Part shown: in pieces, positions 1 to 64,000 of the stretch | Layout of the letters: every line of letters begins with the position of its first letter | How positions within the stretch are numbered: position 1 is the first letter of the stretch | Source of the DNA: Gymnodinialimonas sp. 57CJ19 | GTDB lineage: Bacteria; Pseudomonadota; Alphaproteobacteria; Rhodobacterales; Rhodobacteraceae | Direction of reading: 5' to 3' | DNA length: 64,000 nt | Assembly (NCBI RefSeq): GCF_038396845.1 | Contig: NZ_CP151587.1 | Span: forward strand, 842,001-906,000 | The notes under the pieces: generated by a model | The model's input: only the letters and a program-made list of their open reading frames with translations | Databases searched by the model: none | What the model was told of the DNA's origin: nothing | Made by a program: the position numbers and the translations under genes

Positions 1-1
1 G

Positions 2-739
2 ACCGGACTTGACCCGGCCACGCGCGCGCGTCTGTTTGCGACGGAAAAGGCCAATCTGGCGATGGCAGAAAGGGTCTTGGTCCCCAGTCGCCACACCGCC
101 GCGATCCTGCGCGGCAAGTATGCGGTTCCCGGCGACAAGATCACCATCGCGCAACCGGGGACAGACGTGAGCGGCGGCACGCCCGCGCCCGTTGATCCGC
201 CGCTTATCCTGTCGGTGGGGCTGCAACATCCACGCAAGGGCCATGACGTGTTGATCACCGCCTTGGCCGAGGTCCGCGATCTGCCGTGGCGGGCGGCCAT
301 CGTCGGATCTATCCACGACACCCCCCATGCCGAGGCCTTGGCCCGCTTGGTCACGGACTTGGACCTATCCGACAGGGTCACCTTGATGGGGCGCGTGTCG
401 CAGGACGTCTTGGATAGCCTTTATGCGACGGCCTCCATCTTCGCGCTGGCGACGCGGTATGAGGGCTATGGCATGGTCTTTGATGAGGCCCTGTCTTGGG
501 GATTGCCGATCATCTCATGTGCGACCGGCGCGGTGCCGGATACGGTGCCCAAGGGCGCTGGCCTCTTGGTGACCCCGGAGCGGGCAGGCGAATTTGCGGG
601 GGCTCTGGGCCGGCTAATGACCGATGTCCCCTTGCGAAAACGCATGGCACGCGCGGCCCTGAAGGCGGGCGCGGCGCTGCCCACATGGCGGGACACAGCA
701 GCCGTGGCCGGGGGCGTGTTGGACCAACTCGATGGGTAG
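2..739 (+). CDS. Glycosyltransferase, GT-B fold (GT4-like), 5' end outside window
   Basis: The frame is open to the left edge of the window, so only about 245 C-terminal residues are visible. They match the nucleotide-sugar-binding half of a GT-B glycosyltransferase: the strand LILSVGLQHPRKGHD, a GRVSQD turn, and the E-x7-E motif in YEGYGMVFDE followed by a GLPII strand and an alpha/beta tail. The likely role is transfer of a sugar from an NDP-sugar to a growing glycan at the inner face of the membrane. It overlaps the next gene by 8 bp, so the two are probably co-translated. The sugar specificity cannot be read from the sequence. Confidence 0.85.
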   Translation, partial: TGLDPATRARLFATEKANLAMAERVLVPSRHTAAILRGKYAVPGDKITIAQPGTDVSGGTPAPVDPPLILSVGLQHPRKGHDVLITALAEVRDLPWRAAIVGSIHDTPHAEALARLVTDLDLSDRVTLMGRVSQDVLDSLYATASIFALATRYEGYGMVFDEALSWGLPIISCATGAVPDTVPKGAGLLVTPERAGEFAGALGRLMTDVPLRKRMARAALKAGAALPTWRDTAAVAGGVLDQLDG

Positions 740-1478
740 CGCGATTGGGCATTCGCTGGATGTGTATTACCGCGACGCCGCCCGCACGGCGCGGATGGAT
801 CGCCTGAATGCGTGCTTCGTGAGGCCGGGGGATTTGGTCTTTGACGTGGGTGCCCATGTGGGGGACCGGACCGCCAGTTTCCGCCGTCTCGGCGCAAAAG
901 TGATCACGTTAGAGCCGCAACCTCACGTCTTTCGCGCCCTGCGTTTGATCCACGGACGTGACGCCCAAGTGACCCTTCGCCCCGAGGCCGTGGGCGACGC
1001 GATGGGAGAGATCGCCCTGCACCTGAACACCAGCAACCCTACCGTCTCCACAGCTTCGGCCGAGTTGATAGAGGCCGCCGACGACACGCGGGAGTGGGCC
1101 GGGCAGGTATGGGACAGAACGATCCGCGTGCCGGTGGTGACGCTTGACCACTTGATCGCCACCCACGGCACGCCCGCGTTCATCAAGATTGATGTGGAGG
1201 GACATGAAGCCGCCGTTCTTGCAGGTCTGTCTACCCCCGTGAAAGCACTGTCCTTCGAGGTGACAACAATCCAACGCGCGGTCGCTTTCGCCTGCCTGTC
1301 ACGCCTTACCGAGCTTGGCGCATACGAGTTCAACCTAAGCCTAGGAGAGGAACATGCCTTGCGACACACCGACTGGATCAGCGCCGAAGCGATGACCACG
1401 GTGATCGCGCAGCTCCCCAATGCGGCAAATTCGGGGGATGTGTATGGGCGGTTGCCTGACGGTGTTTGCGGTAAGTAA
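732..1478 (+). CDS. FkbM family SAM-dependent methyltransferase
   Basis: This 248-residue protein shows the FkbM-type Rossmann methyltransferase pattern: the SAM-binding loop FDVGAHVGDRT near residue 38, the acidic strand end TLEPQPH, and the C-terminal IKIDVEGHE motif near residue 154. The family methylates hydroxyl groups on sugars and secondary metabolites, and next to a glycosyltransferase a glycan-modifying role is likely. It overlaps the upstream gene by 8 bp and is followed by a bidirectional terminator. The acceptor is unknown. Confidence 0.85.
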   Translation: MGSAIGHSLDVYYRDAARTARMDRLNACFVRPGDLVFDVGAHVGDRTASFRRLGAKVITLEPQPHVFRALRLIHGRDAQVTLRPEAVGDAMGEIALHLNTSNPTVSTASAELIEAADDTREWAGQVWDRTIRVPVVTLDHLIATHGTPAFIKIDVEGHEAAVLAGLSTPVKALSFEVTTIQRAVAFACLSRLTELGAYEFNLSLGEEHALRHTDWISAEAMTTVIAQLPNAANSGDVYGRLPDGVCGK

Positions 1479-1517
1479 AGTACGAGCAGTGGTGCCACGA
1501 TCTACCAGTGGAAGCGC

Positions 1518-1539
1518 TTTTTCCGCCATTGCGGAAAAA
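1518..1539. terminator. Bidirectional intrinsic terminator between convergent genes
   Basis: A perfect 9-bp stem (TTTTTCCGC / GCGGAAAAA) encloses the 4-nt loop CATT. Read from either strand it ends in a run of T, so it can stop both the fkbM-type gene on the plus strand and the NusG paralogue on the minus strand. Confidence 0.7.
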
Positions 1540-1610
1540 TCCCTGATCGCCGTGCCGAACGCTTTCGACAAGGTCGCAAGGGACGAGAGTAAGAGACGTT
1601 CGAACCGGTC

Positions 1611-2108
1611 CTAGATCGTTCGTAACTGACCCTCTTTTGCCGCCACCCGTGCCTGCCCACCCAGTAGCTCCAGCAAGACCCAAACCCGCCGTTTAGAGTC
1701 TGTTTCTTCAACTTCTCCGACAAAGTCGACAAAGGGGCCTGTGGTGAAGGAAACGGCATCGCCGCTGGAGATTTCGCTTTCCGAAACCAGGTACCCCGAC
1801 GCACCGCACCGTGCCTTTAGCGCCTTGATCAGATCCGGGGGAACGGTTGCGGGATCGTGCCCAAAGCTTACCAACCGTGTAATGCCCTGCGTCGAATTTA
1901 TGGCCCTCCACGCACCTTGCGCGGCATTGACAGCAACAAAGATATAACCGGGGAAGACAGGTCGATGCGTGGTCACAAACGACCCATTTCGCGCTTGAGT
2001 AGCCTCTTCCAGTGGTAGAAACGTCTCGAACCCTTGCCGCAAGAGATTGCGTTGCGCAATCGAGGCGCTGTTTGGCTTCACCTGGGCCAAGAACCACTGA
2101 ACCTGCAT
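1611..2108 (-). CDS. NusG/RfaH-type transcription antiterminator paralogue
   Basis: The protein starts with the NusG N-terminal core VQWFLAQVKPNSASIAQRNL, continues through FETFLP and PVFPGYIFVAV, and ends with a degenerate KOW-type region (SGDAVSFTTGPFVDFVGEV). At about 165 residues it has the length of an RfaH-like NusG paralogue. Such proteins bind paused RNA polymerase and help it through long polysaccharide operons. The frame is open upstream to 2204, but the family begins at the methionine at 2108. It is transcribed away from the wecB run and converges on the fkbM gene. The target operon is inferred from position only. Confidence 0.8.
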   Translation of the reverse strand: MQVQWFLAQVKPNSASIAQRNLLRQGFETFLPLEEATQARNGSFVTTHRPVFPGYIFVAVNAAQGAWRAINSTQGITRLVSFGHDPATVPPDLIKALKARCGASGYLVSESEISSGDAVSFTTGPFVDFVGEVEETDSKRRVWVLLELLGGQARVAAKEGQLRTI

Positions 2109-2348
2109 GCCGATGTTATTCGGTCCCACTTGGCAATCTCCGTGAAACAGCCGCGCGTTTCGTACTATTTCGACCAAGTATAACACGCGCTTAGTGTTGC
2201 CCAAGCGAACTTTGGCATTGCTTGAATGTGATTATTTGGATAGCGCTCAAAATTGAACGATGAAGCGCCTGGCTGGACCATCAACATTCTTCCCGCAGGG
2301 CGCCGCAAAGGCAGCGCTACTGCGGTAGCCTTCGAAGATCACTGCCAC

Positions 2349-2693
2349 ATGACACGCTCCCAACTTCAAGAAGATATGCATTTTCGCATCCTGCGATTGC
2401 TTCAGGACAACCCGGAGATGTCGCAACGTGATCTCGCCAAAGCTGTGGGTGTGAGCGTCGGGCGAATGAATTACGTGCTCAACGCGCTAGTCGATAAAGG
2501 GCTAGTGAAGCTTGGGAATTTCACTGGAGCGAAGGACAAGCGGCGCTATGCCTATGTGCTAACACCGAAGGGCATCGCAAAACGCGCGGCTTTAACGCGG
2601 TCATTCCTAGCCCGGAAAATGGCCGAGTACGAGGCACTGAAGGCAGAGATTGAGGCGTTGAGCTCGGAGATGGATCCTCTCCAAAAAGAATAA
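2349..2693 (+). CDS. MarR-type EPS-associated transcriptional regulator
   Basis: At 114 residues this is a compact winged-helix protein. The helix-turn-helix is in MSQRDLAKAVGVSVGRMNYV, the wing in AKDKRRYAYVLTPKG, and a C-terminal helix rich in E, K and A follows. The pattern matches the small MarR-family regulators found at the head of exopolysaccharide loci in proteobacteria. The frame extends upstream to 2253, but the family start is the methionine at 2349. It lies 39 bp before wecB on the same strand. Its effector is unknown. Confidence 0.8.
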   Translation: MTRSQLQEDMHFRILRLLQDNPEMSQRDLAKAVGVSVGRMNYVLNALVDKGLVKLGNFTGAKDKRRYAYVLTPKGIAKRAALTRSFLARKMAEYEALKAEIEALSSEMDPLQKE

Positions 2694-2732
2694 ATTGATA
2701 AGTTCAGAACCTTTGAAAGCAGAGCAGTTTAC

Positions 2733-3869
2733 ATGAAAAAAGTCCTATTGGTGTTTGGCACGCGACCAGAAGCTATCAAAATGGCGCCGGTGTATGCGGC
2801 GCTCAAGGATACGCCAAACCTTGACGTGCGTATCGCGGTGACTGCTCAACACCGTGAAATGCTGGATCAGGTCTTGCGACTGTTCGGAATAACACCTGAT
2901 TACGACTTGGACCTTATGAAGCCGGGTCAGGGATTGACCGAAATCACCGCAGCTGTGCTCGCGGGACTTAAACCCATCTTGGAACGCTTTTCTCCCGACT
3001 TGATGCTGGTTCACGGAGAAACCACCACAACTCTCTCTGCCTCTCTGGCGGCTTATTATCAGCAGGTCGCGGTCGGGCACGTCGAGGCGGGGTTGCGTAC
3101 CGGCAACATATATTCGCCTTGGCCAGAAGAGATTAACCGCAAAGTCACCGGCACGATCGCGCGGCTTCATTTTGCACCGACGGAAAAATCGGCCAGCAAC
3201 CTCCGAGCCGAAGCCGTAGATTCCACGACAATATCTGTTACCGGAAACACAGTCATCGATGCCTTGCTTGATGTCGTGGGAAGGCTTGAGGACGATCCGA
3301 AAAGAAGCGCGGCATTCGACGCCGAGTTTGGTATTGATCCGGCCAAGCGCATCATTCTTGTCACCGGGCACCGCCGAGAGAGTTTTGGCGACGGATTTGA
3401 GCGCATGTGCAGGGCGCTTTCAAAAATTGCGGAGCGGGAAGATGTCCAGATTATCTACCCTGTGCATCTTAATCCAAACGTGAAGGGCCCGGTGGAGAAA
3501 CTGCTTGGGTCGTTAAAGCGGGTCAAACTTGTTCCTCCACAAGACTACTTGCCTTTCGTCCACTTGATGAGGAGAGCGGACATTATTCTCACGGACTCCG
3601 GTGGCGTGCAGGAGGAAGCGCCGTCCTTGGGGAAGCCGGTATTGGTGATGCGAGACACCACCGAGCGGCCTGAGGCGGTCGACGCTGGAACAGTGAAACT
3701 TGTGGGGACAAATACAGACCTGATCGTCCGAGAGACGACCCTGCTTCTCGACGACGCCGCGGCCTACGCAAAAATGTCGCGTGCGCACAATCCATATGGT
3801 GACGGACAGGCTTCTGAGCGCATCCGTGACGCTATCATTTCCTTCTTCAACAGTAGTGAGGTGCAATAA
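2733..3869 (+). CDS. wecB: UDP-N-acetylglucosamine 2-epimerase (non-hydrolysing)
   Basis: This 378-residue cytoplasmic enzyme interconverts UDP-GlcNAc and UDP-ManNAc. It begins with the typical [17 protein letters not shown] and contains [12 protein letters not shown], the PWPEEINR motif, the GHRRES motif, and [18 protein letters not shown] near the C-terminus, all characteristic of WecB. It is full length. The next gene (wecC) starts 2 bp after its stop, so both steps to UDP-ManNAcA are made together. The product is probably a precursor for the glycan built by this locus. Confidence 0.95.
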
Positions 3870-3871
3870 TT

Positions 3872-5134
3872 ATGGCCGAGCCGACGTTCAAAAAGATCTC
3901 CGTCGTAGGATTGGGTTATATCGGCCTCCCCACTGCCGCGATGTTTGCCTCTCGTAAGATCGAGGTCATCGGCATTGATGTGAATCAGCACACGGTCGAC
4001 ACAATCAATCGCGGTGAGGTCCATATCGTAGAACCGGACCTCGATATGGTGGTGCGGGCCGTCGTCACAGAAGGATACCTCAAGGCCACAACTGATCCTG
4101 AACCAGCCGAGGCGTTCCTGATCGCGGTGCCTACCCCTTTCAAGGGCGAACACCATGAGCCCGACCTTAAGTATATCGAGGCCGCCGCGCGCGCGATCGC
4201 TCCAGTTCTCAAGACAGGTGATCTTGTAATTCTCGAGAGCACCTCCCCTGTTGGGGCGACGGAAGCAATGGCGAACTGGCTGGCAGAAGCTCGCCCAGAT
4301 CTGACTCTTCCACAGACCGCGGGTGAAGCGTCTGACATACGTATTGCGCATTGCCCCGAGCGTGTTCTGCCTGGAAAGGTCATGCAGGAACTGATCACCA
4401 ATGACCGCGTGATTGGTGGCGTGACGACGAAGTGTTCCGAGACCGCCGCTCGCCTGTATCAGAACTTTGTTACCGGAGAGTGCGTCATAGCCTCCGGTCC
4501 GCGCGTTGCCGAAATGGCAAAGCTGACCGAGAACAGCTTTCGCGATGTAAATATCGCCTTCGCAAACGAACTGTCCATCATCTGCGACAAGCTGGACATG
4601 GACGTGTGGGAGCTGATCTCTCTCGCCAATCGCCACCCCCGCGTTAACATTCTACAGCCTGGTCCCGGTGTCGGCGGACATTGTATTGCTGTTGACCCTT
4701 GGTTCATTGTCTCGTCGGCCCCGGACCAAGCGAAACTGATCCGGACAGCGCGTGAGGTGAATGATGCCAAGCCCGAATGGGTGATCGACAAAGTTCATGC
4801 GGCGATTGGTGCGCATCTCAGTTCGCATCCAAACAAGACAGCGAAAGATGTTGTAATTGCTATCTACGGGTTGGCATTCAAGCCAGACATTGACGACCTG
4901 CGCGAGAGCCCCGCATTAGAGATCGCGCGCAACATCGCTCATGCCCATCAAGGGAAGCTCTTTGTGGTTGAGCCGAACATTGACGCAATTCCAGATGGAT
5001 TTGGCGACGCGCACATGGTTTCCTTGGGCGACGTTCAAGCTGATGTACATGTCATGCTTGTCGACCACGCATCGTTCAAATCCAGCCCGGTTCCTGAGGG
5101 CCGTATCGTGGATGTGCGGGGTGTTTGGGTTTGA
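3872..5134 (+). CDS. wecC: UDP-N-acetyl-D-mannosamine dehydrogenase
   Basis: This 420-residue NAD-dependent enzyme oxidises UDP-ManNAc to UDP-ManNAcA. The N-terminal Rossmann motif is GLGYIGLPTAAMF, the middle helix region carries AEMAKLTENSFRDVNIAFAN, and the catalytic cysteine sits in GPGVGGHCIAVDPWF near residue 271. The C-terminal UDP-binding domain has YGLAFKPDIDDLRESPA. It follows wecB by 2 bp, which favours WecC over UDP-glucose dehydrogenase. A perfect palindrome lies just downstream at 5158-5176. Confidence 0.95.
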   Translation: MAEPTFKKISVVGLGYIGLPTAAMFASRKIEVIGIDVNQHTVDTINRGEVHIVEPDLDMVVRAVVTEGYLKATTDPEPAEAFLIAVPTPFKGEHHEPDLKYIEAAARAIAPVLKTGDLVILESTSPVGATEAMANWLAEARPDLTLPQTAGEASDIRIAHCPERVLPGKVMQELITNDRVIGGVTTKCSETAARLYQNFVTGECVIASGPRVAEMAKLTENSFRDVNIAFANELSIICDKLDMDVWELISLANRHPRVNILQPGPGVGGHCIAVDPWFIVSSAPDQAKLIRTAREVNDAKPEWVIDKVHAAIGAHLSSHPNKTAKDVVIAIYGLAFKPDIDDLRESPALEIARNIAHAHQGKLFVVEPNIDAIPDGFGDAHMVSLGDVQADVHVMLVDHASFKSSPVPEGRIVDVRGVWV

Positions 5135-5157
5135 AGCCATCAACCACTAACTGGATG

Positions 5158-5176
5158 GATTATTGGCCCAATAATC
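5158..5176. promoter_or_regulatory. 19-bp perfect palindrome downstream of wecC
   Basis: Two 9-bp arms (GATTATTGG and CCAATAATC) surround a single C. There is no T-run on the plus side, so an operator or weak attenuator fits better than a strong intrinsic terminator. It lies 24 bp after the wecC stop, at the border where G+C content drops. Confidence 0.35.
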
Positions 5177-5332
5177 TCAATTCGCACCGTTCGTTTCGAT
5201 ATAAGTCAAATCAAAGGCCGGCGTGGCGATGAAAAAGGGAATGCAAAAGAAGGTCGAATTTCTACCGCGGTGTATAATTTCAAAAATGACGATAGAAAGT
5301 TTTGTAAAAACATTGTTCTCCGGGAGGAATTG

Positions 5333-6478
5333 GTGAAGCAGTGGCGTAACAAACTCTCTAGCGTGGTGCTGGCGTTTGCGCTTTATTTGTCCATTTCTAG
5401 TGGTGGGCTGGGACTGGCGGATGTGTTTACGATTGAAAGGGCTCTGGTATCCGCGTTTCTGACATTCCTTGCACTTCTATCGAGTATCGTCTTGGCAGTG
5501 TTGTCGAGAACTGGAGCACAGCGCACTCTTTACTGTATTTTCGCTACAGTTGTTTTTTACTGCATCATTCAATTTTTGAGAGCCGACAGTATTATACTCG
5601 CGTTGGGAAAGCTGGATGGGTTAGTATTCGCAAGTGGCTTAGTATTTATCCTTGGAAGAGCGGTGCAGGTGCATGATGCCGTGGAGCTTCGCAGGTCTCT
5701 TATTGTAAGTGCAATATTCGTCTTGGTGCTTACAATAGCCTACAAATGGTATTTTGGATTTTGGGATCGAGAGGTCAGGTTCTTTTTAAATGGTCCAATT
5801 ATTTTCGGCTGGTTAATGGCTGTTTCGTCATTGCTTTGCTTAGATGTTCAACGGGAAGGGTCTAGAATCCTGTATATTTCCTTAGCAGTAATATTTTTGC
5901 TTGCTCTATTCTGGACGGAGTCAAAGGGACCTCTTATTGGATATATGATTGGTGCTACATACTTAATGACATCCGGGGGGAAGTATTATCGTTTACCGGT
6001 CATTGTAGCGGCTTTTTGGCTGGCTGGGTACGTTGCTGTTGCGAACAACCTTTTTCCCAGTCGATTTCTTGTTCTTGAAAGAATGATTTCGGGGACACTT
6101 CTTGCCTCGGACTTTGGCTCCGTTGGTGTTCGGCAACTTATGTGGTTGGAATCTTTGGAAATGTTCTCGCAGCGCCCGTTTTTTGGAATGGGTCTGGGCA
6201 ACTGGGCCTCGAATTCAATGATATCATTTCAATTTGGTGAAAGAATAGTATATCCTCACAATATTATCGCGGAGATTTTAAGTGAGCACGGGTTGGTTGG
6301 GGCTGTATTTTTCGGGGTTCTTTTTTGGTTAATATACTTACGTTCTTCGAGGCTGGGCAGGTGTGTGTTCATCACTATTTGCGTCTCGCTTCTTTTTACG
6401 GGAGATATGGGAAATTGGCATTTCTTGGTTGCATTGCCAATAGTTCTTGGAAATTACCCAGTCGCGAAGGGGCGGTGA
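5333..6478 (+). CDS. O-antigen polymerase/ligase-like membrane protein (Wzy/WaaL type)
   Basis: This very hydrophobic protein of about 381 residues has roughly ten membrane segments. It carries the Wzy_C/O-antigen ligase signature near the C-terminus: GMGLGNWASN, then YPHNIIAEILSEHGLVGAVFF. The likely role is polymerisation or ligation of lipid-linked glycan repeats on the periplasmic side. The GTG at 5333 is chosen as the start because GGGAGGA lies 4 nt upstream; an in-frame GTG at 5270 has no such site. Base composition is clearly AT-rich compared with wecBC, as is common for Wzy genes. Polymerase and ligase cannot be told apart here. Confidence 0.75.
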   Translation: MKQWRNKLSSVVLAFALYLSISSGGLGLADVFTIERALVSAFLTFLALLSSIVLAVLSRTGAQRTLYCIFATVVFYCIIQFLRADSIILALGKLDGLVFASGLVFILGRAVQVHDAVELRRSLIVSAIFVLVLTIAYKWYFGFWDREVRFFLNGPIIFGWLMAVSSLLCLDVQREGSRILYISLAVIFLLALFWTESKGPLIGYMIGATYLMTSGGKYYRLPVIVAAFWLAGYVAVANNLFPSRFLVLERMISGTLLASDFGSVGVRQLMWLESLEMFSQRPFFGMGLGNWASNSMISFQFGERIVYPHNIIAEILSEHGLVGAVFFGVLFWLIYLRSSRLGRCVFITICVSLLFTGDMGNWHFLVALPIVLGNYPVAKGR

Positions 6479-6479
6479 A

Positions 6480-7244
6480 TTGAGCGTCGTTCTAATAACT
6501 TTTGTAGCTATATTTTTCTCGGCATACGCGTTCTTCGATTCCATGGCGATTATATCGCGCTCCTCGGCTTCCGTAGTCGGATTAAACGCATTTGGCGCGT
6601 CGATAGAAAAAGTAATGAATACCTTGAAGAGATTGATGATTTTTCTCTATCCGCCTGTACTCGGTTTTTTTGTCATTCAGAATGATGCGCCGAGTATATT
6701 CTTGGCAATATTATTTTCGTACTTGTGTGCCAGTGTTATTCAGTTGCTCATTGTTTTTAAAAGAAGGAAATTTTTGCGATACTTCTGTGCGGTTGCCGAG
6801 CAGTTCTTAAAGGGCAGTAGTATTATTCGAAGCCTTAGATTGGGGTTTTGTTCGTCCTATATGATATCTGATGGCTTTAGTAAGGCCGAAAGCGGACTTG
6901 CTGATATTTCGAGCGTAGGAGGCATTTTATCAGATTTTCGAGGCCTCATAACGATGGCTTCTTGGATATATTTCGTGTTCGGAGCATCTATTTTTTCCCT
7001 TAACATCTTAGCCATTATGTACTCCGAATTCGCGCCAGTGATATTGCAGTTTTTGGGCCTTTTTAATGGTTTGGGGACTGTAGTACTAGCATTTTATGTG
7101 GATCCGATTGTTTCTAGATTTCTAGATAAGTCTGAGCGCCTCGATGACATCACCGTGGCATTGCTAGTCGCACAGCTTTTTTCCTACACGATAATTTCTC
7201 CATTTTACTATATAATTTTGATGGCGGTGTCGATGAACTTGTAG
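6480..7244 (+). CDS. Small polytopic membrane protein, candidate Amj-type lipid-linked sugar flippase
   Basis: This membrane protein of about 254 residues has roughly six predicted helices. It starts at TTG 6480, one base after the polymerase stop, with GGGGCGG upstream. The N-terminal part (SAYAFFDSMAIISRSSASVV) and the C-terminal AFYVDPIVSRFLDK followed by LLVAQLFSY recall, by eye, the Amj (DUF2837) family of alternate lipid II flippases, which has this length. No Wzx is visible elsewhere in the locus, and a flippase would be needed between cytoplasmic assembly and Wzy. The Amj assignment is an inference from short motifs and context. The gene is AT-rich like its upstream neighbour. Confidence 0.5.
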   Translation: MSVVLITFVAIFFSAYAFFDSMAIISRSSASVVGLNAFGASIEKVMNTLKRLMIFLYPPVLGFFVIQNDAPSIFLAILFSYLCASVIQLLIVFKRRKFLRYFCAVAEQFLKGSSIIRSLRLGFCSSYMISDGFSKAESGLADISSVGGILSDFRGLITMASWIYFVFGASIFSLNILAIMYSEFAPVILQFLGLFNGLGTVVLAFYVDPIVSRFLDKSERLDDITVALLVAQLFSYTIISPFYYIILMAVSMNL

Positions 7245-7430
7245 TGCTTTTTGCCGTTCTCTGTGTTGCGGAGTGCAACTTCGAAAGATACGCTTTATTT
7301 TTTATCTTTGTCGGGAGTGTTTTTTTGTTTGCGTCAGATTCGAAATGAAAAATCCTGGATTCTGAAGTCATGTTGCTACTCAGTTTTCTGCTCCGCCTGG
7401 AGTACTCATCACGAAAGTCACCTTCTGATC

Positions 7431-8669
7431 ATGCATGTCCTCTATTTTCACCAACACTTTTCCACACCGGAAGGATCTGCAGGTACGCGTTCGTATGGAA
7501 TGGCGCAGGCGCTTATTCGGGCCGGCCATAGCGTCACGATAGTTTGCGGTAGCTACGCTCAGGGTAAAACGGGGTTAACCAGTTCCTTTGAAAAGGGGAG
7601 GCGACGCGGCATGGTCGACGGGATCGATGTCATTGAGTTTGAGTTGGACTACGGCAACCACATGGGCTTCGCGCAACGCGTAGGTGTGTTTGCCAAGTTT
7701 GCCATCGGGTCGATCGGAGTTGCGCTGCGGGAACCCTGTGACTTGGTTTTCGCAACCACCACTCCTCTGACAGCGGGAATACCTGGAATATTTGCGCGGT
7801 GGCTTCGTCGGAAGCCCTTTGTTTTCGAGGTCCGTGATCTGTGGCCAGAGCTACCCAAAGCTATGGGGGTTATCACGAACCCCGTAGTACTTTGGTTGAT
7901 GTCTGTTCTGGAATGGACATCTTACCGCTCTGCGGATCGGTTAATCGGCCTGTCGCCTGGGATTGAAGAGGGCATCGCTGCGCGGAGCGTTGATACAAAG
8001 CGCATTACCCTGGTGCCGAACGGATGCGATCTTGATCTATTTAAAACGCCGGACGAGGCATGGCGCCCTGATGGTTTGACCGACGAACAGTTGCTCGCGA
8101 TCTTTACCGGCACCCACGGCAACGCCAATGGACTTGATGGAGTCTTGAATGCGGCGAGGGAGCTTCAAGCCAGAGGCAGAGATGACATTCGTATTGCGCT
8201 TGTCGGGCAAGGCCGCGAAAAAGCAAAACTTCAAGAACGGGCTCGGGTTGAGAACATCGCCAACGTCTTGTTTCTTGATCCTGTGCCAAAAGTGAAGCTG
8301 GCCGGACTAATGGCAGGTGCCGACGTTGGGCTACAGGTATTGCGCAATGTACCGGCGTTCTATTTTGGCACGTCTCCCAATAAATTCTTCGATTACATCT
8401 CTGCTGGGTTGCCAGTCATTAATAACTATCCCGGTTGGGTCGCCGAAATGGTGACTGAAAATCGGTGCGGATTTGCCGTTCAGCCGGATGACTCAGATGC
8501 GTTCGCTGACGCTTTAGAGGCTGCGGCAGACAATAGAAGCGCTCTTGCTGAAATGGGCGAAAATGCTGTTGATCTGGCAGAACGTGAGTTTAGCCGAGAG
8601 TTGTTGGGCGACCGTTGGGTGTCTTGGGTGACCGGTGCGACGGCCCACGTCAAAGGTGACGAAGGATGA
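7431..8669 (+). CDS. Glycosyltransferase family 4, WbuB-like
   Basis: This 412-residue GT-B enzyme starts with MHVLYFHQHFSTPEGSAGTR, the typical N-terminus of WbuB-like transferases. The VFEVRDLWPELPKAMG segment follows near residue 125, LVPNGCDLDLF near residue 195, and the donor-binding stretch SPNKFFDYISAGLPVINN near residue 315. The longer open frame back to 7251 does not resemble the family and is AT-rich, so the ATG at 7431 is preferred. It overlaps the next gene by 4 bp (ATGA). It probably adds an early sugar after the initiating transferase; donor and acceptor are not known. Confidence 0.85.
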   Translation: MHVLYFHQHFSTPEGSAGTRSYGMAQALIRAGHSVTIVCGSYAQGKTGLTSSFEKGRRRGMVDGIDVIEFELDYGNHMGFAQRVGVFAKFAIGSIGVALREPCDLVFATTTPLTAGIPGIFARWLRRKPFVFEVRDLWPELPKAMGVITNPVVLWLMSVLEWTSYRSADRLIGLSPGIEEGIAARSVDTKRITLVPNGCDLDLFKTPDEAWRPDGLTDEQLLAIFTGTHGNANGLDGVLNAARELQARGRDDIRIALVGQGREKAKLQERARVENIANVLFLDPVPKVKLAGLMAGADVGLQVLRNVPAFYFGTSPNKFFDYISAGLPVINNYPGWVAEMVTENRCGFAVQPDDSDAFADALEAAADNRSALAEMGENAVDLAEREFSRELLGDRWVSWVTGATAHVKGDEG

Positions 8670-9256
8670 AACGCCTCTTCAACATCCTTGGCGCGTCCCT
8701 TGGGTTGCTCCTGCTGTCCCCGATTTTTATCGTCCTCGTTCTCCGTATTGGCAAGGACATGGGTAAGCCCGTTTTCTTTCACCAAGTGCGTCCGGGAAAG
8801 GATGCGAAGCCGTTCAAGATGGTTAAATTTCGGTCCATGCGCGATGCTGCAGGCGCGGACGGAAAGCCCCTTCCGGATGCGGAGCGTATCACTGCACTGG
8901 GTCACAAACTGCGTTCCAGTTCGCTAGATGAACTGCCGGAACTGTGGAATGTTCTTAAGGGCGAGATGAGCTTGGTCGGCCCGCGGCCTCTGTTGATGGA
9001 ATATGTCCCGCTCTATTCTCCCAAACAGGCTCGCCGCATGGAGGTCCGGCCGGGGATCACGGGTTGGGCGCAGGTCAATGGGCGCAACGCGATTAGTTGG
9101 GAAGAAAAGTTCGAGCTAGATGTCTGGTACGTCGACAACCGGACGCTTTGGCTTGATCTAAAGATCATTTGGATGACGATCGGGAAAGTTATCAAGAAAG
9201 ATGGCATTTCAGCGGATGGGGAAGCCACGATGACCAAGTTCACGGGCACCGAATGA
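8666..9256 (+). CDS. Undecaprenyl-phosphate sugar-1-phosphate transferase, PglC-like
   Basis: At 196 residues this is a small monotopic phosphoglycosyl transferase with one N-terminal membrane segment (GASLGLLLLSPIFIVLVL). The catalytic Asp-Glu pair is in RSSSLDELPELWNVLKG. The family motifs KFRSMRD, SLVGPRPLL and RPGITGWAQVNGRN are all present. Enzymes of this type start glycan synthesis by moving a sugar-1-phosphate to undecaprenyl phosphate. The size and the PglD/PglE-like neighbours suggest a bacillosamine-type substrate. It overlaps genes on both sides by 4 bp. Confidence 0.9.
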   Translation: MKRLFNILGASLGLLLLSPIFIVLVLRIGKDMGKPVFFHQVRPGKDAKPFKMVKFRSMRDAAGADGKPLPDAERITALGHKLRSSSLDELPELWNVLKGEMSLVGPRPLLMEYVPLYSPKQARRMEVRPGITGWAQVNGRNAISWEEKFELDVWYVDNRTLWLDLKIIWMTIGKVIKKDGISADGEATMTKFTGTE

Positions 9257-9849
9257 AGACTATGCTTATCATAGGCGCAGGCGGGCATGGCAAAGTCGTG
9301 GCGGATACTGCGATCGCGTCTGGGTATGATAATATCGCTTTCCTGGACGACGCTTGGCCTGAAAAAACAAGTATCGGATCTTGGAAGGTGCAGGGAAAGC
9401 CCGAGAAAAGTGACTTTCCAACGTTCTGCGCCGTTGGGAGCAATGCTGCCCGCGAGGGCATTTTTCGCGCATTTGAGTTGGACGATGCTCCGGTCCTCGT
9501 GCACCCTTCCGCGATTACGTCGCCAAGTAGCGTAGTCGAAAATGGGTCCCTGTTGGTTGCCGGGGCGATTGTAAACGCCGACGCCCGGATCGGGAAAGGT
9601 GTCATCCTGAATACTGCATGTAGCATAGATCATGATTGCGTTGTCGGCGACTTCGCGCATGTCTCCCCCGGAGCTCGGCTTGCTGGAAATGTCCGTATCG
9701 GAAAGCGGAGTTGGATCGGCATTGGGGCGGTGGTTCGGGAAGGTATCTGCATCGGTGATGACGTTGTCATTGGTGCGGGGTCTGTCGTCGTTGAAGACAT
9801 TGAATCCGGCGCACGTGTTTGCGGCGTTCCTGCGAGGAAGATGACGTGA
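9253..9849 (+). CDS. Sugar O/N-acetyltransferase, PglD/NeuD family
   Basis: This 198-residue protein has a short Rossmann-like N-terminal part (IIGAGGHGKVVADTA) followed by a left-handed beta-helix of hexapeptide repeats (NADARIGKGVILNTACSIDH and on). The catalytic histidine of the family lies in SIDHDCVVGDFAHVSPGA. PglD enzymes acetylate the 4-amino group of UDP-4-amino sugars with acetyl-CoA. The start at 9253 overlaps the upstream stop (ATGA). Position between PglC-like and PglE-like genes supports the role; the exact sugar is inferred. Confidence 0.85.
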   Translation: MKTMLIIGAGGHGKVVADTAIASGYDNIAFLDDAWPEKTSIGSWKVQGKPEKSDFPTFCAVGSNAAREGIFRAFELDDAPVLVHPSAITSPSSVVENGSLLVAGAIVNADARIGKGVILNTACSIDHDCVVGDFAHVSPGARLAGNVRIGKRSWIGIGAVVREGICIGDDVVIGAGSVVVEDIESGARVCGVPARKMT

Positions 9850-11036
9850 TCAGTAAAAAGTTCGCCCTATGGCCCTCATTCACTCAAGAAGAGGCTGACG
9901 CGGTTCAACGCGTTCTTCTGTCAAACAAGGTCAACTACTGGACGGGTCAAGAGGGCCGCGCCTTCGAACAAGAGTTCGCCAGTTTCGCGGGGACCTCTCA
10001 TGCGATTGCTGTGGCGAATGGAACGCTTGCGCTAGATCTCATTCTGGCGGGTATGGGCATCGGGGCGCATTATGGCGGCGACGCCTCGGACGAGGTGATC
10101 GTCACGCCTCGCAGCTTCATGGCCTCTGTATCCACAGTGGCCAACGCTGGGGCAAAACCGGTGTTCGTCGATGTGGATCGCGACAGTGGCAATATGTCGG
10201 CAGCAACCATCGCGCCAATGATTACGGGCAACACGAAGGCCATCATAGCGGTACACCTTGCCGGGTGGCCCTGCGATATGGATGGGATCATGGCACTGGC
10301 CGATGCCCATGGGATCATGGTGATCGAGGATTGCGCCCAAGCCCACGGTGGCACCTACGAGGGTACGCCGCTTGGCGGTATCGGGCACGCTGCCGCTTGG
10401 TCGTTCTGTCAGGACAAAATCATGACCACCGGCGGCGAAGGCGGCATGGTCACCACCAATGACGCCGCTCTCTGGGATCGCATGTGGTCGTTCAAGGACC
10501 ACGGGAAAAGCTTCGATACGGTCTATAACAAGAACCACGCGCCGGGGTTTCGGTGGTTGCACGAAAGCTTCGGCACCAATTGGCGCTTGACGGAAATGCA
10601 ATCCGCCATTGGCCGCATACAGCTTACGCGGATGCCCGAGTGGACGGTGAAGCGCGCCGCGAATGCTCAGGCGCTGATTGAGGCATTGGGTGCGTATGAC
10701 TGTATCAGGATGCCAGTGACCCAACCTGATAGCCAGAATGCCTTCTACAAGCTCTATGCCTATGTAGACGAGACCAGGCTTTCCCAAGGGTGGACGCGGG
10801 ATCTGATCGTCGCAGAGATCAACGCCATGGGCATTCCTTGCATGCAGGGCAGTTGTTCCGAGATTTATCTGGAGAAGGCGTTCGACGGAACGGGCTGGCG
10901 ACCCACTCAAAGCCTGCCGGTCGCTAAGGAGCTTGGTGCGACGAGCCTGATGTTCATGGTTCACCCAACGCTGTCGCCAGCCAATATCAGCGACACGGCA
11001 TCGGCTATTCGGGACGTCCTGACACGGGCGAACTAG
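9846..11036 (+). CDS. DegT/DnrJ/EryC1/StrS-type sugar aminotransferase, PglE-like
   Basis: This PLP-dependent enzyme of about 396 residues starts at GTG 9846, overlapping the acetyltransferase stop. The PLP lysine is in WSFCQDKIMTTGGEGGM. Upstream are VIVTPRSFMASVSTVANAG and VIEDCAQAHGGTYEG, the usual PLP-binding motifs of this fold. It should place an amino group on a UDP-4-keto-6-deoxy sugar, giving the substrate of the acetyltransferase. The 4,6-dehydratase that makes the keto sugar is not in the window. It is the last gene of the polysaccharide run. Confidence 0.88.
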   Translation: MISKKFALWPSFTQEEADAVQRVLLSNKVNYWTGQEGRAFEQEFASFAGTSHAIAVANGTLALDLILAGMGIGAHYGGDASDEVIVTPRSFMASVSTVANAGAKPVFVDVDRDSGNMSAATIAPMITGNTKAIIAVHLAGWPCDMDGIMALADAHGIMVIEDCAQAHGGTYEGTPLGGIGHAAAWSFCQDKIMTTGGEGGMVTTNDAALWDRMWSFKDHGKSFDTVYNKNHAPGFRWLHESFGTNWRLTEMQSAIGRIQLTRMPEWTVKRAANAQALIEALGAYDCIRMPVTQPDSQNAFYKLYAYVDETRLSQGWTRDLIVAEINAMGIPCMQGSCSEIYLEKAFDGTGWRPTQSLPVAKELGATSLMFMVHPTLSPANISDTASAIRDVLTRAN

Positions 11037-11111
11037 CCCGGCCCAAAGCACCGTATCGGCGCCATCCCACTGGCTGGCGACTGTCCAGACTTCCTGCATG
11101 AAACTAATGGT

Positions 11112-11154
11112 GACCCCGGCAGGATTCGAACCTGCAACCTGCCCCTTAGGAGGG
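11112..11154 (-). repeat. Left attachment site (displaced 3' part of tRNA-Arg)
   Basis: These 43 bases are identical to the 3' part of tRNA-Arg(CCU) at 20688-20730, but no 5' half lies next to them. This is the displaced host tRNA end left by site-specific integration, and not a functional tRNA gene. Confidence 0.92.
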
Positions 11155-11168
11155 ATGCGTTCATAGCG

Positions 11169-12263
11169 CTATTCCTTTTGTGATTTCTTGCTGTTGGGTG
11201 TTTGTACAGCGTCATCCTGTACGTGATTTGTACGAAAACGGGCTCTAATGTCGGCCTCATCGGTCTCTGCGTGGGCATAGATGCGCATGGGCAAATTGGG
11301 GTCTGACCAGCGGCCAGCCTTGGCTGCCGTGACCGGATCGACGCCCTGGCGGACAACCAATTCAGTGAAGAACCCGTGCCGCCCAGCGGGGTGGGCTGAC
11401 AGGTACGGAATGCCAGCGCGTTTGCAGATCGTCTTCCAGCGCGTGTTGTAGCCGGTGGAACTCCCATAGCCGAAGACGCGCGCTTTCATCAGCTTGCCGG
11501 TCTTGCGGTTCTTTGGCCGCTTCGGCGGCAACGCCAGAAGCTCGTCCATCATCTGAGGCGAAACAGTGATCCAACTTTCAGGATGGCCCTTCTGCGCTTT
11601 CACTCGGACTTTGTTTTCATGCGGTCGTAGATCATCAGGCTCCAATGATACGGCCTGATCGATCCGTGCGGCCGTCTCGAACATGAAACGGACCAGCGCG
11701 GCATTGTATGGATCAGCGGCACGGCAAAATGCCTCGATCCATTCCTTGTCAGCTGGCGTGCGCTCGACGCGGCTAAGCTTCCCCCGCCGCTTGTCCTGCG
11801 CGATCCGCTCGAACTTGTCGTAGGGCTTCACGCGAATCAGAGGCGTCCCCTCCAGCTCGTGGGCGTTGTTGATCACAGCACACGCGGGCGTCACAATTTC
11901 GCGCCACCAGGTATCGGTCGACGCTTTCGGTTTCAGCTTCGGTCCAAGGCTCTTCAATAACGCGCCGGAAATCGCGCCCAGAGACAGGTCGCCGATTGCT
12001 TCGACAATCGGGATCAACTGCTTCGCTGCTTTTGGTGACGCGTTGTAGAGCATGATAGCATCAGAGAACGTCTTGCTTGGTTCGTCGCCCACGACATAGC
12101 GACGGATTTGACGTTCAGTCTCATGGTTTATCCAGTCCCGTGCGCCCTCTTCTGTAGATGCCTTAGTGCTTCGCCGGTATGGGCCGGCGATTGGCCTGCC
12201 GTTGTATTCAATCCACCCCTTGGCCCAGTAGACACGGCCCCTTTTGTAAATTTGGAGCGGCAT
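11169..12263 (-). CDS. int: Site-specific tyrosine integrase
   Basis: This 364-residue phage-type integrase has an Arm/SAM-like N-terminal half and a C-terminal catalytic domain. The catalytic set is visible: Arg in ETAARIDQAVSL, HPAGRHGF (box II His and Arg), and GRWSDPNLPMRIYAHA with the nucleophilic tyrosine. It starts at ATG 12263 with GAAGGAGG upstream and ends 14 bp from the left attachment site, as expected for a tRNA-targeting integrase. Its 5' end overlaps the upstream HTH gene by 136 bp in another frame. It should catalyse integration and excision at tRNA-Arg. Confidence 0.93.
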   Translation of the reverse strand: MPLQIYKRGRVYWAKGWIEYNGRPIAGPYRRSTKASTEEGARDWINHETERQIRRYVVGDEPSKTFSDAIMLYNASPKAAKQLIPIVEAIGDLSLGAISGALLKSLGPKLKPKASTDTWWREIVTPACAVINNAHELEGTPLIRVKPYDKFERIAQDKRRGKLSRVERTPADKEWIEAFCRAADPYNAALVRFMFETAARIDQAVSLEPDDLRPHENKVRVKAQKGHPESWITVSPQMMDELLALPPKRPKNRKTGKLMKARVFGYGSSTGYNTRWKTICKRAGIPYLSAHPAGRHGFFTELVVRQGVDPVTAAKAGRWSDPNLPMRIYAHAETDEADIRARFRTNHVQDDAVQTPNSKKSQKE

Positions 12264-12475
12264 GACTGGCCTCCTTCAAAAATCGTATCAATCTGCGCGG
12301 GCGTGATCAGCATGGTTCGCCCAAGGCGATAAAATGCACCCGTGTCATTGGCGCGTTCGCGCAAGGTGCGCTCCGAAATATCGATCCCCATCTCGGCCAT
12401 GACTTCGACCCATTGCGCGGGCGTTTTACCAAGCCCCAGGATCTGAGAGCTGTCCGAATAGTTGGTCTCTGCCAT
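12128..12475 (-). CDS. Small HTH protein overlapping int (excisionase-like)
   Basis: At 115 residues, the N-terminal two thirds hold a DNA-binding-like helix-turn-helix (MGIDISERTLRERANDTGAF) and a following recognition/wing segment (LGRTMLITPAQIDTIFE). The last 45 codons overlap the start of int in a different frame and look like low-complexity read-over. Small HTH proteins upstream of int often act as excisionases or int regulators; that role is inferred from position. The start at 12475 has no strong ribosome site. Confidence 0.6.
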   Translation of the reverse strand: MAETNYSDSSQILGLGKTPAQWVEVMAEMGIDISERTLRERANDTGAFYRLGRTMLITPAQIDTIFEGGQSCRSKFTKGAVSTGPRGGLNTTAGQSPAHTGEALRHLQKRAHGTG

Positions 12476-12578
12476 TTCAGTCGTCCTTGTCCGCTAAAGT
12501 TGAATCGGCGACACGCATGGAATCGCTTGTTCTGCACCTTCTGACGTGGTCAGATGGTTGAAAACGTAAATATGCGTC

Positions 12579-12603
12579 ATTTTGTGCTATGTTTATACAA
12601 AAT
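12579..12603. promoter_or_regulatory. Inverted repeat, likely operator of the XRE regulator
   Basis: The arms ATTTTGT (12579-12585) and ACAAAAT (12597-12603) are 11 bp apart, in the divergent gap between the HTH/int genes and the XRE gene. The layout suits a dimeric repressor that controls both directions. It also argues for the downstream XRE start at 12631, because the upstream ATG at 12589 would lie inside the site. Confidence 0.45.
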
Positions 12604-12630
12604 TGCGCACTCGTCAATTGGGAAACTTGC

Positions 12631-13053
12631 ATGGTGCGAGATGATGCTGAATTGTTTGCAGAGATTGGCGCTCGCCTCGCGATCTGTCGCAATGAGATAG
12701 GCGTTTCTCAGGCTGCTATGGCTGAAGCTATTGGCGTGTCACATCGTGCCTATCATAGCTACGAAAAAGGCAAACGCGGCGTCCCGGTCGAGGCCCTCGT
12801 CAAGATGCAAAGCCGCTACGATATTGACGTCGCCTGGCTACTTTTGGGCACCAAATCCATTCGGGCTGGGCATGATTTCGAGGCCCTCAAACACATCGAA
12901 AGCTCGCTGGACAAGCACCTCACCGACGAGGGCATAAAAGTCAAAAGCGAGAAGCGCGGGGCCATTGTCGCGCGCTGGTATCAATCGCATGTCGAAGGTC
13001 GTGAAGTGACGGATGATGACGTGCACACATGGATCGAGTTGGTAAGGGAGTAA
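12631..13053 (+). CDS. XRE-family helix-turn-helix regulator
   Basis: This 140-residue protein has a Cro/C1-type HTH at residues 8-60 (LAICRNEIGVSQAAMAEAIG, then SHRAYHSYEKGKRGVP) and ends in an acidic C-terminal helix. An in-frame ATG at 12589 would add 14 residues, but the domain starts at 12631. The stop is 4 bp before the next gene, and that gene is followed 4 bp later by the HNH gene, so the three form a tight operon. This resembles a controller protein of a restriction module more than a lysogeny switch. It probably binds the repeat at 12579-12603. Confidence 0.82.
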   Translation: MVRDDAELFAEIGARLAICRNEIGVSQAAMAEAIGVSHRAYHSYEKGKRGVPVEALVKMQSRYDIDVAWLLLGTKSIRAGHDFEALKHIESSLDKHLTDEGIKVKSEKRGAIVARWYQSHVEGREVTDDDVHTWIELVRE

Positions 13054-13057
13054 TCTG

Positions 13058-13354
13058 GTGAACAAGGCAAGCAAACGCTGGAGCATGTTGCGGCACTCAG
13101 TCTTGGAGCGCACTCGCCGTGAGGTGATTGAACCCTTTGGCCCGCTTTACCTGATCTTCCTGGGAACCAGCGTGTTCTACCTGATTGGTTTGGGTCAACT
13201 ATCGTTGGCACAAAAGCCCACCGAATACTCGGTTTTGGCTGCGATTTCGATTATTGCTATCGCCACAGCTGGCTTGGCACTTCCATTTTTGACAGGTGCG
13301 GTGCTGACCTTACGCGCGGCCGATCGAAAACTGGAACGCCTTCAATGCGGGTGA
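13058..13354 (+). CDS. Small two-helix membrane protein of unknown function
   Basis: This 98-residue protein starts at GTG 13058 with AAGGGAG upstream. A basic N-terminus (KRWSMLRHSVLERTRREV) is followed by two hydrophobic segments (LYLIFLGTSVFYLIGLGQL and VLAAISIIAIATAGLALPFL) and a short charged tail. No family is recognised. It lies between the XRE regulator and the HNH endonuclease with 4-bp gaps on both sides, so it is co-expressed with them. A role as a membrane-associated partner or effector is only a suggestion. Confidence 0.65.
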   Translation: MNKASKRWSMLRHSVLERTRREVIEPFGPLYLIFLGTSVFYLIGLGQLSLAQKPTEYSVLAAISIIAIATAGLALPFLTGAVLTLRAADRKLERLQCG

Positions 13355-13358
13355 TCCG

Positions 13359-14258
13359 ATGGCCTTCGGTATCTTCATCCATCGCAGCGACTCGATCTAC
13401 GACGACATTCCCTCGGAGCGGTATCAGTTTCCCAAGCAATACCTCTCGCGAGCCCAACAGTGCGAAGGTGATTGGATCGTCTACCTCGAGCCAACCAAGG
13501 TCAAAGAGACCAAAGGGTACTTTGCTGTCGCTAAGGTCCAGGAAATCATTCCGGATCCTAGGAAGCAGGACATGTTCTTGGCGGTGATCGAGGCAGGAAC
13601 GTATCTTGATTTTGGCGACCCTGTTTCATTCCGAGACGAGAATTCAATCATCGAAAGAGGATTGCTGAACGATCAAGGCAAGATATCCGGACGCGCACAA
13701 GCCGCAGTAAGAACCCTTTCAGCTGAAGACTTTGCCCGAATAGTCGAACGTGGTCTTGGACGAGATGAGGACATCCTGCCCCGCGTGGGCGACACGATGC
13801 AGTTGCCAGGGTTTCAGGACACGCAAACACCTTTCCAACACATGCCTGCACGGGAACGCGTCAACCAACTGACCAACCGGGCGGTTCGCGATCGTAATTT
13901 CAGAAAGAACGTCCTGCGCGCCTACGGCGAGCGTTGCGCCATCACCGGCCTACGCCTGATAAATGGCGGTGGCCGCGCCGAGGTGGAAGCCGCCCATATC
14001 AGACCTGTAGAGCATGACGGCCCCGACATTGTCAGCAACGGACTTGCCCTGTCCGGAACCGCGCATTGGATGTTTGATCGCGGCCTCGTTGGGTTGGCGG
14101 ATGACCTGACTATTCTGGTTTCCCGGCAGAGCAACGATATCGAAGCCGTGACATCTATGATCAACTCGTCCGGCAAGATCTTGGTGCCGGACCGCCTCGC
14201 CAACCGGCCCAGGACTGAGTTTGTAAACTGGCACAGAGAGAATTGTTTCAAGCAGTAA
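13359..14258 (+). CDS. HNH endonuclease with N-terminal PUA/EVE-like domain
   Basis: This 299-residue protein has a C-terminal HNH_2-type nuclease: the cysteine of CAITGLRL near residue 193, AAHIRPV near 212, then VSNGLALSGTAHWMFDRGLV with the metal-binding histidine near 236. The N-terminal 110 residues (FPKQYLSRAQQCEGDWIVYL and YFAVAKVQEI) look like a PUA/EVE-type fold, a class that can bind modified bases; this part is inferred by eye. The combination suggests a modification-dependent restriction enzyme. It is the third gene of the XRE operon. Confidence 0.8.
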   Translation: MAFGIFIHRSDSIYDDIPSERYQFPKQYLSRAQQCEGDWIVYLEPTKVKETKGYFAVAKVQEIIPDPRKQDMFLAVIEAGTYLDFGDPVSFRDENSIIERGLLNDQGKISGRAQAAVRTLSAEDFARIVERGLGRDEDILPRVGDTMQLPGFQDTQTPFQHMPARERVNQLTNRAVRDRNFRKNVLRAYGERCAITGLRLINGGGRAEVEAAHIRPVEHDGPDIVSNGLALSGTAHWMFDRGLVGLADDLTILVSRQSNDIEAVTSMINSSGKILVPDRLANRPRTEFVNWHRENCFKQ

Positions 14259-14338
14259 TGAGCCAACCTAAAGGTGTCCGTTGTAGGTCGTGGATGTCGG
14301 GCGTAGGATGCAAAAAAGAACAAGACATAAGAAGTGAA

Positions 14339-15178
14339 ATGAAAGTTCAGAAACCGGTTTTTGGTGAAATCACACAAGGCACTTTGTTCAACTGCGCTAT
14401 TGCCGACAGATACCGGGGCAAGCGTGTACACGGGTTAGGCATCACAGCTAGGTGCGACATCGCAAATGATAAATATCCAGTGCTGAACTATTTGCCGGTC
14501 GTTACGTTGTTTGATTGGATGCACTGTGACGGCTTCGAGATATTGTTCGGCAATGCCTTGAAGTCACAACGCGGAAGCTTCGAAGGCACCTTGAAACAGG
14601 CAGGGGTGGCCACAAGCGTATTGGCGTCTATCCCACGCCAGGAAGTAGTTTCCAGCTTCTTTGATGATGAGAACGCATCTAGACAACAGAAAAAGCTTGC
14701 TGGCAAAGCACACGAGCAGGCGAACCGTCTGGATGCACTCGAGGCTTTGAGCGCGGATAGTTCTAAAGACAGAAACTGGTTCCTAGATACATATGAAAAA
14801 GAGGCATCGGCGCTTGTGAAAGAGCTGGTGCAGCACAAGGTTCCCAGTTTTTACTTCATTCCCAGCGTGACCGATGAGAATGAGAATGACGGGCACGTCA
14901 TCCTTCTAAGAGAAAGTGCGTTTTTGCCCCGAAGTATAGCCAAGGAAGTGGCTAACGGCGTAGATCGTCCTGAGAAAAATGATTCTGAATTAGGTATCCA
15001 CCTTTCATTCGAATTTGACGACTTCGCAATGCCAGTAGGGCAAGTCCCATCTCCGAACATCGAACACATTCTGCAGACATTCTCATATATGTTCGGCCGA
15101 ATTGGCCTAGAGAATTACACTGCGGATTTCATATCGGATGTCTGTGGCCGGAAATTCGTGAAAAAGGGAATTGCATGA
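14339..15178 (+). CDS. Uncharacterised protein paired with an SF1 helicase
   Basis: At 279 residues, no family was recognised with confidence. The N-terminus has VFGEITQGTLFNCAIADRY and then GLGITARCDIANDKYP, a pattern like the QG-x-x-F and I-T/S-Q-x-CDI motifs of some uncharacterised proteins. The middle is rich in charged helix (QQKKLAGKAHEQANRLDALE). There is no signal peptide or membrane segment. ATG 14339 is chosen because the upstream part of the frame overlaps the HNH gene. Its end comes 1 bp before the helicase ATG, so the two are translationally coupled and probably act together. Confidence 0.7.
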   Translation: MKVQKPVFGEITQGTLFNCAIADRYRGKRVHGLGITARCDIANDKYPVLNYLPVVTLFDWMHCDGFEILFGNALKSQRGSFEGTLKQAGVATSVLASIPRQEVVSSFFDDENASRQQKKLAGKAHEQANRLDALEALSADSSKDRNWFLDTYEKEASALVKELVQHKVPSFYFIPSVTDENENDGHVILLRESAFLPRSIAKEVANGVDRPEKNDSELGIHLSFEFDDFAMPVGQVPSPNIEHILQTFSYMFGRIGLENYTADFISDVCGRKFVKKGIA

Positions 15179-15179
15179 C

Positions 15180-17477
15180 ATGAAGTACATTATTTTTGAA
15201 GAAGGCGCTGTCGACGAGTTTGTATCTAACAGGTTCTTTCAGACCATCGAGTTTGACTTGGCTCGTGCACTTTACGAGTTGGTTGCTGGAGGAGTGACCT
15301 CGGCCGTATTTCCACCTGAAGTTTCGCTGATTAAGCTGGATGATGGAATCGCATTTGCTAGTCCCAACGCCTCGAAAGACTCGCATTTCCTGGTGATAGA
15401 TTTGGAGCAGTCCCGGTTCCTAGAAGAAGTAGATGCTGGCGAGACGGTATTTGTACTTCAGAAAACCCTCAGGTTTGCGAAAAAGCTTTGGCAGAATATG
15501 TCTTTGAACTTCTCGGAGAAGGTCATTCCAGCCAGTACTAAAGCCATTCTTTTTCCCTACCCTTACAAGCCAACACCGTATCGTGTGGTTATTGAACAAG
15601 CTCCCTGGGCTGACCGCCTGAAGAAACGAAACTTTGCCGGGAAATTTTTGCTCGTCTACAAGACGGGTTACGGGAAAGGCGACGCAAATAGCGAACAAGC
15701 AGGCATAACAAATTTCAAGAAAGCTTTTGAACAGGTCGATGAGGTCATTTCGAAAGCCCGTGCAATGATGCCCACGCAGGCTGCGGCGTCTACGAGCGTC
15801 GTGAAGGTATCAGAGCTGGACACCGTACCGGGCACTAACGGAACGTCAATGTTTCAGTCGTTTGATGACTGGATGAAGATGCTGACCAAAAAACAAAGGG
15901 AGTTCATTGAGGCAGATGTAAATGGTGCCCATCGTATCGAAGGTGCGGCTGGAACTGGGAAAACTCTGTGCCTGATGTTGAAGGCGATAGCTTCCCTGAA
16001 AAAGTCAGTTTCCCAAGGCACCTCGCTTCACATCGTGTTCGTAACTCACAGTGAAGCAACGAAGCGTGCTATCATTGAATTTCTTATGGTGCTCGACCCG
16101 GACAATTTTGCGGATCGTGATCGCTTTTTGGAGAAAAATACTCTGAAGGTTTGCACATTGAGTGAGCTTTGTGCCGAGCAACTGGCCCAGCATATTAGCG
16201 AGTCCGAGTTCATAGACCGGGATGCCTTAGAGTCAAAAGAAACACAGCTTCTTTACGTTAATGAAGCGTATTGTAGCGCGATGGAAAACGACTTTCCATC
16301 TCATGAGAGATTTTTGTCGACTGACCTTAGAGAGTTCCTAAGGGATACAGACGGCTGGGCGATTACGGAAATGCTCCAACATGAGATCAGCGTTATGATC
16401 AAAGGGCGCGCTTCCGAGGACTTCGATGCCTACAAAAATGCTCCCTCTTTGAAGTATGGAATCCCAATAAACGGCGACGCTGACAAAGGCTTTGTTTTTG
16501 CGATATTCAGGAAATACCAAGAGCAGCTCGGGGCGGTATCCCAGTTTGACACTGACGATGTGGTCCTAACAGCCATCGGTCAGCTTGATACGCCTGTATG
16601 GCGGAGGAGACGTGTTAGGGATGGATATGATGCGGTGTTCATCGATGAAACCCATCTGTTCAACATAAATGAACTCCACATTTTTCACTACTTCACAAAA
16701 AGTGACACCCATTTCCCAATTGTCTATTCGGTCGACCGTACTCAGGCAGTAGGCGATCATGGTTGGACTAATCAAGATATCTCTGAGACGCTAACCGGCG
16801 GACCAACAAAAGAGGATCAGAGTAAACTGCAGACGGTTTTCAGATCCTCTCCCCAGATCGTAGAACTGGCGTTCTCGATTGTGTCTTCCGGCGCTACTCT
16901 CTTTACAAACTTCGACAATCCGCTTGAAGCCGCTGCATCGAGCTTCACGGATGAGGAGGAGCGGATGTCGGCGCAACCCATGTTCCGCTCTTATCCAAAT
17001 GATCAGGCGATGATTGAAGGCGCTTACGAACGCGCGGAGGCCATGCAGAAGGATATGGGATGCAAGAAAGGTAAAGTTTTGATTGTTGGCTTCGACAAAG
17101 GTTTGGTCGAGAGCTTACAGGAATACGCCAAAACAAAAAACAAACCTCACATCCTGCTAAAGAAGCGTGGTGACGTTGAAGCCGTTGGTGAAGCCGAAGC
17201 TTCTGGGAAATTTGTTGTAGCCCATGCAGATTTTGTTGGTGGGCTAGAGTTCTCTGGAGTTGTTGCCGTTGGTGTTGACAAGGGGCGCTTGCCTCCCTCG
17301 AAGGATCAGTCGAGCGAAAACAGCAAACACTTCCTATCCTATTCGTCGCACAATAGGCTATATGTCGCCGTCAGTCGCGCGAAATACAGAGTGGAACTTC
17401 TTGGGGACCAATCACGGGGACCTAGCGACTTGATCGAACCTGCGGTTAAGGCCGGCATTCTAAGTCTGCAGCCATAG
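15180..17477 (+). CDS. Superfamily 1 (UvrD-like) helicase with novel N-terminal region
   Basis: This 765-residue protein contains the SF1 ATPase motifs: Walker A EGAAGTGKT near residue 255, Walker B AVFIDETH near 486-491 (DETH rather than the usual DExQ), motif III-like YSVDRTQAV, QTVFRSSPQIV, and motif VI LYVAVSRAKYR near 726. The first 240 residues match no domain I recognise. The insert between motifs I and II (about 230 residues) is also unassigned. ATG 15180 lies 1 bp after the upstream stop, with AAGGGA before it. A DNA-dependent translocase in a two-gene defence module is the leading guess. Confidence 0.82.
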   Translation: MKYIIFEEGAVDEFVSNRFFQTIEFDLARALYELVAGGVTSAVFPPEVSLIKLDDGIAFASPNASKDSHFLVIDLEQSRFLEEVDAGETVFVLQKTLRFAKKLWQNMSLNFSEKVIPASTKAILFPYPYKPTPYRVVIEQAPWADRLKKRNFAGKFLLVYKTGYGKGDANSEQAGITNFKKAFEQVDEVISKARAMMPTQAAASTSVVKVSELDTVPGTNGTSMFQSFDDWMKMLTKKQREFIEADVNGAHRIEGAAGTGKTLCLMLKAIASLKKSVSQGTSLHIVFVTHSEATKRAIIEFLMVLDPDNFADRDRFLEKNTLKVCTLSELCAEQLAQHISESEFIDRDALESKETQLLYVNEAYCSAMENDFPSHERFLSTDLREFLRDTDGWAITEMLQHEISVMIKGRASEDFDAYKNAPSLKYGIPINGDADKGFVFAIFRKYQEQLGAVSQFDTDDVVLTAIGQLDTPVWRRRRVRDGYDAVFIDETHLFNINELHIFHYFTKSDTHFPIVYSVDRTQAVGDHGWTNQDISETLTGGPTKEDQSKLQTVFRSSPQIVELAFSIVSSGATLFTNFDNPLEAAASSFTDEEERMSAQPMFRSYPNDQAMIEGAYERAEAMQKDMGCKKGKVLIVGFDKGLVESLQEYAKTKNKPHILLKKRGDVEAVGEAEASGKFVVAHADFVGGLEFSGVVAVGVDKGRLPPSKDQSSENSKHFLSYSSHNRLYVAVSRAKYRVELLGDQSRGPSDLIEPAVKAGILSLQP

Positions 17478-17491
17478 GTAGCGATGGGCGG

Positions 17492-17503
17492 ATAAGTACT
17501 TAT
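17492..17503. promoter_or_regulatory. 12-bp perfect palindrome
   Basis: ATAAGTACTTAT lies in the gap between the stops of the convergent helicase and relaxase genes. It is not GC-rich and has no T-run, so it is unlikely to be a terminator. It may be a protein-binding site. Nothing else is evident in 17478-17644. Confidence 0.25.
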
Positions 17504-17644
17504 TGCCGTGATTATTGGGGGCAAATTTCGGTTCTTTGGTAGAGGTAGCCAGCAAACCGCATTAGCGGCGAAGGCCCGGCTTCCACCGAGCTCCAATCGA
17601 CTAACTACTTACAATGACTGAAAAAATATGCTCTTCCATATCAC

Positions 17645-19207
17645 CTAATGGGTGAGCCTTTGGTTGAGTTCCCGCGTGTCTAACTCTCGTTCAGCCGCCT
17701 CTCGGCGTCTTTCGCTAGTTTCCAGCTGGTTTCTAATCCCGCCCGAAGAGTCTCGTAATTCTGCTCCTCGCGCAGCAAGTCGACTAATGTGGTGACGGAC
17801 GTGAGATGTGATTTCATCAATAGCGCCACGCAATGCGCCAAGCCATTCACCTTGCTTTCGATCCTGCTGGTCGAGCGCGTCTCCAAGGCGTGCAATTCCG
17901 TGGCTGAGCTCTCGCAGGCCGTCACCAACCGTTCGACGGATGCGAGCAATTCGCGCTCCAATGCTGTCAGGGGCGTTGTCGGTGGATTGGTCATCTAAGG
18001 CTCCTTGATCTCGATGCAGATGATTGGCGTTTGCGCCATCGTGCAGGTCTTCAACTCGGTCCGGTCGGGGTCCAGCGTCACCCATGTCTGCCCCGCCTGT
18101 TCGATCCGTGTCAGGCCAAGCCTCGTCATCTCCGAACGCGTGATCAAGCCCGTCCAAAACCAACTCGCGATCAGCACTGTCGCGATCCAGGATGAGACCA
18201 TCCCCACGATCACCCAGGGTGAGATCGTCAACCAGCGCCTGATCGTCTCGCTCCGCCTCTCCAACTCGCTCCTGCTGTCGCTGAGAAAGAACCTGATATC
18301 GGTTTCGATTGTATGCAGCGCGCTGGTCGCAATGCTGCTGAAATCGCTCCTGAAGCTTTCCAGTTGAGATTCCATCAAGGCGGCGTGGTCGCTGCGTACT
18401 GTCTTCAGGTCCGCGTTCAATTTCTCGGCGAGGCGGTTCGGCTTGCCAGTCGTCATGGAAAATCTCTCCTTTCAATCGCCAGCGCTCACCGGTGTCGGGG
18501 TCTTTGGCGGTGATGTAATCTTTGCTGGCACGGGGGATTTCGAAGCCCGCATCAGTGAGTGCATCGATCATGCTGGCGCGGTCGGTGATTGTGCCGACGC
18601 TAATCTGATCGAGGATCCAATCGTGCAGCGCTTCGCGACCTTGCGCGCGCGTCGGCGCTTCAATCGTCGCTCTCACTTCGCGGGCGTGTTCTGGCTCCAA
18701 AGGGTCTGCCCAACCGTGCGTTTTGTTCATCAAGTCGCGAAGGTTGGCAAAGGCGTTCTCATGCCCTGGAGGAGCGATGTTCAGGGCCTTGCCGGTGCTA
18801 AGCTCAAGTCGTGGCGTGCAGAAGTGCAGCTCGACATTGCCTTCATGCGAGTGGCGCACCCAAAGGCAATCGTATTGATCCCTGTCCAGCCCAGCAAAGG
18901 CCAGAGCCTCAAAAAGCTCAATGGCCTCTTGCTGGGCGTCAGGACTGGGATCATCGCTATCGGCAAAGCTGATCACACCTGCCGTGTAACTCCATTTGTT
19001 GGGGCTCGCGTCGATCAGGTCGCGGGTCTGATCGGGATTGCCGTGCAGCACTTCGGGCAACGGGTCGCGGATCTTGGTTTGCGGCTCACCGCTGTCATCG
19101 CGAATAAGGTTGCGGTTGTCGTCGTAGACCAGAACTTCACGCGCTGTCAGGTAGTCTACGGGGGCCGCACCGCCACCTGTTCCAGTGGAGAAGAACGAGA
19201 TGATCAT
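17645..19207 (-). CDS. mobA: Mobilization relaxase, MobA/MbeA-like
   Basis: This 520-residue protein has the relaxase metal motif HSHEGNVELHF near residues 118-128, close to the HEN-type motif of ColE1 MbeA. YTAGVISFADSDDPSPDAQQ is upstream. The C-terminal 230 residues are charged and probably coiled coil. The enzyme would nick oriT and lead the DNA strand to a helper secretion system. The start overlaps the mobC stop (ATGA). Two other genes lie entirely within its 3' half in a different frame, as in ColE1 and RSF1010 mob regions. Confidence 0.88.
   Translation of the reverse strand: MIISFFSTGTGGGAAPVDYLTAREVLVYDDNRNLIRDDSGEPQTKIRDPLPEVLHGNPDQTRDLIDASPNKWSYTAGVISFADSDDPSPDAQQEAIELFEALAFAGLDRDQYDCLWVRHSHEGNVELHFCTPRLELSTGKALNIAPPGHENAFANLRDLMNKTHGWADPLEPEHAREVRATIEAPTRAQGREALHDWILDQISVGTITDRASMIDALTDAGFEIPRASKDYITAKDPDTGERWRLKGEIFHDDWQAEPPRREIERGPEDSTQRPRRLDGISTGKLQERFQQHCDQRAAYNRNRYQVLSQRQQERVGEAERDDQALVDDLTLGDRGDGLILDRDSADRELVLDGLDHAFGDDEAWPDTDRTGGADMGDAGPRPDRVEDLHDGANANHLHRDQGALDDQSTDNAPDSIGARIARIRRTVGDGLRELSHGIARLGDALDQQDRKQGEWLGALRGAIDEITSHVRHHISRLAARGAELRDSSGGIRNQLETSERRREAAERELDTRELNQRLTH
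17680..17994 (-). CDS. Nested mobilization gene, MbeD-like position
   Basis: This 104-residue gene lies wholly within the relaxase gene in another frame. Its ATG directly follows the stop of the nested gene upstream, and AAGGAG lies 6 nt before the ATG. The protein is mainly helical (LTALERELLASVERLVTACE; VTTLVDLLREEQNYETLRAG) and has no membrane segment. Small helical proteins in this position (MbeD in ColE1) aid mobilization or entry exclusion. The assignment rests on position, ribosome site and helical character, not on sequence identity. Confidence 0.6.
   Translation of the reverse strand: MTNPPTTPLTALERELLASVERLVTACESSATELHALETRSTSRIESKVNGLAHCVALLMKSHLTSVTTLVDLLREEQNYETLRAGLETSWKLAKDAERRLNES
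17995..18456 (-). CDS. Nested mobilization gene with membrane helix, MbeB/MobB-like position
   Basis: This 153-residue gene sits inside the relaxase gene in another frame, with AAAGGAG upstream of its ATG. The first 70 residues are amphipathic helix (DHAALMESQLESFRSDFSSI). One clear membrane segment follows (WVIVGMVSSWIATVLIASWF), then a short domain with two cysteines. RSF1010 MobB is likewise overprinted on the relaxase gene and membrane-bound, and it links the relaxosome to the coupling protein. The real-gene call rests on the two good ribosome sites, the head-to-tail arrangement and the membrane segment. Confidence 0.65.
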   Translation of the reverse strand: MTTGKPNRLAEKLNADLKTVRSDHAALMESQLESFRSDFSSIATSALHTIETDIRFFLSDSRSELERRSETIRRWLTISPWVIVGMVSSWIATVLIASWFWTGLITRSEMTRLGLTRIEQAGQTWVTLDPDRTELKTCTMAQTPIICIEIKEP

Positions 19208-19674
19208 GCGTCACCGCCTGTGTGTGCCGCCACAATCTGTGCCAACTGCCGTTCGATGACCACCAGCTGAGCAGCGACCTTGAGCGCATCGATCTGGCTC
19301 GCACGGCCAGATTTGACCGCGCCGTTGATCCAGCGAGAGAGCTGATTGAGGTTACCGCCGACACGGGCAATCGCAAAGGTCAGCCTCGGGTCAACACGGG
19401 GGACGGGCTTGCGCCGACGTGCCTCGACCAGCCCCAAGGCCTCTCGCATCAGCGTGGCATTGGGCAGGCCAGCGGCGCGCGCTTTGGCCACGAGTGCTGC
19501 CTTTTCCGACGGGGTGCATCGAAAGATCACGCTCTCGGAAAGGCCCTCTTTGACGCCGCTTGCGCGCGTCTGGTTGGGGTTTGAAGGGGAGGCTTGCCGC
19601 CCCTCACAAGTCCCGCCGATGTAATCGGCGGGTAACCTTGCTCTCTGCTCTTTGTCGGGACCAGTTGCATTCAT
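19204..19674 (-). CDS. mobC: Relaxosome accessory protein MobC
   Basis: At 156 residues, a ribbon-helix-helix-like segment (ESVIFRCTPSEKAALVAKAR) is followed by the MobC signature FAIARVGGNLNQLSRWINGA near residues 101-118. Such proteins bind oriT and open DNA for the relaxase. The first 40 residues are basic and probably disordered. It overlaps both neighbours by 4 bp, so rep-like gene, mobC and mobA form one operon. Confidence 0.85.
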   Translation of the reverse strand: MNATGPDKEQRARLPADYIGGTCEGRQASPSNPNQTRASGVKEGLSESVIFRCTPSEKAALVAKARAAGLPNATLMREALGLVEARRRKPVPRVDPRLTFAIARVGGNLNQLSRWINGAVKSGRASQIDALKVAAQLVVIERQLAQIVAAHTGGDA

Positions 19675-20528
19675 GATCGGAGCCCCGCCGCCTCGATTTC
19701 AGTAGGGCTGACCAGGTTTGCGGCCAGCAACGCGGTCACTTGGCCGGGTGTGATGTGGCGGCACAGTGGATGTTTGTCTGTGACCCAGTCGGCCAAACCT
19801 TTCAGCAATTCGGCCTCTTTGGCTTTGCCCGCTTCACGCGCCTCCTCAACCTCCTGAAGGTATTTCAACCAACGGCCAGAGCTGAACCAGTTGTCGGAGA
19901 AACATACCTTGGAGCGGGTGAAGCCTTCGCTTTCGGCTGCATAGGCCCGCACGGCGTCCTCGAGGTCTTTGGCATCCACTCCGTCCGCCAACGCTTGGCG
20001 GATTTGTGAGAGACAAACCGCTTTGCCGCGAATGCGATCCTCGGGATAGGCTGACAAAATCTTTTCAGAAACTTCATCCTCCACCGCCGCCTTCGCGTGC
20101 GAAGGATTTGGTTTTTGATATGGTTTATATCTGTTCTTATAGGATTTGCCCTCTGGGGCAGATGGCTTGCCCTCAGGGGCAAATGCATCATTTTCCCGTT
20201 CGGTCGTATCGATTTGCCCATTTGGGCAAATGGAGTTGCCCAAGGCATACCAACAGGTCCGGTCATAGCGATCATCGCTGAAATTGCCCTTGATGATCAG
20301 CTCTGCGCTGACCAGCTTTTCGAGCGCTGTGCGGATCTGCTTCTCGCTCAGATAGGGGAACAACTCACTAAAGGCCGAGATCGAATTGTAAGTCCAATAC
20401 CGCCCATCACGAAGGTTCCGGCGATTGGCTTGGTTCTTCTCGATCCAGAAGGTGATGTTCTGAAAGATGACGGCCGCGTTCAGGCCAACACGTCCGGCGA
20501 TTTTAGGATCAAAGCTATGGCGGCTCAT
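19671..20528 (-). CDS. Winged-helix replication-initiation-like protein
   Basis: This 285-residue protein begins with a phage/plasmid replisome-type winged helix (VGLNAAVIFQNITFWIEKNQ; YWTYNSISAFSELFPYLSEK; QIRTALEKLVSAELI). A polar linker with two PEGK repeats and a C-terminal helical part follow. Genes of this kind head the mob operons of many alphaproteobacterial elements and may drive autonomous replication after excision; that role is inferred. ATG 20528 with AGGGG upstream is preferred over the GTG at 20552. Confidence 0.7.
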   Translation of the reverse strand: MSRHSFDPKIAGRVGLNAAVIFQNITFWIEKNQANRRNLRDGRYWTYNSISAFSELFPYLSEKQIRTALEKLVSAELIIKGNFSDDRYDRTCWYALGNSICPNGQIDTTERENDAFAPEGKPSAPEGKSYKNRYKPYQKPNPSHAKAAVEDEVSEKILSAYPEDRIRGKAVCLSQIRQALADGVDAKDLEDAVRAYAAESEGFTRSKVCFSDNWFSSGRWLKYLQEVEEAREAGKAKEAELLKGLADWVTDKHPLCRHITPGQVTALLAANLVSPTEIEAAGLRS

Positions 20529-20562
20529 GATTGACCCCTGAAATACGCACAAACGTGCAAAT

Positions 20563-20582
20563 TTTGTACAGGTTTTGTACGA
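20563..20582. repeat. Paired TTTGTAC repeats near the right end
   Basis: TTTGTACAG (20563-20571) and TTTGTACGA (20574-20582) lie 11 bp apart. The same two 9-mers occur in the same order near the left end at 11201-11209 and 11227-11235. They could be integrase arm-type sites or iterons. Confidence 0.4.
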
Positions 20583-20607
20583 GAAATCGCCCGTTTCAGC
20601 CGATTTC
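20583..20607. other. Inverted repeat upstream of the rep/mob operon, possible oriT or promoter element
   Basis: The arms GAAATCG (20583-20589) and CGATTTC (20601-20607) are separated by 11 bp. The site is in the only sizeable non-coding stretch next to the mob operon, so it is a candidate for part of oriT or an operator. Confidence 0.3.
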
Positions 20608-20683
20608 GCCGCGAAAGCTCACGGGACTTTCTGCACGCTTCCGCGCAACGTCCTGTAAATAGGCCATATTTTTCAGGTGTTTT

Positions 20684-20760
20684 TGGCGACCCCGGCAGGA
20701 TTCGAACCTGCAACCTGCCCCTTAGGAGGGGGCTGCTCTATCCAGTTGAGCCACGGGGCC
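20684..20760 (-). tRNA. tRNA-Arg (anticodon CCU)
   Basis: Read on the minus strand, the acceptor GGCCCCG pairs with CGGGGTC, the D stem is GCTC/GAGC, the anticodon loop is CTCCTAA, the T stem is GCAGG/CCTGC with loop TTCGAAT, and CCA is encoded. It is the integration target of the mobile element; its last 43 mature bases before the discriminator form the right attachment site at 20688-20730. Confidence 0.97.
20688..20730 (-). repeat. Right attachment site within tRNA-Arg
   Basis: These 43 bases are identical to 11112-11154. They lie inside the intact tRNA gene, which was restored on integration. Confidence 0.92.
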
Positions 20761-20851
20761 AGAAGCGTTGTTTTCGGCGATTTAGCGCGATCCTGCAAGC
20801 GCTTGCGCAGGGGCGGGTCGGGGGCGTATCAAGAAATGGTAGCGCTCACGA

Positions 20852-21889
20852 TTGAAGGACATTCCCTTGCGCGGACGGAATCCATTTGATGGCAAGCCGC
20901 AGATGACTCTGCGTGACGTGGCGGATGCCGCTTCGGTTAGTGAAATGACGGTCAGCCGGGTGTTGCGGAACCGCGGAGATGTGTCGGACAAGACGCGCGA
21001 GCGGGTGTTCGAGGCGGCGCGGACATTGGGCTATGTGCCCAACAAGATCGCGGGGGCCTTGGCGTCCAATCGGGTCAATCTGGTGGGCGTGGTGATCCCT
21101 TCGCTGTCCAACATGGTGTTTCCGGATGTGTTGCACGGCATCGGTGCCGCCTTGGAAGAAACAGAGCTGCAACCGGTGATCGGCTCATCGAAATACGATC
21201 AGCAGCAAGAGGAAAAAGTCATCTATGAGATGCTCAGCTGGCGGCCGTCGGGGCTGATCGTGGCGGGGTTGGAGCATACGGAAGCGGCCCGCGCGATGAT
21301 GCGCAACGCGGGCGTTCCGGTGGTCGAGGTCATGGACGTGGACGGTGACCCTGTCGCGGCGGCCGTGGGGATCAGCCACGAGGCAGCGGGTCGTGCCATG
21401 GCAGCAGAAATCGTCGCGCGCGGCTACAAGAAGATCGGCTATCTGGGGTCCAGCTCCATCGCCGATGCCCGCGCGCAGAAACGCTATCGCGGGTTTGAGG
21501 CAGGGTTGAACGAGGCGGGCGTCAGCCTGACGGACAGCATTTTCTACGATGGGGCTTCGGGGTTTGGGACTGGGCGCAACATGACTCAGGCTTTGCTGGA
21601 ACGGACGCCCGATTTAGATTTTCTATACTATAACACGGATATGAATGCCGCGGGTGGGCTGCTCTACTGCCTTGAAAAGGGGATGGATATTCCAAACCAG
21701 ATCGGTTTGGCCGGGTTCAATTCCTTTGAAGTTTTGGACGGTTTGCCGATGCGCATCGCCACGATGGATAGCCAGCGCGAAGCGATTGGTCGCCGCGCCG
21801 CAGAGTTGATGGTCGCCAATGAGCTGACCGAAGAAGTCGTGCGACTAGAGCCAGAGTTCCTGCCCGGCGACACTGTGCGCAAAAGCTAA
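20852..21889 (+). CDS. LacI-family transcriptional regulator
   Basis: This 345-residue protein has a LacI-type HTH (MTLRDVADAASVSEMTVSRV) with hinge helix YVPNKIAGALASNRV, then a periplasmic-binding-protein-like ligand domain (LVGVVIPSLSNMVFPDVLHG; RGYKKIGYLGSS; GLAGFNSFEVLDG). The domain order resembles gluconate-type (GntR/LacI) regulators, but no target sugar operon is adjacent. The start is uncertain: TTG 20852 gives a 17-residue basic lead, while ATG 20903 starts right at the HTH. Its stop overlaps that of the convergent YdeI-like gene. Confidence 0.88.
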   Translation: MKDIPLRGRNPFDGKPQMTLRDVADAASVSEMTVSRVLRNRGDVSDKTRERVFEAARTLGYVPNKIAGALASNRVNLVGVVIPSLSNMVFPDVLHGIGAALEETELQPVIGSSKYDQQQEEKVIYEMLSWRPSGLIVAGLEHTEAARAMMRNAGVPVVEVMDVDGDPVAAAVGISHEAAGRAMAAEIVARGYKKIGYLGSSSIADARAQKRYRGFEAGLNEAGVSLTDSIFYDGASGFGTGRNMTQALLERTPDLDFLYYNTDMNAAGGLLYCLEKGMDIPNQIGLAGFNSFEVLDGLPMRIATMDSQREAIGRRAAELMVANELTEEVVRLEPEFLPGDTVRKS

Positions 21890-22458
21890 GGCGCCGCCAG
21901 TTCTGCGATGATCTTGGCCATGCGTCTTTGGCGTGTTTCCTCTTTCCGGGCCGAGGTGAGCGCTGCGTAGATCGCGAACTTTTTGGATCGGGTCAGCCTC
22001 TCGAAACGCTCCACCGCCAAGGGTTGCGCTGCTAGGGCCGCCAGAAAATCGGCGGAGAACTCCATGTCCGCAGACCCGGCATAAGCCTTTCCCCATTGCC
22101 CGCTGTCTTTGGCAGCTTGAACCTGCACCAACCCTTCGGGCCTCATGCGACCCTCGGCCATCAGCCGTTCGACATGTTTCACGTTGCGCTGGGACCAGCC
22201 GGATCGCGCCCGGCGTGGGGTGATCCGTTGCAGGTAGGAACCGGCATCAAAGGACCGCTTTTGGCCGTCGATCCAGCCCCAGATCAGGCAGGCCACTACG
22301 CAGTCGTCCCACGTGACCGACGCAACGTCAGAGCCCTTTTTGTAGATACGCACCCAAAGCACGGATTCCGTCGCGTGGTGAGCGGCAAGCCAACTTTCCA
22401 ACTCGGCGGCGGTGGCGAAACTTTGGTGGGTCTCGCTTTCGCGTTTTAGGTCAGCCAT
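21886..22458 (-). CDS. YdeI/OmpD-associated family protein
   Basis: This 190-residue cytoplasmic protein has the YdeI-like pattern: ELESWLAAHHATESVLWVRI, WDDCVVACLIWGWIDGQKRS, RRARSGWSQRNVKHVERLM, and a C-terminal helical part FERLTRSKKFAIYAALTSAR. Members have been linked to bacteriocin or antimicrobial tolerance, but no biochemical function is established. It is convergent with the LacI gene, their ends overlapping by 4 bp. Confidence 0.8.
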   Translation of the reverse strand: MADLKRESETHQSFATAAELESWLAAHHATESVLWVRIYKKGSDVASVTWDDCVVACLIWGWIDGQKRSFDAGSYLQRITPRRARSGWSQRNVKHVERLMAEGRMRPEGLVQVQAAKDSGQWGKAYAGSADMEFSADFLAALAAQPLAVERFERLTRSKKFAIYAALTSARKEETRQRRMAKIIAELAAP

Positions 22459-22774
22459 TCGGTGTCCTCCCCCGATCTTCGGGGCGACTATAGCGCCCTC
22501 ACCGCGAAGGGCGAGGGGTGCGGCCCCATTTGGAAAGCCGCCCCATGCTACAGGAGGCCACGCGGTTCAGGCCGGTGCCAAGCGCATTGCGATAAGGTCA
22601 CGACCCAAGACAACGGCATTCGCCGCGCACGCCAAAGGGCGCATGGAAACGTCAGCACCGAACGTTGACGTCGTGTCCACCATCACCGGCATGGTAGCCT
22701 TCGAGATCAGAGGGCCAAACTCAAGGGGAAGTGAAAAAGCGCGCCTCACACTGGCGCCAATTGCGCGGCGCCTT
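22459..22774. other. 316-bp intergenic region, no gene seen
   Basis: This lies between the starts of the YdeI-like gene and the end of the serine dehydratase gene. Short open frames here have no family features or ribosome sites. I see no RNA gene or clear terminator. Confidence 0.5.
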
Positions 22775-24187
22775 TCAGCATTGCGGTAAGTTGACCGCCA
22801 ACCCACCCATCGAGGTTTCTTTATACTTGGTGTTCATATCAAGGCCGGTTTGGCGCATCGCCTCGATGCAATTATCCAGCGGCATGTAATGGGTGCCGTC
22901 GCCGCGCAGGGCAAGGGACGCCGCCGATACCGCCTTGATCGCGCCTAGGCCGTTGCGCTCGATGCAGGGCACTTGCACAAGGCCCGCCACGGGGTCACAG
23001 GTCATGCCCATGTGATGTTCCAAGGCAATCTCTGCGGCGTTCTCGATCTGTGCGTTGCTGCCGCCAAGGGCGGCACACAGCCCCGCCGCCGCCATGGCCG
23101 AGGCACTGCCCACTTCGCCTTGGCAGCCGACCTCTGCACCGGAAATACTGGCGTTGTGCTTGATCAGCCCGCCGATCGCGGCGGCAGTCATCATGAAGTC
23201 GCGCAGGCCGTCTTCCGTCGCGCCGATGCAATGGTCGCGATAATAGCGCAGCACCGCCGGAACAACGCCCGCCGCCCCATTGGTGGGCGAGGTGACTACA
23301 CGCCCCCCCGCGGCGTTTTCCTCGTTCACGGCCATGGCGTAGACGGACAGCCAATCGTTCGCCACGTGAGGTTGCGCCTGATTGGTGCCCGCTTCGGCCT
23401 GCAACTGCGTGTGGATGTGTTTCGCGCGGCGCTTAACGGCCAGCCCGCCGGGCAGCTCCCCCTCCATCCGCAGGCCTCGGTCGATGCAATCGTTCATCGC
23501 GGCCCAAATCGTGTCGAGCCGCTGGCGGACGTCGGCTCGGGGGGAGAGGGCGGATTCATTCTCCCACTTCATCTGGGCGATGGTCTTGCCAGATTTTTTG
23601 CCCATCTCCAGCATCTCGGCGGCTGACCCGAAGGGATGCGGAAAGCCTGCGTCGGCTTTTTCGGCGTGAAGCGCGTCGGGGCCATCGTTCTGGGCGTTCA
23701 ACTCTTTGGCCGTGACCACAAATCCGCCGCCGACAGAATAGTAGGTCTCCTCCAGATAGAGGTGCCCATTGGTGTCGAACGCGCGCAGCACCATCCCGTT
23801 GGCGTGGCCGGGCAAGTTGGTGTCGTAGTCAAAGATCAGGTCGGTGTCGGGTGCGAATTTCAGCGGCGGCAACCCATCGGGGGCCACCGTGCCCGAGGCA
23901 CGAATCTCAGCCTCCAGCGGTTCGGCTCGGTCAGGATCAAGGGTGGCAGGCTCAAACCCGGCAAACCCGAGAATCACCGCCCGATCCGTCGCGTGACCCT
24001 TGCCGGTAAAGGCGAGCGATCCATGCAAGGAGCATCCCAAACCGCCAAGCTCCCCCGCGCCGGGTTCTTTCTCGCGGCCCGAGCGCAGGTCATCCAAAAA
24101 CCGCGCCGCCGCCGTCATAGGCCCCATCGTGTGCGAAGAAGATGGGCCGATGCCGACCTTGAAGATATCGAAGATACTCAGAAACAT
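22775..24187 (-). CDS. sdaA: L-serine ammonia-lyase (iron-sulfur, single chain)
   Basis: This 470-residue enzyme converts L-serine to pyruvate and ammonia using a 4Fe-4S cluster. It begins with [20 protein letters not shown], the conserved N-terminus. The cluster cysteines lie in [27 protein letters not shown] and the last segment of the alpha domain. The beta domain precedes the alpha domain in one chain, as in SdaA/TdcG. ATG 24187 is preferred over the TTG three codons upstream. Confidence 0.95.
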
Positions 24188-24319
24188 GGGCCCCAACTAA
24201 CGTGATCCGCTCGATTTCAACGCGATAGCACCGACTTGCTATACGTTAATAACGACGCTGGAAAGGAACCTAAGGGGCAGCAGACGTTGCTGTAGCTACC
24301 CCTTGAGGCAATAGGTTCT

Positions 24320-24664
24320 TCATTCCGAGCCAGACAAAGTGTTCTCAAGAAACCCGATTACCTGCCCGATCTGGTCTGCCCGCTCTTTCAACTCTTCGAT
24401 CTTGTGTTGGATGACGCCGCGCGCGACCTCACGATCGCAACTTTCTGCGGTGGCCTCCACAATGGAGCGCAGATCAGCAACTGACACGCCCGCATCTCGT
24501 GCGCCTGTGAAAAACTGCAACCAGACGAGGCAATCATCCCTGTAGTTGCGGTAGCTGTTTGTCTCACTGTCTTCGACGGTCGACGTGAGAAGACCGTTGC
24601 GTTCATAAAACCGGATGGTGTCCCGGCTAACGCCTGATTTCTGTGCAAGTTCGCCTATGCGCAT
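24320..24664 (-). CDS. MerR-family regulator
   Basis: This 114-residue protein has the MerR HTH at the N-terminus (MRIGELAQKSGVSRDTIRFY, ERNGLL), a second wing (YRNYRDDCLVWLQFF) and a C-terminal dimerisation coiled coil (IQHKIEELKERADQIGQVIG). Only one cysteine follows the DNA-binding domain (ESCDREV), so a classical metal site is not complete. It is divergent from the FSP1-like oxidoreductase, with a dyad typical of MerR operators between them. Confidence 0.88.
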   Translation of the reverse strand: MRIGELAQKSGVSRDTIRFYERNGLLTSTVEDSETNSYRNYRDDCLVWLQFFTGARDAGVSVADLRSIVEATAESCDREVARGVIQHKIEELKERADQIGQVIGFLENTLSGSE

Positions 24665-24678
24665 CGCCAAACCTCAAA

Positions 24679-24698
24679 CTATGGACAAAGGTCTATTG
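24679..24698. promoter_or_regulatory. MerR-type operator dyad
   Basis: CTATGGAC and GTCTATTG flank AAAG in the 108-bp gap between the divergent merR-type gene and the oxidoreductase gene. Six of eight positions are symmetric. MerR proteins bind such dyads in promoters with a long spacer and activate the divergent gene. Confidence 0.5.
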
Positions 24699-24772
24699 TT
24701 TTTATTCCTACACCCTCTATGTGCGATCAAAGGTGTGAAATTGCAATCTCTTGAGGACTGAGGACAACGTTC

Positions 24773-25852
24773 ATGACAAAACGCATCATTATCGTCGGTG
24801 GGGGCTATGTTGGCGTGCAACTGGCCAAGGCGCTAGATGGCAAGGCAGATGTGACGCTGATTGAGCCTCGCAGCCACTTTGTCCACGCCCCTGCAATGAT
24901 CCGGGCAGTTGTTGATCCACAGGTTCTGGAGCAGGGATTGGTCCCCTATGATAAATTGCTCAAGAACGGTGAAATGCTTCGGGCACGTGCCAAAAGCATC
25001 CATGCCGCAGGTGTCACGCTTGAAGACGGGACCGACGTGCCCGGGGATTACATCGTCGTCGCGACAGGATCTAGCAATGCGATGCCGTTCAAGCCTGTAG
25101 GTGATGACATTGACGCTTTTCGCGCGGAAAACGCGCGTATCCATGGGATGCTGGAAACCGCGCAAAGTGTAGCCATCGTTGGCGCGGGTGCTGTCGGGAC
25201 AGAATTGGCCGGCGAAATCGCGCATTTCATGCCAGATAAGAAGGTCACGCTGATTTCCTCAGAACCGTCGCTATTTCCGACCATGCCATCAAAACTTGGG
25301 GCTGCCCCGAATGGTAAACTCAAGGAAGCTGGCGTGACGACGATTTTCGGTGCGCGGGCCGAAAACCTTGAGAGTATGACAGAGCCTTATGCTGGGGCAC
25401 TTCAACTTAGCAACGGTGACAGTATTGTTGCCGATTTGATCTTCCCTGCGATTGGGTCTCGCGCCTCGTCAGCCGTTTTTGAGACTCTGCCTGGCAGCAC
25501 AAAAGGTGCCGCGAATAGGGTCAAGACTGACCCGTGGTTACGTCCTTCCGACCTGCCCAATGTCTTTGCCGCTGGTGATGTTGTTGAGGCAGGAGATGCG
25601 ATGACAATCGTTGCCGTCAGCCGCCAAGCACCTTGGTTGGAGAAGATGCTGACATCGCTGATCAAAGGTAAGAAGGTCGAGGAAGTGGCCAAGTACAAGC
25701 CGTGGAGCAAAGCGCCTTTCCTGGTCCCCCTGGGGCCGCAAAAAGGGAATTCCTATCTCGTAATGTTCACCGCCGGAGACACGATTACACGCCTCATGAA
25801 GGGCAAGGACCTGTTTGTGTCCAAGTATCGAAAGATGCTGAACCAGACGTGA
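24773..25852 (+). CDS. FAD-dependent oxidoreductase, FSP1/AIFM2-like
   Basis: This 359-residue pyridine-nucleotide-disulfide-type flavoprotein has the FAD-binding motif IIIVGGGYVGVQLAKAL at the N-terminus, DYIVVATGSS, the NAD(P) motif SVAIVGAGAVGTELAGEI near residue 128, and the second FAD motif LPNVFAAGDVVEA near 260. There is no redox-active CxxC, which places it with AIF/FSP1-like or type II NADH dehydrogenase-like enzymes. The C-terminus has no clear membrane helix. It is probably activated by the divergent MerR protein. The electron acceptor is unknown, a quinone being likely. Confidence 0.8.
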   Translation: MTKRIIIVGGGYVGVQLAKALDGKADVTLIEPRSHFVHAPAMIRAVVDPQVLEQGLVPYDKLLKNGEMLRARAKSIHAAGVTLEDGTDVPGDYIVVATGSSNAMPFKPVGDDIDAFRAENARIHGMLETAQSVAIVGAGAVGTELAGEIAHFMPDKKVTLISSEPSLFPTMPSKLGAAPNGKLKEAGVTTIFGARAENLESMTEPYAGALQLSNGDSIVADLIFPAIGSRASSAVFETLPGSTKGAANRVKTDPWLRPSDLPNVFAAGDVVEAGDAMTIVAVSRQAPWLEKMLTSLIKGKKVEEVAKYKPWSKAPFLVPLGPQKGNSYLVMFTAGDTITRLMKGKDLFVSKYRKMLNQT

Positions 25853-26217
25853 CGCGACCCGCGCCCAAGAACAGGTATTTGCCCGCGAGACCAATCAGAG
25901 GCAGTGGCGTTAACCTCAAAACTCGGTGCAGACATTCGATGCCTTGCGGGAGATCGGCGGAATGGTCCCCCCCAGGGTTGCCTCATGGTGCCCCGGATGA
26001 TGGTGGGCCGACATCCCGCGCGAACGACGCGCCGAGTGGAGTGAGGGTAGGTGCGGCCTGCCCACCTGCTGCCATCGAATCACGAGAAACGCTTGTCTGT
26101 TGCGGCCTCACCACGCTCTAAATACGCGTGCTGCTGCTTCCGCCATGCTTCCAGAATTGGGAGCTCGCCCAACTCGCAGCACGCCTCGTGCTTAACTGGC
26201 TGATAAGTAAGGGAAAA
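25853..26217. other. 365-bp intergenic region with one nested inverted repeat
   Basis: No convincing gene is seen. Near the right end, GCGTGCTGC (26126-26134) and GCAGCACGC (26176-26184) form a perfect 9-bp pair that encloses an inner TTGGG/CCCAA hairpin at 26157-26172. This may be structured RNA or repeat debris. Confidence 0.3.
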
Positions 26218-26293
26218 TGGTGAGCCCTGCAGGATTCGAACCTGCGACAAATTGATTAAAAGTCAACTGCTCTACCAACTGAGCTAAGGGCCC
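26218..26293 (-). tRNA. tRNA-Lys (anticodon UUU)
   Basis: On the minus strand the acceptor GGGCCCT pairs with AGGGCTC, the D stem is GCTC/GAGC, the anticodon loop is CTTTTAA, the T stem is GCAGG/CCTGC with TTCGAAT, and CCA is encoded. Confidence 0.97.
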
Positions 26294-26381
26294 GCTCAAG
26301 TCGCGCTTACTAGGGTCGTCTCTAGGGCGCGTCAAGCGAAAATCCCCGTGGGGTCTTTGAACTGTCGCCGGGTTCTCGTAT

Positions 26382-27230
26382 ATGCGGCGAATGCCTGATC
26401 CTGTTTCCCCTTCCGGTCTGACGTTTTTAAAGATGCACGGCCTTGGCAATGACTTCGTGGTCATTGATGCCCGCGACGGTGGCCGCGTGGTGACGCCTGC
26501 GCTGGCGCGGGGCTTGGGGGATCGACACCGCGGTGTCGGGTTCGATCAATTGGCGGTGGTTGAAGCGGGCGATGACAGTGACCTGCGGCTGACGTTCTGG
26601 AACGCCGATGGCTCTGTTGCCGGTGCTTGCGGCAACGCAACCCGCTGTGTTGCCCGGCGCGAGATGGAGTTGACGGGCCGCGACCACATCACCCTACGGA
26701 CCGAGCGGGGGCTGCTGGAGGCGGTTGACGCGGGCGACGGGCTGACCTCGGTCAACATGGGCGCGCCGCTTCTGGAATGGCAGGACGTGCCGCTGGCCCA
26801 CGAATGCGATACGTTGAGCTTGCCGATTGACGGCACGCCGGTGGCGACGGGCATGGGCAATCCCCATTGCACCTTCTTCGTGGAAGATGCCGACGCCGTC
26901 GACCTGGAAGCCCTTGGCGCGCGCTTTGAACATGATCCGCTTTTCCCCCAGCGCACCAACGTCCAGTTTGCCCATGTGATCGGGCCGGATCATCTGCGGA
27001 TGCGGGTGTGGGAACGGGGCGTTGGGGTTACCCTAGCCTCGGGTTCTTCGTCTTGTGCCGTGGCCGTGGCCGCCGTGCGCCGGGGGCTGACCGGGCGCCG
27101 CGTGCGCCTGACGCTGGACGGCGGAGAGATTGCAATTGATTGGCGCGAGGATGGCGTCTGGATGACAGGCCCCACGGCCCATGTCTTCACTGCGACGCTG
27201 ACGCCCGCCTTCCTTGATGCGCTGACATGA
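26382..27230 (+). CDS. dapF: Diaminopimelate epimerase
   Basis: This 282-residue enzyme converts LL-DAP to meso-DAP for lysine and peptidoglycan. It shows [26 protein letters not shown], the first catalytic cysteine in GNATRCVA, and [14 protein letters not shown]. At the second catalytic position, where the family has ACGTGA or ACGSGA, it reads LASGSSSCA, so the usual cysteine is serine. The E of ERGxGE is also V. The start is ATG 26382 or 26391. It overlaps mtaB by 4 bp. Other pathway genes dapD and dapE are further along in the window. Confidence 0.9.
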
Positions 27231-28501
27231 GCTTGCCCAACCATAAGCCGCCCGTGTTTCACACGCTGGGCTGTCGCCTGAACGCCTACGAGACCGAGGC
27301 GATGCGCGAAATGACCGATGCCGCTGGTTTGCAGAACGCCGTGGTGGTCAACACCTGCGCCGTCACGGCCGAGGCTGTGCGCAAGGCCCGCCAAGAGATC
27401 CGGAAGCTGAAGCGCGACAACCCCGATGCCAAGCTGATCGTCACCGGCTGCGCCGCCCAGACCGAACCCGCCACGTTTGAGGCGATGGGAGAGGTGGACC
27501 TTGTCCTGGGCAATACCGAGAAGATGAACCCCGAAACCTGGACCGGCATGGCCGCTGATTTCATTGGCGACACCGAAAAGGTGCGCGTCAACGACATCAT
27601 GTCGGTGACCGAGACGGCCGAGCATTTGATCGACGGGTTCGGCACCCGCTCCCGCGCCTATGTGCAGGTGCAAAACGGCTGTGACCACCGCTGCACCTTC
27701 TGCATTATTCCTTACGGTCGCGGGAACTCTCGTTCGGTTCCGGCGGGCGTCGTGGTGGATCAGATCAAACGTCTCGTGGATCGTGGCTTTAACGAGGTGG
27801 TGCTGACCGGGGTTGATATGACCTCTTGGGGGGCGGACCTGCCGGGGGAGCCGAAGCTGGGCGATCTGGTGATGCGTATCCTGAAGCTGGTGCCGGACCT
27901 GCCGCGCCTGCGGATCAGCTCGATTGATAGTATCGAGGTGGACGAAAACCTGATGCAGGCCATCGCGACAGAGCCGCGCTTGATGCCGCATCTACATTTG
28001 TCGTTGCAGCACGGTGATGATCTGATCTTGAAGCGCATGAAGCGCCGCCACCTGCGCGACGATGCAATTGCCTTCTGCCAGGAGGCCCGCCGCCTGCGCC
28101 CCGACATCACCTTTGGCGCCGATATTATCGCGGGCTTCCCGACCGAGACCGACGCCCATTTCGCCAATTCCCTGAAGCTGGTGGAAGAATGTGACCTGAC
28201 GTGGCTCCACGTTTTCCCCTATTCGCCCCGCGAAGGCACGCCCGCCGCCCGAATGCCCGCTGTCGATGGGCCCACGATCAAGGCGCGGGCCAAGCGGTTG
28301 CGCGACGCCGGTGAAGCCGCCGTCACGGCGCATCTCAACAAACAGGTCGGGCAGGTTCATCGGATCTTGATGGAGAATCCCCGCATGGGCCGGACCGAGC
28401 AATTTACCGAAGTACGTTTTGCCAGCGATCAGCCGGAGGGCCAGATCGTGACCGCGAAAATTGCGGGTATCGACGGGAACAGCCTGCGGGCCCAAGGGTG
28501 A
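27227..28501 (+). CDS. mtaB: tRNA t6A37 methylthiotransferase
   Basis: This 424-residue radical SAM enzyme converts t6A37 to ms2t6A37 in tRNA. The N-terminal MTTase domain ([19 protein letters not shown]) has three cluster cysteines (GCRL, NTCAV, TGCAAQ). The radical SAM motif is [17 protein letters not shown] (CxxxCxxC), followed by [13 protein letters not shown], and a C-terminal TRAM-like segment. The short N-terminus and GCRLNxYE pattern point to MtaB rather than MiaB. It is coupled to dapF. Confidence 0.93.
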
Positions 28502-28799
28502 TTCCTTGCGCCAAGGGGCGGTTTCAGCGAGACGTGATCATTCAAATTTGAGGTAAACAGACGGGCGGCAAAGCGCTCTTTGTTTACGCGAGGCTTACGA
28601 CACTGTTGGCACCTGTCGAAACGGGTAGGTCAAATGAACAACAGTCTGCCCAAAAGCCCGACGACGCGGCAACGGAGCAGGTGCGCCGCGGTCTTTTTTG
28701 TCAGAGATCAACCGCTTGGCGTATTCGTTAACTTTTGTAACGTTAAGCTGACGGCGTGCCCGCTTCTGGTAACGCGCGCTCTTTAACTGGGATCTATCC

Positions 28800-29453
28800 A
28801 TGCATCCGAATCCGGCTTTTCGCCAAGAACCTACTTTCACTAACGTCGGCCTGTGCCGGAAGCGGGGTTTTGGGACGCTTTGCCTCAATGGCGACCCCGC
28901 CCCAATGATTGCCCATGTGCCGTTTTTTCTGAACGACATCGGCGACACGGCCGAGCTTCACCTGGTGCGTTCCAACCCGATTGCGCGGGCGGTGAAGGAC
29001 GCGACCCCTGCGGTGATCGCCGTGAATGGCCCCGATAGCTATGTCTCACCTGATTGGTACAGCATCCCCAATCAGGTGCCGACGTGGAACTACGTAGCTG
29101 TCCACATGCGCGGCTTGTTGCACCCGATGGCTCCTGAAGAAACCCGTGCCCACATTGACAGGATTTCCGGCCATTTTGAGGACCGCTTGGCCCCGAAAAA
29201 GCCGTGGACCACGGCGAAGATGCAGGCAGACCTGTTGGAGAAGTTGCAGCGGCAAATCATCTCTTTCCGGTTTGAGGTTCAAGAGGTGGAGGGGACCTGG
29301 AAGCTCAACCAGAACAAACCCGACATGGCCCGGCAAGATGCAGCAGGCGCGATCAAGCACTCTCCGATCGGGCATGAGGTTGAAACGCTCAGTGCGCTGA
29401 TGACCGGTGGTGTTCCGTCGATTGATAAGGACGCGCCGCTAACCTACATCTAG
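28800..29453 (+). CDS. PaiB-family FMN-binding protein
   Basis: This 217-residue protein starts MHPNPAFR and contains MIAHVPFFLNDIGDTAELHL near residue 36, AIVNGPDSYVSPDWY-like text (AVNGPDSYVSPDWYSIPNQV) and TWNYVAVHMRG, the hallmarks of PaiB. The fold is a split-barrel FMN-binding domain. PaiB is described as a negative regulator of sporulation and degradative enzymes in Bacillus; its role in proteobacteria is unclear. The C-terminal helix LEKLQRQIISFRFEV is typical. The gene is monocistronic. Confidence 0.88.
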   Translation: MHPNPAFRQEPTFTNVGLCRKRGFGTLCLNGDPAPMIAHVPFFLNDIGDTAELHLVRSNPIARAVKDATPAVIAVNGPDSYVSPDWYSIPNQVPTWNYVAVHMRGLLHPMAPEETRAHIDRISGHFEDRLAPKKPWTTAKMQADLLEKLQRQIISFRFEVQEVEGTWKLNQNKPDMARQDAAGAIKHSPIGHEVETLSALMTGGVPSIDKDAPLTYI

Positions 29454-29482
29454 GACATCACTCTTTGAAGGAGATGACCTGG

Positions 29483-29764
29483 ATGGCTTTGAACATTCCA
29501 CCAATGGCGTTCATCGCGCTACGGTATGGGGCTTTTGCCGTTGCGGGCTTTGCTGCCGCGCGTTTCGCGCCCCGTGGGCGTTTGTCGCCCGCGGTGGAGG
29601 CTGAAATGAACGCCGCCCCGGAAGGCGTGCAGCTGTGCAAGGCGCCGGGGCAATTGGCGGGGGCCGCGAAAATCACAAGATCATTGCGGGCAGGGCGGTT
29701 CGGTCCGCGCTTCCGTGTTGAAGGAGCGGCGCTTGCGCGCCTGAGAATAAGGCGACTGATATGA
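29483..29764 (+). CDS. Small protein with one membrane segment, first gene of GST/GNAT operon
   Basis: This protein of 93 residues starts at ATG 29483 with GAAGGAG 9 nt upstream. A hydrophobic N-terminal segment (MAFIALRYGAFAVAGFAAAR) is followed by a polar region and a basic tail. No family is recognised. Its stop overlaps the GST start (ATGA), which supports real coding and co-expression. Confidence 0.6.
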   Translation: MALNIPPMAFIALRYGAFAVAGFAAARFAPRGRLSPAVEAEMNAAPEGVQLCKAPGQLAGAAKITRSLRAGRFGPRFRVEGAALARLRIRRLI

Positions 29765-30363
29765 TTGAACTTCTGGGCTCTGATGCCTCTCCGTTCGTGC
29801 GCAAGGCGCGGGTTTTGGTGGCAGAGGCGGGCATTATCGATGTGCCTTACGTGCAGGTGACGGCCACGCCCATGGGCGGCGAAGACCGCCTGAACTCGGC
29901 CAATCCTCTGGGCAAAATTCCGGCGTTGGCGCGTGAAGATGGCCCCACGATCTATGACAGCAACGTCGTGTGCCGTTTTCTGGATGATCGTGCGCAAGCG
30001 GGCTTCTACCCGGCGGGTCGCCTTTGGGAATGTCTGACGCTGGAGGCGACGGGTGATGGCATCATGGAGGCCGCCGTCGGCATCGTCTATGAAAAGCGCC
30101 TGCGCCCGGAAGAGCTGTGGTGGAACGATTGGTTCGACGCTCAATGGGTGAAGGTCACCCGGTCCCTTGATGCGTTGGAACGGCAATGGATGAGCCATCT
30201 GTATGGTCCTGTTGATATGGGCCAGATCAGCGTCGCCTGTGCGCTTGGTTATCTGGACCTGCGCCACAAGGACCGCGATTGGCGGGCCGGGCGCGATGCT
30301 TTGGCGACGTGGTACGCCAAGTTTGCCGAGCGTCCCTCGATGGTGGGCACCGCGCCGGAATGA
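29761..30363 (+). CDS. Glutathione S-transferase family protein
   Basis: At 200 residues, a thioredoxin-like N-terminal domain (IELLGSDASPFVRKARVLVA; NPLGKIPAL; the IYDSNVVCRFLDD motif with the glutathione-contacting DS pair) is followed by the all-helical C-terminal domain (LDALERQWMSHL; VACALGYLDLRH). It is cytoplasmic and probably conjugates glutathione to small electrophiles. The likely catalytic residue is the serine at SPFVRKAR. It overlaps genes on both sides by 4 bp. Confidence 0.88.
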   Translation: MIELLGSDASPFVRKARVLVAEAGIIDVPYVQVTATPMGGEDRLNSANPLGKIPALAREDGPTIYDSNVVCRFLDDRAQAGFYPAGRLWECLTLEATGDGIMEAAVGIVYEKRLRPEELWWNDWFDAQWVKVTRSLDALERQWMSHLYGPVDMGQISVACALGYLDLRHKDRDWRAGRDALATWYAKFAERPSMVGTAPE

Positions 30364-30776
30364 AGATCGCTCTCGCGGACACGGACGCTGCGCGGCAGGC
30401 ATGTTTCGACATTCGCCGCGCGGTGTTCATCGAAGAACAGCAAATCCCCGAGGCCGAGGAATGGGACGCCGATGATGCCACCTGTCTGCATTATCTGGCC
30501 GGGGATGGCGCAGGCACGGCGCGGGTGATCCCGCGGGGCGACACTGCCAAGATCGGTCGCGTTGCGGTGATGAAAGCCCATCGCGGCACGGGCCTTGGGG
30601 CGCGGATCATGCAGACGTTGATGGAAGACGCAAAGGCGCGGGGCTTCACCGCCGCCGAACTCGAATCGCAAGTCTACGCGATTGCGTTTTATGAGCGGTT
30701 GGGCTTCGTCGCCGAGGGGCCAGATTATGACGACGGCTCTGGCATCCTGCACCGCTTGATGCGTGCAAAGCTGTAG
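30360..30776 (+). CDS. GNAT-family acetyltransferase, ElaA-like
   Basis: This 138-residue protein shows the GNAT acetyl-CoA loop in AVMKAHRGTGLGARIMQTLM near residues 63-82 and the C-terminal AIAFYERLGFVAEG. The N-terminus DIRRAVFIEEQQIPEAEEWD resembles ElaA-type proteins. The substrate is unknown. The start at 30360 overlaps the GST stop. Confidence 0.85.
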   Translation: MKIALADTDAARQACFDIRRAVFIEEQQIPEAEEWDADDATCLHYLAGDGAGTARVIPRGDTAKIGRVAVMKAHRGTGLGARIMQTLMEDAKARGFTAAELESQVYAIAFYERLGFVAEGPDYDDGSGILHRLMRAKL

Positions 30777-31404
30777 CAGGGCGGGGGCGCGGCTCAACAT
30801 TCCGGGCATCGGCAACGGGCGGGCGGGCCATCTGCAACAATCGGACCGCATGCCCCCGATGTTCTGCGCGATTGCGGGCGCCGCGCTTGTTCTGCGGCTC
30901 TATGGCACAGCCAAGGCACCCCATTTGGGCGATGACCCACGGCAAGAGGCCGCGCGACCCCTCCCCAAGATCGCGGAGACACGGCGGATTCTCGAAACGA
31001 GGATCTTTTTCGAGAGCCCGTCGCGCCCCTCAAGACGTAGCAAACCGACCGTTGCGCCGTTGAAATGATCCCGTTTTTTCGGAGATTTGGGGGAAGGCGG
31101 CACTGGGGGTTTCTGGCGGCGCAAGACTTTGGAAGCCATCGACAGCCACCACATTGCGTTGCTCGAGGATCAGGCCCTCGCACCGGTGTCATTTCCAGAC
31201 AATTCCAGAGGAATCGCCGTCAGGGGGGCGATCAGGGCGAAAATTTGCACATTTCGGCCCCCGTGTGCGCGTTTGTCCGCTGGACGCGTAAACCGTCAAA
31301 CAGTAACAGCAACAGCAGCTTGGGGGCGGAGGGATTCCGTCGCCGCAACTAGACGTTTCCAGGTCTGAAGACGTTTGGACCCAGAGAGAAAGGACGCAGA
31401 GCTC
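30777..31404. other. 628-bp region upstream of petA, no gene assigned
   Basis: Open frames here lack family features. An inverted repeat of 8-bp arms (TCTCGAAA 30990-30997 and TTTCGAGA 31008-31015) is visible. The pet promoter is likely to be in the right part, but I cannot place its boxes. Confidence 0.4.
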
Positions 31405-31980
31405 GTGTCAGATACACAGGATCCGTCCGGCGACCGCCGGGATTTTCTGTACTACGCCACCGCTGGTACTGGTGTTGTTGTTACAGGTGCGGCCGCTTGG
31501 CCGCTGGTAAACTCCATGAACCCCTCCGCCGATGTGCAGGCTGCCAGCCAGCTGCGCGTTGACGTGTCGGGGGTAGAGCCGGGCACTCAGCTGACCGTGC
31601 TGTTTCTTGGTAAGCCGATTTTCATCCGTCGCCGCACGGAAGAAGAAATTGAAGCTGGCCGCGCCGTAGAGATGAGCGAGCTTGTCGATACCGACGCCCG
31701 CAACGCCAACGCCGCCGGTGAAGACGCCGCAGATATCAACCGTACGCTGGTCACGCCCGATGGCGAGAACACCGGTGAATGGCTGGTGATGCAGGGCGTG
31801 TGTACGCACCTTGGCTGCGTGCCAATCGGTGACGGCGCTGGCGACTTCGGCGGGTGGTTCTGCCCCTGCCACGGGTCGCACTACGACACCGCCGGCCGTA
31901 TCCGTCGTGGGCCTGCGCCTGAAAACCTGCCGGTTCCGCCAGCAGAGTTCCTCGACGATTCCACAATTTTGCTCGGTTAA
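31405..31980 (+). CDS. petA: Ubiquinol-cytochrome c reductase Rieske iron-sulfur subunit
   Basis: This 191-residue subunit of complex III carries electrons from ubiquinol to cytochrome c1. A twin-arginine-like N-terminus ([13 protein letters not shown]) and membrane anchor are followed by the soluble domain with the 2Fe-2S ligands in CTHLGC and [12 protein letters not shown] 31405 is chosen because it gives the 191-residue length of the Rhodobacter protein and the right N-terminus; TTG 31375 is ten codons upstream. It is the first gene of petABC. Confidence 0.95.
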
Positions 31981-31994
31981 GGGAGGATTGAACC

Positions 31995-33344
31995 ATGGGT
32001 GGTATTCCCCACGACCATTACGAACCAAAGTCTCGGCCAGAGAAGTGGCTTCACCGCCGCTTGCCCGTCGTTGCTTTGATGTACGACACATTGATGATCC
32101 CGACGCCGAAAAACCTCAACTGGATGTGGATTTTCGGCATCGTGCTGGTGTTCTGTCTGGTGATGCAGATCCTGACTGGTGTGCTGCTGGTCATGCACTA
32201 CACGCCCCACGTTGATCTGGCGTTCGCGTCGGTTGAACACATCATGCGCAACGTGAACGGCGGGTGGGCCATTCGCTACATCCACATGAACGGTGCATCG
32301 CTGTTCTTCGTGGCGGTTTACCTGCACATCTTCCGCGGCCTCTACTACGGTTCTTACAAGGCCCCGCGTGAGGTTACATGGATCATCGGCATGCTGATCT
32401 ACGTGCTGATGATGGGCACCGCGTTCATGGGCTACGTTCTTCCTTGGGGGCAGATGTCCTTCTGGGGCGCGACCGTGATTACCGGCCTCTTCGGCGCTAT
32501 CCCGTTCATCGGTGAAGGCATTCAGACCTGGCTTCTGGGCGGGCCCGCCGTGGACAACGCCACGCTGAACCGCTTCTTGTCGCTGCACTATCTGCTGCCG
32601 TTCCTGATCCTGGGCCTTGTGATCGTCCACGTCTGGGCCTTCCACACCACGGGCAACAACAACCCCACCGGTGTTGAAGTGCGTCGCACCTCGAAGAAAG
32701 AGGCCGAAGCGGACACGCTGCCGTTCTGGCCCTACTTCGTCATCAAGGATCTGTTCGCGCTTGCCGTGATCCTGGTAATCTTCTTTGCGGTCGTGGGTTT
32801 CATGCCAAACTATCTGGGCCACCCCGATAACTACATCGAGGCGAACCCGCTGGTGACCCCTGCACACATCGTTCCTGAATGGTACTTCCTGCCGTTCTAC
32901 GCGATCCTGCGGGCGTTTGACGGCGAAGTCTGGGTCGTGATCGCGGCGAACTTCCTGACCGGCGGTATCGTCGATGCGAAGTTCTTCGGCGTGATCGCCA
33001 TGTTCGGGGCGATCCTTGTGATGGCTCTGGCACCTTGGCTGGATACGTCCTCTGTTCGGTCGGGCCGCTATCGCCCGATGTTCAAGTGGTGGTTCTGGGT
33101 CTTTGCCTTCAACTTCATGGTTCTGATGTGGGTGGGCGCACGCCCGGCCGAGGGGATCTATCCCTACATCGCCCTGATCGCGTCGGCCTATTGGTTCGCA
33201 TACTTCCTCGTCATCCTGCCCCTGCTTGGCGTGATCGAGAAGCCGCTGCCACAGCCCGAGACGATCGAGGATGACTTCAACGAGCACTATGGCAAAGGCC
33301 ATGGCGCATCCGGTTCGACCTCCGCGTCGACCCCGGCTGAATGA
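31995..33344 (+). CDS. petB: Cytochrome b of complex III
   Basis: This 449-residue polytopic protein holds the two b hemes and the Qo/Qi sites. Visible marks are [20 protein letters not shown] with heme histidines in the second helix, the Qo-site stretch [37 protein letters not shown] with the second pair of histidines, and [14 protein letters not shown]. It follows petA by 14 bp and its end lies just before petC. Confidence 0.97.
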
Positions 33345-33358
33345 GAGAGGATCTGACA

Positions 33359-34156
33359 ATGCTCAGGAAACTTACAATCAGCGCCATCGCGGCTCTGTCC
33401 CTCTCCACCGGCGGCGCAATGGCGGCAGGTGGCGGTGGTCACGTTGAAAACTATGCGTTCTCGTTTGAAGGGCCCTTCGGCACCTTCGATCAGGACCAGC
33501 TTCAGCGCGGCCTTCAGGTCTACACGCAGGTTTGCGCGGGCTGCCACGGTCTCCAGTATATCCCTCTGCGGACGCTGGCAGATCACGGCGGCATCGGTTG
33601 GACCGAAGACGAAGTGCGTGCCTACATTGATGAAAACTTCATCGAGGTCTTCGACGACGATTTGCAGGACTGGCGTGCGGCAACCCCGAACGACAACTTC
33701 CCGGCAAATGACGGCGTTGGCGCCCCTGACCTGAGCCTGATGGCGAAGGCACGGGCTGGTTTCCATGGCCCCTACGGCCTTGGCATCAACCAGTTCATCT
33801 ACGGCATCGGCGGTCCTGAATACATCGCGTCGCTTCTGACCCACTACACCGGCGAAGAGCAGGAGCAGTTCGGCAGCATTCTTTATGAGAATGAGACGTT
33901 CGAGGGCGGCTACATCTCCATGGCGCCCCCGCTTTATGAGGATGCAGTGGAATATGCCGATGGCACCCCTGCAACGGTCGAGCAGATGGCAGAAGATGTG
34001 GCGGCGTTCCTGATGTGGACGGCGGAACCTCACCTGATGGCCCGTAAACAATTGGGCTTGGTGGCGTTCATCATTCTCGGCCTGTTCTCGGTCCTGCTGT
34101 ACCTGACCAACAAGCGCCTCTGGGCACCGGTCAAGGCGCGGGCGAAAGCCAGCTAA
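33359..34156 (+). CDS. petC: Cytochrome c1 of complex III
   Basis: This 265-residue protein has a signal peptide ([16 protein letters not shown]), the heme c motif VCAGCHGLQ near residue 57, the axial methionine in [10 protein letters not shown], and a C-terminal membrane anchor ([18 protein letters not shown]). ATG 33359, with GAGAGGA upstream, is preferred over the ATG at 33341 that overlaps petB. It receives electrons from the Rieske centre. A strong terminator follows at 34184. Confidence 0.96.
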
Positions 34157-34183
34157 GACGCCTCGCGTCGATGAAAGATTGCA

Positions 34184-34206
34184 GCGCGCCCTTCGGGGCG
34201 CGTTTT
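34184..34206 (+). terminator. Intrinsic terminator of petABC
   Basis: A 7-bp GC stem (CGCGCCC / GGGCGCG) with a TTCG tetraloop is followed by TTTT. It lies 28 bp after the petC stop. Confidence 0.8.
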
Positions 34207-34267
34207 GGGTTTTGGGGAACCTGTCGGGCGGCCATGTGCCCGCCACCCGCTTGCCGCGCTACGCGCC

Positions 34268-34957
34268 CTACATCCAAGGATGCAGGGCCGGGGCCTTATC
34301 CGCGATCGCCTCGACCAGATCAGCGTTCAACGCCACTTCGCCCTCTTCCAGCAGCAGCACCCGGTCGCACAGGCGCTCCGCATCGCGCAAATCGTGTGTC
34401 GCCATCACCAGCGTTTGCCCGGTCTCGTCGCACAGGGTCCGCACCAGCCCCAACATCTCGCGCCGCAAGCCGGGGTCGAGGGCCGAAAACGGCTCATCCA
34501 GAAGCGCCACTGGCTTGTCGCGCAGAAGCATCCTCGCAAGGGCCACGCGGCTTTGTTGACCTCCGGACAATTCCGCAGGCATCCGCCCCGCCATCCCGTC
34601 CAGATCGACCTTCTTCAAGGCCCCCTCCACCCGCGCCTTGTCCGCCACGCTCAGGTTCAGGTTTGGGGCAATCCCAAGGGCGATGTTGTCGAAGGCGTTC
34701 AGATGCGGGAACAGATTGCCGTCCTGGAACAGGATCGACACGGGCCGATCCGCCACCGGCAACCTGGTCACGTCTTTGCCCCTCATCGTGACGCGCCCCT
34801 CATCGGGCCAAAGGAACCCCGACAATGTGAACAGCAGCGTGGACTTGCCGCTGCCCGACGCGCCCATCAAGGCGACCCGCGCCCCCTCGGGCACCGTAAG
34901 ATGCGCCGATAGCGTGAAGCTGCCCTGCCGCACGCGGATGTTCTCAAGATGCAGCAT
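34268..34957 (-). CDS. thiQ: Thiamine ABC transporter ATP-binding protein
   Basis: This 229-residue ATPase has Walker A MGASGSGKSTL near residue 32, the Q-loop FQDGNLFPHL, the ABC signature LSGGQQSRVALAR, Walker B VALLDEPFSALD and the switch histidine in MATHDLRDAE. ATG 34957 is preferred to an upstream TTG. It overlaps thiP by 14 bp. Together with ThiB and ThiP it imports thiamine or its phosphates across the inner membrane, and the operon is under a TPP riboswitch. Confidence 0.93.
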   Translation of the reverse strand: MLHLENIRVRQGSFTLSAHLTVPEGARVALMGASGSGKSTLLFTLSGFLWPDEGRVTMRGKDVTRLPVADRPVSILFQDGNLFPHLNAFDNIALGIAPNLNLSVADKARVEGALKKVDLDGMAGRMPAELSGGQQSRVALARMLLRDKPVALLDEPFSALDPGLRREMLGLVRTLCDETGQTLVMATHDLRDAERLCDRVLLLEEGEVALNADLVEAIADKAPALHPWM

Positions 34958-36509
34958 TGGCGCGACCCCCTTGGTCAAATAGCCAGAACATGCCCAGGGA
35001 CAGGGCCATCAACAGCACCGCCGCTCCCTGCGCGTCATTTGTGCGGTAGGACCCGAACAGGCGATACATCTCCAGCGGAAGCGTCTCCTGCCCTTGGGCC
35101 GAGAACAGGGCGATCACGCCCAGGTCCCCCATGGAGAACGCCGCCGCTAACCCCGCGCCAAAGCCCAAGGGGCGGCCCAGGCGGGGCAGGATCGCGTGGC
35201 GCAAGCGGGCCATGCCGCGCATCCCCAAAGCGTCGGCAAGGCGGCCCTGTGTGGCCTCGGCCTGTCTGGCGGCGGGGATCAGGGCCCGCAAAAGGAAAGG
35301 CAGCGCCACCAGCGCGTTCACAAGGCCCGTGATGGGCAGCGATAGCGTCACCGGGTTGGCGATGGGAAAGACGATCAGAAACAGGCCCGTTCCGATCACC
35401 AGGGGCGACACGGCGATGGACAGAAGGCCCACGCCCTCCAACCCCGCACGGGCGGCCTTGCCGGCGATCAACAGCGCGATGGGCAGGGCCAGCGTCACCG
35501 CCAGCGTGGTAGAGGCCAGTGCCAGCAGGACCGAGCGTAATGCCGCCTCCCACGTCGAGATTGGCAGGCCCGTGACCGCGCCGATGCCTTGCCCGGCGAC
35601 AGCGGCCAGCGGCAACAGAAGGAACGCGCCCGCAAGGATCAGCGCGGCGCCGTCGATGCCGCGCGATAACGGCCTGTCGCCGGGCCATGACAACGCCGGA
35701 CGATCCAGCCCGCCGCCGAATTCGGTGGCATTGGCGAAGCGCCACACAATCAACCCCGCGCCAACGCAGATGGCCACCTGGACCATCCCCAGAAGGGCCG
35801 CGCGGCCAAGATCGAAGTCGAACTGAAAGGCTTGGTAAATCGCCAACTCGATCGTGGTGGCGGCGGGGCCACCGCCAAGGATCAGGGCGACGGCGAAACT
35901 GGTGGTGCAGATCAGAAAAATCACCAAGGCCGCACCGGGTAGCGTGGCCCGTAACAGCGGCCAGCCGAAATGGCGGCGCATGTCCTGGGCGGTGAAGTTC
36001 AGCGAATGGGCCAGCCTGATCCGCTCTGCCGGGACCGCAAGCCACGCTTGCAGCAACAGCCGGGTTGCCAAAGGCAGGTTCAGGAACACATGGGCCATCA
36101 CCACGCCCACCATCCCGTAAATTTCAATCGTGCCCGCGCCGATGCCCTCCAGCGCGGCATTCAGCCAACCGGCCCGCCCGAAGATCGCCAGAAGCCCCAT
36201 GACGGCGACAATCACCGGCAGGATGAAAGGCGCCCCCATCAGCGAGATATACACGCCGCGCCCGTAGAATTTTCGCCGCGCCAAGGCCCGCGCCACGGGG
36301 ATTGCCGCGATGCAGGACACGAACGCCGACAGGGCCGCTTGCAGCAACGTGAACCGCACGGCTGCCCAATCGGCTGCACGCAGGTCCGTAAATCCCTCGG
36401 CCCGGAAGATCACCGCGCCGAGGGGGGCAAGAATTGCCAGGGCCACCAGCAGGGTAAAAACCCCGCCGATGGTCTGGATCAGCGTTACTGGCTGAGCGCG
36501 TTTTGCCAT
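34944..36509 (-). CDS. thiP: Thiamine ABC transporter permease
   Basis: This 521-residue protein is a fused two-domain permease with about twelve membrane helices. Each half has the binding-protein-dependent transport signature: the first near LAHSLNFTAQDMRRHFGWPL, the second near LADALGMRGMARLRHAILPR (EAA-loop type). ThiP proteins have this duplicated form. The start overlaps the end of thiB by 25 bp and the end overlaps thiQ. Confidence 0.93.
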   Translation of the reverse strand: MAKRAQPVTLIQTIGGVFTLLVALAILAPLGAVIFRAEGFTDLRAADWAAVRFTLLQAALSAFVSCIAAIPVARALARRKFYGRGVYISLMGAPFILPVIVAVMGLLAIFGRAGWLNAALEGIGAGTIEIYGMVGVVMAHVFLNLPLATRLLLQAWLAVPAERIRLAHSLNFTAQDMRRHFGWPLLRATLPGAALVIFLICTTSFAVALILGGGPAATTIELAIYQAFQFDFDLGRAALLGMVQVAICVGAGLIVWRFANATEFGGGLDRPALSWPGDRPLSRGIDGAALILAGAFLLLPLAAVAGQGIGAVTGLPISTWEAALRSVLLALASTTLAVTLALPIALLIAGKAARAGLEGVGLLSIAVSPLVIGTGLFLIVFPIANPVTLSLPITGLVNALVALPFLLRALIPAARQAEATQGRLADALGMRGMARLRHAILPRLGRPLGFGAGLAAAFSMGDLGVIALFSAQGQETLPLEMYRLFGSYRTNDAQGAAVLLMALSLGMFWLFDQGGRANAAS

Positions 36510-37480
36510 GTGGCCAATGCCTCATCCCGCACGGCTGCCGCCTCTGCCGCAGGGTAGATCAGCGCCGTTTCGGGCTGCGCCAATGTCTCGAAGCCGTCTG
36601 GAAGGCTCTCGGCGGGCATGGCGGCGGGATACATCCAGTTGGTTTCCGGGATGATCGCCTGAAACGCGGGCGACACCATGAAATCAAGGAACTGTTGCGC
36701 CAGCTCTGGGTTGTCGGCGGTCTGCAACACGCCACCCACTTCGATCTGCATGTAGTGGCCTTCGCTGAAGGTGGCAGAGGCGTAGCTGTCGTCCTCTTCC
36801 GCGATCAGATGGTAGGCAGGAGATGTCGTGTAAGACAGCACCATGTCCGCTTCGCCATCAAGGAACAGGCCGTAGGCCTCAGACCAGCCGGGGGTTACGG
36901 TGACGACATTGTCAGCCAGCGCTTCCCAGATCGCGGGGGCGTCGTCGCCATAGGCGTTCTGGACCCACATCAACAGGCCAAGACCGGGGGTCGAGGACCG
37001 AGGATCCTGAATCACGACAGAGGTCTCGGAGGCAGCAAGCGCTTCGAAGCTGCCGGGCACGTTTTCCATGCTCGCGCGGTGGACGAAGGCGAAATAGCCC
37101 CAATCAAACGGCAGGAAGTGCGGGTCATCCCAAGCCACGGGCAGGGTCAGCCCTTCGGCGGTGATACCGTGCTCTGCCATCAGGCCCGCTTCAACCGCGG
37201 CGGCCGTCAGGTTGGTGTCCAGTCCAAGGACCACGTCCGCATCGGATCGTTCGCCCTCAAGGCGCAGACGCGCCAGCAGGGCCGCGCCGTCGCCAGTGGC
37301 GGTGAACTGCAAATCGCAGTTGCAGATTTCCTCAAACGCGACCTCCACACCGGGGCCGGGGCCCCAATCGGACGCGAAGCTGTCATAGGTGTAGACCGTC
37401 AAGACGGGCTCTTGCGCAAAGGCAGCCCCCGTCACAAGGGTCAGACCCGCAGCGATGATGGTGGTGTTGGTGAGAGTCAT
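36485..37480 (-). CDS. thiB: Thiamine-binding periplasmic protein
   Basis: This 331-residue protein has a clear signal peptide ending at AAFAQEP and the ThiB marks TVYTYDSFASDWGPG, GLDTNLTAA, LPFDWGYFAFVHR, IQDPRSSTPGLGLLMW and SYTTSPAYH, the last two lining the ligand site. It collects thiamine in the periplasm for ThiP/ThiQ. It is the first gene of the operon, 58 bp after the TPP riboswitch core. Confidence 0.95.
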   Translation of the reverse strand: MTLTNTTIIAAGLTLVTGAAFAQEPVLTVYTYDSFASDWGPGPGVEVAFEEICNCDLQFTATGDGAALLARLRLEGERSDADVVLGLDTNLTAAAVEAGLMAEHGITAEGLTLPVAWDDPHFLPFDWGYFAFVHRASMENVPGSFEALAASETSVVIQDPRSSTPGLGLLMWVQNAYGDDAPAIWEALADNVVTVTPGWSEAYGLFLDGEADMVLSYTTSPAYHLIAEEDDSYASATFSEGHYMQIEVGGVLQTADNPELAQQFLDFMVSPAFQAIIPETNWMYPAAMPAESLPDGFETLAQPETALIYPAAEAAAVRDEALATWQNALSQ

Positions 37481-37537
37481 GGCTCACGCCTCCAAAGCTA
37501 GGGGCGAAGTGAAGTCCGGGCGCTCAAGCCGCGATAA

Positions 37538-37652
37538 CCTTCCCTCCGCCGGTGTTAACCGGTTCAGGTTCAACGGGTCAGCTTTCGCAATCTCAGGCCA
37601 GCATTTCGTCAGATACTCAATATCATCCGATACACGGGCCCCCCCGAGGTGC
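37538..37652 (-). promoter_or_regulatory. TPP riboswitch (THI element)
   Basis: On the minus strand the conserved elements appear in order: a GGGGGGCCC start near 37645, GCCTGAGAT near 37596, ACCCGTTGAACCTGA, a variable CCGGTTAACACCGG hairpin, and GGAGGGAAGG near 37540. Binding of thiamine pyrophosphate should shut down thiBPQ. The exact 5' boundary is approximate. Confidence 0.92.
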
Positions 37653-37726
37653 CTACAGACCTAGGTTAAAGCGCGCGGGTCGGCAAGCGACTTGGCAAAA
37701 GCGCCTCGCGGGGCTAATCGGGGCCT

Positions 37727-38839
37727 ATGAGCATGAATTCTTTCGGTCACCTTTTCCGCGTCACCACTTGGGGCGAAAGCCACGGTCCAGCCTTGGGGGC
37801 GACAGTCGATGGCTGCCCTCCGGGGATTGCTGTCGATGCTGCCGCCATTCAGCACTGGCTGGACCGCCGCAAACCGGGCCAGAACAAATACACCACCCAA
37901 CGGCGCGAAGCCGATGAGGTAGAGATCCTGTCCGGCGTGTATGAGGGCCACACCACCGGCACGCCGATCCAGTTGATGATCCGCAACACCGACCAACGGT
38001 CGAAGGATTATGGCGACATCGCTGAAAAGTTCCGCCCCGGTCACGCCGACATTACCTATTGGCAGAAGTACGGCATCCGCGATCCCCGTGGCGGCGGCCG
38101 CTCCAGCGCGCGGGAAACCGCGGCGCGGGTGGCAGCGGGCGGCATCGCCCGTCTGGCGCTAGAGGCGCTGGCGCCTGACCTGCGGATGACCGGCTATATG
38201 GTCCAGATGGGCCCCCACGCCATTGACCGCGCCGCCCTCGATCTTGCTCAGGTCGAGCAGAACCCGTTCTGGGTGCCCGACGCCAAAGCCGCCGAAGAGT
38301 GGGCCGACTATCTGGATGGCCTGCGCAAATCCGGCGACAGCGTCGGCGCGGTGATCGAGGTTCGGGCCAGCGGTCTTCCTGCCGGGCTTGGCGCGCCGAT
38401 CTATGCCAAGTTGGACACCGATCTTGCCGCCGCGATGATGTCGATCAACGCCGTGAAGGGCGTGGAGATCGGCGATGGCATGGCCGCCGCTGCCCTGACC
38501 GGGTCCGCCAATGCCGATGAGATTCACATGGGCGCCGATGGCCCCGAATATTCCAGCAACCACGCGGGCGGCATCCTTGGTGGTATTTCCACGGGCCAGG
38601 ACGTGATCGTGCGGTTTGCGGTAAAGCCCACGTCCTCGATCCTCACGCCCCGTGCGACGATCACCAAGGCAGGAGAGCCTGCCGAGATCATCACCAAAGG
38701 CCGTCACGACCCCTGCGTGGGTATCCGCGCCGTGCCGGTCGGAGAGGCGATGATGGCCTGCGTCCTACTGGACCACATTATGCTTCAACGAGGGCAAATT
38801 GGTGGCAACGTGGGCGAGACCCGGGGCAAAATCGGGTAA
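37727..38839 (+). CDS. aroC: Chorismate synthase
   Basis: This 370-residue FMN-dependent enzyme makes chorismate from EPSP, the last step of the shikimate pathway. All three signatures are seen: [18 protein letters not shown] at the start, the [20 protein letters not shown] region near residue 123, and the C-terminal [17 protein letters not shown]. It is divergent from the thiamine operon. It is full length with a good start. Confidence 0.97.
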
Positions 38840-39001
38840 GATTTCGTTAAGTTATATAGTGTTATTGATCCAATCCTTGGCTGTTTAGGGCTTTGGTGCC
38901 AACACCGGAACAATGTGGCAAAACCGTCCCGAATGGGCCATGTTTTTGCCACATTTGGCGAAAAATAAGGCGGTTCTGGGGACTTAAGAATTGGATGTCT
39001 G

Positions 39002-39709
39002 ATGGGGCAGAATGCTCACAGCAGTAAGTCGCATCGCGGCTATGTAACGATTGATTGGTTTGTTCTGACGGTGGCCTGTGTCGCGCTGTTGTTTTTGTTG
39101 GGGACATTACTGCGCACCACCGTCGATGCCGACGACATCAACTCGGGCAGTTTCAACCAACTTGCGGGGCAAGATACGCTTCTGGCGTATCAGGATTTCA
39201 ACTTCGGCGCTCCGGGGTGGAGCCCTGCTGAAACCAGCGATCGTCTGCCGGGCCTTGGCCCGGTTCTTGGCCCTTTCTCTGACACGGCTGTGCAACGCTC
39301 TTTCGTGATGCACACGGATGCGACCACGGCGCAGATCACCTTTGACATCCATCTGATCGGTGGCTGGGCGGGGCAGGGCGGCGTCCATATCTCGCTTGGC
39401 GAAGAGCAGGTGTTGACGATCAATGTCCCCGAGGGTGCGAGCCTTGGGGATGTTACCTTCCAAACCGCCGAAACGGACTCGGTCAACATCGCTGTGCGAA
39501 GCGATCTGATCCAGCCCCGTCCGTCTGAACCGGCCCTTCCCGAAACAGCAGAGGCTTTCGCCAGCTTGCGGGTACGGATGACCTTGGCCGATCCGGCGGA
39601 AACCCTGGTCCTGCGCCTGAACGCGGATGTCGACGGCGACGGGGCACTGTGGTCGTTGGATAACCTGACGGTGGTGGCCACCAGCGGGGATGGGGCGACG
39701 CAGCCCTGA
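39002..39709 (+). CDS. Membrane-anchored extracytoplasmic protein of unknown function
   Basis: This 235-residue protein has a short cytoplasmic lead, one membrane helix (IDWFVLTVACVALLFLLGTL), and an exported domain of beta-rich sequence (DTLLAYQDFNFGAPGW; AQITFDIHLIGGWAGQGGVH; DVDGDGALWSLDNLTVVA). The last stretch resembles lectin-like jelly-roll ends. The N-terminal signal looks pilin-like (RGYVTIDWFVLTVACVALL), but the usual Glu at position 5 is absent. No family is recognised. Confidence 0.7.
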   Translation: MGQNAHSSKSHRGYVTIDWFVLTVACVALLFLLGTLLRTTVDADDINSGSFNQLAGQDTLLAYQDFNFGAPGWSPAETSDRLPGLGPVLGPFSDTAVQRSFVMHTDATTAQITFDIHLIGGWAGQGGVHISLGEEQVLTINVPEGASLGDVTFQTAETDSVNIAVRSDLIQPRPSEPALPETAEAFASLRVRMTLADPAETLVLRLNADVDGDGALWSLDNLTVVATSGDGATQP

Positions 39710-39730
39710 CCGGGGCGCGGCTGGGGCGGC

Positions 39731-40600
39731 TCAGCTTTTGATCCGGGATCGTTGCACCGCCAAGATGCCCCCCGCGATGATGGCCACGCCAAGGGCGTCG
39801 GTCCAGCTCAGGCGCTCGGACAGGAACACGAAGGCAATGGCAACGCCGAAGACGGGGTTTAAAAAGTGATACGTCGCCGCCCGCGTCGCGCCGATCCGCC
39901 CTACCAGAAGGAACCAGATCAGTGTCGCCGCAAGGCCGGGCATCAGCGTGGTATAGACGAAGGCAAGGATGAAGGGTTGGGTCCATTCCACCGCCAACGT
40001 CTCGAACGCCATGGCGGGCAAAAGCAACGCTGCTGAGCCCACAATCATCTGCAACCCCACGATCATCAGCAGATTGCCCCCATCGGACGAGGCGCTTTTG
40101 ACCGTCAGCGTTGCCGCCGCCAGCGCCACAGCGCCGATCAGGCACAGGGCAATGCCAAAGGGGTCCGCGCCGCCGCCAAAGCGTTGCGCCATGATAATGG
40201 CAACCCCGGCAAAGCCTGCCACCATCCCAAGGATACCCATGGCGGGCAGCCGTTCCTTGAAGATCGTCCAGTTTGCGAGCGCCACCAACAACGGCATGGT
40301 GGAGGCGATGATCGCCGCAAGGGACGCCTCAATCGTCTGCATGGCGACGAAGTTCAGCCCCAGATAGATCGCATTCTGGCACAGGCCAAAGATGATGACC
40401 GCCCGCCATTGGTTGCGGGTCAGGTTGAAGCGTTGTCCCAAGGCAAACGCAATGCCGACGCCGATGATGCCGGAAATCAGGAACCGCGCGGAAAGCGAAT
40501 AAAGCGGCGGCGCGGCCTCTACGATGATGCGGGCCGAGGTGAAAGCCGACGACCAGATCAGGGCGAATGTCAGCCCCATGATTACCGCGCGCACGTCCAT
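39731..40600 (-). CDS. DMT-superfamily EamA exporter
   Basis: This 289-residue protein has ten membrane helices in two EamA repeats (LTFALIWSSAFTSARIIVEA start; second repeat GIALCLIGAVALAAATLTVK onward). FVFLSERLSWTDALGVAIIA marks the C-terminus. Members export amino acids or metabolites; the substrate here is unknown. ATG 40600 is chosen because AAGGGA lies 7 nt upstream. Confidence 0.9.
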   Translation of the reverse strand: MDVRAVIMGLTFALIWSSAFTSARIIVEAAPPLYSLSARFLISGIIGVGIAFALGQRFNLTRNQWRAVIIFGLCQNAIYLGLNFVAMQTIEASLAAIIASTMPLLVALANWTIFKERLPAMGILGMVAGFAGVAIIMAQRFGGGADPFGIALCLIGAVALAAATLTVKSASSDGGNLLMIVGLQMIVGSAALLLPAMAFETLAVEWTQPFILAFVYTTLMPGLAATLIWFLLVGRIGATRAATYHFLNPVFGVAIAFVFLSERLSWTDALGVAIIAGGILAVQRSRIKS

Positions 40601-40617
40601 CGAGTGTCCCTTCAACG

Positions 40618-40649
40618 AAAAAGGGCCGCACCCTTCGGCGCGACCCTTT
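40618..40649 (-). terminator. Intrinsic terminator downstream of the HU gene
   Basis: On the minus strand AAAGGG then CGC pairs with GCG and CCCTTT around a loop, followed by TT; one mismatch is present in the stem. It lies 25 bp after the HU stop, just upstream of the DMT gene start. Confidence 0.7.
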
Positions 40650-40673
40650 CATGTCTTTTCGTGGACAGCAATA

Positions 40674-40964
40674 TTAGCCGTTCACGGAATCCTTGAGTGC
40701 CTTGGCGATGGTGACTTTCACCTGCTTGTCGGCCTCTTTTTTGATCTGCTCGCCCGTGGCGGGGTTGCGAACCATACGCTCTGGACGCTCGCGGCAGTAT
40801 ACTTTGCCGATGCCAGGAAGGGTCACGGCGCCGCCGTTTGCCACTTCTTTGGTGACCACGGACGTTACTGCGTCGAGTGCTGCACCAGCGGCTTTCTTGT
40901 CGCCGCCCATTTCCTCGGCCAGTGCGGCAACGAGTTGTGTCTTAGTCATGGGTTTAGTTGCCAT
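40674..40964 (-). CDS. hup: HU-family DNA-binding protein
   Basis: This 96-residue histone-like protein has the HU fold: MTKTQLVAALAEEMGGDKKA helices, VTLPGIGKVYCRERPERMVR, and the DNA-binding arm with RNPATGEQIK. It compacts and bends DNA as a dimer. The arm motif RNPxTGE is intact. A cysteine in the body (VYCRE) is unusual but not diagnostic. It has its own terminator and a perfect inverted repeat upstream. Confidence 0.95.
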   Translation of the reverse strand: MATKPMTKTQLVAALAEEMGGDKKAAGAALDAVTSVVTKEVANGGAVTLPGIGKVYCRERPERMVRNPATGEQIKKEADKQVKVTIAKALKDSVNG

Positions 40965-41052
40965 GTGCTTATTCTCCTGCTGTCTATCCCCCGAGCCCTA
41001 GGGCCGGTTGGCGCGAAACTAACCGTATTTTGCGGGGCCATACAACGGAGCA

Positions 41053-41081
41053 AACCCATGTTTTGTTGAAAAACATGGGTT
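41053..41081. promoter_or_regulatory. 12-bp perfect inverted repeat between amn and hup
   Basis: AACCCATGTTTT and AAAACATGGGTT flank a 5-nt loop. It lies after the amn stop and about 90 bp upstream of the HU start on the same strand. Without a strong U-run on the minus strand it may be either an amn terminator of weak type or a regulatory site for hup. Confidence 0.45.
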
Positions 41082-41100
41082 AAAGTGAGTTTTTCTTTGG

Positions 41101-42585
41101 TCAGAGGAACGCGGTCTCCTGAAAAGAGCGTAATTTCCGGCTGTGAAGACGCGCCAAAGGCATGTCGCGCAGGTGTTCCATGGCGCGAATACCGATCTGC
41201 AAATGTCGGGCGACCTGGTCCTTGTAGAAGTCCGAGGCCATGCCGGGCAGCTTCAGCTCTCCGTGCAGGGGCTTGTCGGACACGCACAAAAGCGTGCCGT
41301 AGGGAACGCGGAAGCGGAATCCATTGGCGGCAATCGTGGCGCTTTCCATATCCAGGGCGACAGCGCGCGATTGCGACAGACGCTGCACCGGACCGGATTG
41401 ATCGCGCAGTTCCCAGTTGCGGTTGTCAAAGCTGGCGACAGTGCCGGTGCGCATGATGCGCTTCAGCTCAAACCCTTCCAGCGCGGTCACGTCCGCCACA
41501 GCGGTTTCCAGTGCCACCTGAATTTCGGCAAGGGCCGGGACAGGCACCCAGATCGGCAGATCGTCATCCAGCACTTTATCTTCGCGCAGATACGCATGGG
41601 CGAGCACGAAATCCCCCAAGCGCTGGGAATTGCGAAGGCCCGCGCAATGGCCCACCATCAGCCATGCATGGGGGCGCAGAACCGCGATATGGTCCGTCGC
41701 CGTCTTCGCGTTCGACGGGCCGACGCCGATGTTGACCAAGGTGATCCCCGAGCCATCTTCGCGCACCAGATGATACGTCGGCATCTGCGGCATCTTCGCA
41801 GGCTGCGCGATGGGGGTTTTTGCGTCGGTGATGATCGTGTTCCCGGTGGCGACAAAGCTGGTGTAGCCGCTGTCGGGGTCATCCAGCTGCGCACGGGCGT
41901 AGGCCTCGAACTCATCCACATAGAACTGATAGTTCGTGAACAGAACGTGGTTCTGGAAATGGCTGGGGTCGGTGGCGGTGTAATGGGCCAGCCGCGCAAG
42001 GGAATAGTCGATGCGCTGCGCCGTGAAGGGCGCCAGCGGCCAAGCGCCGTCCTCAAACATGAAGCCGAATCCGTTGACGATATCATCGTTGGTCGTGGCC
42101 AGATCGGGCACGTCGAAAACGTCGCGCAGAACGAAGTCGCCCGCGCCCTCTTGTGGCACGGTGATCGAGGTATCTTGCGCCACGGCAAAGTGGACAGGCA
42201 TCGGTGTCATGGACGGGCCGACATAGATGCTGACGCCATGGTTCTTCAGCAGCAGGTCAATCTGCTGCGTCAGGTAATTCTCGAACAGATCGGGACGGGT
42301 GATTGTCGTGGCATAGGTGCCGGGCTCGGACACATGGCCGAAGGACAAGCGGCTATCGACGGCGGCAAAGGACGTCGTGCGCAGGCGGATCTCGGGGTAA
42401 TAGGCCCGAAACCGCGTGCCCTCGGTCGCGCCATTGGCGAGTGTCTCGGTAAAGTGGTCACATAGAAAGCGCGTGGCCTCCTTATACAGCGCCTGCACCT
42501 GCGCCACGGCGGCGGCGGCTTCGGCGTAGGCCTGAGGCTCGCCGTGGTCAGGGGTCTTGATGTGGAGCGGAGGATGGGTGGTCAT
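41101..42585 (-). CDS. amn: AMP nucleosidase
   Basis: This 494-residue enzyme hydrolyses AMP to adenine and ribose 5-phosphate. The N-terminal domain (YYPEIRLRTTSFAAVDSRLS) is followed by the nucleoside-phosphorylase-like domain (VNIGVGPSNAKTATDHIAVL; WLMVGHCAGLRNSQRLGDFV; ALDMESATIAANGFRFRVPY with the catalytic-type Met-Glu-Ser). It lies 28 bp after adenine deaminase on the same strand, so AMP to adenine to hypoxanthine is encoded together. Confidence 0.95.
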   Translation of the reverse strand: MTTHPPLHIKTPDHGEPQAYAEAAAAVAQVQALYKEATRFLCDHFTETLANGATEGTRFRAYYPEIRLRTTSFAAVDSRLSFGHVSEPGTYATTITRPDLFENYLTQQIDLLLKNHGVSIYVGPSMTPMPVHFAVAQDTSITVPQEGAGDFVLRDVFDVPDLATTNDDIVNGFGFMFEDGAWPLAPFTAQRIDYSLARLAHYTATDPSHFQNHVLFTNYQFYVDEFEAYARAQLDDPDSGYTSFVATGNTIITDAKTPIAQPAKMPQMPTYHLVREDGSGITLVNIGVGPSNAKTATDHIAVLRPHAWLMVGHCAGLRNSQRLGDFVLAHAYLREDKVLDDDLPIWVPVPALAEIQVALETAVADVTALEGFELKRIMRTGTVASFDNRNWELRDQSGPVQRLSQSRAVALDMESATIAANGFRFRVPYGTLLCVSDKPLHGELKLPGMASDFYKDQVARHLQIGIRAMEHLRDMPLARLHSRKLRSFQETAFL

Positions 42586-42613
42586 AAGGTCTCGATCATA
42601 GGTCAGGCCGGCG

Positions 42614-44416
42614 TCATTCTACGATGACATCGGTAAGTTGGAAGGTGCGCACGTCCACAAGGCCAAGGTCGGAAATCCGCAATTCAGGGATCACTACAAG
42701 GGCCAGAAGCGAGTGCTGCATATAGGCGTTGTTCAAAGTGCAGCCTGCGGCCGTCATGGCATCGACAAGCTCGGTTACATTGGCGGCCACCTCGGCGGCG
42801 GGACGGTCGGACATCAGGCCTGCGATGGGCAATTCCACCAGCGCCTTTTCTTCGCCGTCCTGCCAAAGGGTAACGCCGCCGCCGACCTCGCCCAAGCGCA
42901 TGGCGGCTTTCGCCATCATCTCGCGGTCGGTGCCGACAACTATCATATGGTGACTATCGTGCGCCACGGTAGAGGCCATGGCCATTCCGGGCCCGTAGCC
43001 GAAACCGCTGACAACGGCGTTGGTGACCTGTCCCGTGGCCCGGTGGCGTTCCACCAGCGCGATCTGGGCGATGCCACCTTTCTCAGATTGGGCAGGCTCG
43101 ACGATGCCATTGTGCACGGGAAGGTCCAGTTGCAGCGCCTTGGTGGGGGCCTGGTTTTCGACCACGCCAATGACGTTGGCGGTGACTTGGTCGGCATCAG
43201 AGCGGATTTCAAAGTCCGCCGCCGTCAGGGTTTTGCCAAGGTTGACCGATTGGCGCGTATCTTCGGGCCAGTCGAGGTGGGGGCAATCGGCAAGGCATTT
43301 GCCGCCCTCGGCCACTTTCACGCCGCGCCCATAGACGACCTCGACCGGCAGGGTGTTCAGATCGCTGGTCACGATCATATCGGCCCGACGGCCCGGCGCG
43401 ATCTGGCCAATCTCGCGCTCCAGCCCGAAGTGGGTGGCGGTGTTGATCGTCGCCATTTGTAGCGCAATCAGCGGATCACAGCCGCAGTCGATGGCGTGGC
43501 GCACGGCGCGGTTCATGTGGCCGTCTTCCACCAGCGTCTTGGCGAAACAATCATCGGTGCAGATGATCATGTTGCGCGGATCAAGGCCGCGCTCGGTGAT
43601 CGCGGTGATCTGCGACTCGATATCGTACCATGCGGAGCCGAGGCGGATCATCGACCGCATCCCCTGACGCATCCGGGCCACGGCGTCTTTTTCGCAGGTG
43701 CCCTCATGTTCATCGGCGGGGCCGCCGGCCACATAGGCGTGGAAGTTCGGCCCCAGATCCGGAGAGGCATAATGCCCGCCCACGGTCTTGCCCGCGGCCT
43801 GGGTCGCGGCGATCTCGGCCAGCATCTGTTGCGAGCCGTTGATGACGCCGGGGAAGTTCATCATTTCCCCCAGCCCCACGATGCCGGGCCATTGCATGGC
43901 AGCGGTGACATCATCGGGGCCGATTTCAAACCCGGTGGTCTCCAACCCCGGCGCCGAGGGCGCACAGGACGGCATCTGGGTGAACACGTTTATCGGCTGC
44001 ATCAGCGCCTCGTCATGCATCAGGCGAACACCGCGCAGGCCGAAAACATTGGCGATTTCATGGGGGTCGGTGAACATCGACGTGGTGCCGTGGGGAATGA
44101 CAGCACGGGAAAACTCCGCCGGGGTTAGCATCCCTGATTCGATATGCATGTGCCCGTCACAGAGGCCGGGAATCAGGTAGCGGCCAGACAGCTCCTCCAC
44201 TGTCGTGTCCTCGCCGATGCAATGGCTGGCGTCGGGGCCGACATAGGCGAAACGCCCGTGCTTAACGGCGACTTGCCAGCCGTCCATGACCTCACGGGTC
44301 TGGACGAGAACGACACGGGTATCGCGCAGAACCAGATCAGCGGCAGCACGGCCAGCGGCGACGGCAACAAGGTCGCTTGCGACGTCTTGCCAAGAGGGAA
44401 AGGGGGTATGTTCCAT
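42614..44416 (-). CDS. ade: Adenine deaminase
   Basis: This 600-residue amidohydrolase turns adenine into hypoxanthine and ammonia. The metal site begins with PGLCDGHMHIESGML near residue 84. GTTSMFTDPHEIANVFG, the CTDDCFAKTLVEDGHMNRAV segment and MIVVGTDREMM follow the AdeC pattern. The open frame runs 438 bp further upstream to 44854, but that part overlaps the neighbouring gene and has no family likeness; MEHTPFPSW at 44416 is the real start. It forms an operon with amn. Confidence 0.95.
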   Translation of the reverse strand: MEHTPFPSWQDVASDLVAVAAGRAAADLVLRDTRVVLVQTREVMDGWQVAVKHGRFAYVGPDASHCIGEDTTVEELSGRYLIPGLCDGHMHIESGMLTPAEFSRAVIPHGTTSMFTDPHEIANVFGLRGVRLMHDEALMQPINVFTQMPSCAPSAPGLETTGFEIGPDDVTAAMQWPGIVGLGEMMNFPGVINGSQQMLAEIAATQAAGKTVGGHYASPDLGPNFHAYVAGGPADEHEGTCEKDAVARMRQGMRSMIRLGSAWYDIESQITAITERGLDPRNMIICTDDCFAKTLVEDGHMNRAVRHAIDCGCDPLIALQMATINTATHFGLEREIGQIAPGRRADMIVTSDLNTLPVEVVYGRGVKVAEGGKCLADCPHLDWPEDTRQSVNLGKTLTAADFEIRSDADQVTANVIGVVENQAPTKALQLDLPVHNGIVEPAQSEKGGIAQIALVERHRATGQVTNAVVSGFGYGPGMAMASTVAHDSHHMIVVGTDREMMAKAAMRLGEVGGGVTLWQDGEEKALVELPIAGLMSDRPAAEVAANVTELVDAMTAAGCTLNNAYMQHSLLALVVIPELRISDLGLVDVRTFQLTDVIVE

Positions 44417-44531
44417 GTCCCAATTTTGCAGAGCCGAAGGGGCGCTGCAAGTGACGTTTATGTGGCAGGCCCCAACGTCTGGTTCAGGCGTTGGGATTCG
44501 ATATTTATAAAAAGGTGAATGGGGGGTGTGC

Positions 44532-45230
44532 TTAGGCGCGGAGGCGGTTTTTGTGGAGGGCGGTGTAGATCGGCAGCGCCTCTTGCAGGAGGGGTTGCAG
44601 GTGGTCGGGAAGCGTGGGGAGGGGGCCTTCAGCTGCTGCGAAGCCGGTGGATTTATGGACGGCGTCGTACCAATGGGGGGCCCAGGCGCCGTCGTAGGGT
44701 TTGGGGCCTTTGGACCAGGAGAGCATGGCGGGGTCGAAGGGCAGGTCGATGGCGGCGCACAGCGCGCGCAGCATGGCCTCGGGGTTGGCGCGGATATCGG
44801 CACTGTCGATGATCGGGCCGGGAAGGGCCGCGTGGATGCGTTCCGCCTGGGCAAAGCCGATATCGTCCAGCGTGATGGCGACGTCGTTCTTGACGGCGTA
44901 GCTGGCGATCACACGGGCCGGGTGGCGCAGAAGGTGGACGTTTGCGCAGTCCCTGGCCCAATCCAGAGGGAACGAGGGCAGCATGTGGTGGGCCATGACC
45001 TTGAGGTATTGCACCGGCTTGGCCGGGGTTGAGAGGGCCGCCACCACGCGGGCGGGGTCGGTCGGTTGGCTGGAAAGGATGGCGTCCTGCATCGGATGTT
45101 CCACGCCCGATTGCGCCAGATAGGCGGCGTAGAAAGGTTCATCCACAGCAACGCAATCGGCGCGGTTGCCGAAGGCATAGAGCATGGCCGTTGACAGATT
45201 TCGCGGGCCGGACCACATGGCGATACGCAT
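44532..45230 (-). CDS. Sulfotransferase-like P-loop protein
   Basis: This 232-residue protein starts [20 protein letters not shown], the 5'-PSB-type loop of sulfotransferase-like proteins, and has [19 protein letters not shown] text ([20 protein letters not shown]), the 3'-phosphate-binding motif. Many proteobacterial members lack proven sulfotransferase activity. ATG 45230 has GGAGG 5 nt upstream. It is upstream of ade on the same strand, but a 115-bp gap separates them. Confidence 0.75.
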
Positions 45231-45324
45231 AGACACCTCCGTTCATTTCCGCGTGAGATCACACCCCTCGGGCTTGCAATGCAAGAGCACTTTGAGGAGC
45301 CTTGTGAAAGAAACGGAGGTGCCC

Positions 45325-46005
45325 ATGCCCAGAAGCCCGATCAACGAGAGCATCAAGCCCATCGCCCTGGCCCTTGCGATCCTTGCGGGGGCGGTATTGC
45401 ACGGCGGTCGCGCCCATGCCGAAGACATCCGGACCACGGTTGTGGCGGGGGGGTGCTTTTGGTGTGTCGAGAGCGATTTTGAGGGCGTTAACGGCGTGAT
45501 CGAAGTTGTGTCCGGCTTCGCGGGCGGCAGCGTGGCGAACCCGTCGTACCGCGATGTCGTGAGCGGTGGCACCGGCCATCTGGAGGTCGCGCAGATCACC
45601 TATGATGCCGATGTGTTGCCCTATGCGGGGCTGTTGCGGTTGTTCCTGCGCTCCATTGATCCGCTGGACGCGGACGGGCAGTTTTGCGATCGGGGCCACA
45701 GTTATACGACCGCGATTTTCGTGGATGACGCGCGGGAGCGGGATATCGCCCGCGGCGCAATCATGGAGGCCGAGGGCAGTCTTGGCCAAAGCATCGTGAC
45801 CCCGATCCTTGATGCCGCGCCGTTCTACGCAGCGGAGGACTACCATCAGGATTACTACCGCTCGGACGCCTTGGTTCTGACGCGTTTTGGCCCGCGCCGG
45901 AAGTCGGTGGCGTATGAGCTGTATCGCGCCGCCTGCGGGCGCGATCAGCGGGTGTTGGATGTCTGGGGATCAGAAGCGGCCTTTGCGGCGGCGCATCTGA
46001 ATTGA
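45325..46005 (+). CDS. msrA: Exported peptide methionine sulfoxide reductase A
   Basis: This 226-residue protein repairs methionine-S-sulfoxide. The catalytic motif is [11 protein letters not shown] near residue 45, with [14 protein letters not shown] and YHQDYYRSD further on. An N-terminal signal peptide ([21 protein letters not shown]) marks it as periplasmic. ATG 45325 has GGAGGT close upstream; the longer open frame lacks sense. Recycling cysteines may be the later C in AACGRD. Confidence 0.93.
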
Positions 46006-46044
46006 TTTACCGTTGATATGCCCGCCGAGGGGCACACGCGCGCG

Positions 46045-46060
46045 CCCCGGGCCGAGGCCC
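46045..46060. terminator. GC stem between convergent msrA and yggT
   Basis: CCGGGCC and GGCCCGG form a perfect 7-bp stem with a 2-nt loop. No T-run follows, so the call as a terminator is weak. Confidence 0.3.
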
Positions 46061-46063
46061 GGT

Positions 46064-46351
46064 CTACAGGAAGACGGCCACGTTGTTGCGTAGGATGATC
46101 TCTAGGGCATAGAGGCCGAGGATCACCACCAGGGGCGCAAGATCAAGCCCGCCCATGTTCGGCAGGAAGCGCCGGATCGGGTCGTAGATCGGTTGCAGGA
46201 GGCGGTTCAGCCCGTCCCAAATCTGCGCCACGATGGGCTGGTGCATGTTCAAGACGCCGAAGTTGATCAGCCAGGACATGATGATATGGGCGATCACGAT
46301 GAATTTCACGACGCCGATCAAAAGCAGCAGGATCTGAAACAAAGAGGTCAT
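46064..46351 (-). CDS. YggT family membrane protein
   Basis: This 95-residue protein has two hydrophobic segments (FQILLLLIGVVKFIVIAHII and LAPLVVILGLYALEIIL) separated by the YggT signature LNRLLQPIYDPIRRFLPNMG. ATG 46351 begins the family; the upstream open frame is basic read-through. YggT proteins are linked to osmotic or division-related membrane functions, without a firm mechanism. Confidence 0.92.
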   Translation of the reverse strand: MTSLFQILLLLIGVVKFIVIAHIIMSWLINFGVLNMHQPIVAQIWDGLNRLLQPIYDPIRRFLPNMGGLDLAPLVVILGLYALEIILRNNVAVFL

Positions 46352-46491
46352 GGGCAAAGGTTCCGCGTTCGTGTGAGTTGCTTGCCAAATAGGGGCGCGG
46401 GTCTTTGGCTGCAAGCGGCGATGCGGCGCGGCACGGGTTTTGACGTAGCGATGCCCTTGCACTTGGCAGCGGTTGGCGCGATGCAGCGGCC

Positions 46492-47022
46492 ATGTATCCA
46501 TTCCTCAGACTTGGCAGCGTCATGCTGCGCGAAAGCCGTCTTCCCTCGATGGGGATTTACGACACCCATAAGATGTCGATGACCTGCTTACCCGTTGATA
46601 TTGACGGGTTTATGGAGATGAACAACGGCCGCATCCTGACCCTGTTTGATCTGGGGCGCTTTGCTTTGTCGATCCGTATCGGGCTGATGGATGTCCTGAA
46701 GCAACAGAAGTGGGGGCTGGTCGTTGCGGGCTCTACCGTGCGCTATCGGTCGCGGATCACGCCGCTTCAGAAATTCGAGATGCGGACGCGGTTTCTGGGG
46801 TGGGATGAGAGGTTTTTCTACCTGGAACAAGCGATGTGGCGCGGCGATACCTGCTGCAACCACGCGTTGTTGCGCACGGGCGTGACGGCCAACGGGCGGT
46901 TGGCGCCGGTCGATGATGTGGCAAAGGCGCTGGGGGTCGAGGGCGAAAGTCGCCCGCTTCCGGCATGGGCCACCGCCTGGGCTGAGGCGGACAAGACACG
47001 GATCTGGCCGCCCGAGTTCTAG
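46492..47022 (+). CDS. Hotdog-fold acyl-CoA thioesterase-like protein
   Basis: This 176-residue protein has the 4HBT_2-like pattern: MTCLPVDIDGFMEMNNGRIL, FDLGRFALSIRIGLMDVLKQ, GLVVAGSTVRYRSRITPLQK and FEMRTRFLGWDERFFYLEQA. The D-x-D-x-F-x-E-M-N-N motif includes the usual active-site acidic residue. It is cytoplasmic. The acyl substrate is unknown. The start may be ATG 46492 or a later Met. Confidence 0.82.
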   Translation: MYPFLRLGSVMLRESRLPSMGIYDTHKMSMTCLPVDIDGFMEMNNGRILTLFDLGRFALSIRIGLMDVLKQQKWGLVVAGSTVRYRSRITPLQKFEMRTRFLGWDERFFYLEQAMWRGDTCCNHALLRTGVTANGRLAPVDDVAKALGVEGESRPLPAWATAWAEADKTRIWPPEF

Positions 47023-47079
47023 GCACACGCTTGGCGATGGACAAACGCCGCCCGGCGCAGGACAGTGCGAGGCATGATT

Positions 47080-48435
47080 ATGACCGCTCCCGCCTCTGAA
47101 ACTGCCTCCGGCCTTCGCAAACGTATCGTGGGATGGTGGGCGTTCGACTGGGCAAGCCAGCCGTATAACACGTTGCTGCTGACCTTCATCTTCGGCCCCT
47201 ATGTGAACGAGCTTCTGGGCGACGGCACCCAGGCGCAGACGGCTTGGGGATACGGCGTTGGCATTGCGGGATTCCTGATCGCCATTTCCGCACCGTTTCT
47301 TGGCGCGATGGCCGACCTTTCGGGGCGGCGGATGCCATTTATCAGGCTGTTTTCCGTGATGTATTTCGTCGGCGCCTACGGCTTGTGGTGGGCCGCGCCG
47401 GGGGATTTCAACCTGCTGCTAACGCTGATTTTCTTCGCGATCGGCCTGATCGGGATGGAGTTCGCGACAATCTTCACCAATGCGATGCTACCCAGCCTTG
47501 GCCCGAAAGAAGACATCGGGCGGATCTCAGGTTCGGGCTTTGCCTGGGGCTATGTGGGCGGCTTGGTGGCCCTTGTCTTGATGCTGTTTTTCTTCGCCGA
47601 AAGCGCCGAGACGGGCACAACCCTTTTGGGGATCGAGCCGATCCTCGGCCTTGATGCCGAGGCACGCGAAGGCACGCGGGCCGTTGGTCCCCTGACCGCG
47701 ATCTGGTTTGCCATTGGCATGATCCCCTTCTTTTTATGGGTGCGTGACACGCCGCTTCCCGGGGCGGTGCCGATGGGGCACGCCCTGCGCGGGGCGATGC
47801 CTGCGCTGATGAAGACCCTGCGCCGGCTGCCGTCGGAGAAGCCGCTAATGGCCTATCTGGCCTCGTCCATGTTCTACCGCGACGCGCTGAACGGGATGTA
47901 TGTGTTTGGCGGTATCTATGCCTCGGGCGTGCTGGGGTGGAGCGTGGTGGACGTTGGCATCTTCGGCATCCTCGCCATTTTGACGGGGGCGTTCTTTTCG
48001 TGGCTCGGCGGGCGGGCAGACGGGCGCTTTGGGCCTAAACCGGTGATTGTCGTGAACGTGGTCATGCTGACGTTCGTGGCATTGGCGGTGGTGTTCATCA
48101 GCCGCGACAGCGTCTTGGGTATCCCCGTGGCCGAGGGCTCCTCTCTGCCCGATATCGCCTTCTACATCCTTGGCGCTTTCATCGGCGCTTGCGGCGGCGC
48201 GTTGCAGTCATCGTCGCGGACGATGTTGGTGCGCCAAGCCTACCCCGATCGCATGACCGAGGCCTTTGGCCTTTATGCGCTGGCGGGAAAGGCGACCTCT
48301 TTCATCGCGCCTTTGTCGATCGGATTTGTCACGCAAATGTCGGGCAGCCAGCAGGTGGGGGTTGTGCCGCTGGTGGTTTTGTTCACGATTGGTCTGATCC
48401 TGCTGTATTTTGTGGATCCCGAAGGCCGAAACTAA
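47080..48435 (+). CDS. MFS transporter, UMF1/Atg22-like
   Basis: This polytopic protein of about 451 residues has twelve membrane helices. It opens with KRIVGWWAFDWASQPYNTLL, the signature of the UMF1 (Atg22-like) branch of the MFS, and has MADLSGRRMPFIRLFSVMYF for the MFS motif A. GALQSSSRTMLVRQAYPDRM is in the second half. ATG 47080 is favoured by CGAGG 7 nt upstream. The family is thought to move amino acids or small solutes; the substrate is unknown. Confidence 0.9.
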   Translation: MTAPASETASGLRKRIVGWWAFDWASQPYNTLLLTFIFGPYVNELLGDGTQAQTAWGYGVGIAGFLIAISAPFLGAMADLSGRRMPFIRLFSVMYFVGAYGLWWAAPGDFNLLLTLIFFAIGLIGMEFATIFTNAMLPSLGPKEDIGRISGSGFAWGYVGGLVALVLMLFFFAESAETGTTLLGIEPILGLDAEAREGTRAVGPLTAIWFAIGMIPFFLWVRDTPLPGAVPMGHALRGAMPALMKTLRRLPSEKPLMAYLASSMFYRDALNGMYVFGGIYASGVLGWSVVDVGIFGILAILTGAFFSWLGGRADGRFGPKPVIVVNVVMLTFVALAVVFISRDSVLGIPVAEGSSLPDIAFYILGAFIGACGGALQSSSRTMLVRQAYPDRMTEAFGLYALAGKATSFIAPLSIGFVTQMSGSQQVGVVPLVVLFTIGLILLYFVDPEGRN

Positions 48436-48452
48436 TTTCAGGAGATATCGAT

Positions 48453-49352
48453 ATGAAACGATGGTTCCCCTTTGCATTGATGTTCTTGGCTGCCTGTGGG
48501 GCGGGCGGGCCTACGGTGGAATTGACCGCGACCCAGTCGCGCAGCGAAGGCCGGCAATACTTCGGCGCGGAGACCACCGGTTCCGGCGGCGAGAGCGAGG
48601 TGATTGGATTTTACTCCAACGGGTGCGTAGCCGGCGCGCAACAATTGCCCGAAACGGGGCCGACGTGGCAGTCCATGCGCCTGTCGCGGAACCGCAGCTG
48701 GGGCCATTCGGAGCTGATTGATTATGTCGAGACCCTGTCCGCGAATGTGGCGCGCAATACGGCGTGGGACGGGCTCTATGTTGGCGATATGTCGCAACCG
48801 CGCGGCGGGCCGATGCTGACAGGTCACGCCAGCCACCAAAGCGGCCTGGATGCGGATATCTGGATGCTGCCCGCCACGGATCTGACCCTGACAAGGGAGG
48901 AACGGGAAAACCTGTCCTCTATCTCGGTCCGGGCGGAACGGGGCGCATCGGTGAATGGCAACTGGACCGCCGATCATGCCGAAGTGTTGCGCCTTGCCGC
49001 CACCGACCCCCGCGTTGCGCGCATTTTCGTGACGACGGGCGTGAAAGTCTGGCTGTGCCAGAATGTCACCGGGGATCGCAGCTGGCTGTCGCACATCCGC
49101 CCTGCCACAGGGCATCACTACCATTTCCACGTGCGTCTTCAGTGCCCCGATGGGGACCGCAATTGCCAGAATCAGGCCTTGCCCCAGGGCGATGGCTGCC
49201 AAGAGGCCTATGACCGGGCCGAGCGTATCAGGAACCCGCCGCCTCCCGGCCCGCCCAACAATGATCCGCCCCCCGCCAGCCCCCCTTCGGGCATGCGCGT
49301 GGCCCTTGGGAACATGCCAAACCAATGCGCCGCAATCCTCAGCGGGTTCTGA
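48453..49352 (+). CDS. mepA: Penicillin-insensitive murein endopeptidase
   Basis: This 299-residue enzyme has a lipoprotein-type signal (FALMFLAACGAGG, cleavage before the Cys). The LAS-family zinc motif GHASHQSGLDADIWML (H-x6-D) is near residue 125, and the last ligand lies in PATGHHYHFHVRL. It cuts D-Ala-DAP cross-links in peptidoglycan. ATG 48453 has AGGAG upstream. A proline-rich tail follows the domain. Its end overlaps the next gene by 28 bp. Confidence 0.95.
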   Translation: MKRWFPFALMFLAACGAGGPTVELTATQSRSEGRQYFGAETTGSGGESEVIGFYSNGCVAGAQQLPETGPTWQSMRLSRNRSWGHSELIDYVETLSANVARNTAWDGLYVGDMSQPRGGPMLTGHASHQSGLDADIWMLPATDLTLTREERENLSSISVRAERGASVNGNWTADHAEVLRLAATDPRVARIFVTTGVKVWLCQNVTGDRSWLSHIRPATGHHYHFHVRLQCPDGDRNCQNQALPQGDGCQEAYDRAERIRNPPPPGPPNNDPPPASPPSGMRVALGNMPNQCAAILSGF

Positions 49353-50218
49353 TCGCCGCCTTTGCCGCGCTTTTGCAATTCTCTCCGGTCGCCGCGCAGG
49401 CGGTGTTTCGGGGCGAAGTGCATCTTGAAGCGACGGCAGAGGCATCCCGGTTCGGGGGGCTTTCCGCCATCGAGATGTCCGAGGAAGGCACCACTGCGCT
49501 GGTGCTTTCGGACAGGGGAATGCTGTTCGACCTGTCCCTGACCCGCGCCGCCGGGGCGATCACGGATGTCACCGTGTGCTGTGGCGCAAGGATCACCTGG
49601 GACGGAGGTGTTCACCTCAGCACGGCGCAACGCGACAGCGAAGGCTTGGCGATCTTGCCAAGTGGCGAGATTGTCATTTCCTTTGAAGGCCAAGGCTTCG
49701 CCCGCCTTGCCGTGCATCGCCGCGACGGGGTGCAAACCCGCACCTTCCCCGAAGTGCCCGGCGTTGCCGTCTTGCCCCCCAACGGCGCGTTTGAAGGCGT
49801 TGCCGCCGATGCGCGGGGGCGGCTTTATACCCTGCCTGAGGCGATGCCGGGCCAAGGCCCCATTCCCCTGCTGCGGCTCGACCGGGGCCGGTGGAGCCTT
49901 TTTGCACAATTGCCCCGATCGTCGGGTTGGTCCCCCGTGGCCCTCGATTTCGACGACCGCGGGCGTCTTTACCTGCTGGAGCGCCGCGTCGTGGTGCCGT
50001 TCGGTCTTTCGTCTCGGCTGACGCGTTTTGACGTTGCACCAGCCGGGCTGTCAGGGGCCGAGGTTCTGTTACACAGCCGCACCGGTCGCCATGGCAACCT
50101 GGAGGGGCTGAGCATCTGGCGCGACGGGCAGGGGCAGCTTGTCGCCACCATGGTCAGTGACGACAATTTCTTGGCCATGCTGAACACAACCTTGGTGGAA
50201 TACTCCCTGCCGGATTAA
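49325..50218 (+). CDS. Esterase-like activity of phytase family protein, exported
   Basis: This 297-residue protein has an N-terminal signal (VLIAAFAALLQFSPVAAQA) and a beta-propeller-like domain with FGGLSAIEMSEEGTTALVLS, AQRDSEGLAILPSGEIVISF and NGAFEGVAADARGRLY. The last fits the DUF for phytase-like esterases. The S-D and E-G-L motifs are present. It acts outside the cytoplasm. The substrate is unknown. The stop overlaps that of the convergent LOG-family gene. Confidence 0.82.
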   Translation: MRRNPQRVLIAAFAALLQFSPVAAQAVFRGEVHLEATAEASRFGGLSAIEMSEEGTTALVLSDRGMLFDLSLTRAAGAITDVTVCCGARITWDGGVHLSTAQRDSEGLAILPSGEIVISFEGQGFARLAVHRRDGVQTRTFPEVPGVAVLPPNGAFEGVAADARGRLYTLPEAMPGQGPIPLLRLDRGRWSLFAQLPRSSGWSPVALDFDDRGRLYLLERRVVVPFGLSSRLTRFDVAPAGLSGAEVLLHSRTGRHGNLEGLSIWRDGQGQLVATMVSDDNFLAMLNTTLVEYSLPD

Positions 50219-51054
50219 CGGCCCGGGATCTCTCCGCGTTTGCCCGACAACGTCCAGCCGTCGATCACGTCCAGCGCGTCTTGGGCGGTTTCCACGAAGC
50301 GGAACAGGTTCAGGTCATCGGCCGAAATCGTGCCCGCCCGGACCAGCGCGTCCCAGTTGATGATCTCGCGCCAGAATTCCTCTCCGAACAGCAGAACCGG
50401 CACCTGCTCCATCCGGCCGGTCTGGATCAGGGTCAGCGCCTCGAAAGTCTCGTCCATGGTGCCAAAACCGCCGGGGAAGACGGCAATCGCCTTGGCCCGC
50501 ATCAGGAAGTGCATCTTGCGGATCGCGAAGTAGTGGAAGTTGAAGCACAGCTCCGGCGTGACGTAGTGGTTCGGCTCTTGTTCATGGGGCAGCACGATGT
50601 TGAGCCCGATGGATTTGCCACCCGCCTCCATCGCGCCACGGTTGCCAGCCTCCATCACACCGGGGCCGCCACCGGTCACCACGACGTTCTCGGTGCAATC
50701 GCTGGTCAGCGAGCGTTCGGTGATTACACGGGCAAACTCCTGCGCTTCCTCATAGTATTTCGACATGTCGCGCAGGGTGTCACTGCGGGCGCCATCGCGG
50801 TCTGCGGGGCGGGGAATGCGGGCACCGCCGAACAGAACGATCGTGGATTTGATCTTGTGGGCATCGAGGCCAAGTTCCGGCTTCAGCAATTCCAATTGCA
50901 GACGCACGGGGCGCAGTTCATCCCGGCACAGAAAATCCTCATCGGTGAAGGCCAACCGATAAGAGGGCGATTGCGCCTGCGGCGTATCCGGCAGTCTTTG
51001 GGTATCCACGCGATCTTGATGGGCATCGCGAAGGGGGTGGCGTTCGTTTGTCAT
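50215..51054 (-). CDS. LOG-family nucleotide phosphoribohydrolase-like protein
   Basis: This 279-residue Rossmann-fold protein has the LOG marks VVTGGGPGVMEAGNRGAMEA and AVFPGGFGTMDETFEALTLI (PGGxGTxxE). The N-terminal 70 residues are an extra segment found in alphaproteobacterial members. Proteins of this fold hydrolyse the N-glycosidic bond of AMP or cytokinin nucleotides. The exact substrate is not known. Confidence 0.88.
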   Translation of the reverse strand: MTNERHPLRDAHQDRVDTQRLPDTPQAQSPSYRLAFTDEDFLCRDELRPVRLQLELLKPELGLDAHKIKSTIVLFGGARIPRPADRDGARSDTLRDMSKYYEEAQEFARVITERSLTSDCTENVVVTGGGPGVMEAGNRGAMEAGGKSIGLNIVLPHEQEPNHYVTPELCFNFHYFAIRKMHFLMRAKAIAVFPGGFGTMDETFEALTLIQTGRMEQVPVLLFGEEFWREIINWDALVRAGTISADDLNLFRFVETAQDALDVIDGWTLSGKRGEIPGR

Positions 51055-51246
51055 GTTGGGTGGTCCCGAAAAGTCCTGTTTGCGGTACTCTATGGCAGAA
51101 ATCGCCCAAGCTGAATCACAATCGCGGACCTGAAAAGAAGTCGCCCGCAGAAACCATGGCTTTGCGCCAACTATGGTTTCCCGTAGTTGAGGGGCAGGGG
51201 CGAGCCTTTACCCTTGGGCGACGCGATCTGGCATCTGGAAGGTTTG

Positions 51247-51954
51247 ATGACAGCAGTACTACGGCTATTGGATGCGACCTTCGGACGGGTGATCCGGCAC
51301 TTCTTCTTCATATGTTTGCGGACATATTTTGGCTTGTTCTACAACGTCTCCTGCTCGAACAAGCACCTGTTGCAGACGATGCCCCACGGGTTGATCCTTG
51401 CGACACACGTCACCCGGCTGGATGGGCCGATGGTGGCCTCGGTCCTGTACCCGACACGGCGGGTTCTTCCGGCGGTGCACTACAACGAATACTACCACCC
51501 GGCACAGTTCTTCGTCTTGATGCCATCGGGGTGCATTCCGCTGTCCTCTCCGAAAAGCTGGCCCGCGCAACGCCGCGCCGCACGGAAGGTCTGGGCACGT
51601 GACAAGCTGATCGACACAATCAACCGCGGCAAGTTCGTGCTGCTGTTTCCCGGCGGTCAGGCCAAGCGCCAGCCCCGTGAGATCATCCAACCGCACTTTA
51701 GTGGTGCCTATGATACCCTCCGCGCCGTGCCCGATTGCCCGGTTGCGATCCTGCGCATCAAGGGCCTCAGCAAATACGACACCCCCATCCATGATCGGTT
51801 CTGGAGCTTTCTGGGAATCAAGAAAGGGCGGCGCCACGTCACCATCACGATCGAGCGGCTGGACGGTGGGCTGGATACCAGCGTTTCGCTGGAGGAGTTC
51901 AATGCCGATCTGGAAGAACGCTTCAACGCGCCCCCCCATTGGCCTGCGACCTGA
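51247..51954 (+). CDS. PlsC-like acyltransferase
   Basis: This 235-residue protein has an N-terminal hydrophobic helix (RVIRHFFFICLRTYFGLFYN), the H-x4-D catalytic motif in ILATHVTRLDGPMV near residue 55, and FPGGQAKRQPREI in place of the typical FPEGTRS. The middle has CIPLSSPK. It is likely a glycerolipid or lysophospholipid acyltransferase at the inner membrane. ATG 51247, with GGAAGG nearby, is preferred to TTG 51187. The altered FPGG motif is noted. Confidence 0.8.
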   Translation: MTAVLRLLDATFGRVIRHFFFICLRTYFGLFYNVSCSNKHLLQTMPHGLILATHVTRLDGPMVASVLYPTRRVLPAVHYNEYYHPAQFFVLMPSGCIPLSSPKSWPAQRRAARKVWARDKLIDTINRGKFVLLFPGGQAKRQPREIIQPHFSGAYDTLRAVPDCPVAILRIKGLSKYDTPIHDRFWSFLGIKKGRRHVTITIERLDGGLDTSVSLEEFNADLEERFNAPPHWPAT

Positions 51955-52011
51955 CCGGGCGCACAGGGTCTGCCACCGGGCCATGGCATCGGCCCGGTGG
52001 CAGGGTCGCTT

Positions 52012-52449
52012 TTATTCGATGACCCAGACGTCAGGGCTTGTCGGCCCGTTGATGTAGTGCAGCAGCTGGTTGCCGTTGATCACAGCGTTGCCGCAGAAGG
52101 GTTCCGACACTTCGACACCGATGCAAAAGACATTGCCGCGTGCGGACCATGTCCCGTTCACGTCGTAGTAATCGCCCGGTCCGCTATAGAAGCGCCCCGC
52201 GACCCGACTACCTGGCAGCAGCCTATGGGATTCCTGATGGCGGGTGATTTGCTGACCGGAAAGGAATTGCTGCAAGGACGCAGCCCCCGGCCCCGGCCCC
52301 GGCGATGTTGCCCGCGCAGACGCGCCTGAGCCGCCTCCGGTAAGGAATGGTCCCGGGCCAACGGCTTCGGGCGGGACAGTGTCGAGGACGACACAGGCAG
52401 GCAGGGAAAGGGCTACAAAGGCCGCAATCCAGAGTTTGGCATGTTTCAT
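52012..52449 (-). CDS. Small lipoprotein, paralogue of the next gene
   Basis: This 145-residue protein has a signal with lipobox (AAFVALSLPACVV), a Gly/Pro/Ala-rich spacer, and a C-terminal part with GTWSARGNVFCIGVEVSEPF and a cysteine pair. The GTW-x-C layout recurs in the adjacent gene upstream, so the two look like a tandem duplication. It is probably anchored in the outer membrane. No function is known. Confidence 0.72.
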   Translation of the reverse strand: MKHAKLWIAAFVALSLPACVVLDTVPPEAVGPGPFLTGGGSGASARATSPGPGPGAASLQQFLSGQQITRHQESHRLLPGSRVAGRFYSGPGDYYDVNGTWSARGNVFCIGVEVSEPFCGNAVINGNQLLHYINGPTSPDVWVIE

Positions 52450-52494
52450 CGGGCAATCATCCTTGAAGTTACAGTCACGAACCACCTCAACTCA

Positions 52495-52899
52495 TTAAGC
52501 GGCGTAGGCTTCCATTTCCTGCCGTTGCGACGCGTCGAACAGGGACAGGTAATCACCGTCATAACGGATCGGAACGCAGGCGCCTCGGGCATAGGCCGCG
52601 ACCGGGCCGGTAAAGCACATGGTCGCCGTGTCGATCGGCGCGCGCCACGTGCCATAGGCCTGCCCACCGTTCCGAAGCCCGACTGTGTAGGAGCCATCGC
52701 TCCACAGGTTCAGAGTCTCTCCTGTACGAATGTTCACAAACGCGCTCCCCCCCAGTTGGCTCGCTAGGGTGACGGAAGGGGCGACGGATGGAACGCCATT
52801 GACGCTTGGCCCGGTGACCGGCAGCGGATCAACGATCACACAGGCTGAAAGGGACAGGGCAGCGAAAGCGGTGCCAAGTGCGGCAAGTTTTAAGGTCAT
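52495..52899 (-). CDS. Small lipoprotein, paralogue of the previous gene
   Basis: This 134-residue protein has a lipobox (FAALSLSACVIVDPLP), then LNLWSDGSYTVGLRNGGQAY, GTWRAPIDTATMCFTG and a second cysteine in GACVPIRYDGDYL. The GTW and Cys layout matches the downstream gene. ATG 52899 is used; the codon before it is TTG. The intergenic gap to the paralogue is 45 bp. Confidence 0.72.
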   Translation of the reverse strand: MTLKLAALGTAFAALSLSACVIVDPLPVTGPSVNGVPSVAPSVTLASQLGGSAFVNIRTGETLNLWSDGSYTVGLRNGGQAYGTWRAPIDTATMCFTGPVAAYARGACVPIRYDGDYLSLFDASQRQEMEAYAA

Positions 52900-53041
52900 C
52901 AAGGGAACTCATTTCTTTTTGTGATCGGGCCAGCTTGCAAATCTAGATGACCCTTCGTCAAGCCTCGTCCGTCCAGCGCACATGGACAGACACAGCCGAC
53001 GCCGCTATAGCGCTGCAAACCTGCCCATAAGGAGTGTCCCA

Positions 53042-53881
<840 letters not shown>

Positions 53882-53940
53882 CCCCACCCCCTCGACACGG
53901 CGCGCGGCCCTCCCTTCATCTTGGCCTTACAACTCCCGGG

Positions 53941-54027
53941 GGTTTGGGGGGCTGGCCCCCCAAGTAGAATAGGCTTGGTTTCAGAGGCTGGCCCCCCAAG
54001 TATCACGGACCCGGTTTGGGGGGCAGC
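53941..54027. repeat. Two GC-rich hairpins with 15-bp direct repeats
   Basis: CTGGCCCCCCAAGTA occurs at 53952-53966 and 53988-54002. The first copy pairs with TTGGGGGG just upstream; the second pairs with TTGGGGGGCAGCC at 54015-54027. This looks like an intergenic palindromic repeat family and could also end dapD transcription. Confidence 0.6.
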
Positions 54028-54116
54028 CCCTCCCACTGCCTAGACCCGCTCAACACGCTGGACAGGCGGGCCCTTCCCCCGGCACAATGCCCCCGTCATT
54101 GATGGGAGCACACCAC

Positions 54117-54368
54117 ATGCAGGGCCTCGGATTTTTTGCAGCCATCCTCGTGGGCGGCCTCGCCGGGTGGATCGCCAGCCGCTTCATGGGCGCGCGCACG
54201 GGAATCTTCGTGAACATAATCCTCGGCATCGTCGGGGCAATCGTCGCCAATTTCCTGTTCCGCCTGATCGGCCTTGCCCCTTCGGGCGGATGGATCATGC
54301 AGGGGTTTGTCGGCTTTGTCGGCGCCTGCATCCTGATTGCCGCCCTGCGGTTATTGCGCGGACGTTAG
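54117..54368 (+). CDS. GlsB/YeaQ/YmgE family membrane protein
   Basis: This 83-residue protein has three hydrophobic segments with the family's glycine pattern: FFAAILVGGLAGWIASRFM, GIFVNIILGIVGAIVANFLF and FVGFVGACILIAALRLL. Members are stress-associated inner-membrane proteins of unknown mechanism. ATG 54117 has GGGAG upstream. Confidence 0.92.
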   Translation: MQGLGFFAAILVGGLAGWIASRFMGARTGIFVNIILGIVGAIVANFLFRLIGLAPSGGWIMQGFVGFVGACILIAALRLLRGR

Positions 54369-54435
54369 TTTAAAACGCCGCATCCGCCCCATCGGCAGAC
54401 TTGACAGGGGCCGGTTTTCTCCGCACTTCGCCCCC

Positions 54436-54807
54436 ATGTCAGAGAACGATCAAAAGAAACCGAAAAAGCCAAAAGCCATCCACCAGGTGTTCACCTTGCT
54501 TGTGGAAGTTGGCCGTAAGGAAAACGATGGCTTGCCGAAGAAAGCGACCGGTGCGGGCCTGTTGTGCTTTGCCTCCGGCGTGGATGAGGCGGAAGCCGTC
54601 CGTGAAACAGTAGCCGTGCTCAAGCAAGCCGACCTCGCGCCACTGGACGTGACGGGCTATGGCTCCTTGGCCGAGCGCGAAGCGCAAGGCGATGAAATCA
54701 ACGATGAAGAGCGGGAATTGATGGAACGGGCGCGGGCAGAAAACTCTGTCGTCGTGGTTCAGATGACACCGTTTTTTGGCGACGGTCCCGACCCGGCAAA
54801 CGCCTGA
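54436..54807 (+). CDS. Conserved-looking hypothetical protein
   Basis: This 123-residue soluble protein begins with a lysine-rich lead (DQKKPKKPKAIHQ) and then an alpha/beta segment (VFTLLVEVGRKENDGLPKKA; GVDEAEAVRETVAVLKQADL; LDVTGYGSLAEREAQGDEI). It has an acidic helix and a strand ENSVVVVQMTPFF. No family is recognised. The start at 54436 follows the start of that pattern. It is followed by a convergent Hint-domain gene. Confidence 0.6.
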   Translation: MSENDQKKPKKPKAIHQVFTLLVEVGRKENDGLPKKATGAGLLCFASGVDEAEAVRETVAVLKQADLAPLDVTGYGSLAEREAQGDEINDEERELMERARAENSVVVVQMTPFFGDGPDPANA

Positions 54808-54826
54808 GCCCTATGCGGCGTAGTCC

Positions 54827-55873
54827 TTAGGCCGCCCGGGCGTGGGCTGATACCAGGGCGCGGGCCGCGGCGCGATCCAGAAGCGGCAGCGACGGCGTCG
54901 TATCTGCGGCGTTGGGGCAAGCCGATTGGCTGATCTGCTGATCGCCCGATGCCATGACATCGCCTAGATGCACCGTTTCAATCGGAGAGTTCTCGACCCG
55001 AATACAAGCCGGGTCATCCAGCATCATATGATAGAAAATCCGCATCGGCTTGGACCGGTCCCGTACCACGGCGCGACCCGTCGCCATATCGGCGGCATTG
55101 GCCAGAACGGCTTCTGTCCCGCACAGATAATCCACAACCGGTCCGGTCTGAAGCAGGCGGGTTTGCGGCGTCACCAACAGATCCCGGATCAAGCCGAAGT
55201 AGGGCGCGCGCAGGCAAATGGGGGCGGTGCGCCCAAGGCATAGGCGCGGACGCGCCTCGATCCAGCGCAAAGGGTGGGAGGTGCCTTCAGCGTCCAGCAG
55301 CAAGTCGCCGGGGCGCAGGGCGTCAATTGGGCGGGGGCCTTCGATCGTGGACACCAAGGCGCCGCTCTCCACGCCCGGCAAGTCTGCGGCCGTCACAGCG
55401 CTAGAGGCGACGGCGGCCACATGGGCGACGGAAAGAAACCCCTCGGCCCTGGGCAGCGCATCGGCCAAGGTTGCTTGCTTCTGCAAGCCCGAGCGCAGCG
55501 ATTGTACGGTATCCTGGTCGTAATTCTTGACCTCGAAGACATCGGCCCGGCCCTCAGAGCAGGCGATGTAGCGCAGGCCCAGGGTCTCTCCGGCCCGCAG
55601 GGTGGCAGGGGCCGAGCAAAGGTCAATCTCGCCGTGCAGCAAACGCACCGCCCCATCGGGCATCAGGTAGATGGAAATCGCATCCTGGCCTTCCGATGCA
55701 CCCTGCCAAAGCCGCAAGGGAATATCGCGCGCCACACCGCGGCCCCGGCGCGGGGCGGGTTTGCGTGGGCCAATCAACTCCAGCCACAGGGTCATCGCCC
55801 GCAGGGGCGTGTGGCACGCCCTGGGCGGGGCCCGATGCGCCCGTCCATGGCTCCATATGGCTTGCCACGTCAT
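54827..55873 (-). CDS. Hint-domain-like protein lacking the catalytic Cys
   Basis: This 348-residue protein has a C-terminal Hint fold (VSTIEGPRPIDALRPGDLLL; LVTPQTRLLQTGPVVDYL; SPIETVHLGDVMASGD). The Hint fold normally starts with Cys, but here that position reads SGALVST, so self-processing is not expected. It has no clear signal peptide. The start at 55873 lies 13 bp after the stop of the upstream Hint gene, so the two form an operon. Function is unknown, possibly as a non-catalytic partner. Confidence 0.65.
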   Translation of the reverse strand: MTWQAIWSHGRAHRAPPRACHTPLRAMTLWLELIGPRKPAPRRGRGVARDIPLRLWQGASEGQDAISIYLMPDGAVRLLHGEIDLCSAPATLRAGETLGLRYIACSEGRADVFEVKNYDQDTVQSLRSGLQKQATLADALPRAEGFLSVAHVAAVASSAVTAADLPGVESGALVSTIEGPRPIDALRPGDLLLDAEGTSHPLRWIEARPRLCLGRTAPICLRAPYFGLIRDLLVTPQTRLLQTGPVVDYLCGTEAVLANAADMATGRAVVRDRSKPMRIFYHMMLDDPACIRVENSPIETVHLGDVMASGDQQISQSACPNAADTTPSLPLLDRAAARALVSAHARAA

Positions 55874-55886
55874 CCGAAATTCCGCC

Positions 55887-57461
55887 CTATGCCAGCATCG
55901 CGCGGGCTTCAAAACCGCGCAGGGGCAGGCGGGCAGCGGGCCCATAGCCGTCCATCGTTTCTGGGTCTATCTCGGGGAACAGGGACAACACCTCATCCTG
56001 AACGTCGGCATCCAGATCGTGCATCACCGTGGGCCCGGGCAGGAAGCTTTCCGTCGCCAACCCTTCCGAAAAGACAATCTGGTGCTGGTCAAACAGCAGG
56101 TGGAAGTATTCCACCTCACCACCGGTCAGCACCCGGACCGAGCAATCGTTGACCAGATCCTTCGCAGCGACCAGAACCTCATCCTCGCCAAACATCAGTT
56201 CGGCCATCCAATGGGTCAGCATGATCCGATGCTGAGGCGAAACGACAAGGCGGCGATGCATCCCAAAGGTGCCCGCTTCAATCGCCACCGGGGCAAAGCG
56301 CCCCTCTGCCGCGATGGTCCGTGACCCGATCCAGCGGATCGGTTGCAGGCCATTGTCGCGGGTCTCGATTAAGTCCCCTGCCTCAAGATCCTCTACAGCC
56401 TTCTCGCCGTCTTGGGTCAGGATCATGGTGCCGCGCACAAAGCAGGGGATCGCCGTGACTGTGACAAAGGCGGTATCCGTAATGCCCGTGCCATCATCGG
56501 CTGTATAGGTGAAGTTGATTGTCTCGTTCGCCGTCAGGCCGGTTTGGCTGGCGGGCGGGTCGATCTCCAGCTCACCGGAAAGGGTCAGCGTTACAACGGT
56601 GCCATCGGCAAGGGTCACGCTATCGCCGGGATCAACCTCGATCCCGTTGACGTGGGTGATAAAGGCCACGCCGCCGGAGGTGGGGTCATTGGCCAACACG
56701 TCCAATACGGTTGTGACCCCTTCGTAATGGGTCACCGAGTCTGCGCCGGCAATGAATTCCCCTTGGATCGAGTTGGCCGCGATCAGCACGTTGGAATCGT
56801 ATGAGCTGTCTCCGACATCGGCGATGCCGATCTTGATGTCGTTAGCTTCGCCATTGTTGACAGGCATCACCAGCGTCAGGGTCACCGTGAAGCCGTCCAT
56901 CTCGGTGTTGTAGTCGTCGTTGGTGTTGTCGTTGAACAACGTGGCGTTGGCTTGGCTGTTGACCGAGTTAATCTGCGTCACGTTCACAATGGGGGATGTG
57001 ACGAGGTTGCCGTTGACCCAGACGCCCACGATGTCGTTGTAGATCGAGCCGGTATATTCCGGGTATTCTTCCGACGCGAAGGTGAACTGCATGGTCACGA
57101 AATCGGTCGTTGGGGTGAAGTTCACCTCCAGAAAGCTGGCGTCATAGGTGTTGGTGCCCGCTGCCGCGTTGAAATCCGCGTCATTGTTCGCGCCAGAGGT
57201 GTTGGTAGACGTGCTAGAGGATCGGTTCGGGTCGCCACTGGACCTTGTGACATGGCTGGCGCGGCCGGTGGACAGGATAACGCCCGTATCGGACGGCGTC
57301 AGTTCCGGCGCTACGTCGTCGCCGTCATAGTAGATGCCAGAAGATTGGCTCCACCCGGAATAGCTCGCGCTGTTTACCGTCGTGCCGGGGCCAAAGATCG
57401 TTGTGGCCATCTGCATCGCAGTGGCGTTTTCATAAATTGGTAGTTCGTCGCCCGTCGCCAT
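55887..57461 (-). CDS. Large Hint-domain exoprotein with choice-of-anchor region
   Basis: This 524-residue protein starts with a choice-of-anchor-L-like domain (TATTIFGPGTTV, VTMQFTFASEEYPEYTGSIY), followed by a cadherin/Ig-like segment (DVLANDPTSGGVAF; INFTYTADDGTGITDTAFVT) and a Hint domain starting at the Cys of IPCFVRGTMILTQDGEKAVE near residue 338, with VVSPQHRIMLTHW. There is no N-terminal signal, so type I-type secretion is likely. Autoprocessing at the Hint Cys is plausible by family analogy. Confidence 0.82.
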   Translation of the reverse strand: MATGDELPIYENATAMQMATTIFGPGTTVNSASYSGWSQSSGIYYDGDDVAPELTPSDTGVILSTGRASHVTRSSGDPNRSSSTSTNTSGANNDADFNAAAGTNTYDASFLEVNFTPTTDFVTMQFTFASEEYPEYTGSIYNDIVGVWVNGNLVTSPIVNVTQINSVNSQANATLFNDNTNDDYNTEMDGFTVTLTLVMPVNNGEANDIKIGIADVGDSSYDSNVLIAANSIQGEFIAGADSVTHYEGVTTVLDVLANDPTSGGVAFITHVNGIEVDPGDSVTLADGTVVTLTLSGELEIDPPASQTGLTANETINFTYTADDGTGITDTAFVTVTAIPCFVRGTMILTQDGEKAVEDLEAGDLIETRDNGLQPIRWIGSRTIAAEGRFAPVAIEAGTFGMHRRLVVSPQHRIMLTHWMAELMFGEDEVLVAAKDLVNDCSVRVLTGGEVEYFHLLFDQHQIVFSEGLATESFLPGPTVMHDLDADVQDEVLSLFPEIDPETMDGYGPAARLPLRGFEARAMLA

Positions 57462-57756
57462 GGTCTGCCGTCACCCTTTCGGGCCGAGGTCGGGCATTAC
57501 ACATCACACGCACACGCTTGCAACCGGGGGAAACCCCCCGCGATTCATATGCTGATTACTCGTTACACTGCTCAATGCGGCGCTCATTTTTGGCGTCCGC
57601 TGCCTGCCTCGGCGTATTTATTATTACAAAAAGGTTAACACGCGATCGGCGAATTGCTCCAGAAAACTACGTACTTAGGCCATCATCCCGCCGCATTGTG
57701 GTCCATTGGCCACGCCGATAGGATGGTAACACAACATCCTGTATCCCGAGGTTTCC

Positions 57757-58923
57757 ATGTCACAAGCCGCCGCATTGGCCCCCGTTGATCCTGTCGCACT
57801 GACGGCTGATCTGATCCGCTGCAACTCTGTGACGCCCTTGGAAGGCGGCGCTCTGGTCCTGCTGGAACGGCTGTTGTCCGAGGCAGGCTTCACCTGCACC
57901 CGGGTCGATCGCAACGGCATCGCCAACCTCTATGCCCGCTGGGGCACGCGCGGCAACGGCAAGGCGTTTGGCTTCAACGGCCATACCGATGTGGTTCCCG
58001 TCGGCGATGAGGCAGCATGGCGCTTCCCCCCGTTCGGCGCGGAAGTGGACGGAGAATGGATGTATGGGCGCGGCGCCACCGATATGAAATCCGGTGTGGC
58101 CGCTTTCGCCGCCGCCGCGATTGATTTCGTGCGTGAAACGCCTCCCGACGGGGCGATCGTTCTGGCGATCACCGGCGATGAGGAGGGCGAATCTACCGAC
58201 GGCACCATCGCCCTTCTGGATTGGATGGAGGAGGTCGGCGAGCGCATCGACGTCTGCATCGTGGGCGAGCCGACCTGCCCCGAGGAAATGGGCGACATGA
58301 TGAAAATCGGCCGCCGGGGTGCCCTGACCGCCTTCTTCGAGGTCATCGGCAAGCAAGGCCACTCCGCCTACCTGCACAAGGTCATCAACCCTCTGCCCGC
58401 CGTGGCGCTCCTGGGCCACCGCCTCTCGACCCATGTGCTGGACGAGGGCACCGACCACTTCGATGCCTCCACCTGCGCGATCACCACCATCGACACCGGC
58501 AACCCCGCCAACAACGTGATCCCCGCCCGCACCAAAATGACCGTGAACCTGCGCTTCAACGATACCCATACCGGCGCCAGCCTCACCGAATGGCTCCGCT
58601 CTGAGGCCGACCGCGTCGCCGAGGAAACCGGCACCCAGATCACCATGACCACCAAGCTCAGCGGCGAATCCTTCCTCACCCCTCCCGGTGACCTCTCCAC
58701 CCTCGTGGGCAAGGCGGTCGAGGCCGAAACCGGCCGCACCCCGACCCTCTCCACCACCGGTGGCACCTCGGACGCTCGCTTCGTGAAAAACCACTGCCCC
58801 GTGGTCGAATTCGGCCTCGTCGGCCACCGGATGCACCAGGTGGATGAACGCGTCCGCATCAGCGATATAGAGGCCCTCAAACGGGTCTACACCCGTGTCC
58901 TTACCGACTACTTCGCCGACTAG
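57757..58923 (+). CDS. dapE: Succinyl-diaminopimelate desuccinylase
   Basis: This 388-residue zinc peptidase-fold enzyme removes succinate from N-succinyl-[18 protein letters not shown] holds the first zinc His and Asp-type motif near residue 72, [13 protein letters not shown] the bridging Asp, [13 protein letters not shown] the catalytic Glu pair near 136, and [18 protein letters not shown] the final zinc His near 362. It is full length. Together with DapD and DapF it shows the succinylase route to meso-DAP. Confidence 0.95.
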
Positions 58924-59190
58924 TGCCGCCGCCCTGTGCACCCGCGCAGGGCGCCCGCTCCCCCCATCGCCCCCCCGTCCCGGTGCGCGCGCTCCTCGCC
59001 GATACCCCCCGGTCAGGCCCCACCAAAGGCTCCCCACAACCCCCGCCCGCCAAGTCATCGACCGGCCGCTCTTCATCCCCGCCGCTCCCCCTTCATCTTG
59101 GCCCATACAACTCAATCCAACGCTCCACTCCCCACCGCCGCTCGATTTAGGCCCATGACGCCCCCCCGCGCTCGTGCTACCTGAGACCGC

Positions 59191-61464
59191 ATGAGCAACA
59201 TCCCCTCCAAAGACCAAATCCTGAAATGGATCACCGACAACCCCGGCAAACGCTCCAAGCGTGACATTGCCAAAGCCTTTGGCATCAAGGGGGCGGCTCG
59301 GATTGACCTGAAACGGATCCTCAAGGAACTCCAGGCCGAAGGGCATCTGGAAAAAACCGGGCGCACCTACCGTGACCCGGAAAAACTGCCTCCTGTCACG
59401 ATCCTTTCCGTGCAAGCGCCCGACGATAACGGTGACCTCTTTGCGCGGCCTCTGGAATGGCACGGTGAAGGGGCCGAGCCGCGTGTGCTCTATAAACCCC
59501 GTACCGCCGACCCTGCCGTGGGGCAGGGCGACCGCATTCTGGCGAAATTGTTCGAGGCTGAAGGCGACGACCATCACTACACCGCCCGGCTGATCCGCAA
59601 GATCGGCACCAACCCCCGCAAGATCCTTGGTATCTTCCGCAAACGCGACGAGGGGGGCGTGATCTCTCCGATCTCCAAGGGGTCCGACAAGGAATGGCAG
59701 GTGCGCGCCGGCGATACCCACGGTGCCAAGGATGGAGAGTTGGTCGAAGGCGAGCTTGCCGGGCCAAAGGCGCGGATGGGGGCGCCCCGGGCGCGGATCA
59801 CCTTGCGCGTCGGCGATCCCGGCGAAGCCCGCGCGGTGTCGCTGATCGCGATCCATGAACACGGCATCCCCGACAGCTTCCCCGACGCCGTGATGGCGCA
59901 GGCCGATGCCGCGAAACCCGCCGGGCTGAAAGGCCGCGAAGACCTGCGTGACGTGCCATTGGTGACCATCGACCCCGCCGATGCGCGGGACCACGATGAT
60001 GCCTGCTATGCCCAGGCCGATGATGACCCCAAGAACAAGGGTGGCCATATCATCTGGGTCGCGATCGCCGATGTGGCCCATTACGTCACGCCGGACTCAG
60101 CCCTGGACCGCGAGGCGCGCAAGCGTGGCAACTCCACCTATTTCCCGGACCGCGTGGTGCCGATGCTGCCCGATCGGCTCTCGGGGGATCTTTGCTCTCT
60201 CCATGAAGGGGTGCCACGGGCGGTGATTGCCGTGCGGATGGTGATCGACGCCAAGGGGCAAAAGATCGGCCATACGTTCCACCGGGGCCTGATGAAATCC
60301 CATGCGTCGCTCAGCTATGAGGAGGCTCAGGCCGCCCAGGATGGCACGCCGTCGGCGCGGGCCGAGCCCCTCGTTAAAGGCGTGATCCGCCCTCTCTTCG
60401 CAGCCTATGACGCGCTGAAAATCGCCCGTGCCAAGCGGCAGCCGCTGGAACTGGATCTGCCGGAGCGGCGGATTGAACTGGACGACAATGGCAAGGTCTC
60501 CTCCGTGGCCTTCAAGGACCGCCTCGACGCCCACAAGCTGATCGAAGAATTCATGGTTCTGGCCAATGTCGCCGCTGCAGAAACCCTGATCGCCAAGCGC
60601 ACGCCGTTGCTTTTCCGGGTCCATGAAGAACCCTCGCCCGAGAAACTGGAAGCCCTGCGCGAAGTGGCCGACAGCGCCGGGCTGACGCTCGCCAAGGGGC
60701 AGGTTCTGCAAACGCGGCACCTCAATGACCTGTTGCGCGCAGCGGGCGAGGATACGTCCGAGCTGATCTCGATCTCGACCCTGCGGTCGATGCAACAGGC
60801 CTACTACAACCCCGAGAACTTCGGGCACTTCGGCCTCGCCCTGAAAAGCTATGCGCATTTCACCTCTCCGATCCGGCGCTATGCGGATTTGATCGTGCAT
60901 CGCGCTTTGGTCAGCGCCCATGGCTGGGGCAAGGACGGGCTGTCCGCGGAGGAGATTGAGCGTCTGGAAGACACGGCAAAGCTGATTTCGGGCACCGAGC
61001 GGCGGTCGATGGTGGCAGAGCGTGACACCTCGGACCGCTACCTTGCGGCCTTCCTCTCGGACCGTGTCGGGGCCGAGTTTGGTGGGCGCATTTCCGGCAT
61101 CGCCAAGTTCGGTGTGTTCGTGAAACTGGATGAGACCGGGGCCGATGGCCTGTTGCCAATGCGGTCGCTGGGGCGTGAGTATTTCCACTACGATGCCGAG
61201 GCGCAAACCCTGATGGGCGCGGATACGGGCACGATGATTTCCATCGGTGACCGGGTCTTGGTGAAGCTGGCCGAAGCCGTGCCAGTCACGGGGGGGCTGA
61301 TCCTCGAATTGCTTGAACATGACGGCAAAGCGCCCGCCAAAGGCGCAGGTCGGGGCGGCGGACGGGGGCGGGGCAAGCCCCCCGCGCGGCGCAAGGTGGG
61401 CGCGTCCAAGGGGCGGAAGGCGAAACTGCGCAAAAAGACCGCTCGGACCCGCACAAAGGACTGA
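59191..61464 (+). CDS. rnr: Ribonuclease R
   Basis: This 757-residue 3'-5' exoribonuclease degrades structured RNA. The N-terminal winged helix (KSKRDIAKAFGIKGAARID-like, PGKRSKRDIAKAFGIKGAAR) is followed by a cold-shock domain, the RNB domain with the catalytic Asp set (TIDPADARDHDDACYAQ) and an S1 domain (GGRISGIAKFGVFVKLDETG). The C-terminus is a long Gly/Arg/Lys tail. It is full length and single-gene. Confidence 0.96.
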   Translation: MSNIPSKDQILKWITDNPGKRSKRDIAKAFGIKGAARIDLKRILKELQAEGHLEKTGRTYRDPEKLPPVTILSVQAPDDNGDLFARPLEWHGEGAEPRVLYKPRTADPAVGQGDRILAKLFEAEGDDHHYTARLIRKIGTNPRKILGIFRKRDEGGVISPISKGSDKEWQVRAGDTHGAKDGELVEGELAGPKARMGAPRARITLRVGDPGEARAVSLIAIHEHGIPDSFPDAVMAQADAAKPAGLKGREDLRDVPLVTIDPADARDHDDACYAQADDDPKNKGGHIIWVAIADVAHYVTPDSALDREARKRGNSTYFPDRVVPMLPDRLSGDLCSLHEGVPRAVIAVRMVIDAKGQKIGHTFHRGLMKSHASLSYEEAQAAQDGTPSARAEPLVKGVIRPLFAAYDALKIARAKRQPLELDLPERRIELDDNGKVSSVAFKDRLDAHKLIEEFMVLANVAAAETLIAKRTPLLFRVHEEPSPEKLEALREVADSAGLTLAKGQVLQTRHLNDLLRAAGEDTSELISISTLRSMQQAYYNPENFGHFGLALKSYAHFTSPIRRYADLIVHRALVSAHGWGKDGLSAEEIERLEDTAKLISGTERRSMVAERDTSDRYLAAFLSDRVGAEFGGRISGIAKFGVFVKLDETGADGLLPMRSLGREYFHYDAEAQTLMGADTGTMISIGDRVLVKLAEAVPVTGGLILELLEHDGKAPAKGAGRGGGRGRGKPPARRKVGASKGRKAKLRKKTARTRTKD

Positions 61465-61606
61465 CGCTAACGGTATGTTAACCAGATTGGGGCAAGGGTG
61501 ACCGGCAAAACGCCGCCCATCACCCCTGCATTGTTCGCGGTTTTCCTGTAAGTTTGCCGTGAAGCCCCTATATTGTTGCGCTGTCGTGGATAGTCGAGCC
61601 CTGCCT

Positions 61607-63199
61607 ATGTTTGCTCTTAAATATGCATCCCTTGTTGCCTTCCTGGCCTCAACGCTGCCCGCAATGGCGGCGCCGCCGGCGATTTCGCCGTTGCCCATGC
61701 CTCGGCCTGTTTTGGGGCCCGTTTTGGGTCCTGTGCAGGGGCTGGCTTCGGCGGTGGAGGTCGCCGCGCCGGAGGTTGCGGTGCCGGAGCGTCGAGGCGT
61801 GTTGATCGAGGTCATCGCCGAAGAGGCGATTGAAGAGGCGTCCCAGGGTGCGCCCGACGCGGTAACTGTCGAAGTTCTGCCCGCCCTTGGCGAAACAGAG
61901 ACCGCCCAAACCCTAGGCACCCGCTCGCCCGAAGGCGAAAGTGCACTGGCGATATTGGCGTCGCCCTTGCCCGTGGCGCGGGGTGATGTGCCGGTTGAAT
62001 TCGCCGCCCGTGCCGCCGTTCTGCGGGCCTCGGCCGAGGCGGAAGAAGCGGCGCAACGCCCGATCCGGGCCAATGATCCGGCGTTCCGAGCTTGGATTGC
62101 AGCGTTCAGGGAAAGGGCGCTGGCGGCGGGCATCAGCGCGGCGACGTTCGAGCAAGCCTTCGATGGATTGCAGCTGAACACGCGGGTGTTGGAACGGGAT
62201 CGCAATCAGGCCGAATTCTCTCGGACCCTTTGGGAATATCTCGACTCGGCTGTTTCCGCGACCCGCATTCGCAACGGGCAAGAGGCGCGCGCTGAATGGC
62301 GCACGACGTTGTCACGGATCGAGGAACAGTTTCAGGTGGAGGCCGAAGTTGTGGTCGCCGTCTGGGGCTTGGAAAGCGCCTATGGGGCGTCCCGCGGCAG
62401 CGTAGGGATCGTAGAGGCGATGGCCTCGCTTGCCTATGACGGACGGCGGCAGGACTTCTTTGAGGCGCAGCTGATCGCGGCTTTGCAGATCATCGAGGCG
62501 GGCGACACGCAGGCCCGCAACATGACCGGATCATGGGCCGGAGCGATGGGCCACACGCAGTTCATGCCGACCAGCTACCTGGAGTTTGCCCAGGATTTCG
62601 ACGGTGATGGTCGCCGCAATATCTGGAGCGATAATCCCGTCGATGCGCTGGCCTCTACGGCGCATTATCTGGCGGAACACGGGTGGGTCTATGGCCAGCC
62701 TTGGGGCATGGAAGTGCGCCTGCCCGATGGATTCGACTACCGCCTTGCCGGAGAGCAGGAGCGTATCAGCGCCGCATTCTGGAACAATCTTGGGGTGCGC
62801 CAGATCAACGGTGACCCGATCCCCGACCACGGGCCTGCGTCGATCCTGTTGCCCGGCGGGGCAGAGGGCGTGGCCCTGGTGGTGTTCAGCAACTTCCGGG
62901 TGATTGAACGCTATAACCCCGCCGATGCCTATGTGATCGCCATCGGCCACCTCAGCGATCGGATTGAGGGCGGGCGCGGGTTTCAGGCCGGATGGCCCCG
63001 TGGCGACCGGGCGTTGACCTTTGCCGAGAGGGAAGAGTTGCAGCGCCTGCTCTTGGCGGCGGGGCATTATCACGAGGATATCGACGGAATCGTTGGGCCG
63101 ATCACCATTGCAGCGGTGCGCAGCTACCAGGAAGCTGTGGGCGTGACACCCGATGGCTATGCCTCCCTGCGGTTGTTGGAGCGTTTGCGGCGCGGCTAG
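61607..63199 (+). CDS. Lytic murein transglycosylase (MltB-type) with PG-binding domain
   Basis: This 530-residue protein has a signal peptide (YASLVAFLASTLPAMAAPP), a long Ala/Glu/Val-rich linker, and the SLT-2/MltB catalytic domain with VVVAVWGLESAYGASRGSVG carrying the catalytic Glu, and SWAGAMGHTQFMPTSYL. A PG-binding-1 repeat (EDIDGIVGPITIAAVRSYQ) ends the protein. It cuts glycan strands with anhydro ends. ATG 61607 is chosen for the signal peptide; a GTG at 61559 is upstream. Confidence 0.92.
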   Translation: MFALKYASLVAFLASTLPAMAAPPAISPLPMPRPVLGPVLGPVQGLASAVEVAAPEVAVPERRGVLIEVIAEEAIEEASQGAPDAVTVEVLPALGETETAQTLGTRSPEGESALAILASPLPVARGDVPVEFAARAAVLRASAEAEEAAQRPIRANDPAFRAWIAAFRERALAAGISAATFEQAFDGLQLNTRVLERDRNQAEFSRTLWEYLDSAVSATRIRNGQEARAEWRTTLSRIEEQFQVEAEVVVAVWGLESAYGASRGSVGIVEAMASLAYDGRRQDFFEAQLIAALQIIEAGDTQARNMTGSWAGAMGHTQFMPTSYLEFAQDFDGDGRRNIWSDNPVDALASTAHYLAEHGWVYGQPWGMEVRLPDGFDYRLAGEQERISAAFWNNLGVRQINGDPIPDHGPASILLPGGAEGVALVVFSNFRVIERYNPADAYVIAIGHLSDRIEGGRGFQAGWPRGDRALTFAEREELQRLLLAAGHYHEDIDGIVGPITIAAVRSYQEAVGVTPDGYASLRLLERLRRG

Positions 63200-63307
63200 G
63201 GATTGCGCCGGGCTTCGCCCGTCGCCCGCGCTTCCTCCTCCGCACAAAGTGCGTCCTCGGGGCTGTAATGGGGGACTCGACTCCGAAACGGCGGCAGTCT
63301 AATTTGA

Positions 63308-63322
63308 GAACAAATCAGGAAC
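63308..63322 (+). promoter_or_regulatory. LexA box
   Basis: GAAC (63308-63311) and GAAC (63319-63322) are separated by exactly 7 bp, the alphaproteobacterial LexA consensus GAAC-N7-GAAC. The box ends 14 bp before the imuB-like start, so SOS control is likely. Confidence 0.85.
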
Positions 63323-63336
63323 AATTGCTGCCGCTC

Positions 63337-64000
63337 ATGTCCACACCCCCTCGCCATAACGTTGCCAACCGGCGGCGCATCCTCTCGCTATGGTTCCCGC
63401 GTTTGGGGGTGGAGCGGGTGCTGAGGGGAGAGCCGGGCCTGGCCGAAATGCCCCTGGTCACGGTGAGCGAGACGGGCAATCTCAGGCAATTGGCCGCGAC
63501 CAGCGTGGCGGCGGAGCGGGAAGGGTTGGCAAGGGGGCAATCCCTGAGCGAGGCCATGGTGCTGTGCCCCGATCTGGTAACCCGCCCCGAAGATCTGGGA
63601 CGTGAGGCGGCGCTTTTGATGGCGCTGCGACGGTGGGCGGGAAAGTTCAGCCCCTGGGTGTCAGAAGAGGGCCGCGAAAGCCTTTTGGTGGACCTTACCG
63701 GTTGCGCACATCTGTTTGGCGGGGAAGAGCCGTTGTTTCGCCAAGTGCAGGAAGATTGCGGGGACCTTGGCCTTACCGTCTGCGCCGGGATCGCCGATAC
63801 GGCCGGGGCGGCTTGGGCCTTGGCGCGATACGGCGGCGGGCAGGGCGGCGGACAGGGCGGCGGACAGGGCCTTGTGCAGGGGCGCAACGGCGACGCGATT
63901 GATCAAGAAGCCCGCGCCACGCGGTCACGCGCCAGCAAGCGGCATTGGGTGAAGGGCGGCCCTGCGCCTGCCACGCAACTGGCGGGTGGCCCGGTGCAAC
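63337..64000 (+). CDS. imuB: Y-family DNA polymerase-like protein ImuB, 3' end outside window
   Basis: The frame is open to the right edge; 221 codons are visible. The start has RRILSLWFPRLGVERVLRGE, the ImuB-type N-terminus (I-L-x-L-W-F-P), followed by LAATSVAAEREGLARGQSLS, FSPWVSEEGRESLLVDLTGC and AGIADTAGAAWALARY. ImuB is a polymerase-like clamp-binding factor in mutagenic SOS repair with ImuA and DnaE2. A 12-bp unit repeats three times in frame at 63832-63867, giving a Gly/Gln stretch. No imuA lies upstream. Confidence 0.85.
   Translation, partial: MSTPPRHNVANRRRILSLWFPRLGVERVLRGEPGLAEMPLVTVSETGNLRQLAATSVAAEREGLARGQSLSEAMVLCPDLVTRPEDLGREAALLMALRRWAGKFSPWVSEEGRESLLVDLTGCAHLFGGEEPLFRQVQEDCGDLGLTVCAGIADTAGAAWALARYGGGQGGGQGGGQGLVQGRNGDAIDQEARATRSRASKRHWVKGGPAPATQLAGGPVQ

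What the first reader, a model, noticed from the sequence alone, without database searches (positions are those of the whole stretch)
14339..17477. Two-gene module: unknown protein coupled to an SF1 helicase with a novel N-terminal part
The 279-residue gene ends 1 bp before the helicase ATG, so the products are probably made together. The helicase has intact ATPase motifs but about 240 N-terminal residues and a 230-residue insert I cannot assign, and its motif II is DETH. The partner has a GLxITxxCDI-type motif. Carriage on a mobile element together with an HNH nuclease makes an undescribed anti-phage or anti-plasmid system plausible. It differs from Gabija, in which the helicase pairs with an OLD-type nuclease.
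Basis: partly seen in the sequence, partly recalled or inferred. Interest (0 to 1): 0.8.

Follow-up and report, generated by a model that had tools for sequence, protein, structure and literature searches.

The report
Helicase and MazF-fold partner defence pair
Two tightly coupled genes on a small mobile DNA element, one a DNA-motor protein and the other shaped like a known bacterial toxin, form a rare, conserved pair that also sits in places where viruses of bacteria keep their anti-virus genes, so it is probably an undescribed bacterial immune system.

The parts
11108..11154 (.). Left attachment repeat (copy of the 3' part of tRNA-Arg)
   Evidence: 47-nt direct repeat, 98% identical to 20684-20730
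11169..12263 (-). Tyrosine integrase of the element (context, not part of the module)
   Evidence: PF00589, 39 bits, cut-off 27.1
13359..14258 (+). HNH nuclease, possibly type IV restriction-like (context; not conserved with the pair)
   Evidence: PF13391 36.9 bits; NF045808 110.7 bits, below its cut-off of 180; no tblastn match at 1e-5 in the 37 other loci held
14339..15178 (+). Partner gene, 279 aa: predicted MazF/CcdB-fold protein with a helical insert (about residues 57-165) and invariant QG, ITARCD, K45, W60, S238, P239, E242, Q246, R254 and G256
15180..17477 (+). SF1 (UvrD-like) helicase, 765 aa, starting 1 bp after the partner's stop
   Evidence: PF00580 50 bits; motifs; UvrD/Rep and HelD structures over 226-765
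15180..15854 (+). N-terminal domain of the helicase, residues 1 to about 225, seen only with the partner in the surveys made
   Evidence: no Pfam family, no PDB sequence; same plasmid genera and same genomes of the order as the partner
15855..17477 (+). SF1 motor: Walker A at 255, motif II DETH at 489, GGLEF at 687, YVAVSRA at 728
17645..19207 (-). Relaxase (mobilisation; context)
   Evidence: PF03432, 25.3 bits, cut-off 24.6
19204..19674 (-). MobC/NikA accessory protein (context)
   Evidence: PF21983 41.8 bits, PF05713 26.9 bits
20684..20760 (-). tRNA-Arg(CCT), integration site; right repeat at 20684-20730
   Evidence: ARAGORN; repeat; homology to 11 of 12 congeners starts at 20683 or 20684, to the twelfth at 20618

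Best explanation
A conserved two-gene defence system carried as cargo by mobile elements. The SF1 helicase is the sensor: its motor loads on aberrant or invading nucleic acid, such as phage ends, forks or replication intermediates, and hydrolyses ATP. The partner is the effector: a MazF/CcdB-fold protein held inactive by the helicase, probably through the helicase's private N-terminal domain. When the motor engages its trigger, the partner is released or switched on and attacks a nucleic acid or nucleic-acid enzyme (RNA cleavage as in MazF, or a gyrase-type poison as in CcdB), stopping the phage or the infected cell. Shown here: the pairing and its reciprocity, co-variation of the two proteins, motor motifs, the fold resemblance, mobile carriage and placement in defence hotspots. 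Inferred: defence as the function (about 0.75), helicase as sensor and partner as effector (about 0.7 given defence), the N-terminal domain as the docking site, and the effector chemistry (open).
Confidence: 0.55

Rival explanations
1. Defence system with reversed roles: the helicase is the effector (unwinding or blocking phage DNA, its N-terminal domain perhaps a nuclease) and the MazF-fold partner is a recognition or loading subunit that binds nucleic acid without cutting it.
For: The opening Arg of the MazF RPxxxIS motif has no conserved counterpart in the partner (by eye), while ITARCD, K45 and the C-terminal SPxxE...RIG region are strict or nearly so; the N-terminal domain has its own strict polar set Q21, D74, Q94, R98, E113, R150.
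Against: The N-terminal domain shows no nuclease family by sequence; in Hachiman the helicase is the sensor (abstract), and GajB of Gabija is said to sense DNA termini (passages of PMC10952713).
Confidence: 0.2
2. Addiction module: a MazF-like toxin neutralised by the helicase that keeps plasmids, prophages and islands in the cell, with any phage effect secondary.
For: MazF/CcdB-like fold; all E. coli places are on plasmids, and 82 of 88 plasmid records are predicted conjugative.
Against: A 765-aa ATPase is an odd antitoxin; the putative toxin gene comes first in all 34 loci with both genes; placement in phage and satellite defence hotspots is not needed for maintenance.
Confidence: 0.12
3. 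Element biology: a replication, repair or transfer function that serves the mobile element itself.
For: UvrD-type motor; carriage on plasmids, phages and an integrative element.
Against: The pair occurs on different kinds of elements, and none of the window's integrase, relaxase, MobC, replication-like, HTH or HNH genes was found in the 37 other loci held, which reach at most about 12 kb from the pair; it is rare (1 of 385 genomes of the class; 2 records of one phage among 50,697).
Confidence: 0.08
4. A stand-alone housekeeping helicase that happens to follow an unrelated gene.
For: UvrD-family motor domain.
Against: Sparse and patchy occurrence, reciprocal pairing, co-variation.
Confidence: 0.01

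Closest known systems
Gabija (GajA OLD-type nuclease + GajB UvrD-like helicase)
   Same: Two adjacent genes, one an SF1 UvrD-like helicase; the helicase scores weakly to GajB models (42.7 bits).
   Different: No OLD/TOPRIM nuclease partner; the helicase carries an extra ~225-residue N-terminal domain and a DExH motif II; a true Gabija lies near the pair in L019 with 896 and 829 bits.
Hachiman (HamA effector + HamB helicase)
   Same: May work alike: a small protein of formerly unknown function with a helicase, the sensor helicase restraining the effector (PMC12278908, abstract).
   Different: Hachiman's helicase is SF2 (recalled) and HamA is a DUF1837 nuclease (section heading); here the helicase is SF1 and the partner has a MazF/CcdB-like fold.
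Helicase + DUF2290 (Rousset 2022)
   Same: Helicase plus small unknown protein, from phage and satellite hotspots (PMC9122126 passages).
   Different: The partner shows no DUF2290 match in Pfam; the PADLOC model named only 'Helicase' matches 21.5 bits over residues 224-290. Whether that model is this system's was not checked.
MazF/PemK and CcdB toxins
   Different: ~100-residue helical insert, no antitoxin gene seen, ITARCD motif, no significant profile match.
AbiO/Nhi, NERD+UvrD and reverse-transcriptase-associated helicases
   Same: Helicases of defence systems with weak matches to this one (39.5, 33.5, 28.7 and 30.1 bits).
   Different: The best stretches lie in 234-577, the motor; the N-terminal domain and the partner are not theirs.

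Membership tests
Gabija | GajA: OLD-family ATPase with TOPRIM nuclease as partner | tested here: not met
   Partner matches no GajA model and no ATPase family
Gabija | GajB-type UvrD helicase at full-length score | tested here: not met
   42.7 bits, best stretch residues 439-571, against 828.7 for GajB in L019
Hachiman | HamA (DUF1837) effector | tested here: not met
   No such match in Pfam or PADLOC at E up to 1
Hachiman | SF2 helicase HamB | tested here: not met
   UvrD-type SF1 motor, PF00580 and UvrD/Rep/PcrA structures; that HamB is SF2 is recalled
Hachiman-like working (not membership) | helicase senses DNA state and restrains the effector | not testable with these tools
   needs biochemistry
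Helicase + DUF2290 | DUF2290 partner | tested here: not met
   The partner's only Pfam match at E up to 1 is a sub-threshold WPP; for 76 homologues DUF2290 is not among the 25 shown of 34 families
MazF/PemK toxins (type II TA) | MazF/CcdB barrel fold | tested here: inconclusive
MazF/PemK toxins (type II TA) | sequence match to PF02452 | tested here: not met
   not among hmmscan matches (25 of 34 families shown); profile comparison probability 0.2 to 0.4%
MazF/PemK toxins (type II TA) | adjacent small antitoxin gene | tested here: not met
   In the window 80 bp separate HNH and partner and 1 bp partner and helicase, no room for one; the downstream neighbour is the helicase in 34 loci. Upstream genes of the other loci were not searched for antitoxins
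MazF/PemK toxins (type II TA) | endoribonuclease activity | not testable with these tools
   needs an assay
UvrD/Rep/PcrA SF1A helicase | Walker A, motif II, GLEF and SRA motifs in a UvrD-type motor | tested here: met
RelE/ParE domain at the helicase N-terminus (considered) | profile similarity to PF05016 | tested here: not met
   hhalign probability 0.2% against 14 ParE proteins; fold not tested
Anti-phage defence system | protects against phage | not testable with these tools
   needs infection assays
Anti-phage defence system | found in defence hotspots or islands | tested here: met
   P2 gpA-gpQ interval, P4 psu-int interval, near Gabija and AbiU; no background rate measured

The most novel reading that the evidence does not exclude
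A previously undescribed family of bacterial immune systems with several subtypes, in which SF1 helicases with exchangeable, unrelated-looking N-terminal domains each control a matching MazF/CcdB-fold effector whose active centre is a new one built around (T/N)A(R/D)CD...K. The effector would be a toxin-fold protein put under the control of a DNA motor instead of an antitoxin.
Probability: 0.42. Interest if true: 0.82.

Novelty: new variant of a known kind. Interest (0 to 1): 0.72.

Why it matters
If true, it adds a helicase-effector immune system that PADLOC-DB 2.0.0 (2023) does not recognise, spans Alpha-, Beta- and Gammaproteobacteria and Clostridia, is carried on plasmids of 111 of 5,426 complete E. 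coli genomes, and would link two so far separate worlds: the MazF/CcdB toxin fold and SF1 sensor helicases. It offers a ready test of how a motor protein can replace an antitoxin as the restraint on a toxin fold, and of why one partner family pairs with helicases whose N-terminal domains differ beyond recognition.

Tried and rejected
HNH gene as third component: rejected; it, the integrase, HTH, relaxase, MobC, replication-like and excisionase-like genes of the island have no tblastn match at E 1e-5 in the 37 other loci searched, 36 of which hold the partner and 33 the helicase by the same search. The loci reach at most about 10 to 12 kb from the pair, so a more distant copy would be missed.

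RelE/ParE-like N-terminal domain: suggested to me by the order of predicted strands and helices; no profile support. Model confidence there is fair (block means 82 to 95 for residues 1-190, lower beyond), the whole model's pTM only 0.41.

Sequence proof of MazF kinship: not obtained; even with the helical insert left out of the profile the probability was 0.4%.

Searching viral contigs with the helicase N-terminal alignment failed for lack of conserved stretches; with the whole helicase it returned 600 pattern matches and no confirmed relative, although L028-L031 hold one, so that scan is uninformative. A viral scan with the distant partner piece found none, and the phage collection had none.

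Empty-site proof of the island: only half obtained. All 12 congeners hold the tRNA side; homology starts at 20683/20684 in 11 and at 20618 in one. The left flank was not found in the two regions I fetched.

dN/dS: synonymous sites saturated for most pairs; L018-L019 gave partner 0.073 and helicase 0.031; the phage pair L029-L034 is too close (partner 0.341 from dS 0.020; the helicase computation failed on an ambiguous base).

Asymmetric decay of the partner in E. coli plasmids as a sign of toxicity: 7 of 60 against 3 of 60 listed rows, not significant.

Literature: searches and an accession search (126) showed no description of the pair in their listings. Papers opened: PMC9122126 (passages; UvrD 0 times), PMC10952713 (passages), PMC9519451 (passages; helicase once, UvrD and MazF 0 times), PMC11980606 (abstract and outline; helicase 0 times), PMC12278908 (abstract and outline). 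The library lacks most subscription papers; supplementary tables could not be opened, so Rousset's Tables S1 and S5 were not seen. 'Undescribed' is limited to these searches and to PADLOC, Pfam and NCBIfam; PHROGs was not searched.

Bias to remember: the genome and viral scans used ITARCD in their search patterns, so its invariance in those loci is partly by construction. The plasmid and phage hits were not chosen by that pattern: L033, L036 and L037 show it; for L034, L035 and L039 I did not print it.
Full report
WHAT IS THERE. The window holds a 9.6-kb integrative mobilisable element bounded by a 47-nt direct repeat of the 3' part of a tRNA-Arg (11108-11154 and 20684-20730), with a tyrosine integrase, a MobA-type relaxase and a NikA/MobC protein. 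In all 12 congeneric genomes searched the tRNA side is conserved; in 11 the homology starts at 20683 or 20684, the island border, and in the twelfth at 20618. Inside lie, on one strand, an HNH nuclease gene (13359-14258), the partner gene (14339-15178) and the helicase gene (15180-17477). The pair is poorer in G+C (0.483) than the right flank (0.619).

THE PAIR BELONGS TOGETHER. I took the window and 37 loci: 26 from species genomes, 5 viral contigs and 6 plasmid or phage records. In 34 of 38 both genes are present, partner first, at -14 to +15 bp, overlapping in 24; in the other 4 (L021, L022, L025, L032) the partner is itself incomplete and the contig ends 2 to 195 bp on. In one of the 34 (L039) the helicase frame stops early near an IS21-type gene. 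Because these loci were found through the partner, I also searched the other way, with the helicase's N-terminal domain alone: 86 and 89 of 72,556 plasmid records for two queries, against 88 for the partner, with the same genera (not compared record by record); 4 of 390 genomes of the window's order, the same four that have a full-length partner, next to it. The tool does not name the order; two of the four have contigs as long as a Rhodophyticola and a Leisingera record already in my set, so it is Rhodobacterales by inference, and these two are not independent of the loci above. In complete E. coli genomes each gene is in 111 of 5,426, 109 of these over at least 80% of the query, with no place on a chromosome. 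The distance matrices of the two proteins correlate at 0.92 over 33 loci (shared ancestry not removed). The integrase, relaxase, HTH, HNH and other genes of the window's island were found in none of the 37 other loci held: the unit is two genes. It is rare: 1 of 385 genomes of the class, the window's own, and 1 of 41 relatives, again its own.

WHERE IT SITS ELSEWHERE. In the P2-like Klebsiella phage ST16-OXA48phi5.4 the pair lies between the portal gene and the replication gene A. In P2 itself that interval holds old and tin, and it is a known hotspot of anti-phage systems (PMC9122126, passages). In the satellite L031 the pair lies between psu and the integrase, the P4 defence hotspot of the same paper; in L032 the partner follows psu, in L029 the pair follows a portal gene, and in L030 it follows the integrase of an element with Ash and primase genes of P4 type. 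So 5 of 6 phage or viral loci look P2- or P4-like; L028 was not typed. Elsewhere it lies near a complete Gabija (L019: GajA 896 bits, GajB 829 bits, one other gene between), next to AbiU and near a type IIG enzyme (L017), and next to an OLD/AriA-like ATPase (L012, 66 bits); the other 5 of 10 proteins chosen for one search matched nothing. Of 262 neighbour proteins listed 256 were scanned (the 6 of L032 left out). PADLOC at 1e-20 matched 9 and 90 families in the two batches, Pfam shows many ordinary metabolic genes, and no background rate was measured. On plasmid pAPEC-O2-ColV it lies after efflux genes (I recall them as ets); the other E. coli plasmids were not typed here.

A SECOND SUBTYPE AND MORE. 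One outlier of the genome survey led to a distant version: G646, with a partner split in two frames, an Agrobacterium plasmid and an Undibacterium plasmid. These partners are related to the first kind (profile probability 98.8%, E 9e-17, 233 columns) and carry INADCD in place of ITARCD. Each is followed at once by an SF1 helicase whose N-terminal domain shows no detectable similarity to that of the first kind (0.9%), yet again is found in the same two plasmid records only. The Undibacterium helicase is short (591 aa as annotated). Both plasmid copies lie near multiubiquitin, ThiF and DUF6527 genes, which look like a bacterial ubiquitin-type conflict system (recalled). Two further genomes (G918, G358) have the same order with TADCD and NADCD partners, the helicase frame overlapping by 4 and 7 bp; a third (G974) has an intact first-kind helicase behind a partner in three pieces. 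So the partner family tracks SF1 helicases across a divergence at which the N-terminal domain is no longer recognisable, which suggests contact between partner and N-terminal domain (inference).

HOW IT MOST LIKELY WORKS. The anatomy is that of a two-part immune system: a nucleic-acid motor and a small protein with a toxin-like fold, kept together on rival elements and in known defence hotspots. Hachiman is the nearest precedent in manner of working: HamB, a helicase, restrains HamA, the effector, until it meets damaged DNA (PMC12278908, abstract). I infer that here the SF1 helicase senses and the MazF-fold protein acts. The reverse remains possible. What the effector does is open: MazF relatives cut RNA, CcdB relatives poison gyrase (recalled), and the motif here is neither's.

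WHAT IT IS NOT. It is not Gabija (no GajA; 42.7 bits against 829 for a real GajB), not Hachiman (no HamA match, SF1 motor), not Helicase + DUF2290 (no such domain), and not a plain type II toxin-antitoxin pair (no room for an antitoxin gene in the window). Searches of the open literature found no description, within the limits told under Tried and rejected.

VERDICT. Observation confirmed; interpretation supported except for the HNH link and the 'insert'. An undescribed two-gene defence candidate, a new variant of the helicase-plus-effector kind. Interest 0.72.

CHANGES ON CHECKING. Statements on libraries, genome sets, taxon names and incomplete partners were narrowed to what the calls show.

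Noticed in passing
window 13359-14258 (+): HNH gene upstream matches NCBIfam PT-DNA_restrict (110.7 bits, under the cut-off of 180) and a PADLOC HNH model (68.9 bits): possibly a separate modification-dependent restriction enzyme on the same island.
   Followed up: partly
L107 3455-6554 (-), L112 5992-9095, L113 5995-8600: Second subtype of the pair with INADCD partner and a different helicase N-terminal domain; both plasmid copies near multiubiquitin-ThiF-DUF6527 genes.
   Followed up: partly
L121 7188-10261 (+), L122 6417-9475 (-): Two further distant pairs (TADCD and NADCD partners of 284-285 aa followed by 736-739 aa helicases).
   Followed up: partly
L123 6433-9542 (-): Helicase of the first kind intact (756 aa) behind a partner in three pieces; described only.
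   Followed up: no
L033 11974-15013 and E. coli plasmids: The pair lies beside efflux genes on pAPEC-O2-ColV; in E. coli plasmids 7 of 60 listed partner copies and 3 of 60 listed helicase copies are split, interrupted or truncated.
   Followed up: partly
L105 (G002) 14139-15998: The closest congener matches the window 66 bp beyond the island border at the tRNA-Arg, perhaps a relative of the element with other cargo.
   Followed up: partly
window 19671-20552 (-): 293-aa gene next to the mobilisation genes, without a Pfam family over cut-off; perhaps a replication initiator.
   Followed up: no
BFVD A0A4D5ZZC5: Best viral structure match of the partner (E 0.009, 246 aa) has no name; not examined.
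   Followed up: no
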